Source: a virus
IMG/VR virus record: IMGVR_UViG_3300037137_001027
Location: 62,001-126,000 of that record
Reading direction: 5' to 3' (one strand)
DNA: 64,000 nt
Shown here: piece after piece, positions 1 to 64,000 of the stretch
Layout of the letters: every line of letters begins with the position of its first letter
Position numbering within the stretch: position 1 is the stretch's first letter
The notes under the pieces: generated by a model
The model's database searches: none
The model's input: the letters and a program-made list of their open reading frames with translations, nothing else
What the model was told of the DNA's origin: nothing
Made by a program: the position numbers and the translations under genes

Positions 1-2
1 AG

Positions 3-56
3 AAAATCAAGTGGCATGAAGTGGCCTGTACCATCGAAAAGGGAGAACAAAAGTGA
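3..56 (+). CDS. 3' end of a gene cut by the window edge
   Basis: An open frame enters from the left edge and ends at TGA 54-56, reading KIKWHEVACTIEKGEQK. Its stop overlaps the GTG start of the next gene in a GTGA arrangement, typical of translational coupling. Too little is visible to assign a function. Confidence 0.45.
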   Translation, partial: KIKWHEVACTIEKGEQK

Positions 57-238
57 ACGCCACTCTTACCGCTTGCGACAAGGATTCGAGCGCTGGCTAT
101 GTCGATACCCTTCGGTTTGAGAATAAGGAACAATTCCTTGAACGATATAATGAATTCAAGGAAAATGTCCCGTTTTCTCGCTGGTATGTCGAAGTCGAAA
201 GCGAAAACGACGAAGTTGAATCTTGGCTGGAAGACTAA
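53..238 (+). CDS. hypothetical acidic 61-aa protein
   Basis: The GTG start at 53 follows a GGGAGA ribosome site and overlaps the stop of the upstream frame. The product is acidic, with many Glu and Asp in the second half (ending VESWLED), and has no recognisable domain. It is probably part of an operon that begins outside the window. Confidence 0.6.
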   Translation: MNATLTACDKDSSAGYVDTLRFENKEQFLERYNEFKENVPFSRWYVEVESENDEVESWLED

Positions 239-280
239 TAATTATCCTTCTTATCTGCATAAATACAATAAGGAGGATAT

Positions 281-469
281 ATGAAACTTAAAATCGCACC
301 TGATTCACAGGCCCACGTTTTTGAACTCGCAGTCCTAGCCGCCCTTGGCGCTGGATTGACAGTAATTGCTACTAACCTAGCAGGCTTGAACTTGGGCGCA
401 TGGTCAGCAATTGTCTCGGCGGGCCTTACAATCGCAATGTCCCTAATCAAAAATATCGAAAATAGCTAA
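281..469 (+). CDS. small two-segment membrane protein (holin-like)
   Basis: A good AAGGAGG site precedes the ATG. The 62-aa product has two hydrophobic stretches, about residues 13-37 and 39-56, separated by a short Gly/Leu turn, and a short polar tail. Size and layout resemble small phage holins or superinfection-exclusion proteins, but there is no endolysin next to it, so the role is inference. Confidence 0.7.
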   Translation: MKLKIAPDSQAHVFELAVLAALGAGLTVIATNLAGLNLGAWSAIVSAGLTIAMSLIKNIENS

Positions 470-476
470 TGTAAGC

Positions 477-482
477 TATAAT
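477..482 (+). promoter_or_regulatory. TATAAT -10 box
   Basis: A perfect TATAAT is followed by exactly 6 nt and then an ATG at 489, the same spacing seen in the array promoters further right. No clear -35 box lies 17 nt upstream. It would drive the leader peptide and the KH gene. Confidence 0.45.
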
Positions 483-488
483 CACCCC

Positions 489-536
489 ATGAACAAGAGT
501 ACACCACTCTTGTTCTGTCGTTTAAGGACGCAATAA
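489..536 (+). CDS. possible 15-aa leader peptide before the KH gene
   Basis: The ATG lies 6 nt after TATAAT, so it would be leaderless. The frame reads MNKSTPLLFCRLRTQ and its TAA overlaps the next ATG (TAATG). Within it, GAACAAGAGT (491-500) and ACTCTTGTTC (506-515) form a perfect 10-bp hairpin. This layout could allow attenuation or translational coupling of the KH gene. It is short and may be only an untranslated leader. Confidence 0.3.
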   Translation: MNKSTPLLFCRLRTQ

Positions 537-838
537 TGCTTTCTAAACCCATTAGAGACGTGGCCGAAACCATTGGCCAATTCTATCTCCAAAAGAATAA
601 CGGCGACTATGCCGCTACTGCCCAAGAAATCGCCAATCTCCGCATCGTTAAATTAGACCCAACAGGGGATTCAGTATCAATTACCACTGGTCGCCCTGGT
701 ATCCTAATTGGCCGACGTGGAATAACCATAATTGCTCTATCCAAATTCATCCATGAAAAAATGCAGTTGAAAATCAAAATCATCGAAGATACCGATAATC
801 TGCAAGATTGCCTGACACCACGAAGAGATGACTATTGA
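536..838 (+). CDS. KH-domain RNA-binding protein, ribosomal protein S3-like
   Basis: The 100-aa product has a clear KH core at about residues 46-85. The loop GRPGILIGRRG (52-62) matches the G-R-P-G-x-x-I-G-x-x-G signature of the type II KH domain of ribosomal protein S3, followed by an amphipathic helix and a closing strand (KIKIIED). It should bind single-stranded RNA. The rest of S3 is missing, so it is not a ribosomal protein replacement. It starts at ATG 536 (AAGGA site, overlapping the leader stop) and lies just upstream of the CCA-adding gene. Confidence 0.7.
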   Translation: MLSKPIRDVAETIGQFYLQKNNGDYAATAQEIANLRIVKLDPTGDSVSITTGRPGILIGRRGITIIALSKFIHEKMQLKIKIIEDTDNLQDCLTPRRDDY

Positions 839-850
839 GGTTGTACTAAT
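835..850 (+). promoter_or_regulatory. array promoter P1
   Basis: TTGAGG + TTGTACTAAT; predicted +1 at 857. The leader starts ATAGAAAGGAGG. It drives the CCA-adding-type gene and overlaps the end of the KH gene. Confidence 0.75.
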
Positions 851-873
851 CAGAGCATAGAAAGGAGGACACC

Positions 874-1563
874 ATGAACATTAAGTTGTACCGTGTTGGC
901 GGATTTGTTCGGGATGAACTCCTGGGCGTCCGCTCCAAAGACCTAGACTTCGCCGTTGAAGCTCCGTCCTACGAAGCTATGGTCGAATGGGTCCGAAGTC
1001 AAGGTGAGATTTATCTTGAATCTCCCCAATTCTGGACCGTTCGCGCCCACATCAAGGGCAAATTGCCAGCAGACTTCGTTCTCTGCCGTAAGGACGGCCA
1101 GTATTCTGACGGACGTAGACCCGATAGCGTTAGTGTCGGTACTCTATTCGATGATCTTTCGCGTCGAGACTTCACCATGAACGCTATCGCCGTGGACGAA
1201 ATCACTGGCGAATTTATCGACCCGTTCAACGGTAGAATTGATCTTGAAAACCGACTCATTCGTTGCGTCGGTAAGGCTTATGATCGTTTCTTCGAGGACT
1301 CTCTGCGTCTTCTTAGAGCTATCCGCTTCAAGATTGTTAAGGGTTTCAATTTGCACGAAGATGTTGTGGATTGTCTTCATAATGAAACGCTTGCGGAACG
1401 GCTTGCTAACGTGAGCGATGAACGCAAGCGGGAAGAATTGCACAAGTGTCTGGCAAATGATACTCCCGCCACGCTTGCTCTACTGGCCGAATTCGACCTT
1501 ATCACTAAGGCTGTTTTCGGCTCTAGGAAGCTGTGGCTCATGCCAACCATGCGTGATGCGTAA
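874..1563 (+). CDS. cca: CCA-adding enzyme / poly(A) polymerase family nucleotidyltransferase (short form)
   Basis: The product shows the ordered class II tRNA nucleotidyltransferase signatures: GGFVRDELLG (about 9-18), the catalytic DLD metal-binding pair (about 24-26), RRDFTMNAI (about 97-105) and the neck motif EDSLRLLRAIRF. These enzymes add CCA (or A) to tRNA 3' ends. At 229 aa it is about half the usual length: head and neck are present, body and tail mostly absent. The ATG at 874 follows AAAGGAGG. It probably works with the kinase and RNA ligase further right in tRNA maintenance. A shorter-specificity A- or CC-adding enzyme is an alternative. Confidence 0.9.
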   Translation: MNIKLYRVGGFVRDELLGVRSKDLDFAVEAPSYEAMVEWVRSQGEIYLESPQFWTVRAHIKGKLPADFVLCRKDGQYSDGRRPDSVSVGTLFDDLSRRDFTMNAIAVDEITGEFIDPFNGRIDLENRLIRCVGKAYDRFFEDSLRLLRAIRFKIVKGFNLHEDVVDCLHNETLAERLANVSDERKREELHKCLANDTPATLALLAEFDLITKAVFGSRKLWLMPTMRDA

Positions 1564-1568
1564 AAACA

Positions 1569-1593
1569 GGGCAGGGGACCGCAAACCCTGCCC
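1569..1593 (+). terminator. GGGCAGGG/CCCTGCCC hairpin without U-tract
   Basis: An 8-bp GC stem with loop GACCGCAAA lies between the nucleotidyltransferase and the L7/L12-like gene. It lacks a T run and the next gene has no promoter of its own, so it may only attenuate. The same stem recurs with a T run after many later genes. Confidence 0.5.
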
Positions 1594-1608
1594 CATTTAG
1601 GAGAACAA

Positions 1609-2019
1609 ATGAAAACCAATTTGATTGGCGTTGCTGTTAAGACCCATTTGACCAGCACAACCGATGAAACCGTTGCCACCATTCGCGGTATCTATCGCAA
1701 GAATGGTTATACAATGACCATCCTTGTCGATGGTAAGGGCAAACTTTACGACCATATCCCTGTCGAAAAACTTACCCTTATTATGGATGAACGCCAATGG
1801 AGCGTCGTCCTTTATTGGGGTATTAACGACAAGATTAAGGCTATTAAAGCCATTCGTTGTATTACTTCAATGGACCTGAAGGCCGCAAAGGAACACGTTG
1901 AAGCACATCCTAATTGCGTGCCAATCAAGGATAAATTGACCCACGAAGAAGCCCAAGAAATCAGGCGTCGTATTAGCCAAGATGAAAGAATGGAATGCGA
2001 CGTGAGGAAGGCAATCTAA
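1609..2019 (+). CDS. protein with ribosomal protein L7/L12 C-terminal-like domain
   Basis: Residues about 70-125 of this 136-aa protein follow the L7/L12 C-terminal domain: DKIKAIKAIR, then ITSMDLKAAKEHVE (equivalent to ITGLGLKEAKDLVE), then a lysine-containing strand and HEEAQEIRRRI. In ribosomes this domain recruits translation factors. The N-terminal 65 residues, with several beta strands, are not from L7/L12. GGAGAACAA precedes the ATG. There is no promoter between it and the upstream gene, so it is likely co-transcribed. The role is inferred: factor capture or ribosome mimicry. Confidence 0.7.
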   Translation: MKTNLIGVAVKTHLTSTTDETVATIRGIYRKNGYTMTILVDGKGKLYDHIPVEKLTLIMDERQWSVVLYWGINDKIKAIKAIRCITSMDLKAAKEHVEAHPNCVPIKDKLTHEEAQEIRRRISQDERMECDVRKAI

Positions 2020-2035
2020 TTGAGGTTGTACTAAT
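2020..2035 (+). promoter_or_regulatory. array promoter P2
   Basis: TTGAGG + TTGTACTAAT; predicted +1 at 2042. The transcript would begin with AGGAGG itself. Confidence 0.75.
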
Positions 2036-2055
2036 CCAGACAGGAGGAAACACAA

Positions 2056-2292
2056 ATGCTTGACGCTTATTGCAAACTGCTCTACGGTATCGGCTCTTGC
2101 GACGATGGCGTTGAAACCGTCCTGTCCCCAAACGCTTTCGCTGGCCTGATCGACCTGACCCGCGCCGTCTATGGCGAACACGCTGCCGAAGTAGTTAAGA
2201 ATCAATTTCAAATGAACAAACAAGGCGGCTGGACCTGCCCTATGGAAGAAATCGAAGACGCCTTCCGCCTCTGCCTGACTGGAGTAGGCTAG
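2056..2292 (+). CDS. hypothetical 78-aa protein
   Basis: AGGAGG lies 5' of the ATG, at the extreme 5' end of the predicted transcript. The product is helical and acidic with four Cys and no recognised domain. Its TAG overlaps the GTG start of the next gene (TAGTG), so the two are translationally coupled. Confidence 0.7.
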   Translation: MLDAYCKLLYGIGSCDDGVETVLSPNAFAGLIDLTRAVYGEHAAEVVKNQFQMNKQGGWTCPMEEIEDAFRLCLTGVG

Positions 2293-2549
2293 TGAATCGC
2301 AGTAACTTCATCAACGTCGCTACCAACAGCAACGACGGCAGCAAAATTGCTTGGACCGACGAAGAATTGCTTGAAGCAATCGAAGTGCTGCAATGTCTTG
2401 TTGCCTATTTTAGCACAAGAAAAGAATGCCTAATCGCCCATGCGCTGCGACTGGAACTAATGAGCATGGAAGGATTTGCTAACGCTCGCAAATGGGTATG
2501 CAATGGCGATACCTGGCAAATTAGACGGAAGGACGGCACCCTTGTCTAA
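2292..2549 (+). CDS. hypothetical 85-aa protein
   Basis: Starts at GTG 2292, overlapping the upstream stop, and ends just inside the next gene. Predicted mainly helical; no known domain. It is the second gene of the P2 operon. Confidence 0.6.
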   Translation: MNRSNFINVATNSNDGSKIAWTDEELLEAIEVLQCLVAYFSTRKECLIAHALRLELMSMEGFANARKWVCNGDTWQIRRKDGTLV

Positions 2550-2826
2550 ATACTACGCCTTCATCATTGCGCTTATAATCCCTTGCATCCTGGCAGCGGA
2601 ACAGCAACCGAATCATTACCTGGCCCCACTCCAGAAAGGCACCGAAATTACCTTTCGGGAAGCCCCTGGCGGCTACAAAATTACACTGCAATCCCCTGGC
2701 ACACACAAGGTTACAGCAATGGACCCCGATTTCGTGACCATTACCGATGCCGCTGGCGTTACAACCATCCGCATCGGTAAGAATGCGGTCCTGTCTATTA
2801 CCGAAATTAAGATACCAAAGAGGTAA
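2542..2826 (+). CDS. small exported protein with signal peptide
   Basis: The TTG start at 2542 overlaps the previous stop and follows GGAAGGA. The first 20 residues are a classical signal peptide: SKYY, then a hydrophobic core FIIALIIPCIL, then AA, a plausible signal peptidase I site. The mature part of about 75 residues is rich in beta-type alternation (TIRIGKNAVLSI). It probably acts in the periplasm or envelope. The target is unknown. Confidence 0.6.
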   Translation: MSKYYAFIIALIIPCILAAEQQPNHYLAPLQKGTEITFREAPGGYKITLQSPGTHKVTAMDPDFVTITDAAGVTTIRIGKNAVLSITEIKIPKR

Positions 2827-2831
2827 AAACA

Positions 2832-2999
2832 ATGTATCTTGTTCACGCAACCGCTCCCTTCCGTGGTGGTAACAAAGGCTGGGATTTCCGCGCTGATTAC
2901 TTCCCGCGTAAAGTTCACTATAAGAAGGAAGCGCTCGCCCTGGCTCAAGAGGCTAAGGCCAAAGGCGCTACCAACGTCAAGCTAGAGAAGATCAAGTAA
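2832..2999 (+). CDS. hypothetical basic 55-aa protein
   Basis: AAAGAGGTAA precedes the ATG. The product is Lys-rich (ending NVKLEKIK) with an Ala-rich helix EALALAQEAKAKG. No domain recognised. It is the last gene of the P2 operon; its TAA runs into promoter P3. Confidence 0.6.
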   Translation: MYLVHATAPFRGGNKGWDFRADYFPRKVHYKKEALALAQEAKAKGATNVKLEKIK

Positions 3000-3015
3000 T
3001 TGAGGTTGTACTAAG
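3000..3015 (+). promoter_or_regulatory. array promoter P3 (leaderless)
   Basis: TTGAGG + TTGTACTAAG; six bases later is ATG 3022, so the transcript should be leaderless. Confidence 0.75.
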
Positions 3016-3021
3016 CTGGGC

Positions 3022-3225
3022 ATGATAATCAAAACCACATCCCACCGATCAAGGGAAAAGCTAAAACAACTCCTGGGCTATATGCCCCAAGGTTATTTTA
3101 GCTTCTATAAGAACGGCGACTGGCGGGAAGTCCCCGATGATCGTTCGGAAGACGTTTTGAAAATCAAAGGTATCAGCCGTTCCAAACTGCCTGAAACAGC
3201 TAGACAATACATTGATTGGAGCTAA
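3022..3225 (+). CDS. hypothetical 67-aa protein, leaderless start
   Basis: The ATG coincides with the predicted +1 of P3 and no Shine-Dalgarno precedes it. The product is basic at its N-terminus (TTSHRSREKLKQLL) with no recognised domain. The next gene starts 3 nt after its stop. Confidence 0.65.
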   Translation: MIIKTTSHRSREKLKQLLGYMPQGYFSFYKNGDWREVPDDRSEDVLKIKGISRSKLPETARQYIDWS

Positions 3226-3228
3226 GAA

Positions 3229-3483
3229 ATGGCTAACTGGCGTTATAAGATCGAATTGAACAAGGTTCTCACCGAAATGTCCGAGAAGCATGACCTCGAA
3301 CGACATGAGGCCCGCTGCCCAAAGGAAGTCAAGGAAGCTATCGCCAAGGAACTTGAAAAGGCTTGGCCGCTCAAGCGCTTCTGCGAAAAAATCCTTAATG
3401 CCAAGAGCATCGCCCAAGTCAATCGTATCTTGAAAAACGTCTGGAATGCCGCTGACCGTGAACTTGTCTGGTGCGGACTGTAA
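3229..3483 (+). CDS. hypothetical 84-aa helical protein
   Basis: GGAG lies 5' of the ATG within the previous gene's last codons. The product is highly charged and helical, rich in Lys and Glu. No domain recognised. Confidence 0.65.
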   Translation: MANWRYKIELNKVLTEMSEKHDLERHEARCPKEVKEAIAKELEKAWPLKRFCEKILNAKSIAQVNRILKNVWNAADRELVWCGL

Positions 3484-3496
3484 CTCCATTTGTTAA

Positions 3497-3512
3497 TTGC
3501 GGTTGTACTAAT
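3497..3512 (+). promoter_or_regulatory. array promoter P4 (leaderless)
   Basis: TTGCGG + TTGTACTAAT; +1 coincides with ATG 3519. Confidence 0.75.
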
Positions 3513-3518
3513 CAGGAC

Positions 3519-3941
3519 ATGGAGAATAAAATGAAACTCAATGAACTTGAACAAAAAGCAGTCGATCATATCCGCCACAACGCTACTCGCTACGGCACCA
3601 GCGGCGGCGGTATGTTTGACAATCCCAAAACCCACGAAGATAAACGAACCCGCAAGCTGCTCGATAATGGCGTAATTCTCTACGTCGGCTGCGGCTCCCG
3701 CACTGAAAGCGGCTGGATGGGCGGCGCTGGCCTGATCCCCGCCGATATGTTTGATGCCACCAAACATACCAAACTGTCCGTCGATAGGGATTCCAGCCTG
3801 AAAGTGGTTGAACAAAAGTGTAATAATTCCCTGGCAATGGTCTATCACGTTGTCCTCGATGGCATCACCATTGCCGAATGCCGCGACCCTTATTGGGCAA
3901 ACTATCTGGCAAAGGCTATCAAGGGAAATCGCTACACCTGA
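3519..3941 (+). CDS. hypothetical 140-aa protein
   Basis: The ATG at 3519 is at the predicted +1. A second in-frame ATG at 3531 is possible. A Gly-rich stretch SGGGMFD and GCGSRTESGWMGGAG suggests flexible loops in a small alpha/beta fold. No known family recognised. Confidence 0.65.
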   Translation: MENKMKLNELEQKAVDHIRHNATRYGTSGGGMFDNPKTHEDKRTRKLLDNGVILYVGCGSRTESGWMGGAGLIPADMFDATKHTKLSVDRDSSLKVVEQKCNNSLAMVYHVVLDGITIAECRDPYWANYLAKAIKGNRYT

Positions 3942-3998
3942 TTTAGCCGAATCAAAGTAGCACACACACAAAAAGTTCTGCCCCACTACATAAAGAAT

Positions 3999-4235
3999 AT
4001 GTATTGGATTGCACGATTCGGACCAATTGAAGTAGGCAGAGTTACCACCATCCCTGGCAACCTGCCCTACTTCGTTACAATTAACGCCGTCGCCGTTAAA
4101 CAACTATGCAGCACCCCACTACCCGAAACAGCCTTTATTAAATCATTCAGTGATTTTTATGCTGCCGAAGCCTACGCAACGTCCTTCTTCCCACTGGATA
4201 CCCAACCATTCATCGAATGGACCCAATTTAATTGA
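3999..4235 (+). CDS. hypothetical 78-aa protein
   Basis: The start at ATG 3999 has neither an array promoter nor a clear ribosome site, so the exact start is uncertain. The product is aromatic-rich and mostly beta-like at the N-terminus (YWIARFGPIEVGRVTTI). It sits between two array cassettes and shares their C-rich codon usage. Confidence 0.5.
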   Translation: MYWIARFGPIEVGRVTTIPGNLPYFVTINAVAVKQLCSTPLPETAFIKSFSDFYAAEAYATSFFPLDTQPFIEWTQFN

Positions 4236-4247
4236 GGTTGTACTAAT
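4232..4247 (+). promoter_or_regulatory. array promoter P5 (leaderless)
   Basis: TTGAGG + TTGTACTAAT; +1 coincides with ATG 4254. Confidence 0.75.
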
Positions 4248-4253
4248 CCCAAT

Positions 4254-4568
4254 ATGATTACTACAGCAAACGCTCTGGATGCACTGAAAGATAAATTCAT
4301 CACCGACTGGCGAATGAAACTCTGTCGGGATGATAACCTGAAATGGAAGTCCCCCGTCGTCACCAGCGATAAGGTTTCTGTGTCCAACGAAACCTATGGT
4401 AAGACTTCATACCTGTACTTCCATGCCAAAACCGCTGAATTGGCCAAAGAAATTGCGGCAACCCTCCGCACCATCGGCGGCAAACCCAACTTCGGCTGGT
4501 GCGCATCTGACCCCACTTGCTTCGATTTACAAGTGTCCCGCTTCAACGGCTACCACTGGTGGGAATAA
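4254..4568 (+). CDS. hypothetical 104-aa protein, first gene of the primase-like operon
   Basis: Leaderless ATG at the predicted +1 of P5. The product has mixed alpha/beta character with no recognised motif. Its TAA overlaps the next ATG (TAATG), so it is translationally coupled to the primase-like gene. Confidence 0.65.
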   Translation: MITTANALDALKDKFITDWRMKLCRDDNLKWKSPVVTSDKVSVSNETYGKTSYLYFHAKTAELAKEIAATLRTIGGKPNFGWCASDPTCFDLQVSRFNGYHWWE

Positions 4569-5233
4569 TGAACTACAAAATCCTACTCGATGAAGCAAAA
4601 TTCGATGAATTTACTAACTTCCTCCCCGACCTGGAAGCCAACGAAGTCTATTACCTCTCCCTCTTCGCCCGACATAAATACTGTACCTCTGTCCCTAACA
4701 TAAAAGACAACCAACTCGCCCGCTTCACCAGCAGCAAAGAAACCCTGAAAGAACACATCCTTCGTCTGGAATGCTCCATCGGTGGCTATAAAAGAGAAGG
4801 AATTGACGTTCCCCAAGAAGCATTGGCGCTTTACATTGCCCTGAATCCCCGTAATATAGTTAAAGCAAATAAAGAACTTTTGGTCGAATTGGCTAAGTGC
4901 TTCGCGGAAGGAAAAGCCGATTTTAACCCGCTGTCCCTCGCCCGTACCGCTATCCACCACGCAACAAACCGTAAAGTCTTTGTAGACTTTGATTATGATT
5001 TTATCGCTCCAGAAACCCATTTGCCCAAAATTAAGGAAGTTTTACCAGATAACGCATTCAAAATCCTTAAAACAAGAGGCGGCTTCCACATCCTAGTCCT
5101 ACTCGCTAATGCTCCTAAAACCAACTGGTTCAAAGCACTAAGCAACCTAGAAGGCTGTGACGTTAAAGGTAGTAATACCCTTATTCCCGTCCCTGGCTGT
5201 ACCCAAGGCGGATTCACCCCTTACCTGGAGTAA
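4568..5233 (+). CDS. archaeo-eukaryotic-primase-like protein
   Basis: In this 221-aa protein the second half has KVFVDFDYDF (136-145), TRGGFHILV (169-177) and IPVPGCTQGGF (206-216). The DFD acidic pair, the G-x-H strand and the PVPGT-like loop occur in this order in AEP/PrimPol-type polymerases and their phage relatives. The N-terminal half (LFARHKY, LECSIGGY, LNPRN) matches no motif I can name. It may prime replication or repair. Without a structural comparison the AEP call is tentative. Confidence 0.5.
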   Translation: MNYKILLDEAKFDEFTNFLPDLEANEVYYLSLFARHKYCTSVPNIKDNQLARFTSSKETLKEHILRLECSIGGYKREGIDVPQEALALYIALNPRNIVKANKELLVELAKCFAEGKADFNPLSLARTAIHHATNRKVFVDFDYDFIAPETHLPKIKEVLPDNAFKILKTRGGFHILVLLANAPKTNWFKALSNLEGCDVKGSNTLIPVPGCTQGGFTPYLE

Positions 5234-5236
5234 AAT

Positions 5237-5575
5237 ATGCCGACGAATAACCCCACTGGTTACGAAACCTATGTCTACGATCATAGACAATACCCCCACG
5301 CCAACTATGATGGCGCTATCTACGAAAGTCGCCAACATGCCAACGCGCCGCTCCATGACCCGAAATCCCTCCCTAAACCTGAATGCGATAACGATTCCCT
5401 ACCCCGCGTCATGGTCGAACCATGCTACGCCAGCCGCTCCAACGATGTTTGGCTCTATTTCAGGGAAGGTCATAGCATCATGCTCCCCCGCATCATGGCC
5501 GAACAACTAAGAGATGCCCTAATCAAAGTCTGCGAGAAACCTAAACAAGAAAAAACAACATGGGAAACCCAATAA
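5237..5575 (+). CDS. hypothetical 112-aa protein
   Basis: Starts 3 nt after the primase-like gene and belongs to the P5 operon. The N-terminal half is Tyr/His/Asn/Pro-rich and probably disordered. The C-terminal half (WLYFREGHSIMLPR) looks folded. No family recognised. Confidence 0.6.
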   Translation: MPTNNPTGYETYVYDHRQYPHANYDGAIYESRQHANAPLHDPKSLPKPECDNDSLPRVMVEPCYASRSNDVWLYFREGHSIMLPRIMAEQLRDALIKVCEKPKQEKTTWETQ

Positions 5576-5591
5576 GTAAGGTTGTACTAAT
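5576..5591 (+). promoter_or_regulatory. array promoter P6 (leaderless)
   Basis: Upstream box GTAAGG + TTGTACTAAT; +1 coincides with ATG 5598. Confidence 0.7.
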
Positions 5592-5597
5592 AACAAT

Positions 5598-5762
5598 ATG
5601 AACACCAAATACCCACTACTCGACGCCGAAGCAAAACGCATCGCCTCCGATACCTGCAAGGCTATTAACCTAGCCTCCCAAAACACCCAAGATGAAGGTA
5701 TGCCCTATAAGGCCCAATATATCTTGGAAGAGGTTATTAAAATCCTGAAGGAGAAGGTCTAA
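5598..5762 (+). CDS. hypothetical 54-aa helical protein
   Basis: Leaderless ATG at the predicted +1 of P6. Short all-helical product (DAEAKRIASDTCKAINL). Its stop is directly followed by the next ATG. Confidence 0.6.
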   Translation: MNTKYPLLDAEAKRIASDTCKAINLASQNTQDEGMPYKAQYILEEVIKILKEKV

Positions 5763-5933
5763 ATGTCCCGTAAAGACGCAATCCGTGCGCTCGCCAAGGA
5801 TTTTATCAAATTCGTCACCAAAGAAGATGATAAAACTGGCGCACTCAACGCCTGGAACCTTAAACTCCAAGAAGACCTCGCAAAACAAATTAAATACGAA
5901 TTGGAAGAACAACTCCCCAAAGAAGACCTATGA
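5763..5933 (+). CDS. hypothetical 56-aa helical protein
   Basis: ATG directly abuts the previous TAA. AAGGAGAAGG inside the previous gene acts as ribosome site. Highly charged helix-rich product (KYELEEQLPKEDL). No domain. Confidence 0.6.
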   Translation: MSRKDAIRALAKDFIKFVTKEDDKTGALNAWNLKLQEDLAKQIKYELEEQLPKEDL

Positions 5934-5941
5934 TTAAACAA

Positions 5942-5957
5942 TCGAGGTTGTACTAAT
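5942..5957 (+). promoter_or_regulatory. array promoter P7 (leaderless)
   Basis: TCGAGG + TTGTACTAAT; +1 coincides with ATG 5964. Confidence 0.75.
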
Positions 5958-5963
5958 CAAAAC

Positions 5964-6413
5964 ATGGACACCAACATCGCTGTATCACTGGCCCGCCAAC
6001 TAATGATCGACCACGGTTTGGGCCACTGGTCCTTTGAATTCGACCGCGCCAAACGCCGCGCTGGTTGCTGCAAACACCGTAGCTCAATAATTAGCCTGAG
6101 CTATGTCTACACCACCCGTAATAGCGAACCCGAAGTCAAAGATACCATCCTGCACGAAATTGCCCATGCCCTCGCTGGCCCAAAACAAGGCCACAATAAC
6201 GTCTGGAAAACTATCTGTCGCAGAATCGGCGCTAAACCCGTTCGCTGCTATAGCGCTGATACTGTCGATATGCCCAAAGGTCGCTGGAAAGCACAATGTA
6301 ATTCTTGTAAAAAGGAATTCCATGCCCACCGTCGCCCTAAAAACCACATGAATCGCTATTGTACCCGCTGTGGCCCCGTCAACGGCGCAATCACCTTCAA
6401 ACAAGGATACTAA
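5964..6413 (+). CDS. SprT-like zinc metalloprotease
   Basis: The 149-aa product has the SprT/SPRTN zincin signature HEIAHAL (64-70) followed by GHNNVW (76-81), whose His is the third zinc ligand, and a C-terminal CxxC...CxxC zinc ribbon (CNSCKKEF, CTRCGP). This matches the SprT-like domain plus zinc ribbon. SprT-type proteases are linked to processing of protein-DNA crosslinks. The start is leaderless at P7. A second SprT-like gene lies at 43.1-43.4 kb. Confidence 0.85.
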   Translation: MDTNIAVSLARQLMIDHGLGHWSFEFDRAKRRAGCCKHRSSIISLSYVYTTRNSEPEVKDTILHEIAHALAGPKQGHNNVWKTICRRIGAKPVRCYSADTVDMPKGRWKAQCNSCKKEFHAHRRPKNHMNRYCTRCGPVNGAITFKQGY

Positions 6414-6415
6414 AC

Positions 6416-6694
6416 ATGACCGAATCCATCTTCTTCACCGTTATTAACCCCCATACCGAAGAAGAAACCAGAATCAATATCTCTATTAACCCCGAAGAAA
6501 AAATCTTCGCGGTTAATAATATCCTAATCGACCCCCAACAACTGGCCGAACTAGGAATGCTCCTGTTCGCCCTGGCTAACCAACACGGTCAACCTGACCT
6601 GGACTCCTGCAACGAACTACTCTACGGCTTTGATATTCCACTCCCTATCAAGGCGCTCAAAGAGGTTATCGACATAGAAAAGGAAGTTGCATGA
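6416..6694 (+). CDS. hypothetical 92-aa protein
   Basis: Starts two bases after the SprT-like stop with AAGGATACTAAAC upstream. Acidic, with an N-terminal beta section and a helical C-terminal half. It overlaps the next gene by ATGA. Confidence 0.6.
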   Translation: MTESIFFTVINPHTEEETRINISINPEEKIFAVNNILIDPQQLAELGMLLFALANQHGQPDLDSCNELLYGFDIPLPIKALKEVIDIEKEVA

Positions 6695-6891
6695 AATTCT
6701 TCGATCTTAAAATTCGTATTAGCTCCAATTACCAAACAGAAAAAGAGGTAATGGAGAAGTTTGGAGAATGGCTCGCTGCCACTAAAGGTATCAAAACCTC
6801 TCTTTGGCAAGGTAATTCCTGCATCGTTGAACTTGGCGTTACGCAACTGTCCGAAAAGAATGCGTCAATCGGAGCAAACCATGAAAATTGA
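6691..6891 (+). CDS. hypothetical 66-aa protein
   Basis: The ATG overlaps the upstream TGA. Alpha/beta product with no recognised family. Third gene of the P7 operon. Confidence 0.6.
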   Translation: MKFFDLKIRISSNYQTEKEVMEKFGEWLAATKGIKTSLWQGNSCIVELGVTQLSEKNASIGANHEN

Positions 6892-7294
6892 CCCACGCTT
6901 TAAGGATACTGAATTCGTTGTCGAAGCCGATTCCTTCGCCCGTCTTGCCCTGTGGGAACGCTTCTCCACCGAAGCACTACATAAAACCGAATTGAATACC
7001 ATTAACTGGCAACAAGACTCTATGGGAACCTGCTACCAAGTCGGCTCCCTAGATAATCGACCAGTTAATATCGACTTCGTTTGGGCCAAACTCAATAACC
7101 ATTTAATCCTCTTTTACCACGCCTGCTCCCAAGTAGTCGATCATAAAATGGTCGAAAATTGGATTGAAAAATACTGTAACCCCCAACATAACGAACGCCG
7201 CTCCCATTGTGATGCTAATAACTTCGCTCATGCTATTAGCTATATCTCCAACTTCGCTGGCTGGGAACCTACCGCTCCCGCCAGTAAAGCCTGA
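6881..7294 (+). CDS. hypothetical 137-aa protein
   Basis: GGAGCAAACC precedes ATG 6881. It overlaps the end of the previous gene by 11 nt. Contains several Trp, His and Cys (CNPQHNERRSHCDANN), possibly metal-binding. Last gene of the P7 operon. Confidence 0.6.
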   Translation: MKIDPRFKDTEFVVEADSFARLALWERFSTEALHKTELNTINWQQDSMGTCYQVGSLDNRPVNIDFVWAKLNNHLILFYHACSQVVDHKMVENWIEKYCNPQHNERRSHCDANNFAHAISYISNFAGWEPTAPASKA

Positions 7295-7300
7295 GACGCT

Positions 7301-7384
7301 CTAAATAATATCGGTAATCAAATAACCGATTATTAACCACCCTGTTATGACGCCGATATAACCAAAAATTAAAGTATGACACAT
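7301..7384 (-). CDS. possible 27-aa membrane peptide in the 7295-7544 gap
   Basis: On the minus strand an ATG opens a 27-residue frame that is almost entirely hydrophobic (LIFGYIGVITGWLIIGYLI). There is no convincing ribosome site. The 250-nt gap also holds two weak hairpins: ATCGGT/ACCGAT near 7314-7335 and TTGTCAG/CTGACAA near 7480-7505. It could equally be non-coding. Confidence 0.22.
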   Translation of the reverse strand: MCHTLIFGYIGVITGWLIIGYLITDII

Positions 7385-7522
7385 CCTATCTATCACCAGC
7401 GGAATCTATTCACCTATCTATTCACCAATTTCCGCAAACCCCATGAAATCAAGCGTTTAGGGCAAAAGAATCTATTCATCTTGTCAGAAAAACACCCCCA
7501 CTTTCCTGACAAACCCAAAGAA

Positions 7523-7538
7523 TTGCGGTTGTACTAAT
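7523..7538 (+). promoter_or_regulatory. array promoter P8 (leaderless)
   Basis: TTGCGG + TTGTACTAAT; +1 coincides with ATG 7545. Confidence 0.75.
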
Positions 7539-7544
7539 AGAAGC

Positions 7545-7805
7545 ATGAACACCAAACTTAAAACTGGCTCAATCATCCTGGTCCACGGCTGGATTATGAC
7601 CAAAGGACTAGACGGCGGGCAGAAATACCGCGTCCAATCAATGCCAGACCACCACGGCATCCCTACCTACCAGTTTACTAAGGCAAAAGGTAAGAAACTC
7701 GTCGCTCGACATTACATTGGCGATATTGATGTTTGGATTAGGACAAAAGATCATCCCGACCTGAACCGAATTGAAATACTTGACGCCACCCCACAAACAA
7801 AGTAA
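7545..7805 (+). CDS. hypothetical 86-aa protein
   Basis: Leaderless ATG at the +1 of P8. Beta-rich, basic product (GSIILVHGWIMTKG, KYRVQSMPDHHG). No family recognised. Confidence 0.65.
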   Translation: MNTKLKTGSIILVHGWIMTKGLDGGQKYRVQSMPDHHGIPTYQFTKAKGKKLVARHYIGDIDVWIRTKDHPDLNRIEILDATPQTK

Positions 7806-7836
7806 AATCTCATACATACCATAAGAGGTGTAACCC

Positions 7837-8034
7837 ATGAATTTCAAAGTGCAACGCGCTGGACTCCAAGGCGATAAATGGCAAACTGTCTGCACCAACC
7901 CTAATCAGGATTATGCCGAAGAAATCTACCAGAAACAATTGGTCATGTACTCCATCGGGCGCTTCCGCCTCCTTGACCCCGATGATAAAGTAATCAAAGA
8001 AGGTAAAGCCGCTCCACTGTTCAGTAGGAACTAA
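7837..8034 (+). CDS. hypothetical 65-aa protein
   Basis: AAGAGGTG precedes the ATG. Small alpha/beta product ending FRLLDPDDKVIKEG. No family recognised. Confidence 0.65.
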   Translation: MNFKVQRAGLQGDKWQTVCTNPNQDYAEEIYQKQLVMYSIGRFRLLDPDDKVIKEGKAAPLFSRN

Positions 8035-8038
8035 TCCC

Positions 8039-8194
8039 ATGACCTGGACCTACAAAAATGTCACCGTCTTTCCCGCTCCCCTAAATGGCTCTGGCATTCG
8101 CTGGACCGCTAATTGTGGTGTCGGCTATTCGCTCCGTGCAGACTCAAAAAGTGAAATGCGAAAACTTATTAACGCCCTGCCAAATGAGGAATAA
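8039..8194 (+). CDS. hypothetical 51-aa protein
   Basis: ATG four bases after the previous stop. Compact beta-rich product with a basic C-terminal helix (SEMRKLINAL). Same operon as its neighbours. Confidence 0.55.
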   Translation: MTWTYKNVTVFPAPLNGSGIRWTANCGVGYSLRADSKSEMRKLINALPNEE

Positions 8195-8196
8195 AC

Positions 8197-8448
8197 ATGA
8201 TCGAACTCCCTACCGAACTTACCGTAGAACAACTCGAAGTCACCTGGCTTAATATAAATGGACCTGTAAATGTTATAGCCAAACTTAGCCAGTGGATGTA
8301 TGAAAATAAATGCTCCCCTATCTGGGACTGCGCTGGCTCCGCTGGCCCCTGGTTTATTAAAATGGCCTTCCAACCAAATAAAGCTACCCAAGTCCTGGCC
8401 AAAATTAAGGAAATGATAGAGCAAAATAATGTAGTACCTAAGTCCTGA
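8197..8448 (+). CDS. hypothetical 83-aa protein
   Basis: Starts three bases after the previous stop; GAGGAATAAAC supplies the ribosome site. Mixed fold with the aromatic core SAGPWFIKMAF. It is the last C-rich gene before the non-coding region. Confidence 0.6.
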   Translation: MIELPTELTVEQLEVTWLNINGPVNVIAKLSQWMYENKCSPIWDCAGSAGPWFIKMAFQPNKATQVLAKIKEMIEQNNVVPKS

Positions 8449-8668
8449 ATAGGAAAGAACTTAGGAAGTCACCCACTTTTTCCCATTCCGACCCACTAAA
8501 TAAGGGGTCTAACCACTTTTCTATAGAGTTAATTTCTTATACTCCACGGAAAAGATTTCATAATCATAAACATAGTGTGCATATGCACTTATGGCGATGT
8601 GAAAAGATTTCAAATACACATAACGGTGTAATTAGAGGACAATTAGTTGTGTACTTTGTGATGCGGGC

Positions 8669-8767
8669 GTGTGTATAATGGGCATATAACGTGTGTATAA
8701 ATGCGCCTTATATGCGTGTCTAAATGGGCATATAAATGTGTGATGCGTGTATGTGATGCGTGTATGT
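8669..8767 (+). repeat. iteron-like short direct repeats
   Basis: Three repeat pairs interleave here: GTGTGTATAA at 8669-8678 and 8691-8700; GGGCATATAA at 8680-8689 and 8726-8735; GATGCGTGTATGT at 8742-8754 and 8755-8767. The array is AT/GT-rich. The layout resembles initiator-binding iterons. Confidence 0.6.
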
Positions 8768-8834
8768 GCGTCCACGCCCGCGTGAGGGGTAAGCCTAGAT
8801 GGGACAAGTTTTTTTGTTGGGTAAATTTTAGGAA

Positions 8835-8850
8835 TTGAGGTTGTACTAAT
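8835..8850 (+). promoter_or_regulatory. array promoter P9 (no gene downstream)
   Basis: TTGAGG + TTGTACTAAT; predicted +1 near 8857. There is no open frame; the next element is a perfect hairpin. Confidence 0.65.
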
Positions 8851-8856
8851 TGGAAG

Positions 8857-8903
8857 TGTTGGGAAAACAAATAAGCCAGGCAAAACTATGCCTGGCTTAT
8901 TTG
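8857..8903 (+). ncRNA. predicted short hairpin RNA from P9
   Basis: A transcript from P9 would start near 8857 and run within 12 nt into a perfect 15-bp hairpin (8868-8882 with 8889-8903, loop AAACTA). No T run follows, so the true 3' end is uncertain. It could be a small RNA, a replication primer or a decoy promoter-terminator unit. Confidence 0.4.
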
Positions 8904-9010
8904 ACCCAAACCAAAAAGGTTTTTCGTGGTATCCACCACCTTATTTTTAACCCAAAATAAGGAAAGGGATTTATCTGATTTGCACCTGGAAGGTGTATTG
9001 TAGGCAAATT

Positions 9011-9078
9011 AGGATAGCAAGTTGTTTAGACTTGCTATCCTGTACCGCACAAGTGTCGCCCAGTCACTTGCTTGGTAC
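9011..9078 (+). other. two adjacent hairpins
   Basis: AGGATAGCAAG (9011-9021) pairs with CTTGCTATCCT (9031-9041). Immediately after, GTACC (9042) and CAAGTG (9050) pair with CACTTG (9065) and GGTAC (9074) to make a second bipartite stem. Both are perfect in their stems and neither is followed by a T run. Confidence 0.6.
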
Positions 9079-9386
9079 TACTACTTTACACCAATAACCC
9101 CCAAAGTAAAGAAGAAAAAAAAGAATTCAAGAGTTCCACATCCAAGAGATACGCTGAACGGCCTCCATTTCTTTCCTCCAAATTATTATTTCCCCCAAGT
9201 GCATATGCAGCTTATGCTTATGCACAAAAGAATTTGATCTCTTGTGATGAGTGCGTGTTATGTGCGCTCGCGTGGGGGTGTAAGTGAGTTCGCGTGGCGG
9301 CTAGAAAATTATTTTCCCTAAGTCGTTATGGCTGTAGGGGAAGAAACTTGCGAAATAGTCGGACAAGTAAGGATTCTAGCCGTTAA

Positions 9387-9474
9387 GGTGGCTGCCTGAG
9401 TTCAGGAAATTTTGATTTATGGCACGTCCTGGTGGCTGCCTGAGTTCAGGAAATTTTGATTTATGGCACGTCCT
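9387..9474 (+). repeat. 44-bp perfect tandem duplication
   Basis: Two identical 44-bp units (9387-9430 and 9431-9474) start with GGTGGCTGCCTGAG, and a third partial unit follows. Each holds the small inverted repeat CCTGAGTTCAGG. The unit is not a multiple of three and no gene spans it. Confidence 0.85.
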
Positions 9475-9591
9475 GGTGGCTTGCCATAAGTGTTGTTGGC
9501 TGTAGGAGATAAGGGAGATGGGTGAATGGACAGTGGATACTGTTGGTGGGTTTGCTGGGGGTTGTTGGGGATGAGTGCCGAACTGGGGAAT

Positions 9592-9607
9592 TTGAGGTTG
9601 TACTGAA
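9592..9607 (+). promoter_or_regulatory. array promoter P10
   Basis: TTGAGG + TTGTACTGAA; ATG 9615 lies 7 nt downstream rather than the usual 6. Confidence 0.65.
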
Positions 9608-9614
9608 TTTTGGC

Positions 9615-9689
9615 ATGGCGAAGCTACGAACACAGCTAAGGGGGTATACGGGTTATGACCAGCGACCATCCATTTTTGATTTTGGCTAA
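9615..9689 (+). CDS. possible 24-aa leaderless peptide
   Basis: The ATG lies at about the +1 of P10 and the frame reads MAKLRTQLRGYTGYDQRPSI and four more residues. The stop sits in the left arm of an imperfect hairpin (TTTGGCTAAACT / AGTTTGGCCAAA, about 9683-9716) that may terminate the transcript. Basic and tiny; may be non-coding. Confidence 0.3.
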   Translation: MAKLRTQLRGYTGYDQRPSIFDFG

Positions 9690-9716
9690 ACTGTAGGAAA
9701 GTCTAGTTTGGCCAAA

Positions 9717-9732
9717 TTGAGGTTGTACTAAT
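9717..9732 (+). promoter_or_regulatory. array promoter P11
   Basis: TTGAGG + TTGTACTAAT; predicted +1 at 9739. Confidence 0.75.
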
Positions 9733-9768
9733 TCGGTCGTGGCGAACCGAACTTTAGGGGGGATTGCA

Positions 9769-10152
9769 ATGGTTGCTTCACAGTGGGGTTGCGAGTGTCA
9801 GCGTTATTTCATTCAAACTGACGAGGTGAATAAGAAAGGAAACGCAAAAAGTATTCCCGTTGAGGTGCGGAAGATGCACATTCGCGGTTCGTTTCTTTTT
9901 ACCGATTATTTCCGCGTTGTCTTGGTCAAGCGGAAGGCGGGCAACATCTATTCGGTGAAGCAGCGAAAGAAGCCAGAGCGGGCATGGTGGGATAAGACGC
10001 CGATCAAGGATGAAGATTGCAAAATGGTGAAGGAGGGCAGCTATACACGCGAACAGTTTCTTGCGTGGTTGGTGCATTACGTTCCGAACCCGATGGGGGC
10101 TTGCGTGGAACTGGAAACTTGTCCACCTGATGTGGAGGTGGCGGCGGCTTAA
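9769..10152 (+). CDS. hypothetical 127-aa protein
   Basis: AGGGGGG lies 6 nt before ATG 9769; an in-frame GTG at 9739 coincides with the +1 and would add 10 residues. The product is basic with beta strands (IRGSFLFTDYFRVVLV) and ends in an acidic/Ala tail. No known domain. It is the first gene with G-rich codon usage right of the candidate origin. Confidence 0.65.
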   Translation: MVASQWGCECQRYFIQTDEVNKKGNAKSIPVEVRKMHIRGSFLFTDYFRVVLVKRKAGNIYSVKQRKKPERAWWDKTPIKDEDCKMVKEGSYTREQFLAWLVHYVPNPMGACVELETCPPDVEVAAA

Positions 10153-10154
10153 TT

Positions 10155-10220
10155 TTGTCTAAGAATTCCCTTACCAATCCCGTTATTTGGGGTAAAGTAG
10201 GGGAGTTCTAGTTTAGGCAA
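10155..10220 (+). terminator. long imperfect inverted repeat before P12
   Basis: TTGTCTAA, GAATTCCC and TTACC on the left pair with GGTAA, GGGGAGTTC and TTTAGGCAA on the right, forming a stepped stem of about 20 bp that ends against promoter P12. It lacks a clean T run. Confidence 0.4.
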
Positions 10221-10223
10221 GAA

Positions 10224-10239
10224 TTGAGGTTGTACTAAA
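10224..10239 (+). promoter_or_regulatory. array promoter P12
   Basis: TTGAGG + TTGTACTAAA; predicted +1 at 10246. Drives the DUF932 gene. Confidence 0.75.
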
Positions 10240-10282
10240 CCTAGCACAAGGGAATTCACTCAAACCAAGAAAGAGGTGGACT

Positions 10283-11311
10283 ATGGACGCTGTTGAGACG
10301 ATGGGTTATGTTGGTGCGACTCCTTGGCACGGCAAGGGCAAGTCGGTTACGAATGAGGATGCCATGTACAACAGCAAGTTGTTCGTGGCGGAATGCGGTT
10401 TGAATTGGGAAGCGGAGAAGCGGCAGTTGTATCGTACCCGCGTCGGCGGTGATGGTGCATCGGTCTACGAACCCGCGTCGGCGTGGGAAGTGGTCCGCAA
10501 GAGCGATGGTCACGTTCTGGCCGACATGGTAGGCGAGCGGTATACCATTCTCCAGAACGAGGAAGCGTTCGCGTGGTTCCAGGGCTGGCTTGATGCCAAG
10601 GAAGCGGCGTTGCATACGGGCGGCGCGTTGTTCGGTGGTTCCCGCATTTGGGCGCTTGCCAAGTTGAACCGTGATCCTATGGAAATCGCTGCTGGCGATA
10701 TTGTGGAGAAGTACGTTCTTCTCTCCCATAGCCACGACGGTTCCCTTGCGGTGCGCGTCGGTTTCACCCCGATTCGCGTGGTTTGCTGGAACACGTTGAG
10801 CATGGCGAATAAGTCGGATGCTTCCAAGCTCATCCGCCTGAAGCATTCCAAGAATGTCCATCAGAACTTGGACAACTTGCGGGATGTGATGAACCTTGTC
10901 AATCAGGACTTCGAGGCGACGGCGGAACAATACCGTCTGTTGCAGCGCAAGTCCATCAATCAGAACGACTTGCGTAAGTACGTCAAGCGAGTTCTGAAGG
11001 TGGACGCGGAGGACAGCGTTATTTGGACGGGTTCGGCCCGCAGCAAGGAAATGAAGGAAGTGGTTTCCGAGCGGGAAAAGAACACTCTGGACAAAGTGAT
11101 TGGCCTTTGCGAATCGGGCAAGGGTAACAATCTACCGTCCGTGCGTGGTACTTACTGGTCCGCTTACAATGGCGTGACGGAGTATCTGAGCTACGTCAAG
11201 GGACGGAACGAAGATAACCGTCTGAACGCCTTGTGGTTCGGTACGAACGCGACGACGAACAGGGATGCGTTGTCCGTCGCGGTGGATATGGCGAGCGGCA
11301 TGGCCGTCTAA
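10283..11311 (+). CDS. DUF932 phage/plasmid-like protein
   Basis: The 342-aa product matches the DUF932 (TIGR03299) phage/plasmid-like family: the opening TPWHGKGK, the conserved ERYTILQNEEAFAWF, a beta core (KYVLLSHSHDGSLAVRVGFTPIRVVCWNTL) and a helical C-terminal half. The family is common on phages and plasmids and its biochemical role is not established. AAAGAGGTGG precedes the ATG. A strong terminator follows, so it is a monocistronic unit and the longest early gene after the RNA ligase. Confidence 0.88.
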   Translation: MDAVETMGYVGATPWHGKGKSVTNEDAMYNSKLFVAECGLNWEAEKRQLYRTRVGGDGASVYEPASAWEVVRKSDGHVLADMVGERYTILQNEEAFAWFQGWLDAKEAALHTGGALFGGSRIWALAKLNRDPMEIAAGDIVEKYVLLSHSHDGSLAVRVGFTPIRVVCWNTLSMANKSDASKLIRLKHSKNVHQNLDNLRDVMNLVNQDFEATAEQYRLLQRKSINQNDLRKYVKRVLKVDAEDSVIWTGSARSKEMKEVVSEREKNTLDKVIGLCESGKGNNLPSVRGTYWSAYNGVTEYLSYVKGRNEDNRLNALWFGTNATTNRDALSVAVDMASGMAV

Positions 11312-11318
11312 GGCTATA

Positions 11319-11354
11319 AGGAAGGGGGGAGAAATCCCCCCTTCCTCTTTTTTT
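11319..11354 (+). terminator. strong intrinsic terminator
   Basis: AGGAAGGGGGG pairs with CCCCCCTTCCT across a 6-nt loop, followed by CTTTTTTT. Confidence 0.9.
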
Positions 11355-11368
11355 GTCTTATAGGTTTA

Positions 11369-11384
11369 TAGAGGTTGTACTAAA
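11369..11384 (+). promoter_or_regulatory. array promoter P13 (leaderless)
   Basis: TAGAGG + TTGTACTAAA; +1 coincides with ATG 11391. Confidence 0.75.
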
Positions 11385-11390
11385 CCTATC

Positions 11391-11564
11391 ATGGACGAAC
11401 GGCTTTTTTGTGAATGGGAGAATGGGTCTTACGTCAATTCTCTTATGGGCGGCGACCGCTTCTTAGAGGATTTGATGGAATTGGTACGGGAGTATGGTCC
11501 ACCGATCAAGGTGGAAATCCGTGGGGCTAGTATGGTTTCGACAGCGGCCCAAGTGACAGGCTAG
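11391..11564 (+). CDS. hypothetical 57-aa protein overlapping the tmRNA-like gene
   Basis: Leaderless ATG at the predicted +1 of P13. Acidic helical product (FLEDLMELVREYG). Its last 40 nt lie inside the tmRNA-like RNA, so the transcript from P13 probably serves as mRNA and as the RNA's precursor. Confidence 0.55.
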   Translation: MDERLFCEWENGSYVNSLMGGDRFLEDLMELVREYGPPIKVEIRGASMVSTAAQVTG

Positions 11565-11659
11565 ACCGTGGTAGGTCGGACCCGAAAACATGCCTAAAAA
11601 CAAAGTAGGGTGTCTGTTAGCAAGTCGTCTGGACCTGGGTTCAATTCCCAGCTAGTCCA
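11524..11659 (+). ncRNA. ssrA-like: short tmRNA-like RNA
   Basis: The 5' end GGGCTAG (11524-11530) pairs over 7 bp (one G-U) with CTAGTCC (11652-11658), leaving discriminator A at 11659. Directly before the 3' strand is a T-arm CTGGG-TTCAATT-CCCAG (11635-11651), preceded by GGAC as in tmRNAs. After the 5' acceptor strand comes TATGGTTTCGAC (11531-11542), the conserved tmRNA D-loop signature. There is no normal D or anticodon arm, so it is not a tRNA. At 136 nt it is far shorter than usual tmRNAs (about 350 nt), with no room for four pseudoknots. I see no convincing proteolysis tag frame. CCA is not encoded. Confidence 0.7.
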
Positions 11660-11660
11660 A

Positions 11661-11676
11661 TTGAGGTTGTACTAAA
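11661..11676 (+). promoter_or_regulatory. array promoter P14
   Basis: TTGAGG + TTGTACTAAA, two bases after the tmRNA-like 3' end. Standard spacing puts +1 at 11683, only 3 nt before ATG 11686 and downstream of the GGAGG at 11677-11681. Confidence 0.65.
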
Positions 11677-11685
11677 GGAGGCACT

Positions 11686-11901
11686 ATGAAACACGAAGCG
11701 AGCGACTGGATTGTGTCTCACTGGATTGGCAAGAGTGTGCGGCAGGCTTGCGGTTCCGAAGACTGCGTAGGCAGGGTTGGAACGGTGGAAGAAACCATGT
11801 GGGATGAGAATGGTGCATTGCATTGCCGCATGGTGCATAATTCTGCGCACGGTATGACTTCGGAGTGGTGGTGTCCCGCACTGTTACTGGAGATAAACTA
11901 A
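11686..11901 (+). CDS. hypothetical 71-aa protein
   Basis: Aromatic- and Cys-rich small protein (VSHWIGKSVRQACGSEDCVG, SEWWCPALLL) with possible metal-binding. Its TAA overlaps the next ATG. The GGAGG before the ATG would be used only in readthrough transcripts if +1 is at 11683. Confidence 0.65.
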   Translation: MKHEASDWIVSHWIGKSVRQACGSEDCVGRVGTVEETMWDENGALHCRMVHNSAHGMTSEWWCPALLLEIN

Positions 11902-12245
11902 TGGAAAGTTTGACGGCGCTCATTGAAGAGTATCGGGACCACAAGCGTATGCACTGTATGGAAGGTTCTCGCGGTGTCGAGAATCTTTGCAAGCTGGTGC
12001 GGGCGCTGGGCTACCGCGATTCCATGAACCGTATGCAATTCCGCGACGGTTGTTTGGGCGACCTGTTGGAATTCCTTGAAGACAATTCAGGCGCAATTGA
12101 AGCTATTGTAACTTGGATTGGCGAGCGGGAAATTCCCGAATGGAAGGAAGCCATTGAATCGGAATTACCCGAACGCGGTACTTGTCCCGCTTGCGGCGAA
12201 CCGTTGCAGGATGATGTTTGCCAGAACACGGACTGCGATAGTTAA
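11901..12245 (+). CDS. hypothetical 114-aa protein with C-terminal zinc ribbon
   Basis: Starts at ATG 11901 in a TAATG overlap. The first 90 residues are helical. The C-terminus CPACGEPLQDDVCQNTDC is a compact CxxC...CxxxxC zinc ribbon. Probably nucleic-acid or protein binding. Function unknown. Confidence 0.65.
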   Translation: MESLTALIEEYRDHKRMHCMEGSRGVENLCKLVRALGYRDSMNRMQFRDGCLGDLLEFLEDNSGAIEAIVTWIGEREIPEWKEAIESELPERGTCPACGEPLQDDVCQNTDCDS

Positions 12246-12257
12246 GGTTGTACTGAA
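12242..12257 (+). promoter_or_regulatory. array promoter P15
   Basis: TTAAGG + TTGTACTGAA; predicted +1 at 12264-12265. Confidence 0.7.
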
Positions 12258-12279
12258 TTCGTTCAAGGGGGGAATGAAG

Positions 12280-12570
12280 ATGGATATGCCTGCGTGGTCG
12301 AATTACGGGGATTACAAGTCGGACAACTACGGTGCGCATACCTTGCGTTTCGATGTTGGTCCCTATACCTTCTGGTATTCGTATAAGACTCTGGTAGCAT
12401 TTCGTGCGCCAGAGCATCCCCGCGTGGTTTGCCAGAATGTTTGGACGCGAACGACTGGCAAGCATTTGAACATGATTGACGGTGGCGCTTACAATGAGCG
12501 GGTGGACGCTGATACGTTTGCGCGGCTTGTCAAGGATTTGCTGGCCCCGCACTTTGCTAATGTAGCTTAG
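12280..12570 (+). CDS. hypothetical 96-aa protein
   Basis: AGGGGGGA lies 7 nt before ATG 12280; an in-frame ATG at 12274 is too close to that site. Beta-rich and aromatic core (GAHTLRFDVGPYTFWYSYKT). No family recognised. Confidence 0.65.
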   Translation: MDMPAWSNYGDYKSDNYGAHTLRFDVGPYTFWYSYKTLVAFRAPEHPRVVCQNVWTRTTGKHLNMIDGGAYNERVDADTFARLVKDLLAPHFANVA

Positions 12571-12585
12571 TGCGGTGGTTGGGAA

Positions 12586-12601
12586 TTGAGGTTGTACTAA
12601 T
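12586..12601 (+). promoter_or_regulatory. array promoter P16
   Basis: TTGAGG + TTGTACTAAT; predicted +1 at 12608. Confidence 0.75.
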
Positions 12602-12641
12602 TGAGTTGTTCCGACACTTTCACCAAAAGGGGAGAACACAC

Positions 12642-13376
12642 ATGGCGAAGAAACAAGATCGTCCGCAAATTCCCGTCCCAGCGGCTTTGCTGCCGTCGTT
12701 TGAGCGGTTTGCTTACGCCAAGCAAATTTGTGAGAAGGCGGAAGCCCGCATGACGGCGGAAGAGGGTTTGCTCAAGAGTACGCTGATTGATTCGTTTGCG
12801 GATAGCTTGAGCAAGATGCGGTGCAAGCCTTCAAACCCGCGCCTGATCGTCTACAAGGATGGCAAGCCCGATATTGAGGGTTTGTTCCAGGTTCAGGCAA
12901 AGTTCTACCCGCAAGCGGACCCCGAATGCCAGGGCAACGCACAAGAGAAGCTGGTATCGGCGCTAATGAAGGCGGGGCTGGCGCATGACGTGGCGGAAAA
13001 CCTTGTGAAGAACGAGGTTGCGTGCGAAGACAAGACCACTATCCGTCCGTTCAGTGAGCTTATCAACGGCGCGCCTGTTGAGCAAGCGCTGGCGGAAAAG
13101 CTGATGAGGTTGCTGCTGGCGAATTTCACGGATGATGAGCGGCGCTTGATGCTTGCTCCCGTGGAGAAGTACGAAATCAAGGATGGTTTCTTCGAGCGGT
13201 TGGCCATGTACGTTCCGACGAAGGAAGGTATCTTGGCCTGTATCAAGGTATTGCGTCCCGTCCACTTCCTGTCACATCTCAAGGTGGGCGTGGGTGAGAG
13301 TCCGATGGGCGTGTTGAATCGGCTCTATATGTTCACCAAGGATTTGCTCTTTGGTGCTGAGACGAAAGCGGCGTAG
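12642..13376 (+). CDS. hypothetical 244-aa protein
   Basis: AAGGGGAG precedes the ATG. The product is helix-rich and charged, with no motif I can name. Single gene between P16 and a strong terminator. Length and composition suggest a soluble, well-expressed early protein. Confidence 0.7.
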   Translation: MAKKQDRPQIPVPAALLPSFERFAYAKQICEKAEARMTAEEGLLKSTLIDSFADSLSKMRCKPSNPRLIVYKDGKPDIEGLFQVQAKFYPQADPECQGNAQEKLVSALMKAGLAHDVAENLVKNEVACEDKTTIRPFSELINGAPVEQALAEKLMRLLLANFTDDERRLMLAPVEKYEIKDGFFERLAMYVPTKEGILACIKVLRPVHFLSHLKVGVGESPMGVLNRLYMFTKDLLFGAETKAA

Positions 13377-13392
13377 TCCTCCCTTGTTCGGA

Positions 13393-13423
13393 GGGGTAGC
13401 TCGTTCTGAGCTACCCCTTTTTT
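13393..13423 (+). terminator. strong intrinsic terminator
   Basis: GGGGTAGCTC / GAGCTACCCC, 10 bp with loop GTTCT, followed by six T. Confidence 0.92.
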
Positions 13424-13435
13424 ATGCGCCTGTAA

Positions 13436-13451
13436 TTAAGGTTGTACTAAT
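13436..13451 (+). promoter_or_regulatory. array promoter P17
   Basis: TTAAGG + TTGTACTAAT; predicted +1 at 13458, so the leader begins with AGGAGGG. Confidence 0.75.
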
Positions 13452-13470
13452 TAGAGCAGGAGGGACAAAC

Positions 13471-13656
13471 ATGAAAGCCTTTGTGTGTAAGCCGCAGGGA
13501 TTGGGGATTTTTGTAACAGGGGAATATAAGACCCTGAAGAATCTCATTCGGTATGGCGTAAAGCCTTACATCAAAGAAACGGTCGAGGTAGAAGTGTTCC
13601 ACAATTGGGACAATCGTTACAAGGCACCTGACAAGGTTGTGACGGTTCGGCCTTAA
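13471..13656 (+). CDS. hypothetical 61-aa protein
   Basis: AGGAGG lies at the 5' end of the predicted transcript. Basic beta-rich product (KAFVCKPQGLGIFVTG). No family recognised. Confidence 0.65.
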   Translation: MKAFVCKPQGLGIFVTGEYKTLKNLIRYGVKPYIKETVEVEVFHNWDNRYKAPDKVVTVRP

Positions 13657-13672
13657 TTGCGGTTGTACTGAA
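13657..13672 (+). promoter_or_regulatory. array promoter P18
   Basis: TTGCGG + TTGTACTGAA; predicted +1 at 13679. Confidence 0.75.
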
Positions 13673-13692
13673 CAAGGCACAAGGGGAAACAA

Positions 13693-14025
13693 ATGGACGT
13701 TGAAATGAGCGATGGGGGCTGCCTGGAGTTTCCTGAAGACGACGGGACGATTCGACGCCGTGACGTTCACGGTAATTGCGAAGAGATTCGTCGTCCAGAA
13801 GACGACGGGTGGAAGGAATGGGCAGACCTATTTCCTAACTACAAGGAATATACGGTCGAGTTTGAGGTTCGTTTCGTTACGAAGATACGGTGCAAGTTGG
13901 AAGACTTGCCCGACTTGGTATCGGACGTGAACATTCCCGAAGACGACGACGTGACGTATGTTCCTGATAGTTTCGAGGTGTTCAGCATCGAGGACGCGGA
14001 CGGCAAGGAAGTAGAAGTCCCCTAA
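13693..14025 (+). CDS. hypothetical acidic 110-aa protein
   Basis: AAGGGGAAAC precedes the ATG. Very acidic, with an N-terminal block FPEDDGTIRRRDVHGN that resembles a small phage/plasmid family and a C-terminal beta section. The high negative charge could mimic nucleic acid, which is inference. Confidence 0.65.
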   Translation: MDVEMSDGGCLEFPEDDGTIRRRDVHGNCEEIRRPEDDGWKEWADLFPNYKEYTVEFEVRFVTKIRCKLEDLPDLVSDVNIPEDDDVTYVPDSFEVFSIEDADGKEVEVP

Positions 14026-14041
14026 TTGCGGTTGTACTAAA
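14026..14041 (+). promoter_or_regulatory. array promoter P19
   Basis: TTGCGG + TTGTACTAAA; predicted +1 near 14048. Confidence 0.75.
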
Positions 14042-14087
14042 CAGCATGTAAACAAGTTTCTTTTCTTTTAAGGGAGGTTTTAGTCTC

Positions 14088-14450
14088 ATGGCTCAGAACG
14101 AACTGGTCCACAGTGGCGCGAACGAGGTTGCTCCGATTTGCCGTGGCAAGTTGACCACGGGGGGCTTCTATATCTTCCGTATGCCGCGTGCCGACAAGGG
14201 CGTGGTTCGCGGCCCGCGTGAAGCGGTCAAGCCCGTCAAGGCGAGCAAGGCGAAGCGCGGCCCTGGTCGGCCCCGCGTGTACGATGGTTCGGTGCGGCGC
14301 ACGATTGCCAGCTTCCTGAAGAAGTATGGCTACACTCACGGTCTGAAGCTCTTGAAGAAGGAGCGCAAGATCAAGGTGAGCAAGACGGTTGCCCGCCACG
14401 TTGCTGCCGAGGTGGGGATCACGTTCAAGCGTGGTCGGCCCGCAGCGTAA
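14088..14450 (+). CDS. AT-hook / helix-turn-helix DNA-binding protein
   Basis: The 120-aa product has a basic AT-hook-like segment KRGPGRPRVYDG (about 62-75) and a second GRP motif at the C-terminus (FKRGRPAA). Between them is a helix-turn-helix-like region (SFLKKYGYTHGLKLLKKE, SKTVARHVAAEVG). It should bind DNA and could be a transcription regulator of the phage programme. AAGGGAGG precedes the ATG. A strong terminator follows. Confidence 0.7.
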   Translation: MAQNELVHSGANEVAPICRGKLTTGGFYIFRMPRADKGVVRGPREAVKPVKASKAKRGPGRPRVYDGSVRRTIASFLKKYGYTHGLKLLKKERKIKVSKTVARHVAAEVGITFKRGRPAA

Positions 14451-14455
14451 CTAAC

Positions 14456-14486
14456 AAAGGGGGGAAAAGGAACTTCCCCCCTTTTT
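14456..14486 (+). terminator. strong intrinsic terminator
   Basis: AAAGGGGGGAA pairs with TTCCCCCCTTT and is followed by a T run. Confidence 0.9.
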
Positions 14487-14499
14487 ATCTTAACTCCAA

Positions 14500-14515
14500 T
14501 TAAGGTTGTACTAAT
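14500..14515 (+). promoter_or_regulatory. array promoter P20
   Basis: TTAAGG + TTGTACTAAT; predicted +1 at 14522. Confidence 0.75.
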
Positions 14516-14547
14516 TGGAGCGTAACTTAACTCAAACAGGAGAGCAA

Positions 14548-14832
14548 ATGGCGCGCAATGAGACAACTGCTGACTTCGAGGTTTTCGAGTTGCCAATGAT
14601 TCGTATTGTCTGCTCGAACACGTTGAGCCTTCACAAGACGTTCAAGACTTCGGCCAAGCAATTCGCGGCAGCGAACAAGGTCGAGTACGTCGTGGCGCAG
14701 AACTTCCTGAAGTTCCTGGTGTCCGCTGGCGTGGCAAAGGAACTTGAGCCGCTGAAGATCGCGGGCAAGAAGGGCAAGCCGACAAACATCTACGAAGTCC
14801 CGCACAACATCGCACTGAAAGTGGCCGCGTAA
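14548..14832 (+). CDS. hypothetical 94-aa protein, possibly winged-helix
   Basis: AGGAGAGC lies before ATG 14548. The middle and end (FLKFLVSAGVAKELEPLK then TNIYEVP) look like a helix-turn-helix with wing, as in small regulators. No specific family recognised. The product is basic overall. Confidence 0.6.
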   Translation: MARNETTADFEVFELPMIRIVCSNTLSLHKTFKTSAKQFAAANKVEYVVAQNFLKFLVSAGVAKELEPLKIAGKKGKPTNIYEVPHNIALKVAA

Positions 14833-14865
14833 GAACAGGGAGCGCCCACTCCCATCATGCCTTAA

Positions 14866-14881
14866 TTGAGGTTGTACTAAT
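14866..14881 (+). promoter_or_regulatory. array promoter P21
   Basis: TTGAGG + TTGTACTAAT; predicted +1 at 14888, so the leader begins with AGGAGG. Confidence 0.75.
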
Positions 14882-14900
14882 CAGGGCAGGAGGTAGACTA

Positions 14901-15122
14901 ATGCTGTTCAGAAAGATTACTGGTGGTGGCGTCGTGATTCAGACGTTCAATGATGCTGGCGAGTGCATCAAGCAGGAATTCAAAATCTGCGACCACGGCG
15001 ACGTGGAGTACGAAACCGAGGACGGCGACCCGATCAACATGCAAGACATGCCGCTGGCGGGGCGGGAATACTTCCCGTTCGCTATGCGGCAACCGTCCGA
15101 CGACTGTTACAAGGAAGAGTAA
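14901..15122 (+). CDS. conserved-looking phage protein, 73 aa
   Basis: AGGAGG at the 5' terminus of the predicted transcript. Acidic alpha/beta product (GGGVVIQTFNDAGECIKQEF) resembling a small family seen in phages and plasmids. Function unknown. Confidence 0.65.
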   Translation: MLFRKITGGGVVIQTFNDAGECIKQEFKICDHGDVEYETEDGDPINMQDMPLAGREYFPFAMRQPSDDCYKEE

Positions 15123-15185
15123 TTGTAGGCTAAGCATGATGGGCGTTACATGCCGTGATCCGCCGCGTGAGAGCGGGGAATTTAT

Positions 15186-15257
15186 GCCGCCATCTTCTAG
15201 TGGCAGGATGCTAGGCTTTCAACCTGGCGACGTTGGGTTCAAATCCCACTGGCGGTA
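15186..15257 (+). tRNA. tRNA-Glu (anticodon TTC)
   Basis: Acceptor GCCGCCA pairs with TGGCGGT (one G-U). The D-arm, anticodon stem CTAGG/CCTGG with loop CTTTCAA (anticodon TTC) and T-arm TTGGG-TTCAAAT-CCCAC are all present. One T-stem pair (T-C) is mismatched. CCA is not encoded and would be added by a CCA-adding enzyme. It is the only canonical tRNA in the window. Confidence 0.88.
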
Positions 15258-15292
15258 CTCGGTTGCTCCCATGTACCAAGTACAAACAGCGG

Positions 15293-15504
15293 CTTGGGGC
15301 CGTGAGCTTGGGCTAACACTCTCCCCAAGAGGGAGGGGGCGACCGCCTAACAAGAGCAGCAACAGAATGAAATGAGCCGTTAAGCCGATGCACACTGCCG
15401 AACCCTCCAGACGGCAACGGTTCCCGACGTGGCCCAATCACGGGCTAAGAAAGGCCAATCCCCTAGTGCAACCGTGAGCGGCGGAAGGGGAGAAAGTCAT
15501 TTCA
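15293..15504 (+). ncRNA. unidentified structured RNA downstream of tRNA-Glu
   Basis: This gene-free stretch holds nested stems: CTTGGGG (15293) with CCCCAAG (15323); an outer stem TGAAATGA (15368) with TCATTTCA (15497); inside it TGCCG/CGGCA (15396/15412), ACGGTT/AACCGT (15417/15470) and CCCG/CGGG (15423/15441). It matches no family I recognise. It lies between a tRNA and a promoter, so it may be made with the tRNA. Confidence 0.4.
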
Positions 15505-15515
15505 CCTATGTTGAA

Positions 15516-15531
15516 TTGCGGTTGTACTGAA
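15516..15531 (+). promoter_or_regulatory. array promoter P22
   Basis: TTGCGG + TTGTACTGAA; predicted +1 at 15538. Confidence 0.75.
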
Positions 15532-15566
15532 AAGGTTGTGAGAGCTTTCTCTTTCTCGGAGGTAAC

Positions 15567-15767
15567 ATGTTGTACGGTTTGAAGGGGACGCATCCTGTCG
15601 ATGGTGAACTCTATCAAGAGTTTACCAAGAATGAGCGGGAGACGGCGGTAGCCATTGCACGCATTTGGCACGCCAAGGGCTGGAAGCCACTTTTGCTTGA
15701 TCGGTACTGGCATAGCTGCCGCATTTCTGCCCTGAACAATCTCATCGGGCAACGTCAGGCAGCGTAA
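15567..15767 (+). CDS. hypothetical 66-aa protein
   Basis: GGAGG lies before the ATG. Helical product with aromatic residues (ARIWHAKGWKPLLLDRYWHS). No family recognised. Confidence 0.65.
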   Translation: MLYGLKGTHPVDGELYQEFTKNERETAVAIARIWHAKGWKPLLLDRYWHSCRISALNNLIGQRQAA

Positions 15768-15828
15768 CTAGGAGCTAACCTTATGCAGCGCATAGCGCGG
15801 AATCCCGTAATAACGGTGCTGATAGTTG

Positions 15829-15857
15829 GGCGCTAGGGGCGTATGGACCCTAGCGCC
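15829..15857 (+). other. 10-bp GC-rich hairpin
   Basis: GGCGCTAGGG pairs perfectly with CCCTAGCGCC across a 9-nt loop, in the 200-nt gap before the kinase. No T run follows. Downstream AATCAAAA/TTTTGATT adds a second stem. Confidence 0.7.
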
Positions 15858-15887
15858 TAAAATCAAAACCCACATATTTTTTGATTG

Positions 15888-15915
15888 GACGGGGGACCGC
15901 AAACCCCGTCTTTTT
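15888..15915 (+). terminator. intrinsic terminator
   Basis: GACGGGG / CCCCGTC with the recurrent loop GACCGCAAA type and six T. Confidence 0.9.
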
Positions 15916-15926
15916 TGCACTTGTTA

Positions 15927-15942
15927 ATTGCGGTTGTACTAA
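15927..15942 (+). promoter_or_regulatory. array promoter P23
   Basis: TTGCGG + TTGTACTAAT; predicted +1 at 15949. Drives the kinase. Confidence 0.75.
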
Positions 15943-15972
15943 TTACAATGAGACAATTAACCTGGAGGCAGC

Positions 15973-16413
15973 ATGAACGTAATGGTTGTGATGCAAGGGG
16001 CGTCTGGCTCTGGCAAGTCCACCGTGGCCGAAACCCTGAAGGCCATGCTGGAAGCGACTGGCCACAAGGTCGAAATCGTTTCGACCGACAAGGAATTCGA
16101 GGTCGAGGGTGTTTACACCTTTGACCCGTCCAAGCTGGGCGAGAACCATGCCAAGACGCAAAAGAAGGCACGGTATCACCTGGATGGGGGTACTAGCGTA
16201 ATCGTGGACAATACGAATACGCAAGCGTGGGAAGCGCGGCCCTATGTCCAAATGGCGCAAGAGCTTGGGGTTCCCGTGTTCTTTGTGCCGTGTCATGGCC
16301 GATTTAACAATACGCATGGTGTTCCCGCCGATAGGGTGGAAGCAATGCGCCAGCGGTGCGAACCTTTGTCGGTTCAGCGTTGTCTGGAGGCTAAAGCGCC
16401 GTGGGAGAAGTAA
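15973..16413 (+). CDS. polynucleotide-kinase-like P-loop ATPase
   Basis: Walker A GASGSGKST (9-17) at the N-terminus, then VSTDKEF, a conserved HAKTQKKA, the strand VIVDNTNTQAWE and NTHGVPADRVEAMRQR, which carries lid arginines. This is the layout of T4 polynucleotide kinase-type domains (AAA_33). The likely reaction is 5'-OH phosphorylation of RNA or DNA. At 146 aa it is a stand-alone kinase without the phosphatase domain of T4 Pnkp. An RNA ligase 1 kb downstream suggests a shared tRNA repair role. Confidence 0.82.
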   Translation: MNVMVVMQGASGSGKSTVAETLKAMLEATGHKVEIVSTDKEFEVEGVYTFDPSKLGENHAKTQKKARYHLDGGTSVIVDNTNTQAWEARPYVQMAQELGVPVFFVPCHGRFNNTHGVPADRVEAMRQRCEPLSVQRCLEAKAPWEK

Positions 16414-16628
16414 ACCGTATCGCTAACGCTCTAAGGACCATACAAGGGATTTGTGATCTTTATAGCGTTAGCGATTATACAGTTATAGACGCAACAAGGA
16501 TAGCCGTTTATAACTGCGAAAATGACAATTTTCACTTTTTCCGTTGGTCAAGCGACTGCTGCCGCTACATATATTGCGGTTCGCAGGATTGTATACCCAA
16601 TTGGAAAAATAAGAGGGTGGCGATTTAG
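16401..16628 (+). CDS. hypothetical Cys-rich 75-aa protein
   Basis: The GTG start at 16401 overlaps the kinase end and follows TGGAGG at a slightly long spacing. Noticeably AT-richer than its neighbours. Contains DCCRYIYCGSQDC, a Cys cluster that may bind metal. Confidence 0.55.
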   Translation: MGEVNRIANALRTIQGICDLYSVSDYTVIDATRIAVYNCENDNFHFFRWSSDCCRYIYCGSQDCIPNWKNKRVAI

Positions 16629-16636
16629 TCCTCTAA

Positions 16637-16652
16637 TTGAGGTTGTACTAAT
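16637..16652 (+). promoter_or_regulatory. array promoter P24
   Basis: TTGAGG + TTGTACTAAT preceded by CCTC; predicted +1 at 16659. Confidence 0.75.
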
Positions 16653-16684
16653 TTCATTGTAGCCAAACTAACCTGGAGGCGACA

Positions 16685-16906
16685 ATGATTTTGAAACCGT
16701 GCGACCTGAAAGTGGACGACGTGGTTTGTTACTATCGCAAGAATAATCCCGAACGCGGGCCGTTCTGCGATATGGTTGTCAACCGCATTGACGGCGTGGA
16801 CATTTACTTGCGTCGGCCTTACATAAACGCTGACGGGGAAGCGAGGTTTGAAGAGTTATATTGGCACCGTGACGCCAATTTCCAATTCCTGCTGATCCGT
16901 AGGTAG
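16685..16906 (+). CDS. hypothetical 73-aa protein
   Basis: CTGGAGG lies before the ATG. Beta-rich small barrel-like sequence (VDDVVCYYRKN, MVVNRIDGVDIYLRRP). Function unknown. Confidence 0.65.
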   Translation: MILKPCDLKVDDVVCYYRKNNPERGPFCDMVVNRIDGVDIYLRRPYINADGEARFEELYWHRDANFQFLLIRR

Positions 16907-16922
16907 TTGCGGTTGTACTGAG
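16907..16922 (+). promoter_or_regulatory. array promoter P25
   Basis: TTGCGG + TTGTACTGAG; predicted +1 at 16929. Confidence 0.7.
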
Positions 16923-16957
16923 CAAGACGTGACGGATACCCTGGCTGGAGGAATGAA

Positions 16958-17329
16958 ATGATCGGCCAAGACCTTGAAGACGGTGAACGGGAAGAAACCC
17001 CCCGCAAGGGCGGCATGATACTGGCCGAGGATGATTTGGAAGTGGGCCAGTATGTTTGCGTCTACAATCTGAAAAAGACGGATGAAGGCGCACCCATCAT
17101 GGGCCAGAGTTTGCATATCAAGGCAATCTGCCTGCCCTACTTTGTGGGTCAGCTTTTGTCTGATCCAAGCGAACCCGTTTTGACCCTGGACTGTCGATTC
17201 CTGAACTTGATGAAAGTTTCCAAGGAATTCGTGGATGCACAACGGGAAGGAGCCAAGACACAGCTAGAAGGGCCATCCATGATGCGCCCGCCGCAAAAGA
17301 GGAGAAAACAAAAAGAAGACGGGCAATAA
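16958..17329 (+). CDS. hypothetical 123-aa protein
   Basis: TGGAGGA lies before ATG 16958; ATG 16953 is out of frame. Folded centre with a Lys/Arg-rich C-terminal tail (KRRKQKEDG) that may bind nucleic acid. Its stop lies inside the hairpin at 17317. Confidence 0.65.
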   Translation: MIGQDLEDGEREETPRKGGMILAEDDLEVGQYVCVYNLKKTDEGAPIMGQSLHIKAICLPYFVGQLLSDPSEPVLTLDCRFLNLMKVSKEFVDAQREGAKTQLEGPSMMRPPQKRRKQKEDGQ

Positions 17330-17338
17330 TGCCCGTCT
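17317..17338 (+). terminator. hairpin overlapping a stop codon
   Basis: AGACGGGC / GCCCGTCT with loop AATAAT. No long T run, so termination may be partial. Confidence 0.55.
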
Positions 17339-17349
17339 GTTACCTCTAA

Positions 17350-17365
17350 TTGAGGTTGTACTAAT
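17350..17365 (+). promoter_or_regulatory. array promoter P26 (leaderless)
   Basis: CCTC hairpin arm, TTGAGG + TTGTACTAAT; +1 coincides with ATG 17372. Confidence 0.78.
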
Positions 17366-17371
17366 AAAGAT

Positions 17372-18472
17372 ATGAAGACCATCGACTATCTGCGAAGCGG
17401 GAAGACCCTGGATGACCTCCATACCGAACTTGGTATCGAAGTCAATCGCCATGATAGTTTACCCCTGGCAATCCTGAACTACTCTCAGATTGATTCGCCT
17501 AAGACTGATCCCATCGTGCGGGAATGCCGTGGGCTTGTCCTTAATTCTGAGGACTGGTCGCTGGTGGCGCGTGCCTTCCCCCGATTCTTCAATTGGGGAG
17601 AAGTAGCGGACGAAATGCCGCTGTTCAATTGGGATAACTCCGTTGCGCTGGAAAAGGTAGACGGTAGCTTGCTGCTGTTCTATCATTTCGCGGGCGAATG
17701 GCGTGTGAACACTCGCGGTAGTTTCGCGGGTATGGGCATGTTCAATACGCAATGGCAAGCGGATTATTTCAAGATGCCTATGTCCTTCACCTGGAAGGAT
17801 GGTATCTTGCGGGCGCTGGGTATTAAGGATTTGTCCGAATTGGACGCTTACCTTGACCCTGCCCTGTCCTACGCTTGCGAATTTTGCTCCCTATGGAACA
17901 AGGTCGTTCGGGAGTATAAGACGCCTTGCGTATACCAGCTTTCCGCGTTCGCTGGCGAAGAAGAAGTCGGGCCGCAATCCGTTCCGTTCTTCAAATCCGT
18001 TGGCCAGTATTCGCTCCGAACTGCTGATGAGGTAACGGATTACGTTAATTCGCAACCCGAAGCGACGTGGGAAGGTTGCGTTGTGAAGGATGATGCGCAC
18101 CGCCGATGGAAGATCAAGAACAAGCGTTATCTTGCCTATCATAAGATGAAGGGCAACGGCGATGCGCTTTATAATCCTTCCAACCTGTTGCCGTTCATCT
18201 TGGACGGGGAAGGCGACGAATTGCTTGCGGTCTATCCCGAAGTCAAGGAATGCTTCGATAGCTACAAGTCCAGGGTGAATAAGGCTTTCAGCGAATTGGA
18301 TGCGCTGTGGCAAGCCAATAAGGACATTGAAAACCAAAAGGAATTTGCCCTTTCGATTGTGGGCAAGTCGCCTTTCACTGGACTGTTGTTCAGCGCACGA
18401 AAGAACAAGACGCCGCTCAAGGAGGAATGGCGAAAGGCGGAAGATTACATCTTGAAAGGGTTGTTCAAGTAA
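17372..18472 (+). CDS. rnlA: T4 Rnl1-type RNA ligase
   Basis: Nucleotidyltransferase motif I is EKVDG (94-98) with Lys95 as the predicted AMP acceptor. RECRGLVL (50-57) and FPRFFNWGE (69-77) precede it as in the Rnl1 family. Motif IV is WEGCVVKD and motif V is WKIKNKRYLAYHK. Length (366 aa) is close to T4 RNA ligase 1 (374 aa). It should join 3'-OH and 5'-phosphate RNA ends, classically to repair tRNAs cut by anticodon nucleases. The mRNA is predicted leaderless. A strong terminator follows. Confidence 0.92.
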   Translation: MKTIDYLRSGKTLDDLHTELGIEVNRHDSLPLAILNYSQIDSPKTDPIVRECRGLVLNSEDWSLVARAFPRFFNWGEVADEMPLFNWDNSVALEKVDGSLLLFYHFAGEWRVNTRGSFAGMGMFNTQWQADYFKMPMSFTWKDGILRALGIKDLSELDAYLDPALSYACEFCSLWNKVVREYKTPCVYQLSAFAGEEEVGPQSVPFFKSVGQYSLRTADEVTDYVNSQPEATWEGCVVKDDAHRRWKIKNKRYLAYHKMKGNGDALYNPSNLLPFILDGEGDELLAVYPEVKECFDSYKSRVNKAFSELDALWQANKDIENQKEFALSIVGKSPFTGLLFSARKNKTPLKEEWRKAEDYILKGLFK

Positions 18473-18477
18473 CCTAG

Positions 18478-18514
18478 AGGCGTGTTCAGAAAATGAACAC
18501 GCCTTTTTCTTTTT
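18478..18514 (+). terminator. strong intrinsic terminator
   Basis: AGGCGTGTTC / GAACACGCCT with loop AGAAAAT, followed by TTTTTCTTTTT. Confidence 0.92.
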
Positions 18515-18521
18515 GGCTTAA

Positions 18522-18537
18522 TTGAAGTTGTACTAAT
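18522..18537 (+). promoter_or_regulatory. array promoter P27
   Basis: TTGAAG + TTGTACTAAT; predicted +1 at 18544. Confidence 0.75.
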
Positions 18538-18574
18538 TCGGTTGTAGCGAACATCACCCTTCTGGAGAACTGCG

Positions 18575-18865
18575 ATGCGTTACGCTGATGCACGTTGCGT
18601 TTACACCGAGTCCCACGAAAACGGCCAGCACGTCTACGTCTACACTGGCCCCTGCGTTGTGACGGGCAAGCCCTACACCGTCAAGGTGCCTGCCGCTGGC
18701 TTGTTCGCCTATCGGCAGGGTGCATTCATTCAGGACGCCTTTCCCGCGCTGTCCAAGGATGATCGTGAGTTCCTGATTTCGGGAACAAGCCCCGAAGGTT
18801 GGGAACAGACTTTCGGCGGCGACGACGACGACGGCCCCGATTATGAAGGCGAGAACTACAACTAA
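18575..18865 (+). CDS. conserved-looking small phage protein, 96 aa
   Basis: CTGGAGAA precedes the ATG. The motifs TGPCVVTGKPYTVKVP and LFAYRQGAFIQDAFP with FLISGTSPEGW resemble a small family carried by diverse phages and plasmids. The tail is a run of Asp. Function unknown. Confidence 0.7.
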   Translation: MRYADARCVYTESHENGQHVYVYTGPCVVTGKPYTVKVPAAGLFAYRQGAFIQDAFPALSKDDREFLISGTSPEGWEQTFGGDDDDGPDYEGENYN

Positions 18866-18901
18866 GGGAAAGGGAGCGCCCACTCCCTTGTGATCCTCTA
18901 A

Positions 18902-18917
18902 TTGAGGTTGTACTGAT
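18902..18917 (+). promoter_or_regulatory. array promoter P28 (leaderless)
   Basis: CCTC hairpin arm, TTGAGG + TTGTACTGAT; +1 coincides with ATG 18924. Confidence 0.75.
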
Positions 18918-18923
18918 ATGGAC

Positions 18924-19100
18924 ATGAAAGCCAAAACGATCAAAGAGATTCGTGGCAGTTGCATCCCGACGATTCCAGTTGGGACTGAGTTTACCGTTGT
19001 CGCGGTTGTCGCGGGCTACGGTTATGCAACCTGTTTGGGGTTGGCCGTGTCGTCTGTTTGGTTGGATGAGTTTGTACCTTTAGGGGGCAGGAATGACTGA
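18924..19100 (+). CDS. hypothetical 58-aa protein, leaderless start
   Basis: Two in-frame ATGs (18918, 18924) are possible, but the 6-nt spacing rule places +1 exactly on the second. Beta-rich product (TEFTVVAVVAGYGYAT). Overlaps the next gene by 8 nt. Confidence 0.6.
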   Translation: MKAKTIKEIRGSCIPTIPVGTEFTVVAVVAGYGYATCLGLAVSSVWLDEFVPLGGRND

Positions 19101-19305
19101 GTTCTTTATCGAAGTGTATTTTCCGCCGAACACGTCCAAGAAAATGCGGGTGTTCAAGAAGAACACCCGCGATTGCCTTTCACCCGACATGATTGCATTG
19201 TTTTGGGTGAAGGCGAAGGACAAGGAAGAAGCACTGGCCTTGGCGCTGACGGGCGAAGCCTTAACCATAATGGCACCCGACGCCAAACAACTCCAGTTTG
19301 CCTAA
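19093..19305 (+). CDS. hypothetical 70-aa protein, paralogue A
   Basis: GGGGGCAGGA precedes the ATG. The product (TEFFIEVYFPP, KAKDKEEALALALTGEA) is about 80% identical to the gene at 19366, a tandem duplicate. The stop lies in a perfect hairpin. Confidence 0.7.
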   Translation: MTEFFIEVYFPPNTSKKMRVFKKNTRDCLSPDMIALFWVKAKDKEEALALALTGEALTIMAPDAKQLQFA

Positions 19306-19314
19306 ACTGGAGTT
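19289..19314 (+). terminator. 11-bp hairpin across the stop codon (copy A)
   Basis: AACTCCAGTTT-GCCT-AAACTGGAGTT contains the TAA. Duplicated at 19577. No T run. Confidence 0.6.
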
Positions 19315-19328
19315 CGGGTTGTACTAAT
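19313..19328 (+). promoter_or_regulatory. array promoter P29
   Basis: TTCGGG + TTGTACTAAT; predicted +1 at 19335. Confidence 0.7.
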
Positions 19329-19365
19329 TCAGTTGTGGCGAACATCCTCCTTCTGGAGAACTGCG

Positions 19366-19593
19366 ATGGTAGGAATGACTGAGTTCTATATCGAAGTGTA
19401 TTTTCCGCCGTACCCGAACACGTCAAAGAAAATGCGCGTGTTCAAGAAGTACGTCCGCGACTGCCTTTCCCCCAACCTTATCGCCCTGTTTCGGGTGAAG
19501 GCGAAGGACAAGGAAGAAGCGCTGGCCCTGGCACTCATGGGCGAAGCCTTCACCATGCTTTCACCAAATGCCAAACAACTCCAGTTTGCCTAA
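19366..19593 (+). CDS. hypothetical 75-aa protein, paralogue B
   Basis: CTGGAGAA lies 9 nt before ATG 19366 (MVGMTEF); the paralogue's start corresponds to ATG 19375. Differs from paralogue A by a Tyr-Pro insertion (PPYPNTSKK) and scattered substitutions. Confidence 0.7.
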   Translation: MVGMTEFYIEVYFPPYPNTSKKMRVFKKYVRDCLSPNLIALFRVKAKDKEEALALALMGEAFTMLSPNAKQLQFA

Positions 19594-19602
19594 ACTGGAG
19601 TT
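19577..19602 (+). terminator. 11-bp hairpin across the stop codon (copy B)
   Basis: Identical to the hairpin at 19289, part of the tandem duplication. Confidence 0.6.
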
Positions 19603-19618
19603 CGCCCAATTGGGTAAA

Positions 19619-19634
19619 TCAAGGTTGTACTAAA
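19619..19634 (+). promoter_or_regulatory. array promoter P30
   Basis: TCAAGG + TTGTACTAAA; predicted +1 at 19641. Confidence 0.7.
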
Positions 19635-19673
19635 TGAGTTGTGGCGGAATGATCCCCAACGGAGAACAGCAAA

Positions 19674-19988
19674 ATGCTGTACTGGAACTTCACGTTTGAC
19701 GGAAGTGACCGACCCTACAGAGGTTACGGCGACACGCTGGCACGGGCGACGGATGATGTGCGGGAGATGTTGGACGAGGGGTTGGCCCCCGACGAGGTTC
19801 GGAATTTGAAGGTGGTTGACGGGCCGCATGATTTGGCGCTAAAGACTGATTTTGGCCCCAATGGTCCGCAACCTGGCACGGTGGCCTACACTGCCTTTCT
19901 CATGGCGCAATTGTGTCCACCCGACGAAATCGGCCAGCCCGACGATTTTTGGGACGAATGGAAGGAGGACATGAAAGAACGCCTATGA
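19674..19988 (+). CDS. hypothetical acidic 104-aa protein
   Basis: CGGAGAAC precedes the ATG. N-terminal beta hairpin (YWNFTFDGSDRPYRGYG) and acidic C-terminus (DDFWDEWKEDMKE). Function unknown. Confidence 0.65.
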   Translation: MLYWNFTFDGSDRPYRGYGDTLARATDDVREMLDEGLAPDEVRNLKVVDGPHDLALKTDFGPNGPQPGTVAYTAFLMAQLCPPDEIGQPDDFWDEWKEDMKERL

Positions 19989-20116
19989 TCCCAAGCTACG
20001 GGGAAGTCGTGGGAGAACCTGTCCCCTCCTTACATGGTAATGCGGACAGTAGTAACTTCAAGGGCAAAATAAAGATCAGGGGACCGCCCTGAGTTGCCCA
20101 TTATAAAACATTGTTG

Positions 20117-20145
20117 GGGCAGGGGACAATCCCCTGCCCTTTTTT
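20117..20145 (+). terminator. strong intrinsic terminator
   Basis: GGGCAGGGG / CCCCTGCCC with loop ACAAT and six T. Confidence 0.92.
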
Positions 20146-20158
20146 ATTTCCCCTGCAA

Positions 20159-20174
20159 TCAAGGTTGTACTAAT
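20159..20174 (+). promoter_or_regulatory. array promoter P31
   Basis: TCAAGG + TTGTACTAAT; predicted +1 at 20181. First copy of the leader type ATAACCCTAACCCTGGAGG. Confidence 0.75.
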
Positions 20175-20204
20175 CAGAACATAACCCTAACCCTGGAGGT
20201 TGTG

Positions 20205-20375
20205 ATGTCCGACGCGAAAGAAACTTTGGCCAAGTGGTATACTCATCTGGAATACTGCAAGGCAAAGGTGGAGCGTGGTGAGAAGCTGACCAAGGATGAA
20301 GACGATCAGCGCGACTTCATCGAGCAGAAGCTGGACGACTACCGTTCCGATTACTACGGGATGGAGAACTACTAA
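20205..20375 (+). CDS. hypothetical 56-aa coiled-coil-like protein
   Basis: CTGGAGG lies before the ATG. Charged all-helical product (EYCKAKVERGEKLTKDEDD). Function unknown. Confidence 0.65.
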   Translation: MSDAKETLAKWYTHLEYCKAKVERGEKLTKDEDDQRDFIEQKLDDYRSDYYGMENY

Positions 20376-20411
20376 CCGCAAGGGAGCGCCCACTCCCTAA
20401 TGATCTTTTAA

Positions 20412-20427
20412 TTGCGGTTGTACTGAT
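20412..20427 (+). promoter_or_regulatory. array promoter P32
   Basis: TTGCGG + TTGTACTGAT; predicted +1 at 20434, so the leader begins AGGAGGG. Confidence 0.75.
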
Positions 20428-20444
20428 TGGGGCAGGAGGGAAAC

Positions 20445-20636
20445 ATGGAATTCTTGACTGGCAAGGACTATCCGTACCTTTGCGACAATTGCCGTGCGGC
20501 GATTGATTCGGTGGCGGCGATGTTTGCGGAAGGGGAAATGGCGGATACGGACGATGAAGAAGCGCCGTGCATGTACGTTTACGATAACGGCATGTATTGC
20601 GGTGGTCACGAATGCGTCAACTACCCGAAACTGTAA
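20445..20636 (+). CDS. hypothetical 63-aa Cys-rich protein
   Basis: AGGAGG at the transcript 5' end. Contains LCDNC and YCGGHEC, probably one zinc site, and an acidic middle. Function unknown. Confidence 0.65.
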   Translation: MEFLTGKDYPYLCDNCRAAIDSVAAMFAEGEMADTDDEEAPCMYVYDNGMYCGGHECVNYPKL

Positions 20637-20652
20637 TCACGGTTGTACTGAA
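20637..20652 (+). promoter_or_regulatory. array promoter P33
   Basis: TCACGG + TTGTACTGAA; predicted +1 at 20659. Confidence 0.7.
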
Positions 20653-20684
20653 CAGGGCAGAGGCAACTTCAACGGAGATTGGTC

Positions 20685-20861
20685 ATGGGCTGGAATCGCA
20701 AGCAATACGACAAGACGGGCAGGGTAGTACCCATTCACAAGGGCGAAAGGGATTGGACCCGTGAGCAAAAAGAACAAATCCGACAATTCGAGGACCGAAA
20801 TGCCAACGATCAACGAGGCACCGACGATGACGACGGCACCGAAAGAAGAAAAGCGGGATGA
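20685..20861 (+). CDS. hypothetical 58-aa charged protein
   Basis: AACGGAG precedes ATG 20685. Highly charged and probably disordered (EDRNANDQRGTDDDDG). First gene of a three-gene unit. Confidence 0.55.
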   Translation: MGWNRKQYDKTGRVVPIHKGERDWTREQKEQIRQFEDRNANDQRGTDDDDGTERRKAG

Positions 20862-20904
20862 AATCGACCGAGAGTTCTATACCGAACACGGTGGCGAGGG
20901 CTAA
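20761..20904 (+). CDS. possible overlapping 47-aa protein
   Basis: A GTG frame overlapping the previous gene by 101 nt ends one base before the next ATG, with AAAGGGA upstream. Reads SKKNKSDNSRTEMPTINEAP and is polar. The snug fit to the downstream gene supports it; the overlap argues against it. Confidence 0.3.
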   Translation: MSKKNKSDNSRTEMPTINEAPTMTTAPKEEKRDEIDREFYTEHGGEG

Positions 20905-20905
20905 C

Positions 20906-21100
20906 ATGGGCGGCAACATGGTTCGGCCCGATCTGGAAATGGTCCACAACGAAATGGGCTATTTCTACTATCAGGGCAAAGTCTACAACGTGGTCCGTCT
21001 CGCAAGCGGTTGGGAATTGCAACGCGGTTCCGAATCGCTTTATGCGGGCGAAAGCGTGGACGATTGTTCCACCTGGCTCATGGCGCAACTGACCTACTAA
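20906..21100 (+). CDS. hypothetical 64-aa protein
   Basis: GGCGAGGG lies before ATG 20906. Compact alpha/beta sequence (MGYFYYQGKVYNVVRLASGW). Function unknown. Confidence 0.6.
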   Translation: MGGNMVRPDLEMVHNEMGYFYYQGKVYNVVRLASGWELQRGSESLYAGESVDDCSTWLMAQLTY

Positions 21101-21154
21101 GGGGCAGGGCAACGGGATATAAACCGTTGCCTTGTTTTCTCCATCGTATCCTAA

Positions 21155-21170
21155 TTGAAGTTGTACTAAT
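21155..21170 (+). promoter_or_regulatory. array promoter P34
   Basis: TTGAAG + TTGTACTAAT; predicted +1 at 21177 (leader begins AAGGAG). Confidence 0.75.
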
Positions 21171-21191
21171 TGGGGTAAGGAGAACCAAACA

Positions 21192-21380
21192 ATGTCACTG
21201 CTCAATCTGTCAACGCCAGTACGTTCGGAACGTGTCCGCGACTTCCAACCGCCTTGGCGAACCATCTTCGTCTACAAGTGCGGCACCTGCCAAAAGGAAA
21301 CCAAGGTACGCGCCAATTCTTTCCGTGGCAAAAGCGCCACGCCTGGCATTGGCGCAATCGTCTGCCCGCATTGTAAGTAA
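21192..21380 (+). CDS. hypothetical 62-aa zinc-ribbon protein
   Basis: AAGGAG at the transcript 5' end. The C-terminal half carries CGTC and CPHC pairs about 27 residues apart, a zinc-ribbon layout. Function unknown. Confidence 0.68.
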   Translation: MSLLNLSTPVRSERVRDFQPPWRTIFVYKCGTCQKETKVRANSFRGKSATPGIGAIVCPHCK

Positions 21381-21457
21381 ACCACGTTTTTCCGAGTGGG
21401 CGTCGGAAACCGTCTTGCTCCGAACGGGCGTCGGAGCTTCTTCATCTTCCCCTGTAA

Positions 21458-21473
21458 TTGGGGTTGTACTAAT
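21458..21473 (+). promoter_or_regulatory. array promoter P35
   Basis: CCCC arm, TTGGGG + TTGTACTAAT; predicted +1 at 21480. Confidence 0.75.
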
Positions 21474-21504
21474 TAGGACATAACCCCAAACCCTGGAGAG
21501 TATC

Positions 21505-21864
21505 ATGGACCTGCACGAACGTATCAAGCTGTTTGTGACGACTGCCGACGAAGTGACCGCCAAGTATTGGCAGGAACAAGGTTTCACCTTCAGCCCACCG
21601 CCAAAGCATCGCGCCGACTTCATTTCCGACAAGTGGGCGCGAGTTGTCACCGTGGAAGACCGCAACGGGCAACCCAACGATTCCAGCGTGTTCGCCTTCA
21701 TCTGCCTGCAAGACGGCGCAACCAAAGCGCTCGGCACGCTCAAAACGGGCGACATTCACAAAGCCGCCAGCTTCAAAGCGCCCGCCAAGCACGCTCGCGG
21801 TAACGTGCTGAATGAGCTTTTCGCCAACTGCATCACGCCGCACGGTATCATCTACCTGAAATAA
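21505..21864 (+). CDS. conserved-looking 119-aa phage/plasmid protein
   Basis: CTGGAGAG precedes the ATG. Features KYWQEQGF, the beta pair WARVVTVEDRNG and SVFAFICLQDG. It resembles a small family found on mobile elements. Function unknown. Confidence 0.65.
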   Translation: MDLHERIKLFVTTADEVTAKYWQEQGFTFSPPPKHRADFISDKWARVVTVEDRNGQPNDSSVFAFICLQDGATKALGTLKTGDIHKAASFKAPAKHARGNVLNELFANCITPHGIIYLK

Positions 21865-21902
21865 CCGCAAAGGGAGCGCCCACTCCCCTAATCATCCCTT
21901 AA

Positions 21903-21918
21903 TTGAGGTTGTACTAAT
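21903..21918 (+). promoter_or_regulatory. array promoter P36
   Basis: CCTT arm, TTGAGG + TTGTACTAAT; predicted +1 at 21925. Confidence 0.75.
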
Positions 21919-21948
21919 CAGGGTGTAACCCTAACCCTGGAGAAACCC

Positions 21949-22254
21949 ATGAAACGCAAAATGAGTTCGCTGGTGCTTGTTGGACGCCGCTGGTTTGGTC
22001 GGACCAACGGCAACACCTACCATAGTTGCGAAATCATTGTGGACGGCAATTGCGTCCATAAAATCGACTACGCCTATGGCTACGGTCGGCAGTACGAAGA
22101 CAACGCGAAAATCTGGCTTGACCAGAACGGCTATCTCCCTGGACGGGAGAAACGCGACGGAACGCCAGGCGAGTCGCTTTGGCTGTACTGTGAGCGGTAC
22201 AGTATCATCTACACGAACACCGTTACCGACGTGGAAAGGAAGAAAGACCTCTAA
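21949..22254 (+). CDS. conserved-looking 101-aa phage/plasmid protein
   Basis: CTGGAGAA precedes the ATG. GRRWFGRTNGNTYHS followed by YGYGRQYEDNA resembles a small family on phages and plasmids. Function unknown. Confidence 0.68.
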   Translation: MKRKMSSLVLVGRRWFGRTNGNTYHSCEIIVDGNCVHKIDYAYGYGRQYEDNAKIWLDQNGYLPGREKRDGTPGESLWLYCERYSIIYTNTVTDVERKKDL

Positions 22255-22289
22255 GGGAAGGGAGCGCCCACTCCCTAATAATCCTCTAA

Positions 22290-22305
22290 TTGAGGTTGTA
22301 CTAAT
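22290..22305 (+). promoter_or_regulatory. array promoter P37
   Basis: CCTC arm, TTGAGG + TTGTACTAAT; predicted +1 at 22312 (leader begins AGGAGGG). Confidence 0.75.
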
Positions 22306-22322
22306 CCAGGCAGGAGGGAACA

Positions 22323-22487
22323 ATGACACTGGAAAAGCGAGTCGCTGAAATCCGCCGCAAGCGGACCCTGCAAAACCGCCTGAGCAAGCTGCGGCTCCGC
22401 TACTTTGACCACGAAGACGCGGGCAAAGGCGACAAACATGAGCGCCTTGCCCGCCGTCTGATGAAGGCAATCATCAGCATACAATAG
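22323..22487 (+). CDS. hypothetical basic 54-aa helical protein
   Basis: AGGAGG at the transcript 5' end. Arg/Lys-rich helices (RRKRTLQNRLSKLRLR), likely nucleic-acid or ribosome binding. Its TAG is the first part of promoter P38. Confidence 0.6.
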   Translation: MTLEKRVAEIRRKRTLQNRLSKLRLRYFDHEDAGKGDKHERLARRLMKAIISIQ

Positions 22488-22500
22488 CGGTTGTACTGAT
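22485..22500 (+). promoter_or_regulatory. array promoter P38
   Basis: TAGCGG + TTGTACTGAT; predicted +1 at 22507 (leader begins AAGGAGGG). Overlaps the upstream stop codon. Confidence 0.7.
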
Positions 22501-22520
22501 TGGAGTAAGGAGGGACAATC

Positions 22521-22691
22521 ATGTGTCGATGGTGTCATAAACCGTGCGGCGAACGCGAATTTTGTGATGAGGTTTGCTTCGAGCTTCACGCCGAAGCGTG
22601 GGAAGAGTATCAGCGCTGGAGCGCTGCCCTTCCCGACGAACCCGACCCGCCGCAAAATGAATGGTGCGGCAGCAAGGGCAACAACTTTTAG
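22521..22691 (+). CDS. hypothetical 56-aa Cys-rich protein
   Basis: AAGGAGGG precedes the ATG. Opens CRWCHKPCGEREFCDEVC, six Cys/His suited to a zinc knuckle, then an acidic Trp-rich tail. Function unknown. Confidence 0.62.
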   Translation: MCRWCHKPCGEREFCDEVCFELHAEAWEEYQRWSAALPDEPDPPQNEWCGSKGNNF

Positions 22692-22702
22692 CTCCAGGGG
22701 AA

Positions 22703-22732
22703 GCGGGGGGACAGCCAAACCCCCGCCTTTTC
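22703..22732 (+). terminator. intrinsic terminator
   Basis: GCGGGGG / CCCCCGC followed by CTTTTCTATTT. Confidence 0.8.
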
Positions 22733-22745
22733 TATTTCCCTGTAA

Positions 22746-22761
22746 TTAAGGTTGTACTAAT
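22746..22761 (+). promoter_or_regulatory. array promoter P39
   Basis: TTAAGG + TTGTACTAAT; predicted +1 at 22768. Confidence 0.75.
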
Positions 22762-22792
22762 TAAGATATAACCCAAACCCTGGAGGTCCAAA

Positions 22793-22969
22793 ATGGACGA
22801 ACGCGATGAACTGCTGAATGACATGTGGAAGAACTGGAAGCCCTACAACAAGGCCGATAACGACAAGTGGCGCAGCTACGTTGTCTCCCAAAACGAGGCC
22901 AGCTTGCTCGAAACGGAAGCCGACTGCATTACCATCGTCCAAGGTGCGGATGGCCTGTACGTCCAGTAA
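22793..22969 (+). CDS. hypothetical acidic 58-aa protein
   Basis: CTGGAGG precedes the ATG. DERDELLNDMWKNWKPYN helix followed by a beta end. Function unknown. Confidence 0.6.
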   Translation: MDERDELLNDMWKNWKPYNKADNDKWRSYVVSQNEASLLETEADCITIVQGADGLYVQ

Positions 22970-23002
22970 CACAAGGGAGCGCCCACTCCCATTATGTCCT
23001 AA

Positions 23003-23018
23003 TTGGGGTTGTACTAAT
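23003..23018 (+). promoter_or_regulatory. array promoter P40
   Basis: TTGGGG + TTGTACTAAT; predicted +1 at 23025. Confidence 0.75.
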
Positions 23019-23048
23019 TGGGGCATAACCCTAACCCTGGAGGCTACG

Positions 23049-23537
23049 ATGCAATTCAGTGTCATTTACTCATTCGACGTTCCCGCCGATTTGTCCGTCA
23101 ACCAGTACAAGCCCCCCAAGTGGCGGCGCTGGGATTTGACGGAATGCGGCACCAGCGAAAACGATGACGGTGGCAAACACCGCAAGTATTGCGCCTTGCT
23201 CACGCAAGAGCAATTCGATGACTTCGTTGCCCATTGCGACCTGTACGCCGAACGCTGCCGCACAATGGGCAGTTTGGGAGCGCCTGGTTTCGGGTTCGGT
23301 TGGTCCCCCGCCGTGTCCTTCTGTAGTGACAACGGTATTTATGCAAACGCCTATGTGACGCCAGTAGGCAGCAAAGCGGAAATTGTCCAGTTTCTCCGCG
23401 AGCATGACCAGCTTGTGCCGCAAATTTTGCTGGATAGCGACAATCAGCAATACCTTTTCGACGGTATCGAAGAGGATGAAGGCCCGCAAGTATGGGATGC
23501 GCTCGAATCCCTGATGTGGGACAAATACGCGGCCTAA
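23049..23537 (+). CDS. hypothetical 162-aa protein
   Basis: CTGGAGG precedes ATG 23049. Starts QFSVIYSFDVPADLSV, a beta strand pair, then WDLTECGTSEN and a Gly/Phe-rich loop GAPGFGFGWSPA. The acidic C-terminus ends in Trp-rich helices. It resembles small phage families of unknown role. Confidence 0.68.
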   Translation: MQFSVIYSFDVPADLSVNQYKPPKWRRWDLTECGTSENDDGGKHRKYCALLTQEQFDDFVAHCDLYAERCRTMGSLGAPGFGFGWSPAVSFCSDNGIYANAYVTPVGSKAEIVQFLREHDQLVPQILLDSDNQQYLFDGIEEDEGPQVWDALESLMWDKYAA

Positions 23538-23574
23538 AGGGATAGGGAGCGCCCACTCCCTAATTATCCCCTAA

Positions 23575-23590
23575 TTGGGGTTGTACTAAT
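23575..23590 (+). promoter_or_regulatory. array promoter P41
   Basis: CCCC arm, TTGGGG + TTGTACTAAT; predicted +1 at 23597. Confidence 0.75.
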
Positions 23591-23621
23591 TGGTGTATAA
23601 CCCTAACCCTGGAGGACTGCA

Positions 23622-23912
23622 ATGTACGCTCAGAACAAGTCCGTGCTGAAGATCGCCGCTGTCAACCCCGCACTGGCCGATAAGATCGCCAAACAGGGAA
23701 CCTTCCTCAGCGAAATGGACATCAACGAAGTCCACAAAATCGACCGCATGATGCTGGTGCTGGTCCGTTGCGGCAACGGGCGCTTTCTCTGCCCCGTCCA
23801 AGACGTGCAGCACTTCATCAACATCATCGAGGAACACGCCAAACTCAAGGAAGAGAAAGAGAAAAAGCCGTTCCAGGGCGACCACATCCGCGACGTGTCT
23901 TTCCCCGCCTAG
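23622..23912 (+). CDS. hypothetical 96-aa protein
   Basis: CTGGAGG precedes the ATG. A central MMLVLVRCGNGRFLCPV strand pair is followed by a charged helix (EEHAKLKEEKEKK). Function unknown. Confidence 0.66.
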   Translation: MYAQNKSVLKIAAVNPALADKIAKQGTFLSEMDINEVHKIDRMMLVLVRCGNGRFLCPVQDVQHFINIIEEHAKLKEEKEKKPFQGDHIRDVSFPA

Positions 23913-23947
23913 CAGTAGGGAGCGCCCACTCCCTAATTATCCCCTAA

Positions 23948-23963
23948 TTGGGGTTGTACTAAT
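23948..23963 (+). promoter_or_regulatory. array promoter P42
   Basis: CCCC arm, TTGGGG + TTGTACTAAT; predicted +1 at 23970. Confidence 0.75.
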
Positions 23964-23993
23964 TGGTGTATAACCCTAACCCTGGAGACTGCA

Positions 23994-24482
23994 ATGAAGA
24001 CTCTCACGCTGGAAACGTTCCGCACCCAACTGCTGCAATGGCGTGGCGCTGCAATTGTGACGATTCACGCTGAGACGGTTCCCGATATGCGGAAGACGGA
24101 CAATCCGTATTTCGATAACCTTGTCAAGCGGAGCGCCGTCAATGGCGTCATCAATTGGGTTTACGAAAGCGCCGTCAATCGCCAGCGCGTGCGGGAAGAC
24201 TTGACGCCCGACTTCAGCGCTTTCCCCCGCAAGTGGGGCCAGCGCATCAATGGCACGCCCCTTGTGGAACATAAGGGGAACTATTACCTCGAAATGAAGG
24301 TGCAAAGCGCCTCGGCGCTTTACTTCGTCGGCACCAAAGAGGTAAGCCACAATGACGTTAGCGATTGGCTCCGTCCACCGTCCAAGCACCGTCAAGGCGT
24401 TTCCCGCGAGGTTATCTTGCGGGATTATGCTCTTGAAAATATCACTTGCTTCGTCTACGGCGAAGCCTACGCAATCCAGTAA
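23994..24482 (+). CDS. conserved-looking 162-aa phage/plasmid protein
   Basis: CTGGAG precedes the ATG. Diagnostic blocks are RKTDNPYFDNLVKRS, WVYESAVNRQRVRE, FPRKWGQRI and VEHKGNYYLEMKV. Together they resemble a family common on phages and plasmids. Function unknown. Confidence 0.7.
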   Translation: MKTLTLETFRTQLLQWRGAAIVTIHAETVPDMRKTDNPYFDNLVKRSAVNGVINWVYESAVNRQRVREDLTPDFSAFPRKWGQRINGTPLVEHKGNYYLEMKVQSASALYFVGTKEVSHNDVSDWLRPPSKHRQGVSREVILRDYALENITCFVYGEAYAIQ

Positions 24483-24518
24483 GGGACGGGGAGCGCCCAC
24501 TCCCTAATCATCCTCTAA

Positions 24519-24534
24519 TTGAGGTTGTACTAAT
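24519..24534 (+). promoter_or_regulatory. array promoter P43
   Basis: CCTC arm, TTGAGG + TTGTACTAAT; predicted +1 at 24541. Confidence 0.75.
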
Positions 24535-24564
24535 TGGGGTATAACCCTAACCCTGGAGGCCGCG

Positions 24565-24726
24565 ATGGATGTGAAGCTGACCGCTGCTGAGGTGAAGGCT
24601 GGAGCGATGGACAACTACGATCCCGCCCGCTACGATGCGCAGTTTCATTCCGATGGCAGTGTCACCTTGATTCCGCTGCTATGGTGGGATGATGCGAGCT
24701 ACGCACGTTATCAGAGCGCCGAGTAA
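24565..24726 (+). CDS. hypothetical 53-aa protein
   Basis: CTGGAGG precedes the ATG. Acidic, aromatic C-terminus (LLWWDDASYARY). Function unknown. Confidence 0.6.
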   Translation: MDVKLTAAEVKAGAMDNYDPARYDAQFHSDGSVTLIPLLWWDDASYARYQSAE

Positions 24727-24762
24727 AGGGAAGGGAGCGCCCACTCCCTAATCATCCTCTAA

Positions 24763-24778
24763 TTGAGGTTGTACTAAT
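24763..24778 (+). promoter_or_regulatory. array promoter P44
   Basis: CCTC arm, TTGAGG + TTGTACTAAT; predicted +1 at 24785. Confidence 0.75.
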
Positions 24779-24817
24779 TGGGTTGTAGCGACGATCACCC
24801 CTTACTGGAGAAACGCG

Positions 24818-25060
24818 ATGATTACCAAGGAATTCGCGGCTGGCTTGCACAAGGGCAAGACTCTGTATCACGCCACTGCCACGAACGCGGACGGCACGGC
24901 CAAAAGGTGCCGAATCAACGGCAAGCTGAAGATGTGGGTAACACGGCCCAATGAGTTCCGTATCCCCGTCAAACATGGCTTGTGGGATTGCTTCTATATC
25001 ACCCAAGACAACGCCAAGGAATGGCTCACCTACGACCGCACCGAACAAAAGGCCGCATAG
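24818..25060 (+). CDS. conserved-looking 80-aa phage protein
   Basis: CTGGAGAA precedes the ATG. NADGTAKRCRINGKLKMW and RIPVKHGLWDCFYIT resemble a small phage/plasmid family with a basic beta sheet. Function unknown. Confidence 0.68.
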   Translation: MITKEFAAGLHKGKTLYHATATNADGTAKRCRINGKLKMWVTRPNEFRIPVKHGLWDCFYITQDNAKEWLTYDRTEQKAA

Positions 25061-25069
25061 TTAGGGGTG

Positions 25070-25099
25070 GGCAGGGGACCGCAAACCCTGCCTTTTTTT
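25070..25099 (+). terminator. strong intrinsic terminator
   Basis: GGCAGGG / CCCTGCC with loop GACCGCAAA and seven T. Confidence 0.92.
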
Positions 25100-25108
25100 A
25101 TCCTCTAA

Positions 25109-25124
25109 TTAAGGTTGTACTAAT
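25109..25124 (+). promoter_or_regulatory. array promoter P45
   Basis: TTAAGG + TTGTACTAAT; predicted +1 at 25131. Confidence 0.75.
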
Positions 25125-25154
25125 TGTGGTATAACCCTAACCCTGGAGGCGACA

Positions 25155-25373
25155 ATGATCTGGTGCATCACCGCGACGATTGAAAAGAAAACGAAAGACG
25201 GCGTGCAGACGAGTCAAATTCCCACGTTCTTCCTCGATGGCCGCGTGCAAGGTATCATGAACGAGGGACACGCGAAGTTCATCGGCGCTGAAATTATCAA
25301 CCCCATGCGGCTGAAAAATATCACGCTGCATGTGAGCGCCATCGCCGCTGACCGCGAAGTATGGGCAGCGTAA
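25155..25373 (+). CDS. conserved-looking 72-aa phage protein
   Basis: CTGGAGG precedes the ATG. QIPTFFLDGRVQGI followed by EIINPMRLKNITLHVSAI resembles a small phage family. Function unknown. Confidence 0.66.
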   Translation: MIWCITATIEKKTKDGVQTSQIPTFFLDGRVQGIMNEGHAKFIGAEIINPMRLKNITLHVSAIAADREVWAA

Positions 25374-25407
25374 AGGGAAGGGAGCGCCCACTCCCATTAT
25401 ACCCTAA

Positions 25408-25423
25408 TTGGGGTTGTACTAAT
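25408..25423 (+). promoter_or_regulatory. array promoter P46
   Basis: CCC arm, TTGGGG + TTGTACTAAT; predicted +1 at 25430. Confidence 0.75.
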
Positions 25424-25450
25424 TGGTGTATAACCCTAACGGAGAAAGCT

Positions 25451-25627
25451 ATGAAGATCATCGCAGCGTATCACAAGGACAGTCGCAAGAATTTGACCCC
25501 CGAACAAATCCAGGCCGATATGCCTGCCCTGGAGAAAGAACACAAGAAAGCGCTGGCAGCAGAAGCAACGTGGCAATTCTTCGGCGGCATCATCGTCATC
25601 GGGGAACACGAATACCAAGTCTGCTAA
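25451..25627 (+). CDS. hypothetical 58-aa protein
   Basis: CGGAGAAAG precedes ATG 25451. Helix-rich with a short beta end (GGIIVIGEHEYQVC). Function unknown. Confidence 0.62.
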   Translation: MKIIAAYHKDSRKNLTPEQIQADMPALEKEHKKALAAEATWQFFGGIIVIGEHEYQVC

Positions 25628-25660
25628 GGGAAGGGAGCGCCCACTCCCATTATACCCTAA

Positions 25661-25676
25661 TTGGGGTTGTACTAAT
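25661..25676 (+). promoter_or_regulatory. array promoter P47
   Basis: CCC arm, TTGGGG + TTGTACTAAT; predicted +1 at 25683. Confidence 0.75.
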
Positions 25677-25706
25677 TGGTGTATAACCCTAACACTGGAG
25701 GCTGTC

Positions 25707-25913
25707 ATGCGGTTTGAAGTGTGCATCAAGTACGGCAATCGCTGGAGCTACAAGGGCATTTACAGCGCTAACACATCACGCGCTGCTGCCCTGGACGCAA
25801 GCTATTCGTGGAACCGCAAGGTTATCCGCGTGCGGCCCGAAGATAGCCGCGACAAGTGGCTTGTGTATCGCTTCCAGTACGTCGGCACGCTAACCTCGTC
25901 CAGCGGAGTCTAA
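25707..25913 (+). CDS. conserved-looking 68-aa phage protein
   Basis: CTGGAGG precedes the ATG. Basic beta-rich sequence (VCIKYGNRWSYKGIY, RKVIRVRP, KWLVYRFQYVG). Function unknown. Confidence 0.64.
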   Translation: MRFEVCIKYGNRWSYKGIYSANTSRAAALDASYSWNRKVIRVRPEDSRDKWLVYRFQYVGTLTSSSGV

Positions 25914-25949
25914 GGGGAAGGGAGCGCCCACTCCCTAATCATCCCTTAA

Positions 25950-25965
25950 TTGAGGTTGTACTAAA
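25950..25965 (+). promoter_or_regulatory. array promoter P48
   Basis: CCTT arm, TTGAGG + TTGTACTAAA; predicted +1 at 25972. Confidence 0.75.
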
Positions 25966-25998
25966 TCAGGTGTAGCAACAACCCCAACGGAGAAAGCC

Positions 25999-26184
25999 AT
26001 GACTCGGAAAGATTACGAATTGTTCGCCAAGATGCTGCGGGAAGTCCCCAGCGCGGCCAAGCGGCTCGACTTCGCGGCGGAACTGGTCAAGGTGTTCGCT
26101 GCCGATAACGAACGCTTCAACGAGGCGACGTTCCGCAATGCGGCGGATTGCAAGGTATCAAGGAAGGGGGAATACGCCAGCTAG
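25999..26184 (+). CDS. hypothetical 61-aa helical protein
   Basis: CGGAGAAAG precedes the ATG. All-helical (YELFAKMLREVPSAAKRL). Function unknown. Confidence 0.62.
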   Translation: MTRKDYELFAKMLREVPSAAKRLDFAAELVKVFAADNERFNEATFRNAADCKVSRKGEYAS

Positions 26185-26217
26185 GGCAAGGGAGCGCCCA
26201 CTCCCATTATCCCCTAA

Positions 26218-26233
26218 TTGGGGTTGTACTAAA
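26218..26233 (+). promoter_or_regulatory. array promoter P49
   Basis: CCCC arm, TTGGGG + TTGTACTAAA; predicted +1 at 26240. Confidence 0.75.
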
Positions 26234-26271
26234 TCAGGTGTAGCGAACATCACCCCTTTCTGGAGGCTACC

Positions 26272-26478
26272 ATGATCGTCTGTGACACGCCTGACAAAAT
26301 CGAAGCGTTTCGTCTGCTGGCGCTTCGTGGCGCTCTCAAGCTCGAATGCAAGGGCTTGCGGCGCAAGGGCCAATCGGTCGCCACTCTCGTCAAGCGGGAA
26401 TTCTCCCTGCGTGGCACCAATCAGCAAGTATTGGACCAATTCGAGGCTCTTTTGCAGGAAAGGTGGATTCTTGTCTAA
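26272..26478 (+). CDS. conserved-looking 68-aa phage protein
   Basis: CTGGAGG precedes the ATG. DKIEAFRLLALRGALKLE then CKGLRRKGQSVATLVKRE resembles a small helical family found in many phages. Basic, possibly DNA-binding. Function unknown. GGGGAGG/CCTCCCC (26486-26508) follows without a T run. Confidence 0.68.
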   Translation: MIVCDTPDKIEAFRLLALRGALKLECKGLRRKGQSVATLVKREFSLRGTNQQVLDQFEALLQERWILV

Positions 26479-26521
26479 GGGAAACGGGGAGGGACCGCTA
26501 ACCTCCCCAATCATCCCTTAA

Positions 26522-26537
26522 TTAAGGTTGTACTAAT
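26522..26537 (+). promoter_or_regulatory. array promoter P50
   Basis: Perfect palindrome CCTTAATTAAGG, then TTGTACTAAT; predicted +1 at 26544. Confidence 0.75.
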
Positions 26538-26567
26538 TGGTGTATAACCTAACCCCTGGAGGCTGTC

Positions 26568-26828
26568 ATGAAAATCGTATCTATGTTCCAGACCTGTGAC
26601 GGCAAGACGTTCACGGACAAGAACGAGGCTCAACGCCATGAAAACGAGCATGAGGCGCTCGCCAAACTTCGCAGCTTACTGAATTCCGCAATTCAGTCGG
26701 AACTGACGCGGCGCGGCAACATCGACAACATCCTCCACAGTATCCTGATGGAGAGCGCGGAAGTCCGCAACATCCTCATCACCTACAACAAGAAGATGCC
26801 AAAGGAAGCGGCAAAGGTCGCCGCATAG
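26568..26828 (+). CDS. hypothetical 86-aa helical protein
   Basis: CTGGAGG precedes the ATG. Starts with MFQTCDGKTFTDKNEAQRHE, a pattern seen in small phage proteins with a strand plus helix, then long helices. Function unknown. Confidence 0.65.
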   Translation: MKIVSMFQTCDGKTFTDKNEAQRHENEHEALAKLRSLLNSAIQSELTRRGNIDNILHSILMESAEVRNILITYNKKMPKEAAKVAA

Positions 26829-26861
26829 GGCAAGGGAGCGCCCACTCCCATTATCCCCTAA

Positions 26862-26877
26862 TTGGGGTTGTACTAAA
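26862..26877 (+). promoter_or_regulatory. array promoter P51
   Basis: CCCC arm, TTGGGG + TTGTACTAAA; predicted +1 at 26884. Confidence 0.75.
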
Positions 26878-26916
26878 TCAGGTGTAGCGAACATCACCCC
26901 TTTCTGGAGAAGTGCC

Positions 26917-27231
26917 ATGACGAATCGCATCACTGCTGCCGTTGCCCGCATGGAAAAGCAAATTGCTGACCGTATCGCCAAGGGCTTGACAACGCAAGCC
27001 AAAGTCGATGCGCTGCACGCGCATCTCGACCTCGACATTCTGGAACACGCCAAGTTTCAGGAATACAAGTCGCTGGCCTACACCGAGGGCAAACTGACCC
27101 TCGATGAATCGCAGTCGCTGTACAACTTGCTGGGCAATACCGCCAGCACGTTCAACCGCCAACCCATCGCCGTCAAGTCCGTTCTCACCTCGCTGTTCGC
27201 GGAACTGCTCAAGATGCGCATGGCAAGCTAA
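26917..27231 (+). CDS. hypothetical 104-aa helical protein
   Basis: CTGGAGAA precedes the ATG. All-helical charged sequence without known motif. Single-gene cassette. Confidence 0.65.
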   Translation: MTNRITAAVARMEKQIADRIAKGLTTQAKVDALHAHLDLDILEHAKFQEYKSLAYTEGKLTLDESQSLYNLLGNTASTFNRQPIAVKSVLTSLFAELLKMRMAS

Positions 27232-27237
27232 GGGGAA

Positions 27238-27267
27238 GGGCAGGGGAACGCCAACCCTGCCCCTTTT
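27238..27267 (+). terminator. intrinsic terminator
   Basis: GGGCAGGG / CCCTGCCC and a short T run. Confidence 0.8.
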
Positions 27268-27276
27268 ATCCTCTAA

Positions 27277-27292
27277 TTGAGGTTGTACTAAT
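27277..27292 (+). promoter_or_regulatory. array promoter P52
   Basis: CCTC arm, TTGAGG + TTGTACTAAT; predicted +1 at 27299. Confidence 0.75.
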
Positions 27293-27328
27293 CTAGGTGT
27301 AGCGAGAACTCCTTACTGGAGAAACGCG

Positions 27329-27586
27329 ATGATCGCTGAATACGCGCTGGACAATCTGCTGGTTGGCCAAAAGGACCGCATCCTTGGCCTCTGCAATGCG
27401 GAGAAGTATGAGGAGGCGCTCTTGCTGCTCGACTTCACGGAGGAGATGTGGGCGGCTTGTCAGTACGCTTACAAAACGCGGGAAATACGCGACCGCATCC
27501 GCCGCGACCTAAACGAAAACGTCTGGAATGCGGAACACTGGAAACAGAAAGAGAAGTGGCAAAAGTTGCTCGTTACGGTGCCGTAA
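27329..27586 (+). CDS. hypothetical 85-aa helical protein
   Basis: CTGGAGAA precedes the ATG. Acidic then basic helices, Trp-rich C-terminus (NVWNAEHWKQKEKW). Function unknown. Confidence 0.65.
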   Translation: MIAEYALDNLLVGQKDRILGLCNAEKYEEALLLLDFTEEMWAACQYAYKTREIRDRIRRDLNENVWNAEHWKQKEKWQKLLVTVP

Positions 27587-27622
27587 AGGGAAGGGAGCGC
27601 CCACTCCCTAATTAACCTCTAA

Positions 27623-27638
27623 TTGAGGTTGTACTAAT
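27623..27638 (+). promoter_or_regulatory. array promoter P53
   Basis: CCTC arm, TTGAGG + TTGTACTAAT; predicted +1 at 27645. Confidence 0.75.
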
Positions 27639-27673
27639 TACAGTGTAGCGACAACCCCAACTGGAGAAGTGCC

Positions 27674-27865
27674 ATGATGAATCATCTCTACGGTGAGAAG
27701 CTGGTTGACGGCAAGACGGTCACGCTGGATCACGCGGTACAGGAATTCACCGTCGTCATTCGTTCGTGCAGCGGGATTCACCCGCAAACGCTGAAAGACC
27801 TCATCGAGCGCAAGTTCGAGGTCGTCAGCATCAAGGCGGGCGAAAGCAAAGAGTACGTCAGCTAA
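27674..27865 (+). CDS. hypothetical 63-aa protein
   Basis: CTGGAGAA precedes the double ATG. Small alpha/beta sequence (VQEFTVVIRSCSGIHP). Function unknown. Confidence 0.62.
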   Translation: MMNHLYGEKLVDGKTVTLDHAVQEFTVVIRSCSGIHPQTLKDLIERKFEVVSIKAGESKEYVS

Positions 27866-27894
27866 AGGGAGCGCCCACTCCCATTATACCCTAA

Positions 27895-27910
27895 TTGGGG
27901 TTGTACTAAT
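27895..27910 (+). promoter_or_regulatory. array promoter P54
   Basis: CCC arm, TTGGGG + TTGTACTAAT; predicted +1 at 27917. Confidence 0.75.
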
Positions 27911-27941
27911 TGGAGTATAACCCTAACCCCTGGAGGCAATC

Positions 27942-28199
27942 ATGGCGACTCGATTCATCATCAAGACGGACAATCCCGAAGGCATTCCCAGCACTTGGGA
28001 AATGAGCGATTTCGAGATGAAGCACGGCTTGAACGTCAACGAGGTGGACAAGCTGTATGTGACGTTCAAGGTGAAGAAGCGCCGCAAGATCAAACGGCTG
28101 CGCATCAACGTGAAAGTGCATCCTTGCGAGTTATGCGGTTCGCACGCATACGCAAGCGGCAGCGTCGGCAGCAAGGAATTCGACAAGGAACTTTACTAA
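27942..28199 (+). CDS. hypothetical basic 85-aa protein with Cys pair
   Basis: CTGGAGG precedes the ATG. Basic middle (KVKKRRKIKRLRINVKV) then PCELCGSHAYASG, a CxxC-x2-H site. May bind RNA or DNA. Function unknown. Confidence 0.65.
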   Translation: MATRFIIKTDNPEGIPSTWEMSDFEMKHGLNVNEVDKLYVTFKVKKRRKIKRLRINVKVHPCELCGSHAYASGSVGSKEFDKELY

Positions 28200-28241
28200 G
28201 GGGAGGGCAGGGGAATGCAAACCCTGCCAATCATCCTCTAA

Positions 28242-28257
28242 TTAAGGTTGTACTAAT
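28242..28257 (+). promoter_or_regulatory. array promoter P55
   Basis: CCTC arm with TTAAGG (one mismatch) + TTGTACTAAT; predicted +1 at 28264. Confidence 0.75.
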
Positions 28258-28287
28258 TGTGGTATAACCCTAACACTGGAGGCGGTC

Positions 28288-28476
28288 ATGAAGGTTTGCG
28301 AGCGATGCGGCTGCGAGATTGCCACGAAGGACGGGGACAACCTTTGCCGCGATTGCGACGAAGGCAAGAAGAAGCGGGACAAGCGGAATGCGTCCCGCAA
28401 AGCCCGCGAGGATGCGCTCCGCTCCATTGGTCTGGTCAAAGTCAAGGGCGCTCTTGGTGGAACGTATTGGGAATAA
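28288..28476 (+). CDS. hypothetical 62-aa zinc-finger protein
   Basis: CTGGAGG precedes the ATG. CERCGCEIATKDGDNLCRDC is a two-CxxC zinc finger followed by a strongly basic helix (GKKKRDKRNASRKARED). Probably nucleic-acid binding. Confidence 0.7.
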   Translation: MKVCERCGCEIATKDGDNLCRDCDEGKKKRDKRNASRKAREDALRSIGLVKVKGALGGTYWE

Positions 28477-28515
28477 GGGTAGGGGAGGACCGCAAACTCC
28501 CTAATTAACCTCTAA

Positions 28516-28531
28516 TTGAGGTTGTACTAAA
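28516..28531 (+). promoter_or_regulatory. array promoter P56
   Basis: CCTC arm, TTGAGG + TTGTACTAAA; predicted +1 at 28538. Confidence 0.75.
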
Positions 28532-28570
28532 TCAGGTGTAGCGAACATCACCCCTTTCTGGAGAAGTGCC

Positions 28571-28846
28571 ATGAAGCTGCAAAACGTCACCGTCGTCATC
28601 CTGGCCCGCGTCGAGAACAACGGCCTCAAGGTGGCCAGCGTCATCGACAATCCCGAAGTGCCGTCCAGCGGCGGCAAGCCCGTCATCGGCCCGCTGATGC
28701 GGCGGCTCATGTCGGTCAAGGAGGTCGTCGCGCGGACGGGACTGAGCAAGGGCAAGGCCGCTGATGCGCGGCGGCTCAACCCAATGACCTACCTGGCCGA
28801 CTTCGAGGGGCAATCGCCACTGGCGTTGTCGCTCCAGGCCGCGTAA
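28571..28846 (+). CDS. hypothetical 91-aa protein
   Basis: CTGGAGAA precedes the ATG. N-terminal strand pair, C-terminal stretch SVKEVVARTGLSKGKAADARRL that could form a helix-turn-helix. DNA binding is possible but unproven. Confidence 0.6.
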   Translation: MKLQNVTVVILARVENNGLKVASVIDNPEVPSSGGKPVIGPLMRRLMSVKEVVARTGLSKGKAADARRLNPMTYLADFEGQSPLALSLQAA

Positions 28847-28898
28847 CAATAAGGCGGTCGCTGCGGCAAGGTCGATCAGTCCACCCGTGGGACCGCAG

Positions 28899-28925
28899 GG
28901 CAGGGGGGGAACCCCTGCCTTTTTT
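28899..28925 (+). terminator. strong intrinsic terminator
   Basis: GGCAGGGG / CCCCTGCC and six T. Just upstream GCGGTC...GACCGC (about 28855-28895) may form a larger outer stem. Confidence 0.9.
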
Positions 28926-28940
28926 GTTATCATCCCGTAA

Positions 28941-28956
28941 TTAAGGTTGTACTAAT
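28941..28956 (+). promoter_or_regulatory. array promoter P57
   Basis: TTAAGG + TTGTACTAAT; predicted +1 at 28963. Confidence 0.75.
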
Positions 28957-28992
28957 TTGTGTGTAGCCAACAACCCCTTACGGAGAACTGCG

Positions 28993-29193
28993 ATGCGACA
29001 CTACATCAGTCGGCAGAAGGCGCAGAGCTACGGCGGATTCATCTACTACCAGTGCAAGCGCGGCAAGTACATGCTGGTGAACTACCACGGCGAAACGATG
29101 TGGATGGGATACGTCCAGCCCCACGGCTTCTACGTCGTTCCCTTCGACCACGCCAGGGGCCAGAGCGAACAACTCAAAGACATGGTAGCATAA
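28993..29193 (+). CDS. hypothetical 66-aa protein
   Basis: CGGA-GAAC precedes ATG 28993. Tyr-rich beta sequence (YGGFIYYQCKRGKYMLVNYHG). Function unknown. Confidence 0.64.
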   Translation: MRHYISRQKAQSYGGFIYYQCKRGKYMLVNYHGETMWMGYVQPHGFYVVPFDHARGQSEQLKDMVA

Positions 29194-29205
29194 CGTTAGG
29201 GGTGA

Positions 29206-29233
29206 GGCAGGGGACCGCAACCCTGCCTTTTTT
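29206..29233 (+). terminator. strong intrinsic terminator
   Basis: GGCAGGG / CCCTGCC with loop GACCGCAA type and six T. Confidence 0.92.
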
Positions 29234-29247
29234 CAATCATCCTCTAA

Positions 29248-29263
29248 TTGAGGTTGTACTAAT
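29248..29263 (+). promoter_or_regulatory. array promoter P58
   Basis: CCTC arm, TTGAGG + TTGTACTAAT; predicted +1 at 29270. Confidence 0.75.
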
Positions 29264-29300
29264 CTAGGTGTAGCGAACATCACCCCTTTCTGGAGCAATC

Positions 29301-29573
29301 ATGCTGACCAACACTTGCAAGCCCCGCTTTGCTACGCTGAATCTCACGATGGAACAGCGGTTGCAGCGCTGTGCCACGCCCATGACCAAGTTCACCCTGT
29401 TCAACGCACTAACGGGCCGCGCCATCAAGGGCGGCAGCACCATCAGCATCAACGGGATTCCGTGCATTCTCTCCAGCATTCAGAGAGAGGACGGAAGCGG
29501 CAGCAGCTTCAACCTCATCGTCTACGGCCCCGACAACCAGCCATACAAATGCTACTGCCGCACAACGGACTAA
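29301..29573 (+). CDS. hypothetical 90-aa protein
   Basis: CTGGAG precedes the ATG. Folded beta-rich C-terminal half (GGSTISINGIPCILSSI, FNLIVYG). Function unknown. Confidence 0.64.
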   Translation: MLTNTCKPRFATLNLTMEQRLQRCATPMTKFTLFNALTGRAIKGGSTISINGIPCILSSIQREDGSGSSFNLIVYGPDNQPYKCYCRTTD

Positions 29574-29608
29574 GGGGAAGGGAGCGCCCACTCCCATTTA
29601 CAAGATCA

Positions 29609-29624
29609 TTGCGGTTGTACTAAA
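29609..29624 (+). promoter_or_regulatory. array promoter P59
   Basis: TTGCGG + TTGTACTAAA; predicted +1 at 29631 (leader begins AAGGAGG). Confidence 0.75.
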
Positions 29625-29643
29625 TAGAGTAAGGAGGACAATC

Positions 29644-29829
29644 ATGCACCAGACAACCGCAATCCGCCGCAACGACAAGGGCTTTATCATCAAGCTCGGT
29701 CCCGCGCCCGAACGCGGCAACCTGTTCCGCATTGCGGATCAGATCGGTATGGCCGCTGCTACTGACAAGCGCCAGCATCGCCGCCGTACCAAGGCCGCAC
29801 GCAAGGCCCGCCGCTGGAAAGCGGAGTAA
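29644..29829 (+). CDS. hypothetical basic 61-aa protein
   Basis: AAGGAGG at the transcript 5' end. The C-terminal third is very basic (KRQHRRRTKAARKARRWK), like a small ribosomal or nucleic-acid-binding protein. Function unknown. Confidence 0.64.
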   Translation: MHQTTAIRRNDKGFIIKLGPAPERGNLFRIADQIGMAAATDKRQHRRRTKAARKARRWKAE

Positions 29830-29865
29830 CAACAAGGGAGCGCCCACTCCCTAATGAGCCTCTAA

Positions 29866-29881
29866 TTGAGGTTGTACTGAT
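29866..29881 (+). promoter_or_regulatory. array promoter P60
   Basis: CCTC arm, TTGAGG + TTGTACTGAT; predicted +1 at 29888. Confidence 0.75.
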
Positions 29882-29922
29882 CGAGGTGTAGGACGAGTCA
29901 ACCCCTTTCAAGGAGCCATCGC

Positions 29923-30168
29923 ATGAACGCTCTGGTACAGGTCGGCGTCGGTGAGGTCATCGCGTCCCGCAAGCTGACTGGTGGCGGCATCCTGGTGCAG
30001 CGGCTTTGCTGCTCTTGCAAGCACGCTTTCTGGTCGGCCTACAACGAACACAAGAGCGCGTGTGCCGATTGCGACCCGCCCGCCAAGCGGCCCGAATCGC
30101 GGGGTATCGGTCGCAACCTCGACCGCAAGGCGAGCGACCGCCAATATCACGGTAGCAACGTGGAGTAA
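29923..30168 (+). CDS. hypothetical 81-aa zinc-binding protein
   Basis: AAGGAG precedes the ATG. CCSCKHAFWSAYNEHKSACADC suggests one zinc site. Basic C-terminus. Function unknown. Confidence 0.65.
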   Translation: MNALVQVGVGEVIASRKLTGGGILVQRLCCSCKHAFWSAYNEHKSACADCDPPAKRPESRGIGRNLDRKASDRQYHGSNVE

Positions 30169-30178
30169 CGCGGGGAAG

Positions 30179-30203
30179 GGCAGGGACCACAACCCTGCCT
30201 TTT
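30179..30203 (+). terminator. intrinsic terminator
   Basis: GGCAGGG / CCCTGCC followed by TTTT. Confidence 0.8.
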
Positions 30204-30219
30204 CCTAATGAACCTCTAA

Positions 30220-30235
30220 TTGAGGTTGTACTAAT
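30220..30235 (+). promoter_or_regulatory. array promoter P61
   Basis: CCTC arm, TTGAGG + TTGTACTAAT; predicted +1 at 30242. First GTAGGACGAGTC-type leader with clear CTGGAG site. Confidence 0.75.
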
Positions 30236-30275
30236 CAGGGTGTAGGACGAGTCAACCCTTAACCTGGAGACGACG

Positions 30276-30500
30276 ATGCACGATCACGGTTACACTCCCC
30301 CGCTCCCGTCCACCCGCGACGAACTGATCCGCGACACGAAGGCCGCGCTGAAGATGCTGAAGATGCTCCGCGACTTCGGCGTTGACCTCCGCGACAAGAA
30401 GATCATGGCGATCAAGCACCTCCGCACGCAGACGGGCCTCGGCCTCCGCGAAGCGAAGGAAGCCGTCGAGTTCGGCATGGAGTTGCTGGACGCAGCGTAA
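30276..30500 (+). CDS. ribosomal protein L7/L12 C-terminal-like small protein
   Basis: Residues about 40-70 read DKKIMAIKHLRTQTGLGLREAKEAVEF, matching the helix-turn-helix core of the L7/L12 C-terminal domain (KIEVIKxxRExTGLGLKEAKDLV). The N-terminal 38 residues are an amphipathic helix that could dimerise. At 74 aa it is a minimal factor-recruitment domain. It is the second such gene in the window (see 1609-2019). CTGGAG precedes the ATG and an intrinsic terminator follows. Confidence 0.75.
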   Translation: MHDHGYTPPLPSTRDELIRDTKAALKMLKMLRDFGVDLRDKKIMAIKHLRTQTGLGLREAKEAVEFGMELLDAA

Positions 30501-30513
30501 CACGTTAGGGGAG

Positions 30514-30543
30514 GGGCAGGGGAACGCCACCCTGCCCTTTTTA
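30514..30543 (+). terminator. intrinsic terminator
   Basis: GGGCAGGG / CCCTGCCC and six T. Confidence 0.9.
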
Positions 30544-30557
30544 TCATTACAGTATCA

Positions 30558-30573
30558 TTGAGGTTGTACTAAT
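30558..30573 (+). promoter_or_regulatory. array promoter P62
   Basis: TTGAGG + TTGTACTAAT; predicted +1 at 30580. Confidence 0.75.
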
Positions 30574-30612
30574 TGGGGTGTAGGACGAGTCAACCCCTTG
30601 CGGAGAACTGCG

Positions 30613-30927
30613 ATGCATACCACCGACTCCATCCGCGACCTCCTCACCCGCAACCCCAAGGCCGTTTACAGGGCGCTTGTCGTCCTGTTTGAGCGGCAGA
30701 CGGACGATGAGAAGGAGAGCGAGGAAACCAAGCACGACAACGGGCGCGGCTTCAATTACCGCGATGCCAAGTTCGGTTCCGACTTGGCGCAGAAGTGCAT
30801 CCGCCCCGACCCGCGCTACCCTTCCCCGCTCTCCGTCAATCAGCTTGCTGCGGCCCGCCGTATGCTGCACAAGTACGCTGGCCAGCTTGCCCGCATTGCC
30901 AACGGGCAGGAAACGGTCGAGGTATGA
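30613..30927 (+). CDS. conserved-looking 104-aa phage protein
   Basis: CGGAGAAC precedes ATG 30613. TKHDNGRGFNYRDAKFGSDLA then LAAARRMLHKYAGQLARI resembles a small helical family often seen in phages and plasmids. Function unknown. Confidence 0.68.
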   Translation: MHTTDSIRDLLTRNPKAVYRALVVLFERQTDDEKESEETKHDNGRGFNYRDAKFGSDLAQKCIRPDPRYPSPLSVNQLAAARRMLHKYAGQLARIANGQETVEV

Positions 30928-30935
30928 CCAAACGA

Positions 30936-30959
30936 CCCGCCCGCAAGGGCGGGTTTTTT
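30936..30959 (+). terminator. strong intrinsic terminator
   Basis: CCCGCCC-GCAA-GGGCGGG followed by six T. Confidence 0.95.
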
Positions 30960-30971
30960 ATTACCAATTTA

Positions 30972-30990
30972 GTTCCAGTACAACCTCATT
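30972..30990 (-). promoter_or_regulatory. degenerate array motif on the minus strand
   Basis: Read on the minus strand this is ATGAGGTTGTACTGGAAC. It keeps GAGG-TTGTACT but not the TAAT end. It points left into the terminator. It is the only reverse-oriented copy found. Confidence 0.4.
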
Positions 30991-31222
30991 TAATGCCAAT
31001 TTATACTGTACAAACTAGCGCCATGCCTGGAATGCGATTAAATCGCTTTTAAGCCACTCTAACCCTAAAACCGACCCGACATAGCCTTGACCCATTTGCG
31101 CTCGTCTCAAGCGATCCTGGCGCGATTACGGGCCATTTGAACCTCGAACCTCGACCGACTTTTGCGCCGTTCCATTCGCCTATGGTACGCTGGTATATGG
31201 CACCGTGCTAATGGTACTCTAA
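30991..31222 (+). other. non-coding spacer
   Basis: No convincing gene. GCGATT-A-AATCGC followed by TTTT (near 31032) is a small terminator-like stem. GAACCTC is repeated twice near 31140-31155. Nothing else was recognised. Confidence 0.5.
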
Positions 31223-31238
31223 TTGAGGTTGTACTAAA
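31223..31238 (+). promoter_or_regulatory. array promoter P63
   Basis: TTGAGG + TTGTACTAAA; predicted +1 at 31245. Confidence 0.75.
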
Positions 31239-31277
31239 TCAGGTGTAGCGAAGATCACCCCTTTCTGGAGTACGACG

Positions 31278-31493
31278 ATGCCGCGTTGCGAAGATTACCC
31301 CTGCTGTGGCCATGAGGCGGGTTGCTGCCCGAACTACGACCGCACTGGCAAGCAGACCGACATGGTTTGCACCTGCGGCGCTCGCCTGCCGATCACGGCG
31401 CGCTACTCCATCTGCGAGACGTGCCTCCGTGACGACGACGACGACGGCCCCGACTATCGGGGCGACGACTGGCAGGAGGTGGACGAATACTAG
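31278..31493 (+). CDS. Cys-rich 71-aa zinc-binding phage protein
   Basis: CTGGAG precedes the ATG. RCEDYPCCGHEAGCCPNYD, then CTCGARLP and CETC, gives at least two zinc sites. The N-terminal CCGHE-x-GCCP block resembles small proteins in many phages. Acidic tail. Function unknown. Confidence 0.7.
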   Translation: MPRCEDYPCCGHEAGCCPNYDRTGKQTDMVCTCGARLPITARYSICETCLRDDDDDGPDYRGDDWQEVDEY

Positions 31494-31498
31494 GGGAA

Positions 31499-31528
31499 GG
31501 GCAGGGGAACGCCACCCTGCCCTTTTTT
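31499..31528 (+). terminator. intrinsic terminator
   Basis: GGGCAGGG / CCCTGCCC and six T. Confidence 0.92.
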
Positions 31529-31543
31529 GTTATTAACCTCTAA

Positions 31544-31559
31544 TTGAGGTTGTACTAAA
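31544..31559 (+). promoter_or_regulatory. array promoter P64
   Basis: CCTC arm, TTGAGG + TTGTACTAAA; predicted +1 at 31566. Confidence 0.75.
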
Positions 31560-31598
31560 TCAGGTGTAGCGAACATCACCCCTTTCTGGAGTACGACG

Positions 31599-31955
31599 AT
31601 GGGAACCCGCCTCTACCCGAACACCACCGACCGCGCGGCCCTGGAAGTTCTCGCTGGCGTTCCCGCTGGCACACACGCCCGCATGGACGAAATGGCCAAG
31701 CGGCACGCCGAGGCGAAGGTTGACCCCTTCGACCAGGAGGCGGGTTACGCGCAGTGGAAGGAGCGCAACGACGACGGGCCGATTGGCGACCTCGACGCCT
31801 TCCTCACCTTCGGCTGGGGCAAGTTCCGCCCCGTGGACGGGATCGGGGAGGACTGCGCGGGCCATGAGGACAACCTCGACCGCGCGGCTCGCCTGTTGCG
31901 GGCGAACGGGATCGGTGCGAACGTGGCAATGACGGGGGGATTGCACTGGGGCTAG
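31599..31955 (+). CDS. hypothetical 118-aa protein
   Basis: CTGGAG precedes the ATG. Acidic product with FLTFGWGKFRPVDG and a helical end. It is followed by a GGCAGGG/CCCTGCC hairpin (31962-31984) without T run. Function unknown. Confidence 0.65.
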   Translation: MGTRLYPNTTDRAALEVLAGVPAGTHARMDEMAKRHAEAKVDPFDQEAGYAQWKERNDDGPIGDLDAFLTFGWGKFRPVDGIGEDCAGHEDNLDRAARLLRANGIGANVAMTGGLHWG

Positions 31956-31998
31956 GGGAAGGGCAGGGGAACGCCAACCCTGCCTAATTAACCTCTAA

Positions 31999-32014
31999 TT
32001 GAGGTTGTACTAAT
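31999..32014 (+). promoter_or_regulatory. array promoter P65
   Basis: CCTC arm, TTGAGG + TTGTACTAAT; predicted +1 at 32021. Confidence 0.75.
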
Positions 32015-32053
32015 TACAGTGTAGGACGGATCACCCCTTACGGAGTCTGACCC

Positions 32054-32281
32054 ATGTTCGCACTGTACGTTGACAACGGCACTGGTGAACTCAGCCGCGC
32101 AGTCTTCACGCTGGAAGAGATGCGCAACTACAGTGGACCTCGGCCCACTTACCTCCGCATTGGCGAGAGCGGGGAGCGCGTTTCGTGGGATACGTTCAAG
32201 GCCATTTGCGCGACGTGTCGGCCCGACGACGCGGACGACGACCCCGACAACCTCTTCGTCTATCGCAGCGACGACAACTAG
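32054..32281 (+). CDS. hypothetical 75-aa protein
   Basis: CGGAG precedes the ATG. Beta N-terminus (FALYVDNGTGELSRAVF) and acidic C-terminus. Function unknown. Confidence 0.64.
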   Translation: MFALYVDNGTGELSRAVFTLEEMRNYSGPRPTYLRIGESGERVSWDTFKAICATCRPDDADDDPDNLFVYRSDDN

Positions 32282-32316
32282 GGGAAGGGAGCGCCCACTC
32301 CCTAATTAACCTCTAA

Positions 32317-32332
32317 TTGAGGTTGTACTAAT
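32317..32332 (+). promoter_or_regulatory. array promoter P66
   Basis: CCTC arm, TTGAGG + TTGTACTAAT; predicted +1 at 32339. Confidence 0.75.
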
Positions 32333-32371
32333 TGGGGTGTAGGACGAGTCAACCCCTTACGGAGTACGATC

Positions 32372-32827
32372 ATGGAAGCCGCACTGAAGCTGACCGATGC
32401 CAAGCCCGTCCGCAAGCCCCGCACGGCCCGCAAGGTCAAGCCCGTCGCCGCCGCGATGAAGCCCGATCACCTCCAAGCCTACGCCACCGTGGGCGTCATG
32501 TTCATGGCCGTTCTGTCCGCGCTGCTGAACGGCTACGCGAACGCGGCGAGCGCCGAGGTTGCGTGGGCAGGCTGGGGTATGGGCTTGGCCGTTCCCGTTA
32601 TCATCTTGCTCTTGGGCAAGGTTGCGGGGTTGCTCTACAAGCGCGGGCAGAAGCGCGCTGCCCTTGCTACTGCCAGCGCTGGCATTGGCTTGCTCGCGCT
32701 GTCCGTTTGGCACGTTAGCCTTTCCATCGCCGCCTTGACGGGAAGCCCGATCATGCTGGCAATGCCAATGGCGGTTGCAATCGACTGCGGTTTCGTCTGC
32801 TGCGAGGTAGCGGCCTTGCTCGACTAG
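32372..32827 (+). CDS. four-helix inner-membrane protein
   Basis: The 151-aa product has a Lys/Arg-rich cytoplasmic N-terminus (about 1-34) and four hydrophobic segments at about 37-58, 65-87, 96-113 and 122-148. A CC pair lies near the end. The layout resembles DUF2637-like membrane proteins of mobile elements. CGGAG precedes the ATG. It may alter the membrane or exclude other phages, which is inference. Confidence 0.68.
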   Translation: MEAALKLTDAKPVRKPRTARKVKPVAAAMKPDHLQAYATVGVMFMAVLSALLNGYANAASAEVAWAGWGMGLAVPVIILLLGKVAGLLYKRGQKRAALATASAGIGLLALSVWHVSLSIAALTGSPIMLAMPMAVAIDCGFVCCEVAALLD

Positions 32828-32837
32828 GGCAAGGCAA

Positions 32838-32867
32838 GGGCAGGGGAACGCCAACCCTGCCCTTTTT
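32838..32867 (+). terminator. intrinsic terminator
   Basis: GGGCAGGG / CCCTGCCC and five T. Confidence 0.9.
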
Positions 32868-32883
32868 GCTAATGATCCTCTAA

Positions 32884-32899
32884 TTGAGGTTGTACTAAA
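32884..32899 (+). promoter_or_regulatory. array promoter P67
   Basis: CCTC arm, TTGAGG + TTGTACTAAA; predicted +1 at 32906. Confidence 0.75.
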
Positions 32900-32937
32900 T
32901 CAGGTGAGGACGAGTCACCCCTTTCTGGAGACGAACG

Positions 32938-33051
32938 ATGAACTACGCTTACTTGCGGCTCGCGGCTTGGATGAAGATGATGCAAGGGGGCGAGCGGCGG
33001 CGGTGGGCGCGGGTCTGCAACTACCTTGACGCGAGGATGATGCGCTCTTGA
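32938..33051 (+). CDS. hypothetical 37-aa basic peptide
   Basis: CTGGAGACG precedes the ATG. Met- and Arg-rich (AAWMKMMQGGERRRWARV). It is a full cassette with promoter, ribosome site and downstream hairpin (33057-33079), which supports a real tiny gene. Confidence 0.5.
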   Translation: MNYAYLRLAAWMKMMQGGERRRWARVCNYLDARMMRS

Positions 33052-33093
33052 CCAAGGGCAGGGGAACGCCAACCCTGCCTAATTAACCTCTAA

Positions 33094-33109
33094 TTGAGGT
33101 TGTACTGAA
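33094..33109 (+). promoter_or_regulatory. array promoter P68 (gene-less cassette)
   Basis: CCTC arm, TTGAGG + TTGTACTGAA; predicted +1 at 33116 with AGGAGG leader, but no frame follows, only the hairpin GGGCAT/ATGCCC. It looks like a cassette that lost its gene. Confidence 0.65.
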
Positions 33110-33158
33110 TGGGGTAGGAGGATACCCCTGGGCATCGCCCATGCCCATTGAATTGTTA

Positions 33159-33174
33159 TTAAGGTTGTACTAAC
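33159..33174 (+). promoter_or_regulatory. array promoter P69 (last of the array)
   Basis: TTAAGG + TTGTACTAAC; predicted +1 at 33181. Only AT-rich non-coding DNA follows before the HNH gene. Confidence 0.65.
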
Positions 33175-33378
33175 ATAATTAACATATGATTAATTAATTT
33201 CATTTTCTGTTTAAAAAAGTAACATCAGGGTGCCTACCGTGGACGCCATACCAGTGAGTTCTTTAAAAAAGTCAATTTCAAAATTAGCCGCCAGGGATTT
33301 TTCAAAATTCCACACATATCTTAAAAAAACTAATTTTTCCATTTTCCAAAAAATATACCAATCCAAAAAATTACCATT

Positions 33379-33424
33379 AGTAAAGTTTTGAAAAAATCTA
33401 CAATGGATTTTTCAAAACTTTACT
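33379..33424 (+). other. 19-bp inverted repeat upstream of HNH gene
   Basis: AGTAAAGTTTTG then a run of A and TC (33379-33398) pairs with GA, a run of T and CAAAACTTTACT (33406-33424), with a one-base bulge and loop TACAATG. It lies 10 nt before ATG 33435, in a 380-nt AT-rich gene-free stretch. It may be a terminator or mark the edge of an inserted element. Confidence 0.75.
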
Positions 33425-33434
33425 ATATTAAGGT

Positions 33435-33920
33435 ATGATTTGTAGTAAATGCCAAAACGATAAACCAGAGAATGCATTTTATCATTATTCATATGTTACC
33501 ACTTATGTTTGCAAGCAATGCAAGAGAGAAGCATCTTTAAAGTTATTAGATAATCCAAATAGAAAGAGATATAAGACAAAGAATTCCACATATCGGCAGC
33601 ACACAAATTTCAAAAAGATATACAAGGCTTATCATTCTGCTAAAAAGAGAGCAAAAAATAAGAACAGGGAGTTTGATATAAGCATAGATGATTTAATAAA
33701 CTTATGGGATAGTCAACAAGGGCGATGCGTACTGTCTGGTGAAAAATTTCATGAAGAACACGGAGCATATTCCGCAAGTTTAGATAGAATAGATAGTAAG
33801 AAAGGATACACAAAGGGCAACATAAGGTTTATATTATTTGCTCTTAATTCTGCTCTTTTGGATTACGGAATAGAAACATATTTAGATATTGCGGAAGCGG
33901 TGAAAAAAAATATGAGTTAG
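33435..33920 (+). CDS. HNH homing-type endonuclease
   Basis: The 161-aa product starts with a CSKC...CKQC zinc ribbon, has a basic middle (SAKKRAKNKNRE), a CVLSGEKF segment and SLDRIDSKKGYTKGNIRF, which is the HNH/AP2-type homing endonuclease core. Such free-standing nucleases are frequent selfish genes in phages. AAGG precedes the ATG. It stands exactly at the change from GC-rich to AT-rich DNA. Confidence 0.85.
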   Translation: MICSKCQNDKPENAFYHYSYVTTYVCKQCKREASLKLLDNPNRKRYKTKNSTYRQHTNFKKIYKAYHSAKKRAKNKNREFDISIDDLINLWDSQQGRCVLSGEKFHEEHGAYSASLDRIDSKKGYTKGNIRFILFALNSALLDYGIETYLDIAEAVKKNMS

Positions 33921-33982
33921 CATTGTTTTTCCCTGAAAATCAGTTATCATGGTTTTTGACCAATTCAACAAGGGTCCAACCA

Positions 33983-34633
33983 ATGTACGATATTAAATCA
34001 CTTGCCTACGGTTTCACCACTGAACAGGCACATGTTCTATCTTTGCCGCTCAAATTCCCTATTTGTGTATTCGACAGGGAAGCCACGTTTTACGAAAACT
34101 ACTATCAGAAAATTGATTTCTGGTGGTATATTGGTAGAACTCTTGCATCAACGGATGTAAAGATAGACAGGAGTGTTAATCGTTATGATGATGAGAGCAG
34201 TGATGTTATTAGCACTGCTGAGTTTATTGGCATATCTGGTCATCCTGGTTCTATACTCGGCAAAGCCGATCATATGGATTTAAGATATAAGAAAACTAGC
34301 TTCAAGAAATTTAAGAAAATTAATTTGGTAAAATTATGTCATAATTGTCAGTTAAATGATCCGCATGAGCCTATAAAGAAGTATAGTGGGAGGAGCATAC
34401 CGCCCAATTTATTTTATTACAGGGTAAGTGAGCCTGACGAGTTGCTTTTTAATTTCTTGTGGGGGAGGGCATTGGAGATACCGCATCAGAGTTATGATAT
34501 TCCAGAGGAATTTCTGGCTAAGGAAGAACGGTTTTTGGATTATATTAAGGCTGTGCCTAAGACGTTATTTAAGATGAACGATTACAGGCATGATTTAGGT
34601 GTAATCAAGGAGTTATGGAATAGAAATGCGTAG
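33983..34633 (+). CDS. hypothetical 216-aa protein
   Basis: ATG 33983 is favoured; an in-frame TTG at 33923 would add 20 residues. Contains KLCHNC and many aromatic residues. No family recognised. Overlaps the next gene by 8 nt, the start of a rightward operon. Confidence 0.6.
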   Translation: MYDIKSLAYGFTTEQAHVLSLPLKFPICVFDREATFYENYYQKIDFWWYIGRTLASTDVKIDRSVNRYDDESSDVISTAEFIGISGHPGSILGKADHMDLRYKKTSFKKFKKINLVKLCHNCQLNDPHEPIKKYSGRSIPPNLFYYRVSEPDELLFNFLWGRALEIPHQSYDIPEEFLAKEERFLDYIKAVPKTLFKMNDYRHDLGVIKELWNRNA

Positions 34634-35021
34634 TAGACAAACATTTGAGGGCAAGTTTGGTGATTGCAGTATTGTTACGACGAGGGTTAGGGTAACGGCA
34701 TCGCCAACGGAAGAAAATACTTTTCATGTTATTTTATTTGATGTTGAATGCGATATAAAGAATTTCTTTTTACACACGTCGCCAATCCCGAAGGGGGAGG
34801 CGAGTGTTAAGTGGTATGCTAAGGTTCCGCCTAAGTGTCCAAATTGTGGGCATGAATTATACAATATGGGATTGGATCATTATGAATTAAAGGAATCTGA
34901 CAGTTACAATTATAAGGGTGTAACGGCAGAAGTGATTCAATCATATGAAGAAGATATTTTGGAACTTAAACTTCACTATGAGGTGATGGAATATGTTACC
35001 CAAGGGCAAGCAATTGGTTAA
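34626..35021 (+). CDS. hypothetical 131-aa protein with CxxC pair
   Basis: Beta-rich N-terminal half and a PPKCPNCGHELY zinc-knuckle half-site. Overlaps both neighbours, typical of a tight operon. Function unknown. Confidence 0.62.
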   Translation: MRSRQTFEGKFGDCSIVTTRVRVTASPTEENTFHVILFDVECDIKNFFLHTSPIPKGEASVKWYAKVPPKCPNCGHELYNMGLDHYELKESDSYNYKGVTAEVIQSYEEDILELKLHYEVMEYVTQGQAIG

Positions 35022-35409
35022 AATGCTCAAGGAAGCGGAAATAAGAAATGCCAATGAAGCAGAAGAGAAGCGTATCAAAGCTGAAATAGCAAAGGAAAAG
35101 AAGATGAAGGCAGAAGAAGTGAAGTTGAAGAAGGATGTAGAGGGTATAATTAAGCATATAGAGGAAGATATTTTTAATGCGATTAAGAAGGGGAAGAGGG
35201 AGACTGAGTTACGTTTTGGGGATGGTCACACAAGGGAGCCAGCGTGGGAGATGGCGGTTGCGCAGTTGGGGAGGTTGAACAAGGCATACAAGTTTAAGAT
35301 TGATGCTATTAGTATTCATTGTGATAATCATATAGAAGCGGCGAATGTAGATTATGTAACGGCTAGGGATTGGTATGAACCTAGATGGGAGGTAAAGATA
35401 AAATGGTAG
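34993..35409 (+). CDS. hypothetical 138-aa coiled-coil protein
   Basis: Residues about 5-60 are an uninterrupted Lys/Glu coiled coil; the rest looks globular (HIEAANVDYVTARDWYEPRW). Starts inside the previous gene. Confidence 0.62.
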   Translation: MLPKGKQLVKMLKEAEIRNANEAEEKRIKAEIAKEKKMKAEEVKLKKDVEGIIKHIEEDIFNAIKKGKRETELRFGDGHTREPAWEMAVAQLGRLNKAYKFKIDAISIHCDNHIEAANVDYVTARDWYEPRWEVKIKW

Positions 35410-35549
35410 ATTGGAAACAAACAGTTATTATATGTGTAGTTGCTATTTGTTGTACTGTTGTTTTTGGGATAGTGGTAACTGGTTGTCATGGGTGTATGCA
35501 GCAGGACAGGGAATATAGGTTGAAGTATTTGGAGCAGCAGCGTAAATGA
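35403..35549 (+). CDS. 48-aa single-span membrane protein
   Basis: ATG 35403 overlaps the previous stop. One transmembrane segment (VIICVVAICCTVVFGIVVT) follows a short N-terminus, then a charged tail (QQDREYRLKYLEQQRK). The C after TG in VTGCHGC could be a lipobox-like site but is not well placed. Confidence 0.55.
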   Translation: MVDWKQTVIICVVAICCTVVFGIVVTGCHGCMQQDREYRLKYLEQQRK

Positions 35550-35591
35550 TTACATTACTTATGGGATACCTGAAGAGGTAGTGAATGATTT

Positions 35592-36137
35592 ATGGAACAG
35601 TTAAGGGTTATTTTGGAAGCTCCTGGTGCCGAGGGATGTGGATTTCCAGCTAAAGACAAGTTAGAAGATCGTTTATTATTATTTGCTTTGGTATATGGAT
35701 TGAAGCCAAAGGCATGTTTAGAAATAGGTTGTTATAAAGGTGGTTCTACTGAGATTATAGTAGCGGCTGGTGGGCGGGTTTTTTCCATTGACCCTGATCC
35801 GCAGATATCGGATGAAACTTGGGGAAAAATCAAAGATCATTGTGTAATAATTAAGGGTTATTCACCAGAGAAAATTTGTGAAGCACACGCTTTGGCTAAG
35901 GCTAATTTTGATTTTATATTTATAGATGGCGACCACAACAAGGCTTACGATGATATTAGGGGTATAATGCCATATCTTGCTGACAGTGCTTATATTTTAC
36001 TACATGATTGTTATTATGTTGCTGGTGCTATTCAGAAGGCGGTCAAGGAGTTTGGTTTAGTAGATTGTGGTATATTGGGTATAAAGAGTAAGGATGGGTG
36101 GTTAGGTTCTCAGTTATTGAGATATAGCGTTACATAG
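35592..36137 (+). CDS. class I SAM-dependent methyltransferase
   Basis: The 181-aa product has motif I ACLEIGCYKGGST (about 40-52), an acidic motif II end (VFSIDPD) and FDFIFIDGDHNKAYDDI (about 108-124) followed by LLHDCY. This is the Methyltransf_24 layout, often seen in small-molecule, sugar or tRNA methylation. The substrate cannot be told. It is the last rightward gene before a leftward pair. Confidence 0.82.
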   Translation: MEQLRVILEAPGAEGCGFPAKDKLEDRLLLFALVYGLKPKACLEIGCYKGGSTEIIVAAGGRVFSIDPDPQISDETWGKIKDHCVIIKGYSPEKICEAHALAKANFDFIFIDGDHNKAYDDIRGIMPYLADSAYILLHDCYYVAGAIQKAVKEFGLVDCGILGIKSKDGWLGSQLLRYSVT

Positions 36138-36527
36138 TTCAATCGTCTTATATTTCCAGGTGACTTCCAAATTTACGGTAGGGTCGGAACTAAAGCATAG
36201 TTCCCCGAAGTTAACGGAGTGTGGCCAGACGCCTATGAAGTGGTAACTGAAGTTGGACTTTGCTTTATTTCCTAGCCAGATTTCGCCTAATTGCATACGA
36301 AGTTTAGCGGCCACGTCATCGCCACTAACTTTACCTTTCTCAAAGTAATCGGCTCCGAATTGATAGAATTCGGCAAATATATTCATTAGGGATTGACTTC
36401 TTTCTTCGCTCCATTCATTAATGGCGGGGAAGGTCGTTATTAGGCCGTTTTCGAAAGATTCATTTTTTAACGTCACTTGACCTATGAAGTGATGGTTAGG
36501 GAATTGTACATTGATATTGTATAGCAT
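36114..36527 (-). CDS. hypothetical 137-aa protein
   Basis: The ATG at 36527 overlaps the upstream small gene's stop (TAATG). Beta-rich with an ending VNLEVTWKYKTIEL reminiscent of tail-tube-type proteins, but too weak to call. Convergent overlap with the methyltransferase 3' end. Confidence 0.6.
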   Translation of the reverse strand: MLYNINVQFPNHHFIGQVTLKNESFENGLITTFPAINEWSEERSQSLMNIFAEFYQFGADYFEKGKVSGDDVAAKLRMQLGEIWLGNKAKSNFSYHFIGVWPHSVNFGELCFSSDPTVNLEVTWKYKTIELCNAISQ

Positions 36528-36616
36528 TATTTTTTCCTATTGAGTAATTTACCGAGGCCATAGCCAAAGGCATAGCCAGCGATGGAGGCGACAGCTAGGA
36601 GGAGTAGGTGGTTCAT
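36527..36616 (-). CDS. 29-aa membrane peptide
   Basis: Frame MNHLLLLAVASIAGYAFGYG and nine more residues: one Gly-zipper-type transmembrane helix and a KLLNRKK tail. Stop and next start overlap (TAATG), supporting coupling. No clear ribosome site upstream. Confidence 0.45.
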   Translation of the reverse strand: MNHLLLLAVASIAGYAFGYGLGKLLNRKK

Positions 36617-36682
36617 AGATATAGAGTAGTGTGGTTAAATTAATAAATTTAGATTTTGACGTTGGGATCAATAGATAAAACC

Positions 36683-37387
36683 ATGATGACTTTCAGGGAA
36701 TATGTAGTTAGACGGGAGGCGAGTTCTAACATATTTCAAAATGCGGGGGCTGGAAGGGGGAGTATGGCTAGTGACGCCAGGGATGTAGTAAGTACACTTG
36801 GTTTTGCTCCTGCTGGAGCGATTGCGGCACCTTATGCAGCGGCGAAGGGATTTTTAGGAACGACTCCTGGCAAGTATCGTTCGATGGTGCGTGGTAATCC
36901 ATATCTTTCAGACACGCCAGAGAGGACGAAGGTATTAGCTGGGAAGGCGTATGAAGACAGTAGTAGTTGGTTGTTAGATCGTGTTGAGCGAGAGAAGGTG
37001 CCACAGGTAAGGGGCAGGTTAATAACATCTTTACAGCAGGCGGTACAGGAATTGGACCAACATTTTCATTCTCAGCAACCGACGAAGATTACGGCTACGG
37101 GGCAGATGGTAGGTCAGCAGGCAACGGGAATGAGTAATTTCTTTGCATTACCAGCTTCGATTATTGCGGGTATTAAGCAGGCGGCGAAGAATGTCATAGA
37201 CACGTTAAATCCTGCGTATCAGAATCAATCAAATGAGTGGGCAGAGAGTGTAAACAAGATGGTATTATCTTTGGATGCTTTGAGGTCGGTATTACCAATG
37301 GAGTTGGTAGACTCATATATTAAGACATTTTTACATAATTTGGAGAAGGGCTGGGGATCAAGGGCTAGAGAAATAGGAAGGAGTTAA
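36683..37387 (+). CDS. 234-aa protein with capsid-targeting-like N-terminus
   Basis: Starts at the double ATG 36683/36686. The N-terminus MMTFREYVVRREASS resembles the T4 capsid-targeting peptide (MKTYQEFIAEA type). The body is Ala/Gly-rich with helices and a middle IPA-like hydrophobic part (FALPASIIAGIKQAAKN). It could be an internal head protein. No database family recognised. Confidence 0.55.
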   Translation: MMTFREYVVRREASSNIFQNAGAGRGSMASDARDVVSTLGFAPAGAIAAPYAAAKGFLGTTPGKYRSMVRGNPYLSDTPERTKVLAGKAYEDSSSWLLDRVEREKVPQVRGRLITSLQQAVQELDQHFHSQQPTKITATGQMVGQQATGMSNFFALPASIIAGIKQAAKNVIDTLNPAYQNQSNEWAESVNKMVLSLDALRSVLPMELVDSYIKTFLHNLEKGWGSRAREIGRS

Positions 37388-37399
37388 TATATAATCATT

Positions 37400-37621
37400 A
37401 TGGTTAAGACATTTTTAGATTGGGTAAAGATCAAGGAATCGACGGCTGCTAAGAGGGCAAGACGGGCTGCTGCTGGTATTGACATAGGTAAAGGACCGAG
37501 TATTGCAGATGCAGCAATTAATAGTTACTCTACTGCACCGCCTGCAATAAAGGATGCTATTGTAAAGCGTAACAAGCATGAGAAGAAGAAGGGTTGCGAC
37601 TCTAAGCTTCCGCCGAAGTAA
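37400..37621 (+). CDS. 73-aa small basic protein with capsid-targeting-like N-terminus
   Basis: N-terminus MVKTFLDWVKIKE then STAAKRARRAAAG. The first 13 residues match the T4-type capsid-targeting peptide with an I-x-E cleavage-like site. The remainder is small, basic and Ala-rich, like T4 internal proteins. Ends convergently with the next minus-strand gene. Confidence 0.6.
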   Translation: MVKTFLDWVKIKESTAAKRARRAAAGIDIGKGPSIADAAINSYSTAPPAIKDAIVKRNKHEKKKGCDSKLPPK

Positions 37622-37949
37622 GTCGGTGTTCCCATTCTTGTAGTCGATGGCCTTTAATTCTCTTTGCACCTTTACAGGTATCGCAAATGCCATTACTTTC
37701 AAAGCCTGCACGGAAGCCAGTAGGGATACCTTTTAGGTCTTTACAATCACGGCAATGCAGACCTTTTTCTTCGATTTCATTTTCTCTGAGCCAAGTCATA
37801 AGGCAGTTAGTATTACAGAAATAAAAGGGCCAAGTTTCCATTTCATGATGGTGGCACTTTTCGCACAAATGGCTTTCAATATAGAACTTAAGTTCAAAGT
37901 CGAACATGCCTGATTTCTTGCATTGGTCGCAATGGATGATACTAAGCAT
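37602..37949 (-). CDS. hypothetical 115-aa multi-zinc protein
   Basis: AAGGAGC precedes ATG 37949. CDQC, CEKCHHH, CNTNC, CRDC and CDTC pairs suggest two or more zinc sites. Function unknown. First of the leftward block. Confidence 0.65.
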   Translation of the reverse strand: MLSIIHCDQCKKSGMFDFELKFYIESHLCEKCHHHEMETWPFYFCNTNCLMTWLRENEIEEKGLHCRDCKDLKGIPTGFRAGFESNGICDTCKGAKRIKGHRLQEWEHRLTSAEA

Positions 37950-37957
37950 AAAGCTCC

Positions 37958-38188
37958 TTAATCTGGATCGCCCCACCAACCAGGAGGGCAGCCTGCTTTT
38001 TGGTATTCCTCCATCATTTTTTTATCGTGTTCTTTGCTTGCCAGGTCTAATTGTTCTTCATAATCAACATGGGCGCTCCAACCGAGGAGCGCCCAATGTT
38101 TTACGGAGTTTCTTTTTGGGGCTGGGACTTTATGTTTATAATTGTCCCACCATTCTTGGAAGCCTTCAGGAATTTTTGCTTTTGTCAT
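37958..38188 (-). CDS. hypothetical 76-aa protein
   Basis: Trp-rich, charged (GFQEWWDNYKHK ... CPPGWWGDPD). Its ATG overlaps the upstream stop by one base, showing coupling. Confidence 0.6.
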   Translation of the reverse strand: MTKAKIPEGFQEWWDNYKHKVPAPKRNSVKHWALLGWSAHVDYEEQLDLASKEHDKKMMEEYQKAGCPPGWWGDPD

Positions 38189-38514
38189 TAGACACTCACA
38201 GCAGCTAGACTTTGCTTAGTTAAGAGGGCTGGATAGTCACCACTATCGAACTTTTCAATGAATTTAGAGACTGCCGATGGGTAGGCAACGACATGATCTT
38301 CACCTTTATAGGTGAATTCTAGTTCTGACGTTACAGAAAGTCCCTTCAAATTCTTGAATTGTTTTCTGATGACTTTAGCGATTGGACAATTATTACCATC
38401 AGCCAGTACGCCCTTGATTTTCAATGCAGTAAGATTTTCTGCAATCTTATTGGGGCCAGAACCTAGTGTCTTCAAGAAAGTTACAATTTCTTTGTCAATT
38501 TGTGTTGCAGCCAT
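38188..38514 (-). CDS. hypothetical 108-aa protein
   Basis: Begins AATQIDKEIVTFLKTLG with a helical N-terminus and beta middle (ELEFTYKGEDHVVAYP). No family recognised. Part of the leftward operon. Confidence 0.62.
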   Translation of the reverse strand: MAATQIDKEIVTFLKTLGSGPNKIAENLTALKIKGVLADGNNCPIAKVIRKQFKNLKGLSVTSELEFTYKGEDHVVAYPSAVSKFIEKFDSGDYPALLTKQSLAAVSV

Positions 38515-38926
38515 GTTTCACGTCCTTTTTCCATTTACAGTAGGTTAATAGTGAAGATACAATCAATCCAAACAGGATCATACCACCGAATATCCAATCA
38601 TGGTAGAGAAATTGAGTCTTTTTGTCAACAAAAAAATCTATGGTTAGTGCGACAAGGAAAGCGAAGCCAAACCAATACAAAAAGAACGATCTGAAAAGGT
38701 CTGCTCTTTTTTCTTTCCTGTTACGTTCGGTCTGTGCTTGTTCCGTCTGGCCTGTAAGTTCGTCTAGCTTATCAGCCAGTAATCTGACTTCATTAATCAG
38801 GAAAGTAGTTTCTTTTACATGGTGGTTGTCCAAGTCTTTATAACGATCTTCCCAGGACTTGGATTCGTCCTCGGTATATCGTTTAACTTTGATCCACTTA
38901 TAATCGGCATAGTGTTCTTTGTTCAT
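38495..38926 (-). CDS. 143-aa membrane protein with coiled coil
   Basis: ATG 38926 overlaps the previous TGA (ATGA). A charged coiled coil (about 30-85) is followed by two hydrophobic segments (FFLYWFGFAFLVALTIDFF and WIFGGMILFGLIVSSLLTY). Possibly an envelope-anchored phage protein. Confidence 0.65.
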   Translation of the reverse strand: MNKEHYADYKWIKVKRYTEDESKSWEDRYKDLDNHHVKETTFLINEVRLLADKLDELTGQTEQAQTERNRKEKRADLFRSFFLYWFGFAFLVALTIDFFVDKKTQFLYHDWIFGGMILFGLIVSSLLTYCKWKKDVKHGCNTN

Positions 38927-39261
38927 AGGATAAAAGCGAAAAAGATAAATGTTAAAGCTAGAAATATCACACAAAGACGCCAGATGGTTCCCCACCATCC
39001 TAAAGCCAAGCCGTTTGGATGGTCTATTTGCCATTCACAATAATCCATTGAACGTTCTCGTTCCATCCAACCATAGTCTATAAACTCTGTTAATTTGCCG
39101 TTAATATACAATTTAGTAGGATTTCCGTTTGGATCAAGAGAGGCATCTATTTCTGCCCAATTACCATTTTTCTCATATCGCAGGACATTACGGATTTCAT
39201 CTAACTTCCATTTGGTTACAGGGTCTTTATTAGTATATCGCGTGCTTAGATAGTCTTTCAT
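38923..39261 (-). CDS. 112-aa protein with C-terminal membrane helix
   Basis: Soluble N-terminal 80 residues with a short beta part (PTKLYINGKLTEF) and a C-terminal hydrophobic helix (WRLCVIFLALTFIFFAFIL). Coupled to the next gene. Confidence 0.62.
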   Translation of the reverse strand: MKDYLSTRYTNKDPVTKWKLDEIRNVLRYEKNGNWAEIDASLDPNGNPTKLYINGKLTEFIDYGWMERERSMDYCEWQIDHPNGLALGWWGTIWRLCVIFLALTFIFFAFIL

Positions 39262-39386
39262 TTCGACATACTCCTTTGTTGGTTTACCAGGAACCCCAAG
39301 ATCAAAAAGCCACAGCCATTAGGTAATATAAGTCCAGATTTCCCTGGAAGTGCAAAGCCAATTACCTAACTGAATTCCCAGCCTTA

Positions 39387-39533
39387 CTATAACATTTCGG
39401 ACAAAGTGTGACATACCTCTGCATGAGTGCAAGTTGCGATTCCTTCATCCTTTTTAAGTTTCTTGTCGCACCAAGAACACTTCTTTTTAGGATGGCCCTC
39501 GCCAACACCCGCAGATACTATTTTAATTTTCAT
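39387..39533 (-). CDS. 48-aa zinc-binding peptide
   Basis: Frame MKIKIVSAGVGEGHPKKKCS continues with WCDKKLKKDEGIATCTH and a final C. CSWC...C-x-H...C could hold one zinc. The ribosome site is weak, so the call is moderate. Confidence 0.5.
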   Translation of the reverse strand: MKIKIVSAGVGEGHPKKKCSWCDKKLKKDEGIATCTHAEVCHTLSEML

Positions 39534-39558
39534 GGTGGCACGGATTCCCAATAAGGTT

Positions 39559-39723
39559 TCATCGTGGTTTAATGAGTTCTTGTACTTTATAATGGTATTC
39601 GTATTCTGCCTTTTGACAACAGACGCCGCCTATTACTAATGCAATACCTAGAATGGTTGCACAAATAATAAAAATGATGGTTGTAGTTTTATCGTTAGTT
39701 AGTCTATCCCATATGTCTGCCAT
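39559..39723 (-). CDS. 54-aa membrane protein
   Basis: Start chosen at ATG 39723 (MADIWDRL). One transmembrane segment (TIIFIICATILGIALVIGG) then a CC pair and a charged tail. Function unknown. Confidence 0.55.
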   Translation of the reverse strand: MADIWDRLTNDKTTTIIFIICATILGIALVIGGVCCQKAEYEYHYKVQELIKPR

Positions 39724-39724
39724 T

Positions 39725-39931
39725 TTATTCTGCCTTCTTCCTTCCCCAAACGTCGTGTTTCCACTCGTAATAGACGATCCACAAACCACCTAATACACCG
39801 CAAGCGATAGCGGTTTTATCGGCCACGTCTTTATCAAATATGGCAACGATGCTACAGATGATTAGTGTTGGGGCTAGCACAATCAAGTATAGCTTTAGGG
39901 TTCGTTTCAGGTCTATCCAGAATTTACGCAT
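39725..39931 (-). CDS. 68-aa two-span membrane protein
   Basis: Two hydrophobic segments (LYLIVLAPTLIICSIVAIF and IACGVLGGLWIVYY) with charged ends. Adjacent to another small membrane gene; both may act on the envelope. Confidence 0.6.
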   Translation of the reverse strand: MRKFWIDLKRTLKLYLIVLAPTLIICSIVAIFDKDVADKTAIACGVLGGLWIVYYEWKHDVWGRKKAE

Positions 39932-39934
39932 AGA

Positions 39935-40168
39935 TTATGGCCGCGCCTGTCTATTTAAATCAAAATATTGCTTGGCAACGTCGGGGTAAATTTTGGTAAG
40001 TACCTTTAGCACCCGTAGTTCAGCGGCAGCATATTCTCCACCTTCTGGTCTGCCTTCGATAGCGTGGTTATTTTCGATGAGGCTACTCATGCCTTCGAAA
40101 GAGGCCACACTAAAGGCACCTAAAATAACATGCGCCATATCACGATCAATAGGAATAGTAATGTCCAT
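39935..40168 (-). CDS. hypothetical 77-aa helical protein
   Basis: AAGGAGC precedes ATG 40168 (MDITIPIDRD). Helix-rich product with AAAELRVLKVLTKIYP. Function unknown. Confidence 0.62.
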   Translation of the reverse strand: MDITIPIDRDMAHVILGAFSVASFEGMSSLIENNHAIEGRPEGGEYAAAELRVLKVLTKIYPDVAKQYFDLNRQARP

Positions 40169-40181
40169 TAGTTGCTCCTTA

Positions 40182-40358
40182 TTAGTACCCTTCAAATTCA
40201 GGCAACAAATCATATTCTTCTTGTGTCATTTCTTTAAGAATGATCTTAACTTCTTTGACACCATCAACTAAGTGCATTTTTACTTCTTCTAAAGCTTCAT
40301 CTATATTGTCAAAAGAACAAGCGGCGAAGTCTTTAGGTTTTACATAATAAACGTCCAT
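40182..40358 (-). CDS. hypothetical acidic 58-aa protein
   Basis: AAGGATTGAA precedes ATG 40358. Frame MDVYYVKPKDFAACSFDNID, then an acidic helix ending LLPEFEGY. Function unknown. Confidence 0.58.
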   Translation of the reverse strand: MDVYYVKPKDFAACSFDNIDEALEEVKMHLVDGVKEVKIILKEMTQEEYDLLPEFEGY

Positions 40359-40359
40359 T

Positions 40360-40944
40360 TCAATCCTTAAATTTATTATATCTAAAGTTATTGCTCCAGA
40401 TATCGTTCACTACATAATCGAGTTGGTTTCCTTCAATGATGCCTTGTCCTTGATTTCCATTGGAAATTCTTGGAGCGCCGTTGAAGTCTGCTGTTTGTCC
40501 AACTATACCATGTGGTCGAACATTTCCATTATATATAATGGCGTCAAACTTAAAAAAATAAGGCAACATTACGCTGCAATTTTTATTTCTAACGATATTA
40601 AAGCAGTATTTAACTGCATTGATAAGGAGGCTATTAACAGGAGTATTGCCATTTTCGGTAGCTGAGATTAAGGGTTTTATTTCGACAAAAGAATGATAAG
40701 CTTGATTATCAACAGTGATATAAGAACGATGATGAAGTTTCTGACCATTGATTTCTGGCTTACCATCTTGTGCTGACCATTTTATTTTTGAATTACCAAT
40801 TTTGATGCCGATTTCGTCTATTCTTTTATGCGAGTTGAAGTGTGCATTTACCTGGATGTTTTCATCTGTTAGAAGATTGAAAAATTTATTTGGGATTCCA
40901 TCAAATTGAAACTCTTCCCCTTCGAACCCGCTAAAAATCGGCAT
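40360..40944 (-). CDS. hypothetical 194-aa protein, VWD-like C-terminus
   Basis: All-beta looking protein. RPHGIVGQTADFNG followed by IIEGNQLDYVVNDIW resembles the end of von Willebrand D / inter-alpha-trypsin C-terminal domains (GLLGQ motif). This could mean a surface-binding role. Only a motif-level guess. Confidence 0.55.
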   Translation of the reverse strand: MPIFSGFEGEEFQFDGIPNKFFNLLTDENIQVNAHFNSHKRIDEIGIKIGNSKIKWSAQDGKPEINGQKLHHRSYITVDNQAYHSFVEIKPLISATENGNTPVNSLLINAVKYCFNIVRNKNCSVMLPYFFKFDAIIYNGNVRPHGIVGQTADFNGAPRISNGNQGQGIIEGNQLDYVVNDIWSNNFRYNKFKD

Positions 40945-40946
40945 AG

Positions 40947-41267
40947 TTACTCCAGGTGGTCTTCAGTAATCCAAAATCTATTATCAGTAGTTCTTATTTC
41001 ATATAAAACACCAATTGATGATAACTGTCTATTTACTATTTCGCCTTCCACATTTTGTGGTTTAACCAAAACTTTTTGGCAAACTTTAAAAGTAAAGTCA
41101 CCTTTGTACTCTACAGGTTCAACGTTAGCCATTGGGCATGGGTCAGTATCGTTCTTACGGGCGGGATTAGAACACTGGCCACAGGAGTAATGTTTACAGT
41201 TTGGGCAATAGATTTTTATTTGCCAATCTGAGATAATTGGCAATTCATCCATTTTGGGGCAACGCAT
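40947..41267 (-). CDS. hypothetical 106-aa Cys-rich protein
   Basis: YCPNCKHYSCGQCSNPARKNDTDPC is a zinc/iron-type Cys cluster near the N-terminus, followed by a beta-barrel-like C-terminal half. Function unknown. Confidence 0.62.
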   Translation of the reverse strand: MRCPKMDELPIISDWQIKIYCPNCKHYSCGQCSNPARKNDTDPCPMANVEPVEYKGDFTFKVCQKVLVKPQNVEGEIVNRQLSSIGVLYEIRTTDNRFWITEDHLE

Positions 41268-41276
41268 AAAAACTCC

Positions 41277-41516
41277 TTACTGGTCTGATTTATACCGACC
41301 CAACTGGTCACTCTGTTCTAGGATTTCCATTGTTGACATACACCAATCGTCTTCGCTATTGCTATCAAAGCCAATTTCGCTTACAATAGTAATACTACTT
41401 AAACTTGGCACTGGATTACTTTCTAATGTTCTAAAGGCTTCTATAGCTGCATTGGTGGGGGTTTTTTCGTCAATTATTTTACGAAAGTCACCAGCATCTA
41501 CATAATATTTTGGCAT
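41277..41516 (-). CDS. hypothetical 79-aa protein
   Basis: Small acidic alpha/beta product with no recognised motif. Part of the leftward operon. Confidence 0.58.
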   Translation of the reverse strand: MPKYYVDAGDFRKIIDEKTPTNAAIEAFRTLESNPVPSLSSITIVSEIGFDSNSEDDWCMSTMEILEQSDQLGRYKSDQ

Positions 41517-41576
41517 CTTTTTCTCCGCTTTTTGACAGGCATTTATATCCTATCACAAATCAACAGGTAAAGCAAA

Positions 41577-41804
41577 TTATTCATTGTCGGATTCAGCCAA
41601 TTGCTGGAAATGGGCTACTGCATCTTCCAAGAGGTCGGCCACCTGTTGATTGGTCAATTTGGAATAAGTAATATCCCAATTTTGATGGATCGTAACACTA
41701 CAATTTTTTACTTCTTTATGAGAGCGAAGAATGATGCCTGCAAAGGTTGTACGTTTGGCGATTTCATCAACAAGTTCTTCGGTTGTATAAAACTCAAGTT
41801 CCAT
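41577..41804 (-). CDS. hypothetical 75-aa protein
   Basis: Acidic helical ends with a central beta part (VTIHQNWDITYSKL). No family recognised. Confidence 0.58.
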   Translation of the reverse strand: MELEFYTTEELVDEIAKRTTFAGIILRSHKEVKNCSVTIHQNWDITYSKLTNQQVADLLEDAVAHFQQLAESDNE

Positions 41805-41813
41805 TTTAACTCC

Positions 41814-42425
41814 TTAACCAAATTTGTAATCTACAGATATTTTAACATTAAAACTAGGTACAGCGATATGGTTACACAGATTATGTTTTTTGGCTTCCTT
41901 TGCTGTAAGATACCAGTCTGCGTGGCCTCTTTCGTGGATTATATCCAAGAAAAAGTGCTTGGATTTACCGCAATTTTTTGACAGAAGTTCAAAGATATAG
42001 GTATTTAAACGATCCGTTTCATCAACATCTGCTTTCAAATCCTCTACTTTACCAAATTGAAAACTTGAAACCTCATGGATCATCAACGTAGCATGAGGGG
42101 CCATATATCGCAAGCCATCATTGCCTAGTCCAAAAAGAATTGCACCTGCGGAAAAAGCTTTGGATTCAACGATGGTAGCTACGGGCAATTGTACATTTTG
42201 AAGTTCTGCGATCATGCCTAAGACAGAATAAACTTGCCCGCCATAGGAATCTACAACTATGGGAATAATTGGCTGGCCTGTCTCATGGGCTTTATTTAAG
42301 TCTTCTGAGAACTTATCAGTGCTTTCTTCATTGAATTTCTTAAGTCTAATAACGATAGGTTGTTCAATTAAATCTGCTAAATTCTTAACTTTGATGCGTG
42401 GATCAACTTCGATTTTCTTGAGCAT
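41814..42425 (-). CDS. clpP: ClpP-like serine protease
   Basis: The 203-aa product has the ClpP fold signatures: DSYGGQVYSVLG (oxyanion/GG loop), SKAFSAGAIL with nucleophile Ser92, ATLMIHEVS with His117, and GHADWYLTAKEAKKHNL carrying the likely catalytic Asp. Length matches ClpP. Phage ClpP homologues often act in capsid maturation or host proteolysis. No Clp ATPase lies nearby. AAAGGA precedes the ATG. Overlaps the phosphatase gene's end by 23 nt. Confidence 0.88.
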   Translation of the reverse strand: MLKKIEVDPRIKVKNLADLIEQPIVIRLKKFNEESTDKFSEDLNKAHETGQPIIPIVVDSYGGQVYSVLGMIAELQNVQLPVATIVESKAFSAGAILFGLGNDGLRYMAPHATLMIHEVSSFQFGKVEDLKADVDETDRLNTYIFELLSKNCGKSKHFFLDIIHERGHADWYLTAKEAKKHNLCNHIAVPSFNVKISVDYKFG

Positions 42426-43029
42426 TAATATCCTTTGCTAGCCATATAAGCCTGTTTTGATGTATATAGGTTATACTACAATTAACAACGAAATTCAACT
42501 GTTCTTTTATCAGGTGAGTAAGTGCAAGAATCTTTTGGATAAAATCAGTATGGGTAATTAGAACCGATCTAGGCGGAAGAATATCTAGTGTTTCTGTGAT
42601 ACGATTTTCAAAATCGTGGTAATCTTCGAATGGTGTTCGCTTACAAAGATGGTTGTCAGCTTCAAACGAGATAGAACATATTTCCCTGATTATTGCAGAA
42701 GTTTGTTTACATCTTAGATAAGGACTAGAAAAACCAACATAACCAGCAAGATGAAGTTCCCTTAAGAACTCTGCTGCACGAAATGCTTGCGCACGTCCGC
42801 TTGATGTAATTGAACCATCCTCTACCCGAAGATCACTTTGAGCATGTCGTAAGATGATAATATCTTTGAGATAGATCGTCTCATCTTCGGTGACGAACTT
42901 ATTATGTTCGTTATCAAGGAAGCCACTTAGGAGTTCACCGTTCTTTTCCTGGTCGCTGAGCTTGGAAAACGCATCTCCATGATGCGAACCAGTAACAACC
43001 TTGTCCCCGATAAAAAGTGCTGGCACCAT
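42403..43029 (-). CDS. histidine phosphatase (phosphoglycerate-mutase fold)
   Basis: IIILRHAQSD (57-66) carries the catalytic R-H pair of the histidine phosphatase family, GSITSSGRAQA and SPYLRCKQTSAII follow as expected, and VLITHTDF provides the second His. A 55-residue N-terminal extension is unusual. The substrate is unknown; nucleotide, sugar or RNA-derived phosphates are all possible. Confidence 0.82.
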   Translation of the reverse strand: MVPALFIGDKVVTGSHHGDAFSKLSDQEKNGELLSGFLDNEHNKFVTEDETIYLKDIIILRHAQSDLRVEDGSITSSGRAQAFRAAEFLRELHLAGYVGFSSPYLRCKQTSAIIREICSISFEADNHLCKRTPFEDYHDFENRITETLDILPPRSVLITHTDFIQKILALTHLIKEQLNFVVNCSITYIHQNRLIWLAKDINAQENRS

Positions 43030-43047
43030 CCTTCACTCCCTGGTTTA

Positions 43048-43053
43048 TATTTA
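43048..43053 (-). promoter_or_regulatory. candidate late promoter box TAAATA
   Basis: On the minus strand GTAAATATAAAC lies 18 nt before ATG 43029. The same GTAAATATAA occurs before the nucleotidyltransferase gene at 47.3 kb. Confidence 0.35.
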
Positions 43054-43105
43054 CTTTGAGCAAAAAAATTTGATGGCATTCATTCGGTAAATATTTTACG
43101 CTATT

Positions 43106-43420
43106 CTAGTCATTGTTCACGAATCTTCCAAGAAATAATCGGTAAACTTTGCTATAAGCTCTGCCCCAATTTGGCCCATGAATATCTGCGTCCTTATCCC
43201 AAGCCACAGCATGGGCGACTTCGTGTATTAGCACATCAATGGAGTAGTTCTCATTAAGATTTGAATTAACCTTTATCATAAATTTGTCATTCTTTTTTTC
43301 ACATAGTCCATCATAGCCTTCGCGTATCTTTACACGCCTTACACTAATAGATTCATCCACTAAATTAGAGTTCTTAAAGAAACTAGCTACTTCTCGGAAG
43401 TAATCATATGCCATAGTCAC
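43106..43420 (-). CDS. SprT-like zinc metalloprotease (short)
   Basis: HEVAHAVAW (66-74) followed by HGPNW (81-85) is the SprT-family zinc site. At 104 aa there is no zinc ribbon, unlike the copy at 5964. Possibly a different substrate or a virion-associated copy. ATG 43414 is an alternative start. Confidence 0.82.
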   Translation of the reverse strand: MTMAYDYFREVASFFKNSNLVDESISVRRVKIREGYDGLCEKKNDKFMIKVNSNLNENYSIDVLIHEVAHAVAWDKDADIHGPNWGRAYSKVYRLFLGRFVNND

Positions 43421-43498
43421 CCCGAAAACAAAAGATTATAGCTATCTAGTTTTTGTTTATAGGAAAATATATAAGTTAGGATTTTGCAAGGAGGCAGA

Positions 43499-44479
43499 GT
43501 GCAGTATGCTGGTATTTCCGTAGTCAAAAATGAAGCAGATATTATAGAAGTCTTTATAAGACATAACCTTAAGTATCTAAACAAGTTATACATTGTTGAA
43601 CACAATAGCCAGGACAATACGCCTGAAATCATTAATAGCCTAAAAACAGAAGGTTATAACATAGAAATTTATACCAATCAGTCGTCTAGACATATACAGG
43701 CAGAAGAATTTAATAATCTAATAAGAAAAACTGATGCCGACTTCATTACTTTCCTTGATGCCGACGAGTTCATTATTTCACTAGATTTCACAAAAGAATT
43801 GGCTAAATTGCCTACGGATGTAGTTTCGTTTTTAACCTGGCACAACTATATGCCACAAACTACAGATGACAAGACCGAGATAAACGTTCTTAAAAGGATT
43901 CAGCACAAGCTTTATCCAGTCGATACCAACCAGCACAAGGCGATTATACCTAAATCAATTTATTCAAGACCAGATAGCTTTGTATTGCTGGGCGGTCACG
44001 AAATATACTATAAGAACGAAGAACTCGTTCCTGCACCTTACCAAGTGATTTCTTCAATCCACCTGGCACATTTCCCTATCAGAAGCCTCAACCAAATCAA
44101 GGTTAAAGCATTTGCTAATTGGCTCGCCAAACTAGCCGACCCGCTCCATCAATCAGGAAGATTGCATGATGGTAAAATTCCAACCTGGCATCATTGGAAA
44201 GTATTATTTGATTTATTCAAGAATAATCCCGCGATTACTGAAGCTGAAGCTGTGGAAGCTGTAACCACTGTTTACATGAAGTATTCTAAATTAAAAGGCG
44301 AGTTAAAGTTAGTGGTAGACCCTGTTGTTAACGAAGATGAAATTCGTTATCAAATCAAGGAGCTTACGCCTTTATTGGCGTTAGCGAACACTGCTGAGCA
44401 GCAAGTAGTTATGTTGCAGAAAGCGAACAAGTTTATTTTGAATTTGCTAAACGAGGTTAAGACTTTGGACGCAATTTAG
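43499..44479 (+). CDS. glycosyltransferase family 2-like protein
   Basis: AAGGAGG lies 4 nt before GTG 43499. The N-terminus VVKNEADIIEVFIRHN and YIVEHNSQDNTPEII form the nucleotide-binding part, and FLDADEF (about 85-91) is the DxD metal motif. It belongs to the Glyco_tranf_2_4 type. It may glycosylate phage or host surface molecules. It ends convergently with the radical SAM gene. Confidence 0.8.
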   Translation: MQYAGISVVKNEADIIEVFIRHNLKYLNKLYIVEHNSQDNTPEIINSLKTEGYNIEIYTNQSSRHIQAEEFNNLIRKTDADFITFLDADEFIISLDFTKELAKLPTDVVSFLTWHNYMPQTTDDKTEINVLKRIQHKLYPVDTNQHKAIIPKSIYSRPDSFVLLGGHEIYYKNEELVPAPYQVISSIHLAHFPIRSLNQIKVKAFANWLAKLADPLHQSGRLHDGKIPTWHHWKVLFDLFKNNPAITEAEAVEAVTTVYMKYSKLKGELKLVVDPVVNEDEIRYQIKELTPLLALANTAEQQVVMLQKANKFILNLLNEVKTLDAI

Positions 44480-45272
44480 TCAATAGTTCGCCAATGGTGA
44501 TTAAAGGGGATGGTTTTTCGAAGCGGTCAATTTCCGCAGGACACATCTCGCAAATAGATTCGTGTTTTCTGGAAATAAAATTATCAAGTTCTTCATCAGT
44601 TGCCGTATGTTCTAAAGGCTTATATTCTAGGTAATGGTCCCATTTAGGTGAAATGTCGGGCCAACGTTTCTTTTGCAGTTGAAGATAAGCAATCATTGGA
44701 CACTTATAGATTTTACCATCTAGTATTTGCAAACAGTATTTACAGGGGCAGATTTTCCAACTATCTTCGGGGCGATTATCTTCATAGGGCAAAACATCTG
44801 GTCCAAAGCCCTTATAACGGCGTGTCCAATTTTTGCCATCCCTGATACTAAAAGTAATTTCGTTATCATGTAGAAAACTTATAACTTTGTTCCACTGTTG
44901 ATTAAACTCATTTGATTCACCATGTTTAGTAATAATTAGGTTAATTTTTAGTTCCTTGAGAAGTGGTCCCAGGTTTGGAAATTTGGGAAGTAGGAAGCCA
45001 TTAGTAATGAGTTCAATATTACATTTCCAATGGTTCCGAGCAATCCGAACAAATTCTTCAATTCTAGGGTTAAGTAAGGGTTCACCACCCAATATACAAA
45101 ATGTTTTGGGGTTTAATCTCTTGCTCCACAAGCCCATTTGGTGGTCAGCGTCTTCTGGAGTAATAAAACCTTTATGACCATTGTTAGAGAAGTGGCTACA
45201 GCTTTCGCATGTGAAGTTACATGCATGAGAAGCATGAATTTCTAGTTTAATAATGTCTTTCAAGGAACTCAT
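44457..45272 (-). CDS. radical SAM protein with C-terminal Cys cluster
   Basis: CNFTCESC (18-25) is the CxxxCxxC [4Fe-4S] motif, GGEPLLNP (62-69) the SAM-binding motif. The C-terminal part carries CPCKYCLQIL, YKCP and CEMCP, as in SPASM/twitch domains holding extra Fe-S clusters. This type modifies peptides or sugars. In a phage it could build a modified nucleotide, sugar or peptide with the neighbouring glycosyltransferase. Overlaps the next gene by 4 nt. Confidence 0.85.
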   Translation of the reverse strand: MSSLKDIIKLEIHASHACNFTCESCSHFSNNGHKGFITPEDADHQMGLWSKRLNPKTFCILGGEPLLNPRIEEFVRIARNHWKCNIELITNGFLLPKFPNLGPLLKELKINLIITKHGESNEFNQQWNKVISFLHDNEITFSIRDGKNWTRRYKGFGPDVLPYEDNRPEDSWKICPCKYCLQILDGKIYKCPMIAYLQLQKKRWPDISPKWDHYLEYKPLEHTATDEELDNFISRKHESICEMCPAEIDRFEKPSPLITIGELLTKLRPKS

Positions 45273-45598
45273 AGGTTGTAGTCTCTGTGCTGACGAACAT
45301 CATGAATCACAACCGATTGCAAATTAGGCCATTTTGCTCTTAGGGTTTTACCAAGTTGCACGAAAGCAGGAATGTGTTCTTCCCTATCATCGAAAATTTC
45401 TACCATTTGCACTTCTTGATTTATAAGGCGGTTTAGGATTACAAATTCTTTATAGTCATAGGTATCACCTTTATGTGGGTAGTTTGGGTGTTGGGTAAGG
45501 TCTTTTTGCCCACGAAAGAAGTATTCGTCTGGATGGATTCCGTACTTGTTCAATATTTCTTTGACTTGATTTTCAAATTTAGCTATACGGCCTGTCAT
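45269..45598 (-). CDS. HAD/Swiss-Army-knife RNA-repair-like fragment, possibly frameshifted
   Basis: The 109-aa frame starts MTGRIAKFENQVKEIL and later has DYKEFVILNRL and IFDDREEHIPAF, the TGR and DDRxxH motifs of the SAK HAD phosphatase family. The N-terminal HAD nucleophile motif is missing. Just upstream, another frame starts at TTG 45664 after GAGGAG and reads KFRKFVEAVSPGIKRIVL before a stop. One inserted base would join the two as ...IVLVVMTGR. A frameshift or start-site problem is likely. Confidence 0.5.
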   Translation of the reverse strand: MTGRIAKFENQVKEILNKYGIHPDEYFFRGQKDLTQHPNYPHKGDTYDYKEFVILNRLINQEVQMVEIFDDREEHIPAFVQLGKTLRAKWPNLQSVVIHDVRQHRDYNL

Positions 45599-45668
45599 TA
45601 CTACAACACAATTCTTTTGATACCAGGAGATACTGCCTCAACAAATTTTCTGAATTTTAGTTGCAATA

Positions 45669-47297
45669 TTACTCCTCGGTATCATCGCCATGATCTTCGT
45701 CGTGGTTGTAATGATCGTCATGATCTTCTTCTTCATGATCGTCATGATCTTCTTCTTCATGATCTTCGCCACCAGATAGGGCTTCATCTTTTGAACTAAG
45801 TCTCTTGCGGAACTTGTCGGTTTCTAGCCATTTAATTGCGTCTGAGAATTCTGAACCTTGTGGAGTACGACCACCGAAAAGTTTGGCAATTGATGGGTTA
45901 ATACTTTTCTTACCTTTTTCATCGGAAACAAAACCTTTAGTGTCAAGTTCATGATTTAGGAAGTGATGCAGAACATCTTCTGGTTGCTTGTTCATGCTGC
46001 CCCATTGTTTTACTAAACTTGGCACCATGCCAGTCTTATGAAAATTCTTCTTCATGTCGAAGAACTTATCCAAGAACAGTTTTGGATTCTTGCCATGTTC
46101 ACTCATCCATTTTGAGAATTCAATAAGTGTAACAATATCACGCACTTCGTCATCTGACCAAGCGCCCTGGTGGAGCATTTTCTCTACTTTAGCAGGTGGA
46201 TTAGCTCTTAGCAACCATGCAATTGCCAATCGCTTTTCTTTTTTATCAGAGAAGTCTTCGGCTGAGTCAAGTTTGAAAGTCATATCAGGGAACACGGTAT
46301 CTAATAGACCCATTTCCTTATACATTTTAACATATTGGACAGGATCGGTGTCTGGATGTTGTAAGCCTTTAAGGAATTCTTCTTTAATCTTTTCACGGCT
46401 AATTGATGGTAAATCTTTGATATCTTTGATAGCAGACTTAACATCGTCGCCAATCTTGGTATTTTTGCCGTGTGAAGCGACCTGGCGCACATATCTCAAT
46501 ACGCGGCCTTGATCTTCTCCAAGTCTTTCTTTCGGGTTGCCTACGAATTCAATTTCACCACGGCGCAAGTGATGTGCGCCACCGTGCGGATCGACAAGTT
46601 TAGCATTAGCCCCGTCAGCACTTGTCAAAGGAATGTACATAGCATTAACAGTAAAGTCTCTTCTGGCTGCATCGTCATCCAAAGTACCGAACTCCATGCT
46701 GTCTGGAGTCTTGCCGTCACCGCTGCCTTTGGAACCTTTTCTAAATGTGGCTATTTCGAATTCTTCTCCATTGACTCTGGCGTTAAATACATATTCTTTT
46801 CCACCACGATCCCAGCCCTTTGCGTGGAAAACCTTGTTCTTTTGTCCTGCTTCTGGATGCTTGTCATATTTGGTGGTTTGTGACTTACCATCGCCTTGTG
46901 GTTTAACTTCAGTAAATCCAGCGCTTCTCAGGATTAAACGAATTTCATCTGGTCCTGCATCCGTTACTAAATTGTAGTCTCTAGGAGTTTTGCCCAAGAG
47001 GTGGTCACGGACTGCGCCACCAGTAAGATACAATCCCTTCTTCTTTAGACGTGGGGAGGTTTCACCTTTTGCTGGGTCAATGGTGGTTAACTTTTGCGGA
47101 TAACCGTCAGGACCAGGCAGGGAAACCTTATCACTATCTAAGAAAGCTTTAGCAATAACCCTTAAATTAGGGTGATTTTCACCATCAATAACAAATGGCT
47201 TGAAGTCTGTATCATCAGCCAGTTTGACTTCTGAAGATGCCTTCTTAGCTTCTGTATTCTCTTTCAATCCAACAAATTCTAAAAATGTTTTTCTCAT
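45669..47297 (-). CDS. large CCA-adding/poly(A)-polymerase-like protein with capsid-targeting-like N-terminus
   Basis: Start ATG 47297 gives MRKTFLEFVGLKENTEAKKA, like the T4 capsid-targeting peptide with an L-x-E site. Residues about 88-270 are a class II nucleotidyltransferase head: LTGGAVRD (91-98), RDYNLVTDA (106-114), RRDFTVNAMY and the GRVLRYVRQ neck. The usual D-x-D metal pair reads D-Y-N, so catalysis may be lost or altered. The C-terminus is an Asp/Glu/His-rich tail with a repeated DHEEEDHDD block. Length 542 aa. It may be packaged in the head and injected. Confidence 0.75.
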   Translation of the reverse strand: MRKTFLEFVGLKENTEAKKASSEVKLADDTDFKPFVIDGENHPNLRVIAKAFLDSDKVSLPGPDGYPQKLTTIDPAKGETSPRLKKKGLYLTGGAVRDHLLGKTPRDYNLVTDAGPDEIRLILRSAGFTEVKPQGDGKSQTTKYDKHPEAGQKNKVFHAKGWDRGGKEYVFNARVNGEEFEIATFRKGSKGSGDGKTPDSMEFGTLDDDAARRDFTVNAMYIPLTSADGANAKLVDPHGGAHHLRRGEIEFVGNPKERLGEDQGRVLRYVRQVASHGKNTKIGDDVKSAIKDIKDLPSISREKIKEEFLKGLQHPDTDPVQYVKMYKEMGLLDTVFPDMTFKLDSAEDFSDKKEKRLAIAWLLRANPPAKVEKMLHQGAWSDDEVRDIVTLIEFSKWMSEHGKNPKLFLDKFFDMKKNFHKTGMVPSLVKQWGSMNKQPEDVLHHFLNHELDTKGFVSDEKGKKSINPSIAKLFGGRTPQGSEFSDAIKWLETDKFRKRLSSKDEALSGGEDHEEEDHDDHEEEDHDDHYNHDEDHGDDTEE

Positions 47298-47318
47298 ATA
47301 CCTGCTCACCTATTATTA

Positions 47319-47324
47319 TATTTA
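47319..47324 (-). promoter_or_regulatory. candidate late promoter box TAAATA
   Basis: On the minus strand GTAAATATAATA lies 21 nt before ATG 47297, like the box at 43048. Confidence 0.35.
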
Positions 47325-47723
47325 CGGCTTAAGGCCCAATTTCCACAAAATTATACTGCCAATTACTACCACACCAACCTTGAAAATAAAATCAACGATA
47401 CTAGACCACTTATTATTTGTTTGCATCATCTCTTTCTCGACATGAACTAATCGTTCTGAAAGATGCTCAATCTTACCATCTATTATATTAACGTCGTTCT
47501 TAAGATCAGTGATTAATTGTGTGCCATTTTTGTTTTCTAGTATAGCAATACGATTTATTAAAGTCATCTGATTTTCATAGAGCTTCTCGATTCTATCCTT
47601 AGACTCGTTGTTGCTCTCGATAAGCACTTTCATCCTCTCGTCAATACGAGCGGTCATTTCGAAAACAAGTTTCAGGGAATCATTAACTTCTTTAAATTTT
47701 TCTTCCATAGATATCCTTGCCAT
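47322..47723 (-). CDS. 133-aa coiled-coil protein with C-terminal membrane helix
   Basis: Residues about 20-100 are a long coiled coil (heptads such as ERMKVLIESNNESKDRIEKL). The end IIDFI-like FIFKVGVVVIGSIILWKLG is a single transmembrane helix. The layout resembles XhlA-type membrane-anchored phage proteins. It may take part in lysis or membrane anchoring. Confidence 0.65.
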   Translation of the reverse strand: MARISMEEKFKEVNDSLKLVFEMTARIDERMKVLIESNNESKDRIEKLYENQMTLINRIAILENKNGTQLITDLKNDVNIIDGKIEHLSERLVHVEKEMMQTNNKWSSIVDFIFKVGVVVIGSIILWKLGLKP

Positions 47724-47762
47724 ATATAGTTTTAATAAGCTTACAAAATAGATGTACCTGCC

Positions 47763-47769
47763 ATAAATA
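47763..47769 (+). promoter_or_regulatory. candidate T4-type late promoter
   Basis: ATAAATA, then 5 nt, then ATG 47775. T4 late promoters (TATAAATA) have a similar gap to +1, so this gene could be leaderless. Confidence 0.45.
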
Positions 47770-47774
47770 ATTAT

Positions 47775-48233
47775 ATGGACGATAAAGAATTGGAAAATTT
47801 AATTCCCCAAATGAATGTAAATATTCCAGCACAACCCCAAGAAGAAGAGAAGGCTCTTATTCCTGACGAAGTATGGATGGGCTGGTGTAATGAGGTCATG
47901 AATAATTTACGCCAGGAGCGACAAGAAGTAGATGAAGTTAAGCATAATTTTATAGAAATGGTTATTAACGAAGGTGATTCTACCAGTGCAAGTAAGGAGG
48001 CATTGACTAAACTCTTTGAGATTAAAGCAGGAATTTCTGAGAAAATGACTAAAGTTCTCGATTTGGCAACTAGAGTTAAATTGAAAGAACGAGATACGTT
48101 CCCTAGATACTTAGCAGCGCACCAGAACAATACTATAAACTTGGGTGATAGTTCTGCCAAGAGGGAGCTAATCAAGCAAATTAATAAGATTCAAAAGCAA
48201 AAGGAAGCAAATGACGGACAGAATAAATCTTGA
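47775..48233 (+). CDS. hypothetical 152-aa protein, small-terminase-like
   Basis: Acidic N-terminus, helical middle (SKEALTKLFEIKAGISEKM) and NNTINLGDSSAKRELIKQ near the end. This pattern is reminiscent of T4 gp16-type small terminase subunits (two helices, then an NN...G-S segment). No large terminase lies in the window. It overlaps the next gene by 23 nt. Confidence 0.45.
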   Translation: MDDKELENLIPQMNVNIPAQPQEEEKALIPDEVWMGWCNEVMNNLRQERQEVDEVKHNFIEMVINEGDSTSASKEALTKLFEIKAGISEKMTKVLDLATRVKLKERDTFPRYLAAHQNNTINLGDSSAKRELIKQINKIQKQKEANDGQNKS

Positions 48234-49542
48234 GGATTGGTTAGACAATGTTAAAAAGAAGCTAACTGAGCAAGGCACTTATGCTACAGGTACAGGTCCA
48301 GGCGATCAAGCTGGCGGTTTGGCCACTGATCCTTATAGTCCAACGGGGGCAAACGCTCCTGCTGCGTCCCCAGGTGGCGATCCAAATGTAGCCAATATGC
48401 CGCCTGACCAGATGGATACACACCCAGGCGAAGAAGATTTTTCGGCTGATCCACAGTATCCAGACATGCCAGAAGAAAAGAAACATCTCGACTTTGAACA
48501 ATGGAAAAAAGAATTCATGAATTCATCCATCAAAGGTGATGTTCAAGAAATGAAGGGAATGATTATGGATGTTCGTGATAGGAATTTAGACCCCTATCAA
48601 AGAAAGTTCGTAGAAGACAACCTACAAATTATCTTCTTGAGAGAACATTCAAACATCGAAAAAGCTTCAAAAGAAATCAAGAAACTAATCAAGGATGATT
48701 TAGACCATACTAATCCAGGCACATCTGTCTCCAACCATATAGTTGAAGTTTTGCAGACTCAACCAATGTTGAATAACGTTTTCATTAAACTCACTGGTTT
48801 GTACAGTATGAAGGCAGACATGCATCGCAAATTCATTGCGGCACTAACTGGCTCCGTGCAAGTTGGCAGTGGCGCATCTACAGAAGACCTTATTTACAAT
48901 GAAAAAGATTTCTCTATTCGCATGTCCACAAGATTTAATTCCAGGTTTGGTGATCTTTATATTGGCAATTGGAGTCTAAGGACAGATGATCCACAAAGAT
49001 ATCTTAAAGCACCAGAGTTGCAAAGACTAGAGGATGGCAGTCCAGAAGAAAAGGATGTACTGCGTAAGCGTATTGTAATGGAGTCAATTTCTGAAACCTT
49101 CAAAACAAGAGCTTTCATTATTAATGTTACTGGCACTGATGGGACAGTATATTCAGTAGGTTGGGACATTGCTACTTCTTTGAAGGCAGCTTACACGGAT
49201 GGTCGTTTAGTTGTTCGCACAAAGCAGGATGACGGCTCAGAAGCCATGATTGATGACGATGGAGCAATTATTAGTTTCGTTGATCTTAAAATCATGTATA
49301 TGAAGAACAGTGGTGAAGTAGACGAAGATGGTAAACCCTATAAGAAAGAGCATGAATTTATTGTAAGGCGTCAGGGGCAATTGTTCTTGACTGCAAATAT
49401 GCAGATTATCAAGGAAGCAGCTTCGAGTTTTCCTGGTATCGTCATAAGGGAAACTCCTTATACTGGCAACCCAAGTGATCTGCGAGTTTTGCAGCGATGC
49501 GTGCCAAATGCGCCAGAAATATTAATGAGACAGTGTGGATAA
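48211..49542 (+). CDS. 443-aa virion protein of unknown class
   Basis: AAGGAAGC precedes the ATG. Residues 1-95 are Pro/Gly/Asp-rich and disordered after INLEDWLDNVKKKLTE, which has a head-targeting-like L-x-E end. Residues 100-443 are a folded alpha/beta part. It sits between the small-terminase-like and tail genes, so a head or neck role is likely. No family recognised. Confidence 0.6.
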   Translation: MTDRINLEDWLDNVKKKLTEQGTYATGTGPGDQAGGLATDPYSPTGANAPAASPGGDPNVANMPPDQMDTHPGEEDFSADPQYPDMPEEKKHLDFEQWKKEFMNSSIKGDVQEMKGMIMDVRDRNLDPYQRKFVEDNLQIIFLREHSNIEKASKEIKKLIKDDLDHTNPGTSVSNHIVEVLQTQPMLNNVFIKLTGLYSMKADMHRKFIAALTGSVQVGSGASTEDLIYNEKDFSIRMSTRFNSRFGDLYIGNWSLRTDDPQRYLKAPELQRLEDGSPEEKDVLRKRIVMESISETFKTRAFIINVTGTDGTVYSVGWDIATSLKAAYTDGRLVVRTKQDDGSEAMIDDDGAIISFVDLKIMYMKNSGEVDEDGKPYKKEHEFIVRRQGQLFLTANMQIIKEAASSFPGIVIRETPYTGNPSDLRVLQRCVPNAPEILMRQCG

Positions 49543-49545
49543 AAA

Positions 49546-49899
49546 TTATTGCAGTCCTCTTTGTTTTCTGGTTTTGTAGTGTTTTTGTTGTTTGGTTATT
49601 AAACGATGGCAATTAGCACAAATATATTCCAAATTATCTGGATTATTGTTGTGCTTATTGCCATCTTTATGATTTACGTCAATTTGACATTTATCCTCAG
49701 CAACAAATGGGCAACGTTGGCATTTGTTTGGAGTCTTTAATCTAGCATTTCTATGTGTGTCCCAACGATATCCTGATATCGAACATCGCCACGCCAATCC
49801 ATTTCCTTTTCGCCTAATGTGAACAGGGCCACACGATGAACAAATGGCTGTACGCAACTCTTCATTAATTTCTGAAAGTCTATGTAGCCATTTGCCCAT
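49546..49899 (-). CDS. HNH endonuclease
   Basis: Starts MGKWLHRLSEIN at ATG 49899. CSSCG, CQRC and the HNH core DVNHKDGNKHNNNPDNLEYICANCHRL-type arrangement are present (split here: NHKDGN, NNNPDNLE, CANCH). A zinc-bound HNH homing nuclease, oriented opposite to the virion genes it interrupts. Confidence 0.88.
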   Translation of the reverse strand: MGKWLHRLSEINEELRTAICSSCGPVHIRRKGNGLAWRCSISGYRWDTHRNARLKTPNKCQRCPFVAEDKCQIDVNHKDGNKHNNNPDNLEYICANCHRLITKQQKHYKTRKQRGLQ

Positions 49900-49915
49900 C
49901 GAGTGGCCTTTTTTG

Positions 49916-50557
49916 TTATTTGATACCCTTATAAGGGGGATCAATCTTTCGACCTTTGGCCGCGATCATGGCGAGTTTATTATATTCATCCATGACTTCT
50001 GGCCACATCTCGCGTGGCACTGGAATCCGTTGGAAGGTGGGTAATCCTTCCAGGTCGGGATAAGTTACACAGACGGTTGCCCCTCTGTGTTCCATATCAC
50101 CTGTTTTATAGTTGCGGGACCAACGGTGGTACAGTTTATATAGTTCATTTGCGGTGCGAGTTAATTGGGTCAAATCGCACTTCTTTTCAATGATATTTTC
50201 AACTGCATCTGTTGATAGGTGCCGACCAAAAATAATGTCGGTGATCCACCCATCTTCCTCATAAATCATTAGGTGGGCAACCCATTTGCCCTCTTTATAT
50301 GTCCAACCACTGCCAATTGGACCTTGGAAAGAAGCGCACACTTCCAACCAAGTTCGATGAGGTCCAGCGCTCTTACGAGCTTTTGTGTCGTCTTCCTCAC
50401 CGTTAAGACGGCGGAAGTCTACGCCTCCGCAATCCTCTTCAATAGAAGTTTCGTTGAATCCTACACGATAGTAATTCAACACCTTTCGATAAAGGTTTTC
50501 GGCAAAATCGCCTTCTCTACTTTGACCTTTTTTCGCATACGGACTTTGATAAGCCAT
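49916..50557 (-). CDS. hypothetical 213-aa protein, possibly PD-(D/E)xK-like
   Basis: AAGGGAG precedes ATG 50557 (MAYQSPYAKK). REGDFAENLYRKVL, then CGGVDFRRL and TWLEVCASFQG, follow the helix-GxD-ExxC spacing of some restriction-like nucleases, but the ExK lysine is absent. Downstream of it on the same strand is the HNH gene. The function is not certain. Confidence 0.5.
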   Translation of the reverse strand: MAYQSPYAKKGQSREGDFAENLYRKVLNYYRVGFNETSIEEDCGGVDFRRLNGEEDDTKARKSAGPHRTWLEVCASFQGPIGSGWTYKEGKWVAHLMIYEEDGWITDIIFGRHLSTDAVENIIEKKCDLTQLTRTANELYKLYHRWSRNYKTGDMEHRGATVCVTYPDLEGLPTFQRIPVPREMWPEVMDEYNKLAMIAAKGRKIDPPYKGIK

Positions 50558-50687
50558 ATACAAACTCCCTTTCAATTACATTACATATTACTATCTCCAT
50601 TTCCAAAGCAACAACAAGTTTCATTGGTAGCGAAGCAGCATGACAAAAAGATACTAAAATTCACTACCGAGTGCAATAGATATTCCG

Positions 50688-51176
50688 ATGATAAAGTTTA
50701 TTGAATTCATTGACAAAAAGGAAAGAGAGACGAAGAAACAACTCAAGATCATTGAGCATATCCTTCTCGCTCACGAAATGAACGTCAAAAGTCATCTGGA
50801 TGACGATGATCCATACCTTTTTGTTTACAACACAAAGAAAAACACTTTCTTCGAAGGTATTAGAATTTACAAAGTTGGCGATCAAATCTCTTTCAGGGTT
50901 CAAAAAGACGAAAAAACAGAACCTTTTGGTCGTGCATACCCGATGGACATTGAAGAAATGTTTGAAGATTTAGTTACAGATTATAAACCTGAAGAAGCTG
51001 GCAGGAAAATAATGGCAGCAGTTACCACCGAGGTTAAGAAATTTTTTGACCGAAGTGCTATTGCTGAAAAAGAGTTGCGTGACAAAGAGTTTGAACGTGA
51101 TCCGTGGGGCAAGGTGGTTGTCCGAAGTTCCGATTATGGGATGGATTACAGCAACCTCACATATATGAAGGCTTAA
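50688..51176 (+). CDS. hypothetical 162-aa protein
   Basis: No clear ribosome site before ATG 50688. Charged alpha/beta protein with a helical C-terminal half. Its stop is 2 nt before the next ATG. Lies in the virion module but has no recognised motif. Confidence 0.6.
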   Translation: MIKFIEFIDKKERETKKQLKIIEHILLAHEMNVKSHLDDDDPYLFVYNTKKNTFFEGIRIYKVGDQISFRVQKDEKTEPFGRAYPMDIEEMFEDLVTDYKPEEAGRKIMAAVTTEVKKFFDRSAIAEKELRDKEFERDPWGKVVVRSSDYGMDYSNLTYMKA

Positions 51177-51178
51177 AG

Positions 51179-51508
51179 ATGGGTGGGTTCCAAGAGTGGG
51201 TGGGCAAGAAGCGAGTTGTTGATAATTTTGAATTAGGGCTTGGAAAATCTATACCAGAAAACAAAAACGCTGGTGGTGGCTTTGATCCCACAAGCAAAGA
51301 ACAAGTTAAAAAATTCAAGAAAGTAGATTTAATAACGTTACCCGTTGAAGGAACTAACTGTGGCAACTGTATGTTTATGGTTCCAGTTGATAAGGCAAAA
51401 GGTGTCGGTTGGTGTAATCACAAGGATGTTTTAGAGTTTGTTACCCCAAAAATGTGTTGTGCAATGTGGAATCACACAGATGTTAAACGGCAGTGGGAAA
51501 CTAAATAA
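51179..51508 (+). CDS. hypothetical 109-aa Cys-rich protein
   Basis: Starts MGGFQEWVGKKRVVDNFELG. The C-terminal half holds NCGNCMFMVP, WCNHKD and MCCAMW, a cluster of five Cys and a His able to bind zinc or an Fe-S cluster (a HiPIP-like spacing is possible). Function unknown. Confidence 0.6.
   Translation: MGGFQEWVGKKRVVDNFELGLGKSIPENKNAGGGFDPTSKEQVKKFKKVDLITLPVEGTNCGNCMFMVPVDKAKGVGWCNHKDVLEFVTPKMCCAMWNHTDVKRQWETK
51502..51507 (+). promoter_or_regulatory. weak candidate late promoter box TAAATA
   Basis: TAAATA, 4 nt gap, ATG 51512. It overlaps the stop of the previous gene, so it could be chance. Confidence 0.25.
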
Positions 51509-51511
51509 GAT

Positions 51512-52042
51512 ATGCCAATTACTCCACGGCAAGTTCAACAATTGGGTAGTTTCTGGAAGGCTATCGACTATCCAACTCCTGCTGTGCCAACCCCGAAAAT
51601 AGTTCACAAAGGTAGTATTGTAAATTTTCACTATGCTGGGCAGCGGACGAACAAGATGGTCCACGACCCTTACCCGTTGGTATTAGTATCAGATATATAC
51701 AGTGATGCTATAAGAGGTGTGAATTTAAATTACTTAACAGTCCCTTACGTTAAGTATATGATTAACACTTATTTAGACAAACCATTCGCTTACTCCTTTA
51801 TAAAAGGCAATGCTTACTTAACAGGCGGGAAGGATGACCCTGGTACGTTCAGAACTTATAAGAGGAGTGGGATTAGTCAACTAAGAATGATGGACAGTGA
51901 TTTCTTGAGGGGTATTGCGGCAGTGTCGAGGACTTTAGATGCAAATGAATTGGACCAAATAAGGATGCAGATAGAAGAGTTAATAAAGTATCAATTAAAT
52001 CAACCTGTTGCTCAACCAGGAGAGGTACAACAAAATTACTGA
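51512..52042 (+). CDS. 176-aa phage structural/packaging protein candidate
   Basis: GSIVNFHYAGQRTNKMVHDPYPLVLV then IRGVNLNYLTVPYVKYMI matches a pattern seen in many T4-like phage proteins (F-x-Y ... D-x-x-P-L-V ... G-x-N-x-x-Y-L). These are annotated mostly as virion or DNA-end related. It precedes the tape measure gene. Confidence 0.5.
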   Translation: MPITPRQVQQLGSFWKAIDYPTPAVPTPKIVHKGSIVNFHYAGQRTNKMVHDPYPLVLVSDIYSDAIRGVNLNYLTVPYVKYMINTYLDKPFAYSFIKGNAYLTGGKDDPGTFRTYKRSGISQLRMMDSDFLRGIAAVSRTLDANELDQIRMQIEELIKYQLNQPVAQPGEVQQNY

Positions 52043-52108
52043 TATCTGCATAGATACTGTAATTCCTTTTCGCAATTCATTTTATTAATTAATAGTTTTT
52101 TAGAAAGA

Positions 52109-52116
52109 GATAAATA
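52109..52116 (+). promoter_or_regulatory. candidate T4-type late promoter
   Basis: GATAAATA, exactly 5 nt, then ATG 52122. Matches the T4 late layout (TATAAATA) at 7 of 8 positions. Confidence 0.5.
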
Positions 52117-52121
52117 ACAAT

Positions 52122-55100
52122 ATGCCAGTCGATGTATTTGACCGTAAGGTAAGTGCCAGTATTGACGAGATTAAGGCAGCATTACTTGGTGATGTTGGCA
52201 ACAAAAAGACTGCGCAAAAAAAGGATGAAAACACCGAACAACTTAAAAAGCTCAATGATAATCTAGAAAAGATTGTTGGAAATGACCTTGACAGGGAATT
52301 AAAAGCTCTTAACAAATTAATCAAGCGAGTAGCAGATTGTTGTGAAGAACAGTCTGGCAAACGAAGTCAAAATCTTGATAAAGAAGCAAAAGCTTATGCT
52401 AAGGCAGTTGCCAAAGCATTAAAGCCAGCTAATGGTGGCGACATATCAAAAGTAATTAAAGATACATTTGGCGGTATCAAACCAGCGTTCGATAAAATTA
52501 CTGATAAAACGATGGATTTTGGTAAGGCTCTGGAAAGAAGCCAAAGAAGATTTAGTGCTGCATTCGGTATGATCGGCAAGGACTTCACAAAAACTTTTGG
52601 CGATATAGGGAAACTAAATCCTTTCAAGTGGTTTCAAAAAGAGGGGGAGAAGGCGACTAAAGAATCCCAAAACATGTTCCGCAGTGGGTGGAACACAACC
52701 ATAAGTTTTTTCAAAGATAACTGGCAGCGCATGACTACTGCCGTCTCAAGTAAAGCTTCTGCTTTGTGGGAAGGAGTTACGAGTAAAGCTTCTGCTTTGT
52801 GGGAAGGAGTTACGAGTAAAGCTTCTGCTTTGTGGGAAGGAGTTACGAGTAAAGCTTCTGCTTTGTGGGAAGGAGTTACAAATAGGGTTTCTGGCTGGTG
52901 GAAAAAGACCACCGATGTAGCTTCTGATTTATGGGGTAAAGTTACAAAAAGGGTTTCAGATAGTTGGGTCGGCAAAACATTTGGTTTTATAGGGCGTTCT
53001 GTTGATACGCTGGGTAAGGCTGTAGGCGGTACAGTTAGAAATTTATTAAATTTGGGCAAAACCACAGGAACAGGAAAGCAAAAGAAATCTCAAAGCGATA
53101 TAGATGATTTAACTGGCAAGGGTAGAACAGTGCATGGTGAAGGAACGCCAGTTGGTAAAGGGCGTAAAACAAAAGGAGCAGGTGGTACATCTGATTTATG
53201 TCGTTGTATTTGCAGATGTATAGGAAAGCTACTTGGAGTAACCAAAGAAGGAGTAAAACAATCTAAGCAAGGAGTTAAGCACTCTAAAGATATCAGTAAA
53301 ATTGGGTCAAGTCAATTGCGGCAGGGCGCGAAAAAAGACATGACATTAAAACCAGCTACAGACACAGGTGAAGACATTCGTAAATCCCTGGAGGAGGAGA
53401 ATGACAGGCGTGAAAAACTAGAAAGAAAAAGGGCAAATTGGGAAAGACGTAGCCAGGATGTAAAAGGCCACATAAAGACGGCTACTGGTTTCCTTAGTCA
53501 AGTCATGTCAGCAGATAAGGGTGACACTGCGAGAGTAATAGCTCAAGGCTTGGCTAACAGCATATCAAAAGCTGCTGGATATATAGTTGGCAAGCCACTT
53601 GAGGTATTAGGTGGCTTTTTAGAGAAACAAAACGTTGAAATCCTTGGTTTTGGTGGCAACTTAGCTTTTCTTGGCGCTCCAATTAAATTCTTGGGTGAAG
53701 CTCTTGGTGGTCTTGCTGAAGGTATAACAAGTTTAGTTTTACAGCCATTAGCGGATGAAGTGGTTAATTTCCAAGAAGAAATGCAGGCCATGTATATTAC
53801 CAGAGGTGCAACCAGAGGTGGTCGAGTTGCTGGAGGTGTTGGTGCGCCAGGTCTTACTGGAATGGCTCAAGGGGTTCAGGATTGGACTAACAACATAGAT
53901 ATTGCGGCAAAAAAAGAAGAGATGTTGGGGCGTAATGCTGCGGAAATTGCTGAAACAGGGCAGAAATTATCAACGATCCAGAAACAGCACGTCAAAAACC
54001 TGAAAATGGGTATTAGAGAAGAAGATAAGTTTAACAAAGCCTCTAATATTGGTTTAAGGGCATCTTCTCAAATAGGTTCTAATGCTGAGCAAACAGCAGA
54101 TATGTTCGCTGAGTGGAAACAGAATTTAGGCGCATCAAATGTACAATTAGGGATGATGGAACGTGGTTTACTAAGCATTGCCAGGTCTACAGGCATATTT
54201 GGAGACAATTTAATTAAGGTTGCAAGGTCGTCTCAAAAATTCATGGAATATATGAGAATGTCTGGTACTTTTACAGCCAAAGCATCCAACAACATTGTAG
54301 GTTTGATGGCTGAAGCACAAAAACGTGGTGTTAGCAAAGGTATGGAAAATTTATTAGAGGTTTTTAAGCAAAGTTTGCTTAGTCCAGAAGGCGGTGGTTT
54401 AAAAGATTTCGTAACAGCATCAATTGGAGGTGATGAGCCATTAAGGGAACGTATGATAACGGGGACGTTGATGCAAGATCGTGGTTCACAAAAGATGCTT
54501 GCTCAAAATATGAGTAAAAAGTTCAATGAATGGGCTGCGGACATGTTCCAAGGTAAGAAATTTGACCAATTAAGCATTGAAGAAAAGGGCTTGTTTGATG
54601 TTTTCATAAGGCAAATAACAAAGAATCAAGCTGGAGCGGAAGAGTTAAATCAGCTTATAAAAGGCATGATAGAAAATACAAAAAACTTCTCTGAAAGCAT
54701 GAAAGACTTAGAAGCTGGTGCGAAGAAAGGCAAAGCGGGTTTAACCGAACAGGAAAAAACTACACAAAGACAACAACTCATCTATAACACAAGTGATGAA
54801 ATACTAGAAGATTATACGCGAGCATTAAAAGAGTCAACAGATGCAATGGGCAAAGCAGACGTTGGCAAGGCTTTCGAAAAGCTTAAAGAGAGTTCAGAGG
54901 ATTTAACCAGTTTTTATGAAAGCCAAAGCATCGACATGAATAAGGGTGCCGCCTCGATTGGCGATATTCTAAGAAAACAGGTAGAACAAGTCCGTAAAAG
55001 GGCAGAGAAAGAAGGTTTAACAGCACAGATGATAGGAGCAGCAGGCATTGAAAAAGAAGATATAGACAATGCATTAAAGGAACTAGAAAAAGGCAATACA

Positions 55101-57644
55101 AAAGATTTTGAAGATTTAAGGGCAAAAATGACTGCTCTCGAAGGCAAGACAAGAGAAGAAATGAGACAGAATGCTGATCCGATTACCAAAATACAAATGT
55201 TAGTATTCAAGATGGAAGGCCATCTTAGACTCATTATGAGAACCTTAATTACTGAAATTGCGCCTGAAATACAAGGATTGATGAATGATTTCGACGTGGT
55301 TATGGATCGAGCCGCGAAGGAATATGCTAAAGGTAACACGGAAGAAGCTGTCAAAATCATTGGGGATTATATGAAGAAAATCCCTGAAGATATCACAAAA
55401 AGCAGAGAACAAATAGACAAAATGCCAAGGGCATCGACTGCACAGAAAGGTTTCGCAGGTTTCCTTGAAGGTATCATCGGTAAAGGTTCTTTGGGTGGTG
55501 GCGCGCTAGAAGGATTGGGTACGACGATTCAGAAAAATGCTAAGGAAATATCAGACGCCATTAAGGATATTACAGAGAAGATCAAGATGCTCAAAGATAA
55601 CATATCATCAATAGCCAAAGTGTTTGGTGTGTTAGCCGCTGTGGTAGCAGGTGGTACTATTGCTGTGCTAATCATGGGTATTGTTGCGGCATTAGGACCG
55701 ATGGGCTTACTTGGCGTGCTTGCGGGGGGTGGTATTGCCTATGCTATTTGGGATATTGTACAAAATCTTAAAGAAATAAAGAGAATAAAGGACGAAGAAA
55801 GAGGCGTTCAGGCAAAAGTTCAACAACAAGTAGAAGCTACCCAAAGACGGAATGTTGAAACCGCCGCTGATTTGGCAAAACGTGGTGAAGTAGAATTGTT
55901 GGAAGTGCAACGAGCGAGACTTAAATTAGAGCTTGAACAACAAAAAACAGCGCTTAAAGGAAATGAGAAGACAGCAAAAGAAGCCAACCAAGCTGCCGTA
56001 GATGGAGAGTGGTATTTGCATGAAGTATTCACTGAAACTTTTACACGATCCTGGGGAGAGCAACAGGCGGAAAGAGATGTTACAGCCAGTACAGCTAAAA
56101 CAGCATTAGAGCATAGAAAGAAAGAAGTTGAGTCCCGTGAAAAGGCACTTGCCGATTTAGAAAAAAACTTAGCGATTGCTAGGGAAAATGCTGCCAAATT
56201 ACCAAAAAGTGCAGAAAGGGATTTGGCTAATTGGACGGCACAATGGGAAAAATTCTTTCTAGAACACAAGCCCGAAGCATTATCGCCTATACAGCAAAGA
56301 AAAAAGAAGGCCATCATGATTAGTGGAACTCAATGGGATGCTTCAGAGGCTGGTAAATATGGAGAATCATCAGACGAACAATATGTGAGACGATCTTTGG
56401 CAATAAAAGCACCTCAGCAAAGACTCTTGGGGGTTACGAAAAAGGATATTCCACAATATAAAGAACTTAGTCAAATTTTATGGACCAAAGGATATGATGA
56501 AGCGGTTGCGTATGTTAAAAAGAATGCTGAAACTTTAAACATGGATATTGCACAAGCAATGTTTGATGCATATGGTGAGAAGCTTCCCGCTGATCTTAGA
56601 AAAAAACTGATTTCTTATGAGCCAGCCGCCCTTGCGAATCTTCAAAAAGCAGCCCAAGAATCAGGCTGGTTGAAAAAAGCCCAGCTTGGGCCAGGGGGCA
56701 AAGTAATTCAAAAAGAGGAGGTTTTAAGCGCTGAAACGTTTATGAAAGCCAGAGAATTAGCAAGGGCGAGGGGTGCGGAAACCCCTGAACTTGCTGATGT
56801 TCAGAAAGTATTATCTAATCCAGAAATTGTTCAACTAAACCAAAAACAACTTGAGTATTTAAAAAAGATGGTTGAAGCCAATGACACAGCAAATGCAATT
56901 GCTAAATCAAAAAATATGCCTATCTCCGAAGACAAAGCATTTATAGCTTCGCCTGAGACGCTTAAAAAGTTACAGAGCATAGGAACACCAACTGCGGCAA
57001 CCACAAGCGGACAAGCACCACCAGTTGCCCGTGGCCCAACTTCTGAAGAACTTCGGGCAATGCAAGAGAGAATAAATGGATTGCAAGAACAATTAAGGAA
57101 TAAGTCTACCAAATTCGGTGATCCAAACTTTGTTGGACCACCTTCGTTAGAAGATATGGCGAAGGAAGCAATAACCCCGACAGGAGGTGGCTCTATTTAT
57201 ACACATGATAAACGATTAGAAAATCTTGCAAAAGAAGAGTTAAAACAACAAGAAAACTCTATAATTGCGAAGCCAGAGCTTATGGGACCGCCAATGACAG
57301 ATGAAGTTAAAGCAGCAGTAAATAAAGAGATTAGTGTTAGTCCAACGTTGCCAGGCATGTCTAGTGCCGCAGAGGATGAAATTCGTCGCAGAAATGCGGA
57401 AATGCAGAACAGTGGTGATGTGGATATGGCAAAAACAGAAGAAAACACAGGTACTACCGCAGCTAACACAAGGGCAATGGCTAAAATGCTGGGTCAAATA
57501 GGAAGGATATTAACCAAAAAACGCAGTAATGACCTTGGTTTAGAAGGACCAGATTATCCAGTAGAAGCTTTCTTTGAAGAAGTTCTAAATACAAATTGGG
57601 ATAGCGCAGGCATAGGCAGAAGTGGCGGTTTAGAGTTTGAATAA
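52122..57644 (+). CDS. tail tape measure protein
   Basis: The 1840-aa product has the features of a tape measure protein: long helical segments, a central hydrophobic domain (about 1165-1210, FGVLAAVVAGGTIAVLIMG then LGPMGLLGVLAGGGIAYAI), and a Trp-bearing tandem repeat (about 210-253) plus diverged copies to about 285. Such proteins fix the tail length and eject before the DNA. It is followed by baseplate genes. Length would predict a tail of roughly 270 nm at 0.15 nm per residue, if fully helical. Confidence 0.92.
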   Translation: MPVDVFDRKVSASIDEIKAALLGDVGNKKTAQKKDENTEQLKKLNDNLEKIVGNDLDRELKALNKLIKRVADCCEEQSGKRSQNLDKEAKAYAKAVAKALKPANGGDISKVIKDTFGGIKPAFDKITDKTMDFGKALERSQRRFSAAFGMIGKDFTKTFGDIGKLNPFKWFQKEGEKATKESQNMFRSGWNTTISFFKDNWQRMTTAVSSKASALWEGVTSKASALWEGVTSKASALWEGVTSKASALWEGVTNRVSGWWKKTTDVASDLWGKVTKRVSDSWVGKTFGFIGRSVDTLGKAVGGTVRNLLNLGKTTGTGKQKKSQSDIDDLTGKGRTVHGEGTPVGKGRKTKGAGGTSDLCRCICRCIGKLLGVTKEGVKQSKQGVKHSKDISKIGSSQLRQGAKKDMTLKPATDTGEDIRKSLEEENDRREKLERKRANWERRSQDVKGHIKTATGFLSQVMSADKGDTARVIAQGLANSISKAAGYIVGKPLEVLGGFLEKQNVEILGFGGNLAFLGAPIKFLGEALGGLAEGITSLVLQPLADEVVNFQEEMQAMYITRGATRGGRVAGGVGAPGLTGMAQGVQDWTNNIDIAAKKEEMLGRNAAEIAETGQKLSTIQKQHVKNLKMGIREEDKFNKASNIGLRASSQIGSNAEQTADMFAEWKQNLGASNVQLGMMERGLLSIARSTGIFGDNLIKVARSSQKFMEYMRMSGTFTAKASNNIVGLMAEAQKRGVSKGMENLLEVFKQSLLSPEGGGLKDFVTASIGGDEPLRERMITGTLMQDRGSQKMLAQNMSKKFNEWAADMFQGKKFDQLSIEEKGLFDVFIRQITKNQAGAEELNQLIKGMIENTKNFSESMKDLEAGAKKGKAGLTEQEKTTQRQQLIYNTSDEILEDYTRALKESTDAMGKADVGKAFEKLKESSEDLTSFYESQSIDMNKGAASIGDILRKQVEQVRKRAEKEGLTAQMIGAAGIEKEDIDNALKELEKGNTKDFEDLRAKMTALEGKTREEMRQNADPITKIQMLVFKMEGHLRLIMRTLITEIAPEIQGLMNDFDVVMDRAAKEYAKGNTEEAVKIIGDYMKKIPEDITKSREQIDKMPRASTAQKGFAGFLEGIIGKGSLGGGALEGLGTTIQKNAKEISDAIKDITEKIKMLKDNISSIAKVFGVLAAVVAGGTIAVLIMGIVAALGPMGLLGVLAGGGIAYAIWDIVQNLKEIKRIKDEERGVQAKVQQQVEATQRRNVETAADLAKRGEVELLEVQRARLKLELEQQKTALKGNEKTAKEANQAAVDGEWYLHEVFTETFTRSWGEQQAERDVTASTAKTALEHRKKEVESREKALADLEKNLAIARENAAKLPKSAERDLANWTAQWEKFFLEHKPEALSPIQQRKKKAIMISGTQWDASEAGKYGESSDEQYVRRSLAIKAPQQRLLGVTKKDIPQYKELSQILWTKGYDEAVAYVKKNAETLNMDIAQAMFDAYGEKLPADLRKKLISYEPAALANLQKAAQESGWLKKAQLGPGGKVIQKEEVLSAETFMKARELARARGAETPELADVQKVLSNPEIVQLNQKQLEYLKKMVEANDTANAIAKSKNMPISEDKAFIASPETLKKLQSIGTPTAATTSGQAPPVARGPTSEELRAMQERINGLQEQLRNKSTKFGDPNFVGPPSLEDMAKEAITPTGGGSIYTHDKRLENLAKEELKQQENSIIAKPELMGPPMTDEVKAAVNKEISVSPTLPGMSSAAEDEIRRRNAEMQNSGDVDMAKTEENTGTTAANTRAMAKMLGQIGRILTKKRSNDLGLEGPDYPVEAFFEEVLNTNWDSAGIGRSGGLEFE
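52749..52880 (+). repeat. four 33-bp tandem repeats in the tape measure gene
   Basis: Four nearly identical 33-bp units (52749, 52782, 52815, 52848) encode SKASALWEGVT; only the last base differs. Diverged units follow (NRVSGWWKKTT, DVASDLWGKVT, KRVSDSWVG). The 11-residue period suits a coiled-coil or Trp-zipper ruler. Confidence 0.95.
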
Positions 57645-57658
57645 TAACAAGGAGGATA

Positions 57659-58276
57659 ATGCCAAGAGGAACTAAAAATGATGGGTCATTAGCCCCATTA
57701 CAATATACATCAATAGGTGGTGGAAAATGTGAAATACAAACACCTTGCGGATGTATTACATTAAAAATACTTCCAGAAATTACGGATAGTAAAGGAGCGC
57801 AATATGTCAATGACCCTGCCCCTGGCAGATCAAGCCCAATGTTGACTTATGCCTACTCAGAGTCTAGAAATATAAATACAGAATTACACTTCATGATAAC
57901 CACATTTGACGATATATCCGAAAACATCAGAGCAATTAGAATTATCCAAAATTTAGTTTACCCAGGTGCAGGCACAGGGATAGCTCCTTTTACGCCGCCG
58001 CCTGTGATTAAATTTGTTTGTGGTCAACTATTAGATGGACCTGATGGATTATGTATGGTACTTAAAAGTTATAACATACGTTATCCTACGGAAGTGGCGT
58101 GGGATGTAAAAACTTTTCTACCTTATAAATTTTCGATTAGTTGTAATTGGGAAGTTGTTTATCCGTGTAACAAATTGCCAGTTAATAAGTGTATAAACAG
58201 GGACAGTGGTGATGCTATTTTGTTCCCTGGAGACGATTTCTCGCCAGGAGAATTCCCACAGTTTTATCAAAAGTAA
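57659..58276 (+). CDS. baseplate tube-initiator-like protein
   Basis: AAGGAGG precedes the ATG. The N-terminal domain (LKILPEITDSKGAQYVND, SPMLTYAYSESRNINTELHFMITTFDD) follows the contractile-injection tube-protein layout found in tube initiators such as T4 gp48/gp54, and the middle has VIKFVCGQLLDG and the SYNIRYP strand. It probably starts tube polymerisation on the baseplate. Confidence 0.55.
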   Translation: MPRGTKNDGSLAPLQYTSIGGGKCEIQTPCGCITLKILPEITDSKGAQYVNDPAPGRSSPMLTYAYSESRNINTELHFMITTFDDISENIRAIRIIQNLVYPGAGTGIAPFTPPPVIKFVCGQLLDGPDGLCMVLKSYNIRYPTEVAWDVKTFLPYKFSISCNWEVVYPCNKLPVNKCINRDSGDAILFPGDDFSPGEFPQFYQK

Positions 58277-58291
58277 GCATAAGGAGACTAC

Positions 58292-58615
58292 ATGCCTAAA
58301 CCAATTGAATATTCCAAGATGGAAGGAAGGTCTTATGTTCCTCCGACAAGTAGGTACGCTATGACTCCAATAATATATTACGAAGGCAAATTAGCATATC
58401 CTATATACAGGAAGAAAAAAGCATCATTTAGTTCACAAGATCAACACTATGAAATAACAAAGGAAGTAGAATTCCGACCAGATATTGTATCATATAGGAC
58501 ATATGGCGCACCCGATTACTGGTGGAAGATAATGGAAATGAACGGAATGAAAGATATTTTGGAGTTCAGAGCAGGAAGAAACATTATCCTGCCTGGCGGT
58601 AGTTTAATGTTTTAA
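58292..58615 (+). CDS. LysM-like baseplate wedge protein (gp53-like)
   Basis: AAGGAG precedes the ATG. DIVSYRTYGAPDYWWKIMEMNGM followed by RAGRNIILPG has the LysM-type D-xx-x-YG-P-xx-W-W-x-I-xx-x-N...G-x-xL-x-I-P pattern shared with T4 gp53 wedge proteins. 107 aa. Confidence 0.65.
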   Translation: MPKPIEYSKMEGRSYVPPTSRYAMTPIIYYEGKLAYPIYRKKKASFSSQDQHYEITKEVEFRPDIVSYRTYGAPDYWWKIMEMNGMKDILEFRAGRNIILPGGSLMF

Positions 58616-58623
58616 GGAGAAGT

Positions 58624-60819
58624 ATGGCTGTTCCACCTGTTCCACCTATAGAACCTGTGTGTTCATATGATATAGACCCTAATTTTCCACTTGTTTGCGA
58701 TGTAGATTATACAAAAGCATATTGTTGTAATCCTGCGCCTACAAGTGGGGATAAATTCGTGATATGCAAGGAAGAAGTCGGTGATTGTGTTGTTGGCATA
58801 CCTGGCCCTGGCGCTCAGTACATGACTTTCCCCATCAGGAATAGTGATGACCAACCAATGTTAAAAACCGCATTGAATGGCACCACAATGTCAGCTTGGG
58901 TAAAGATAGCTTTCCAACAATATTGCGGTCCTATTGAATATGCGCCCACAACTGCTCAAACCATTATTACGATGGGTAACTTGTCTCAACCATGTAATCC
59001 AGAACAATGTAAAGCTATTATTAAGGCTTTTCAATATGGGTGGGGTACTGTTGACCAGGGCAATAAAGTCCGAGTCACAATTATGGATCAAAAAGGCAGT
59101 GAATTCCAACAATGGGTCCAAAGAATGGGCATTAACCCTGAAGGTAACTCAACACCAATTCAAGGTAAATATCGTATGAAAGTACAATGGGGTTGGTATG
59201 TTACTGGTGGCGCAGATGAAGATATTTGTGGTCAACCACCAATGCCTTTAGGCGACCCTGATTGTGGAAATAATACAGATTTAACTCCAGGTGGTCATCT
59301 TCCTATAATTCCCGCAGCGCCAGGTTTTAATTCAGCATTCATAATTTGTAGTCCAGTATTATATTTTTTAACTGACTGGATTAACGTGCATTACGAAAAT
59401 GGCAAGTTTATATATGAAGTCGAGGGTACAGATACATTACAACGTGGTCAAGAGAACAAAATTCAACAGATTTTTGGACGCTCTGGCAAACATTTCTACT
59501 TTACCAAGGCTGTTGAATTACTAGGGCAGGTTTCTTTCCCGCAGTTTCGTGTTGAATTTAAATGTTTAGATTCGAATGGTAAGGAAACGGACATAGAATT
59601 TGTAAAACCAAATGGTGATACTACCTGTAGAGAAAAAAAATCAGAAGATACTGATTGTCTAGGATACGGACCATATAAAATTTACAGGGCCGATACCCGT
59701 GGGCCACTTGAAATAATACGGGAGTGGCTCAACCAAGGTGTTTTGGCGAGAGACAAAACTGGTAAAGTTACCTCAGATAAACAAAGAGTTGGTATTACAT
59801 TAAATTATGACCCAACATATAAGTTTGTCCCAGCGGACGACATTAAGGACAAAACCACAAATGATAAATGTGCTACATGTACCTCTTCTCAACCACAATA
59901 TGGAAGGTTGCTTGTGTGGGCGAACGCCATACCTTATTGTCAAGGAAACTTTACTGAAAGTCAAATTAACACTAGGTTAAAAGCTGTTTATATAGTTAAC
60001 GGTGGAAATTGCTCACCAGTATTAGCATTTGCTCCTACGTTCAGATGGCACGCAATGGCTGCACAACGAACCGCTGGTAACTCCACGCCAGTTGTAGGTA
60101 CAAATGTCGATCAGAGAATAGGTTTCCGTAGAGTTAACTGTCCAATTGCTGCTGGCAGCGGCCCTAACAAGAATGCCGTACCAACAGGTACTCAAGAAGT
60201 TCAAATAACTACTACACCTAGCACCCAAACGCAAGAGGCAGTATTTCACCACGTTATGGCTAACTTAATGATTGGTGCTATTGAAGCAGACTTAAGAGTT
60301 CAAGGTGATCCTTCTAAGTGGTTATGTAGTCCAATTTATGGGTATGGAAGATGTGTTGGTATAGTGTTCGTTAATCCATTCTTCTTGGTAGACGACCCAA
60401 ACTCAGCAATTAAATGCCCTGGATGGTTTGCAACTGATCCTGATAGTCCAAATGCTGCATTTAAAAGCAGTATTAACGAATTGCTTACGAGTAAAGGATG
60501 GTTTATATTTGGTGTAGATCATCAAATTAAAGATGGTCAATACATAACTACTATAAAACTTAAACTAATTGCGCCTGGCGCTGAATTAAATCAAGCTGGT
60601 TCTGTTGTAAATCTTGGTGCGTGGGATGGCACAAGTATAGATGAAGGCACACCAATGCCATTTGGCGGTAGATTTGGTTGCTTGGATAAATTCTTAGTTG
60701 GTAATGCTGGTACTGCTTGGGGACAATCAGGGGATTGCCCTGGACACGTCACATGGATTGGTGGTGGGACAGCATGTTCTGATAACTATGTAACTGATCC
60801 TAACTCGCCACCAGATTAA
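58624..60819 (+). CDS. baseplate hub-like protein (gp27/gpD class), Cys-rich
   Basis: AAGGAG precedes the ATG. The 731-aa product lies between a gp53-like and an OB-fold spike gene, where T4-like phages keep hub proteins. Repeated beta parts (GNKVRVTIMDQKGSEF, GKYRMKVQWGWYVTG) suit hub tube-like domains. Unusually Cys-rich, with about 25 Cys. The hub call rests mainly on position. Confidence 0.45.
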   Translation: MAVPPVPPIEPVCSYDIDPNFPLVCDVDYTKAYCCNPAPTSGDKFVICKEEVGDCVVGIPGPGAQYMTFPIRNSDDQPMLKTALNGTTMSAWVKIAFQQYCGPIEYAPTTAQTIITMGNLSQPCNPEQCKAIIKAFQYGWGTVDQGNKVRVTIMDQKGSEFQQWVQRMGINPEGNSTPIQGKYRMKVQWGWYVTGGADEDICGQPPMPLGDPDCGNNTDLTPGGHLPIIPAAPGFNSAFIICSPVLYFLTDWINVHYENGKFIYEVEGTDTLQRGQENKIQQIFGRSGKHFYFTKAVELLGQVSFPQFRVEFKCLDSNGKETDIEFVKPNGDTTCREKKSEDTDCLGYGPYKIYRADTRGPLEIIREWLNQGVLARDKTGKVTSDKQRVGITLNYDPTYKFVPADDIKDKTTNDKCATCTSSQPQYGRLLVWANAIPYCQGNFTESQINTRLKAVYIVNGGNCSPVLAFAPTFRWHAMAAQRTAGNSTPVVGTNVDQRIGFRRVNCPIAAGSGPNKNAVPTGTQEVQITTTPSTQTQEAVFHHVMANLMIGAIEADLRVQGDPSKWLCSPIYGYGRCVGIVFVNPFFLVDDPNSAIKCPGWFATDPDSPNAAFKSSINELLTSKGWFIFGVDHQIKDGQYITTIKLKLIAPGAELNQAGSVVNLGAWDGTSIDEGTPMPFGGRFGCLDKFLVGNAGTAWGQSGDCPGHVTWIGGGTACSDNYVTDPNSPPD

Positions 60820-60831
60820 TAAGGATAAAAA

Positions 60832-63105
60832 ATGGCATCTAAAAACGTAAAAGAGCATATTAAAGCTTTATATGACTTAGTTCAAGCTCATGAAAAAAGA
60901 CTAAGGGAGATGAACTTTCAGGCTAATTATAAAAAGATATTCAAGAAGAAGCTCCAATATTACCAACAGAGGATATCGTATCGCGGACTACACTTAGCTT
61001 TATGCGTAGATACACGCGATCCACTAAAACAGAACAGAGTTAGATATTTCAGTCCAATCTTGCATAATGGCTTAATGTTTAGCCAAAAAGCTCTATTTGA
61101 TGGGCAGCCTGGCGAGAGCCAAGTTACTAAATTAGAGGCTTTAGATTGGGCGTGGCCTGTTTCCTCAATGGGTGGTTTTGACGATACTGGATTAAATTGG
61201 GTTCCACCTCCAGGGTCAATGTTATGTTTAATGTTTCTGCATGGCTCCCCACAAATGGTATTTTACTTAGGTAGCACTTGGTACAGAGATAAGGGACCAA
61301 TCCAGCACGACAATTGGAACTATCACATCCAAGAATATTACAAGATTTGGGAAGGACACCGTAATGGTTACATGGTAGGCGCAAACGATGAATCACAGGT
61401 TTACCCACACAACAACACTGATAATTACCAAGGTTACGATGTAGACACACAAACAGATGTGGAGTTCTCCCCCGACTCGGTTACTAAAACTACCTGGCCA
61501 CATCAATACAGTATTTCCAGTCCAGAAAAACACCGCGTTATCATGGACGACGGTGATCCAAAGTGTAATAGAAGATGGAAGAGATTAGAAGTAATTTCAA
61601 GTATGGGTAATCTTTTATTAATGAAAGATGACCCATATCATCCATGTGGTGAATGGCTAAATCCACAATGTTTTATTTCTTATGTTGACGTAGTGCCAAA
61701 AATTTGCGCTGTGTCGATGACAATTTATACTGATCCTCTCAACAATATAATAAAATTTGTTCCAACCGATGTACCTTATACTTGTCCGCAAGGTCCAGAA
61801 AACTGTAATACAATTCCAGAAACTCCAAGTTTAACAGTAGACCAAGAATATGTTGGGACTGGCACTTTCTCCTTTCCGTCAGGTGGCGTGACAGGCGTTG
61901 GATACGGTGGCGCTCGCATCCCTGTCGTGGTAGGGAGAGAAGATTGGTGTCCACCAAAGACGCCATTTCCTGACGTTATTCTACCAGAAATACCGAAAGA
62001 TTGTTTACATGGCATTATCGACGGTCTAACCGACTTTTGTTTCAAATTTAACAACTATGGTAAGAACAAATATCAAAAACACAGACACGATTGTTACCCA
62101 TATTATTGTCAAGATTGCGGGTTAAATCAGTCGGGCATTCAAGTTCGTTCTCGTTCAGGGGCCACTATAGTATTTGATGATTCTGTGGAGGAGCCAAGGG
62201 AAAAGCCAGAATGGGAACGAACTTTGAAGCCTTTCGATTATGACGGTTGCACAGGTAATTTCCGTGGTAGAACTTACTGGCGTTCCGCAACAGGTCATTA
62301 TATCGAAATGGTTGACTATGAAGACCAACCACACTTACGAAGTAAACGCAATGGTATTAACATCGTTACTGCTTGTGGTAATCAAATTTGTTTGAATGAT
62401 GAAACACTGCCAGGCTGTGTTGCTGGGCCATTGCGCGGAATTCACATGAAAAGTACAGCCAATCATACTTTTGATATGGTTGACGAACTTAATAAACAAT
62501 GCAGTGCTGACCGTAATGGTTGTTCTAAGACTGGTCCTTACGCAAAGAAAGCGTTCGTAAGACTTCGAAGTGGTTACGGAATAACGGTAACATTATGCGA
62601 TTTCCATGACCAGACGAAGACTGACCAGCAGTATTTCCAGATTATGTCGCCTCAAAAGGATAATCTTATTCGTGGCCCACACGTTCTTCATATGCAAGAA
62701 CGCCCACATGGGCCAGGACAAATCTTCCTGCGTGCAGGTGGAGATTATATCGTTTACTCTTACGACAAATTCGTGGAAGTCGTGGGAGAAGAGAAGGATA
62801 ATCCATCCGACAAAATGGAGTTTATTTCTCGCCATAAGTTAGTGAGCGTTAAAGACGTTTATTATAATCGTGCTGGCACTCATGTATTTTGGGCTGACGA
62901 CTATATATTCTTACTGGCTGGAAAGGATTGCGAGCCACAAAGCCCTGTTGGACAGGGGCAACCTTGTGTGTATCCAGTTGTAGTCGCTTTCCAACAAATT
63001 CCTGAGTATGTCTCTGCTGTTACAGGACTTAAGGCAAGCGAACATGTGTTTGCTTCCGCACTACATGAGCCAGAGCCGTGTGAAGGAATAGCCAGCGATA
63101 CTTGA
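60832..63105 (+). CDS. baseplate spike protein with OB-fold (gp5/VgrG-like)
   Basis: AAGGATAAAAA precedes the ATG. An N-terminal coiled coil (about 1-45) is followed by an OB-fold: GLHLALCVDTRDPLKQNRVR then WVPPPGSMLCLMFLHGSPQ and FYLGSTW, as in gp5/VgrG/gpV cores. The rest is repetitive beta (RGATIVFDDS, GHYIEMVDY, HVLHMQER type blocks), fitting a trimeric beta-helix spike. No lysozyme domain was seen, unlike T4 gp5. Confidence 0.68.
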   Translation: MASKNVKEHIKALYDLVQAHEKRLREMNFQANYKKIFKKKLQYYQQRISYRGLHLALCVDTRDPLKQNRVRYFSPILHNGLMFSQKALFDGQPGESQVTKLEALDWAWPVSSMGGFDDTGLNWVPPPGSMLCLMFLHGSPQMVFYLGSTWYRDKGPIQHDNWNYHIQEYYKIWEGHRNGYMVGANDESQVYPHNNTDNYQGYDVDTQTDVEFSPDSVTKTTWPHQYSISSPEKHRVIMDDGDPKCNRRWKRLEVISSMGNLLLMKDDPYHPCGEWLNPQCFISYVDVVPKICAVSMTIYTDPLNNIIKFVPTDVPYTCPQGPENCNTIPETPSLTVDQEYVGTGTFSFPSGGVTGVGYGGARIPVVVGREDWCPPKTPFPDVILPEIPKDCLHGIIDGLTDFCFKFNNYGKNKYQKHRHDCYPYYCQDCGLNQSGIQVRSRSGATIVFDDSVEEPREKPEWERTLKPFDYDGCTGNFRGRTYWRSATGHYIEMVDYEDQPHLRSKRNGINIVTACGNQICLNDETLPGCVAGPLRGIHMKSTANHTFDMVDELNKQCSADRNGCSKTGPYAKKAFVRLRSGYGITVTLCDFHDQTKTDQQYFQIMSPQKDNLIRGPHVLHMQERPHGPGQIFLRAGGDYIVYSYDKFVEVVGEEKDNPSDKMEFISRHKLVSVKDVYYNRAGTHVFWADDYIFLLAGKDCEPQSPVGQGQPCVYPVVVAFQQIPEYVSAVTGLKASEHVFASALHEPEPCEGIASDT

Positions 63106-63112
63106 GGAATAG

Positions 63113-63526
63113 ATGAGATATAAAGGCATAGCTTATCCGCTCGTTAAACATCCGCAAGGATATTTTCACAATGCTGCTAACGATGTGGCTCAAATAAAGT
63201 CTAATCTTGCAGCAATTATACTTACGGAGCCAAATGATAGGATATTTATTCCTTTTTTTGGCGTGGGATTAAGAAAGGTTAATTTCAATGCGCCTATAGA
63301 AATAGTCAGAAGCGAAATTAAGGTCAAAATAGCAGTGGCTATTAAGAAATGGGAACAGCGAATTCAAGTTGAAGATATTGTTGTGGACTTGGCCAGAAAT
63401 GAAGAAAATAAATTTATAATTAAAGTTACTGTTTTGTTTATTGATCCTCTTAACGTCAATAATATTGAAAGCTTAGTAGTTTATAAATCTCTTGGAGGAA
63501 TTGATGGCAGAAATATGCCCTTTTGA
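63113..63526 (+). CDS. gp25/W-like baseplate wedge protein
   Basis: The 137-aa product has the GPW/gp25 family pattern: NDVAQIKSNLAAIILTEPNDRIFIPFFGVGLR, followed by IEIVRSEIKVKIAVAIKKWEQRIQVEDI. It links the hub to wedges in contractile tails. GAGGAATAG precedes the ATG. Overlaps the next gene by 23 nt. Confidence 0.88.
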   Translation: MRYKGIAYPLVKHPQGYFHNAANDVAQIKSNLAAIILTEPNDRIFIPFFGVGLRKVNFNAPIEIVRSEIKVKIAVAIKKWEQRIQVEDIVVDLARNEENKFIIKVTVLFIDPLNVNNIESLVVYKSLGGIDGRNMPF

Positions 63527-64000
63527 TGTAACACCATTGGCCGTGCCTAGATTTATAAATAATTTACCTGTTTATAGTGTAAATTATACTAATCAGGATT
63601 TTCCATCCATCAGAGTGCGCACGTTGGAGTTGTTGAAAAACAACTTTGGCAATGAATTTAATGATATAAATGAGTCATCATTGGCAGTCATGCTTGTCGA
63701 ATGTTGGGCAGCAATGGCTGACATGTTATCTTTCAAGATAGACCAACTGGCCAATGAACTTTATATTGATACTGTTACAGAACTAGAAAATGCTTTCAGA
63801 CTAGCCAAACTGGTAGGTTACAAACCAACACCACCATTACCAGCAAAGTCTATGTTTTTTGCTAAAATAAATACAGTGTACTCAAAAGACCTTATAATAA
63901 AGACTCCAATATTAATCAATCTGGATGGATTAGGTTTTGATATAGCATATGAACTATTTGCATCCGATGGTGAAAATAACCCAATTTTTGGTGCAGATAT
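63504..64000 (+). CDS. gp6/gpJ-like baseplate wedge protein (cut by window end)
   Basis: TTGGAGGAATTG precedes ATG 63504 inside the gp25-like gene. The 165 visible residues (RVRTLELLKNNF, NESSLAVMLVECWAAMADMLSFKIDQLANELYIDT, AFRLAKLVGYKP) match the N-terminus of gp6/J baseplate proteins. The gene runs past 64000. Confidence 0.8.
   Translation, partial: MAEICPFDVTPLAVPRFINNLPVYSVNYTNQDFPSIRVRTLELLKNNFGNEFNDINESSLAVMLVECWAAMADMLSFKIDQLANELYIDTVTELENAFRLAKLVGYKPTPPLPAKSMFFAKINTVYSKDLIIKTPILINLDGLGFDIAYELFASDGENNPIFGAD

What the first reader, a model, noticed from the sequence alone, without database searches (positions are those of the whole stretch)
11524..11659. A 136-nt tmRNA-like RNA, about a third of the normal size
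Seen: a 7-bp tRNA acceptor stem, a perfect T-arm and the tmRNA-specific TATGGTTTCGAC element in correct order, with no D or anticodon arm. Known: cellular tmRNAs are about 350 nt with four pseudoknots and a tag frame. Here only about 90 nt remain for the middle and I see no convincing tag. It overlaps the end of a leaderless gene. Inference: it could be a minimal working tmRNA, a decoy that blocks SmpB/trans-translation, or a tRNA-mimic aminoacylated with alanine.
Basis: partly seen in the sequence, partly recalled or inferred. Interest (0 to 1): 0.8.

Follow-up and report, generated by a model that had tools for sequence, protein, structure and literature searches.

The report
Tagless mini-tmRNA of large phages
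Some large bacterial viruses carry a shrunken version of the RNA that bacteria use to free stalled ribosomes; it keeps the alanine-accepting, tRNA-like end but has lost the message that tags faulty proteins, and its shape is kept by selection in unrelated viruses, so it probably enters or blocks the host's ribosome-rescue pathway.

Summary
Window 11524-11659 (+) encodes a 136-nt RNA with the ends of a tmRNA. Rfam's tmRNA model matches above its cut-off (50.4 bits), skipping about 256 model positions; ARAGORN misses it.

It is not debris. In a related huge phage the RNA is 82% identical while both flanks are at the random level. Five homologues share one fold: acceptor stem, T arm, long H2 helix, and a three-way junction carrying a GUGGUA hairpin and an A-rich hairpin. 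24 of 35 pairs have compensatory changes. G3·U70, the alanine identity pair, is invariant.

No tag reading frame is shared. No virus record checked encodes SmpB. Pattern scans of IMG/VR found about 30 further distinct mini-tmRNAs of 77-166 nt.

Best reading: an alanylated, SmpB-binding, tagless tmRNA that competes with or diverts host trans-translation. The closest published case is the TLD-only tmRNA of mycobacteriophage DS6A. This class is larger and structured, so I file it as a new variant of a known kind. Decoy versus tagless rescue is undecided; one relative also encodes a full-length tmRNA.

The parts
11524..11659 (+). mini-tmRNA, 136 nt (mature ends; CCA not encoded)
   Evidence: RF00023 50.4 bits; 82% identical RNA with the same ends at the syntenic place in L002; covariation
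11524..11530 (+). acceptor stem 5' strand GGGCTAG (G3 of G3·U70)
   Evidence: sequence; pairs with 11652-11658; GU invariant in 5/5
11652..11659 (+). acceptor stem 3' strand CTAGTCC plus discriminator A
   Evidence: sequence
11531..11542 (+). tmRNA D-loop analogue TATGGTTTCGAC
   Evidence: sequence; GG..TCGAC invariant in class A
11542..11548 (+). H2a 5' strand CAGCGGC, pairs with 11624-11631 (one bulge)
   Evidence: 97% of cells paired, 6 of 7 pairs with compensatory changes
11554..11561 (+). H2b 5' strand TGACAGGC, pairs with 11612-11619
   Evidence: 5 of 8 pairs with compensatory changes
11564..11577 (+). junction hairpin GACC-GTGGTA-GGTC with invariant loop
   Evidence: alignment A1; 95% of cells paired
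11580..11611 (+). A-rich hairpin S2: ACCC / 24-nt loop with ATGCC and CAAAG / GGGT
   Evidence: stem re-written in every relative but kept (ACCC/GGGU, ACGC/GCGU, CAGGG/CCCUG, CAAAG/CUUUG, CGUAG/CUACG)
11635..11651 (+). T arm CTGGG-TTCAATT-CCCAG
   Evidence: 100% of cells paired, 4 of 5 pairs compensatory
11371..11384 (+). GAGGTTGTACTAAA motif, likely phage promoter element upstream of the RNA
   Evidence: 65 copies in window vs 0.4 expected, one strand, first half of the window; a similar ATTGTACCA motif brackets the RNA in L002
11663..11676 (+). next copy of the motif, start of the following unit
11319..11346 (+). intrinsic terminator after the DUF932 gene, isolating the RNA unit
   Evidence: 12-bp stem plus T-run
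45669..47309 (-). PolyA_pol / CCA tRNA nucleotidyltransferase family protein that could add the missing CCA
   Evidence: PF01743 3e-23; phrog_2244 tRNA nucleotidyltransferase 9e-36

Best explanation
A phage-encoded, tagless tmRNA that acts on the host's trans-translation pathway. Inferred steps: (1) it is transcribed as its own unit from a phage promoter motif; (2) RNase P and 3' trimming give a 136-nt RNA and CCA is added, possibly by the phage's own nucleotidyltransferase-like enzyme; (3) host alanyl-tRNA synthetase charges it through G3·U70; (4) host SmpB and EF-Tu bind the tRNA-like end and H2; [quoted passage not shown] Shown here: RNA-level conservation, the alanine identity pair, the SmpB-side recognition elements at sequence level, loss of the tag, and absence of a phage SmpB. 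Steps 1-5 are inference.
For: tmRNA ends and Rfam match; covarying fold with invariant G3·U70; selection confined to the RNA; no shared tag frame; no SmpB in 44 virus records, nearly all carrying such RNAs; about 30 further distinct mini-tmRNAs in viral contigs, several with clear tailed-phage genes; the RNA stands between a terminator and promoter-like motifs. Precedent: a TLD-only tmRNA of phage DS6A type strongly inhibits tmRNA, perhaps by titrating SmpB (PMC4131195, citing Mao et al. 2009; PMC11915505).
Against: A pure decoy needs only the tRNA-like end, as in the 77-79-nt forms; the conserved three-way junction and A-rich loop suggest an extra job. One relative (G001) also carries a full-length tmRNA with a normal-looking tag, ATPYEYALAA, which is odd for a phage that wants to block tagging. 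Close relative L004 lacks the RNA at this place, so it is dispensable. No expression or binding data.
Confidence: 0.5

Rival explanations
1. Tagless ribosome rescue: the charged RNA with SmpB takes the nascent chain from the stalled ribosome and frees it (through drop-off and peptidyl-tRNA hydrolase, or a release factor) without marking the protein for destruction. It would be a working rescue factor rather than an inhibitor.
For: Alanine identity pair kept; conserved middle domain beyond the tRNA-like end; mitochondrial tmRNAs also lack a tag frame yet are kept together with SmpB (PMC11915505); coexists with a full-length tmRNA in G001.
Against: No known way to end the reaction without a stop codon; a DS6A-type RNA inhibited tmRNA in E. 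coli (PMC11915505).
Confidence: 0.25
2. It does carry a very short message in the A-rich loop, e.g. GCC-UAA giving a two-alanine tag in the window RNA, and performs trans-translation with a minimal tag.
For: GCCUAA occurs in the loop of the window RNA; 2-aa Ala-Ala tags are reported for Fermentibacterota tmRNAs (PMC11915505).
Against: Anchored on the conserved AUGC element, the frame reads ASTQVA* in L002 and has no stop before the T arm in L022, L078 and L132; no start column from 57 on ends in a stop in all five (with hand re-anchoring).
Confidence: 0.1
3. A tRNA-like element whose job is not on the ribosome: an RNase P / 3'-processing punctuation signal in the transcript, or a sponge for AlaRS, CCA enzyme or EF-Tu.
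For: Some 77-79-nt forms sit between head genes or just upstream of a capsid gene, where a processing signal would make sense.
Against: A processing signal or AlaRS sponge would not need the tmRNA-specific TTCGAC element or the missing anticodon arm; the window RNA is in its own unit.
Confidence: 0.1
4. A decayed ssrA remnant or an attP site left by integration at the host tmRNA gene.
For: Many phages carry the 3' end of ssrA as attP; seen here next to integrases in mycobacteriophages Shandong1, Milly and LeMond.
Against: Both ends are present and covary; conserved at 82% against random flanks; no tyrosine integrase in the virus record.
Confidence: 0.03

Closest known systems
TLD-only tmRNA of Mycobacterium phage DS6A (tmRNA Website; PMC4131195, PMC11915505)
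   Same: Phage-encoded, keeps the tRNA-like domain, lacks a tag frame.
   Different: DS6A is described as little more than the tRNA-like domain; the window RNA is 136 nt with a long H2 and a covarying three-way junction. I could not fetch DS6A to compare sequence.
Canonical bacterial one-piece tmRNA (Rfam RF00023)
   Same: Acceptor with G3·U70, GGUUUCGAC, T arm, H2; scores above the family cut-off.
   Different: About 256 model positions missing: no tag frame and no room for PK2-PK4. Class model R1 gives 139 bits here (the window is one of its training sequences) but 20.6 bits on a full-length phage tmRNA.
Tagless mitochondrial tmRNA (RF02544) and about 65-bp plastid tmRNAs (PMC11915505)
   Same: tmRNA-derived, no tag frame.
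   Different: Organellar; no RF02544 match was reported for the window at the gathering threshold.
Full-length tmRNAs of phages (Bxz1, Wildcat, phage G; permuted forms in marine phages)
   Same: Phage-borne ssrA.
   Different: Those carry a tag and full or two-piece architecture; this RNA has neither.

Membership tests
tmRNA (RF00023) | Acceptor stem with G3·U70 alanine identity pair | tested here: met
   GU in 5/5 class-A RNAs and in all hits with an intact 7-bp acceptor, including those found by patterns that did not constrain it
tmRNA (RF00023) | GGNUUCGAC D-loop analogue and T arm, no anticodon arm | tested here: met
tmRNA (RF00023) | Helix H2 joining the tRNA-like domain to the rest | tested here: met
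   H2a and H2b covary
tmRNA (RF00023) | Resume codon and tag reading frame ended by a stop | tested here: not met
   no start column from 57 on ends in a stop in all five relatives
tmRNA (RF00023) | Ring of pseudoknots PK1-PK4 | tested here: not met
   33 nt replace 256 model positions; single-sequence PK1-like searches not above shuffles; pseudoknot in class B not significant, 2882 of 40320 permutations
tmRNA (RF00023) | SmpB binding and trans-translation activity | not testable with these tools
   No SmpB in the virus records; host SmpB assumed
DS6A-type TLD-only phage tmRNA | Tag-less, phage-encoded tRNA-like domain | tested here: met
DS6A-type TLD-only phage tmRNA | Little more than the tRNA-like domain | tested here: not met
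   136 nt with H2 and three-way junction; 77-79-nt forms of that type exist separately
ssrA-derived attP site | Only the 3' part of ssrA, next to an integrase | tested here: not met
   both ends present; no PF00589 in G000
Mitochondrial tmRNA (RF02544) | Match to the family model | tested here: not met
   not reported at the gathering threshold

The most novel reading that the evidence does not exclude
Tagless mini-tmRNAs with a conserved three-way-junction domain are a widespread, largely unannotated class of phage RNA that enters stalled ribosomes with host SmpB and either frees them without tagging or shuts trans-translation down.
Probability: 0.5. Interest if true: 0.78.

Novelty: new variant of a known kind. 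Interest (0 to 1): 0.62.

Why it matters
Only one tag-less phage tmRNA (DS6A) was found in the open literature searched. If this class is real and active, phages of several lineages target or bypass bacterial ribosome rescue with a small RNA. It would give natural minimal tmRNAs for testing which parts SmpB, AlaRS and the ribosome need, and would ask whether tagging matters to phage infection. ARAGORN called none of them in the loci scanned, which would explain why they are unannotated.

Tried and rejected
Near and distant BLAST of the window RNA and of window 1-25000 against known phages: no match. A universal PK1-like pseudoknot: the single-sequence search did not beat shuffles and the class-B permutation test was weak, so I do not claim it. 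A tag starting at GCC or GCA: frames are not homologous; class C has ANTAGLTE*/ANTVGMFK* frames (read by eye), but their stop lies in the UAG/UAA of helix H2, so structure alone explains it. attP or remnant: rejected. Minimum free energy alone is not unusual (z = -1.4), so the case rests on covariation. Bacterial chromosomes: the pattern over 85,000 genomes gave 26 hits, of which only two have a true acceptor (L042, near a serine integrase, and L043). DS6A record not held.

Full report
What is there. The window lies in a 159.5-kb IMG/VR virus record. At 11524-11659 (+) is a 136-nt RNA with tmRNA ends: acceptor GGGCUAG/CUAGUCC with G3·U70, UAUGGUUUCGAC, and a T arm. Rfam RF00023 matches it end to end at 50.4 bits (cut-off 47), with 33 nt standing where the model has 256 positions. 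ARAGORN does not see it. CCA is not encoded. The phage encodes a PolyA_pol/CCA-enzyme family protein, and also an RNA ligase and tRNA-Glu.

It is under RNA-level selection. The DUF932 gene upstream led to relatives. L002 (340.9-kb contig) and L003 carry the RNA at the same place: 82% identical over 136 nt, against 53% and 51% for the flanks, where shuffled sequence gives about 48-50%. A relative at 63% protein identity (L004) lacks it there. Further class-A copies lie in L022 (41-kb contig), L078 (356-kb contig) and L132 (36-kb contig, inside an array of more than 30 tRNAs). In the five-sequence alignment, 24 of 35 pairs show compensatory changes, 88% of cells pair (at most 49% when slid), and no shuffle of 500 reaches this; the alignment puts L132's acceptor one column off register, which lowers the count. 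RNAalifold finds the same fold unaided: acceptor, T arm, H2a, H2b, then a three-way junction with a hairpin closed over an invariant GUGGUA loop and an A-rich hairpin whose stem differs in almost every member but always pairs.

It has lost the message. No start column from 57 on gives a stop before the T arm in all five. Earlier columns run through H2 and give unrelated peptides. In the window RNA a GCC-UAA in the A-rich loop would encode a two-alanine tag like that reported for Fermentibacterota (PMC11915505), but relatives do not keep it.

It belongs to a wider set. Patterns built on GGTTTCGAC, a short gap and the T arm found many contigs in IMG/VR. After filtering for a 7-bp acceptor and T arm there are about 30 distinct sequences of 77-166 nt, and every intact acceptor has G3·U70, including those found without that constraint. 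They fall into class A, a shorter class B without the junction hairpin, class C with encoded CCA, which the class-A model scores at 57-76 bits against about 20-29 for ordinary tmRNAs, and 77-79-nt forms of the DS6A kind. Of 44 virus records, 39 exceed Rfam's cut-off and none has SmpB; many records are fragments. In 85,000 prokaryote genomes the main pattern gave only two true hits. Streptomyces phages LuckySocke, BRock and Shaeky carry unannotated 78-79-nt forms in tRNA arrays, and a 484-kb huge phage carries a 108-nt form.

How it may work. G3·U70, the D-loop analogue and the T arm are what AlaRS, SmpB and EF-Tu read on tmRNA (established knowledge). An RNA that keeps these, has no tag, and is encoded by phages without SmpB is most simply a competitor of host tmRNA, as proposed for DS6A (PMC4131195). 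Two facts temper this: the middle domain is conserved beyond decoy needs, and G001 also encodes a full-length tmRNA with tag ATPYEYALAA. Tagless rescue is therefore a serious rival. The RNA appears to be its own transcription unit: a terminator precedes it, and copies of a phage-wide motif (65 in the window, 0.4 expected) lie before and after it, an arrangement mirrored in L002.

Membership. It is tmRNA-derived and Rfam-positive but fails the tag and pseudoknot criteria, so it is not filed as a functional tmRNA. It is a new, larger and structured variant of the tag-less phage tmRNA known from DS6A.

Noticed in passing
window 837-33174: GAGGTTGTACTAAA/T motif, 65 copies with up to 2 mismatches (0.4 expected), nearly all on + and only in the first half of the window, mostly between genes: likely a phage-specific promoter element; the relative has ATTGTACCA in the same role.
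   Followed up: partly
L070 1691-1769; L068 4566-4644; L096 4049-4127: 79-nt TLD-only tmRNAs sit between the prohead protease and major capsid genes in two phage lineages, about 80-115 nt upstream of the capsid start; could be late RNA or an mRNA-processing signal.
   Followed up: partly
L005 1503-1859 (-), contig IMGVR_UViG_3300014202_001521: The same huge phage that has the mini-tmRNA encodes a full-length tmRNA with tag ATPYEYALAA, near genes that look like SpoVR and DNA polymerase III alpha (by eye).
   Followed up: partly
L113 1501-1578; L114 1491-1568; L120 501-579: Unannotated 78-79-nt mini-tmRNAs in tRNA arrays of cultured Streptomyces phages LuckySocke, BRock and Shaeky.
   Followed up: partly
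L115 955-1224; L119 448-737; L117 470-854: Permuted two-piece tmRNA genes with no tmRNA feature in the records of Synechococcus phages S-CAM3 and Sf-FS3 and Achromobacter phage JWDelta; in S-CAM3 one is annotated over as a hypothetical protein.
   Followed up: no
L132 8263-14701: A 36-kb virus contig holds an array of more than 30 tRNA genes with a class-A mini-tmRNA inside it.
   Followed up: no
L042 2507-2649: A 140-nt tmRNA-like RNA in a Burkholderiaceae MAG about 700 nt from a serine integrase gene; may be a prophage or att-site derivative.
   Followed up: no
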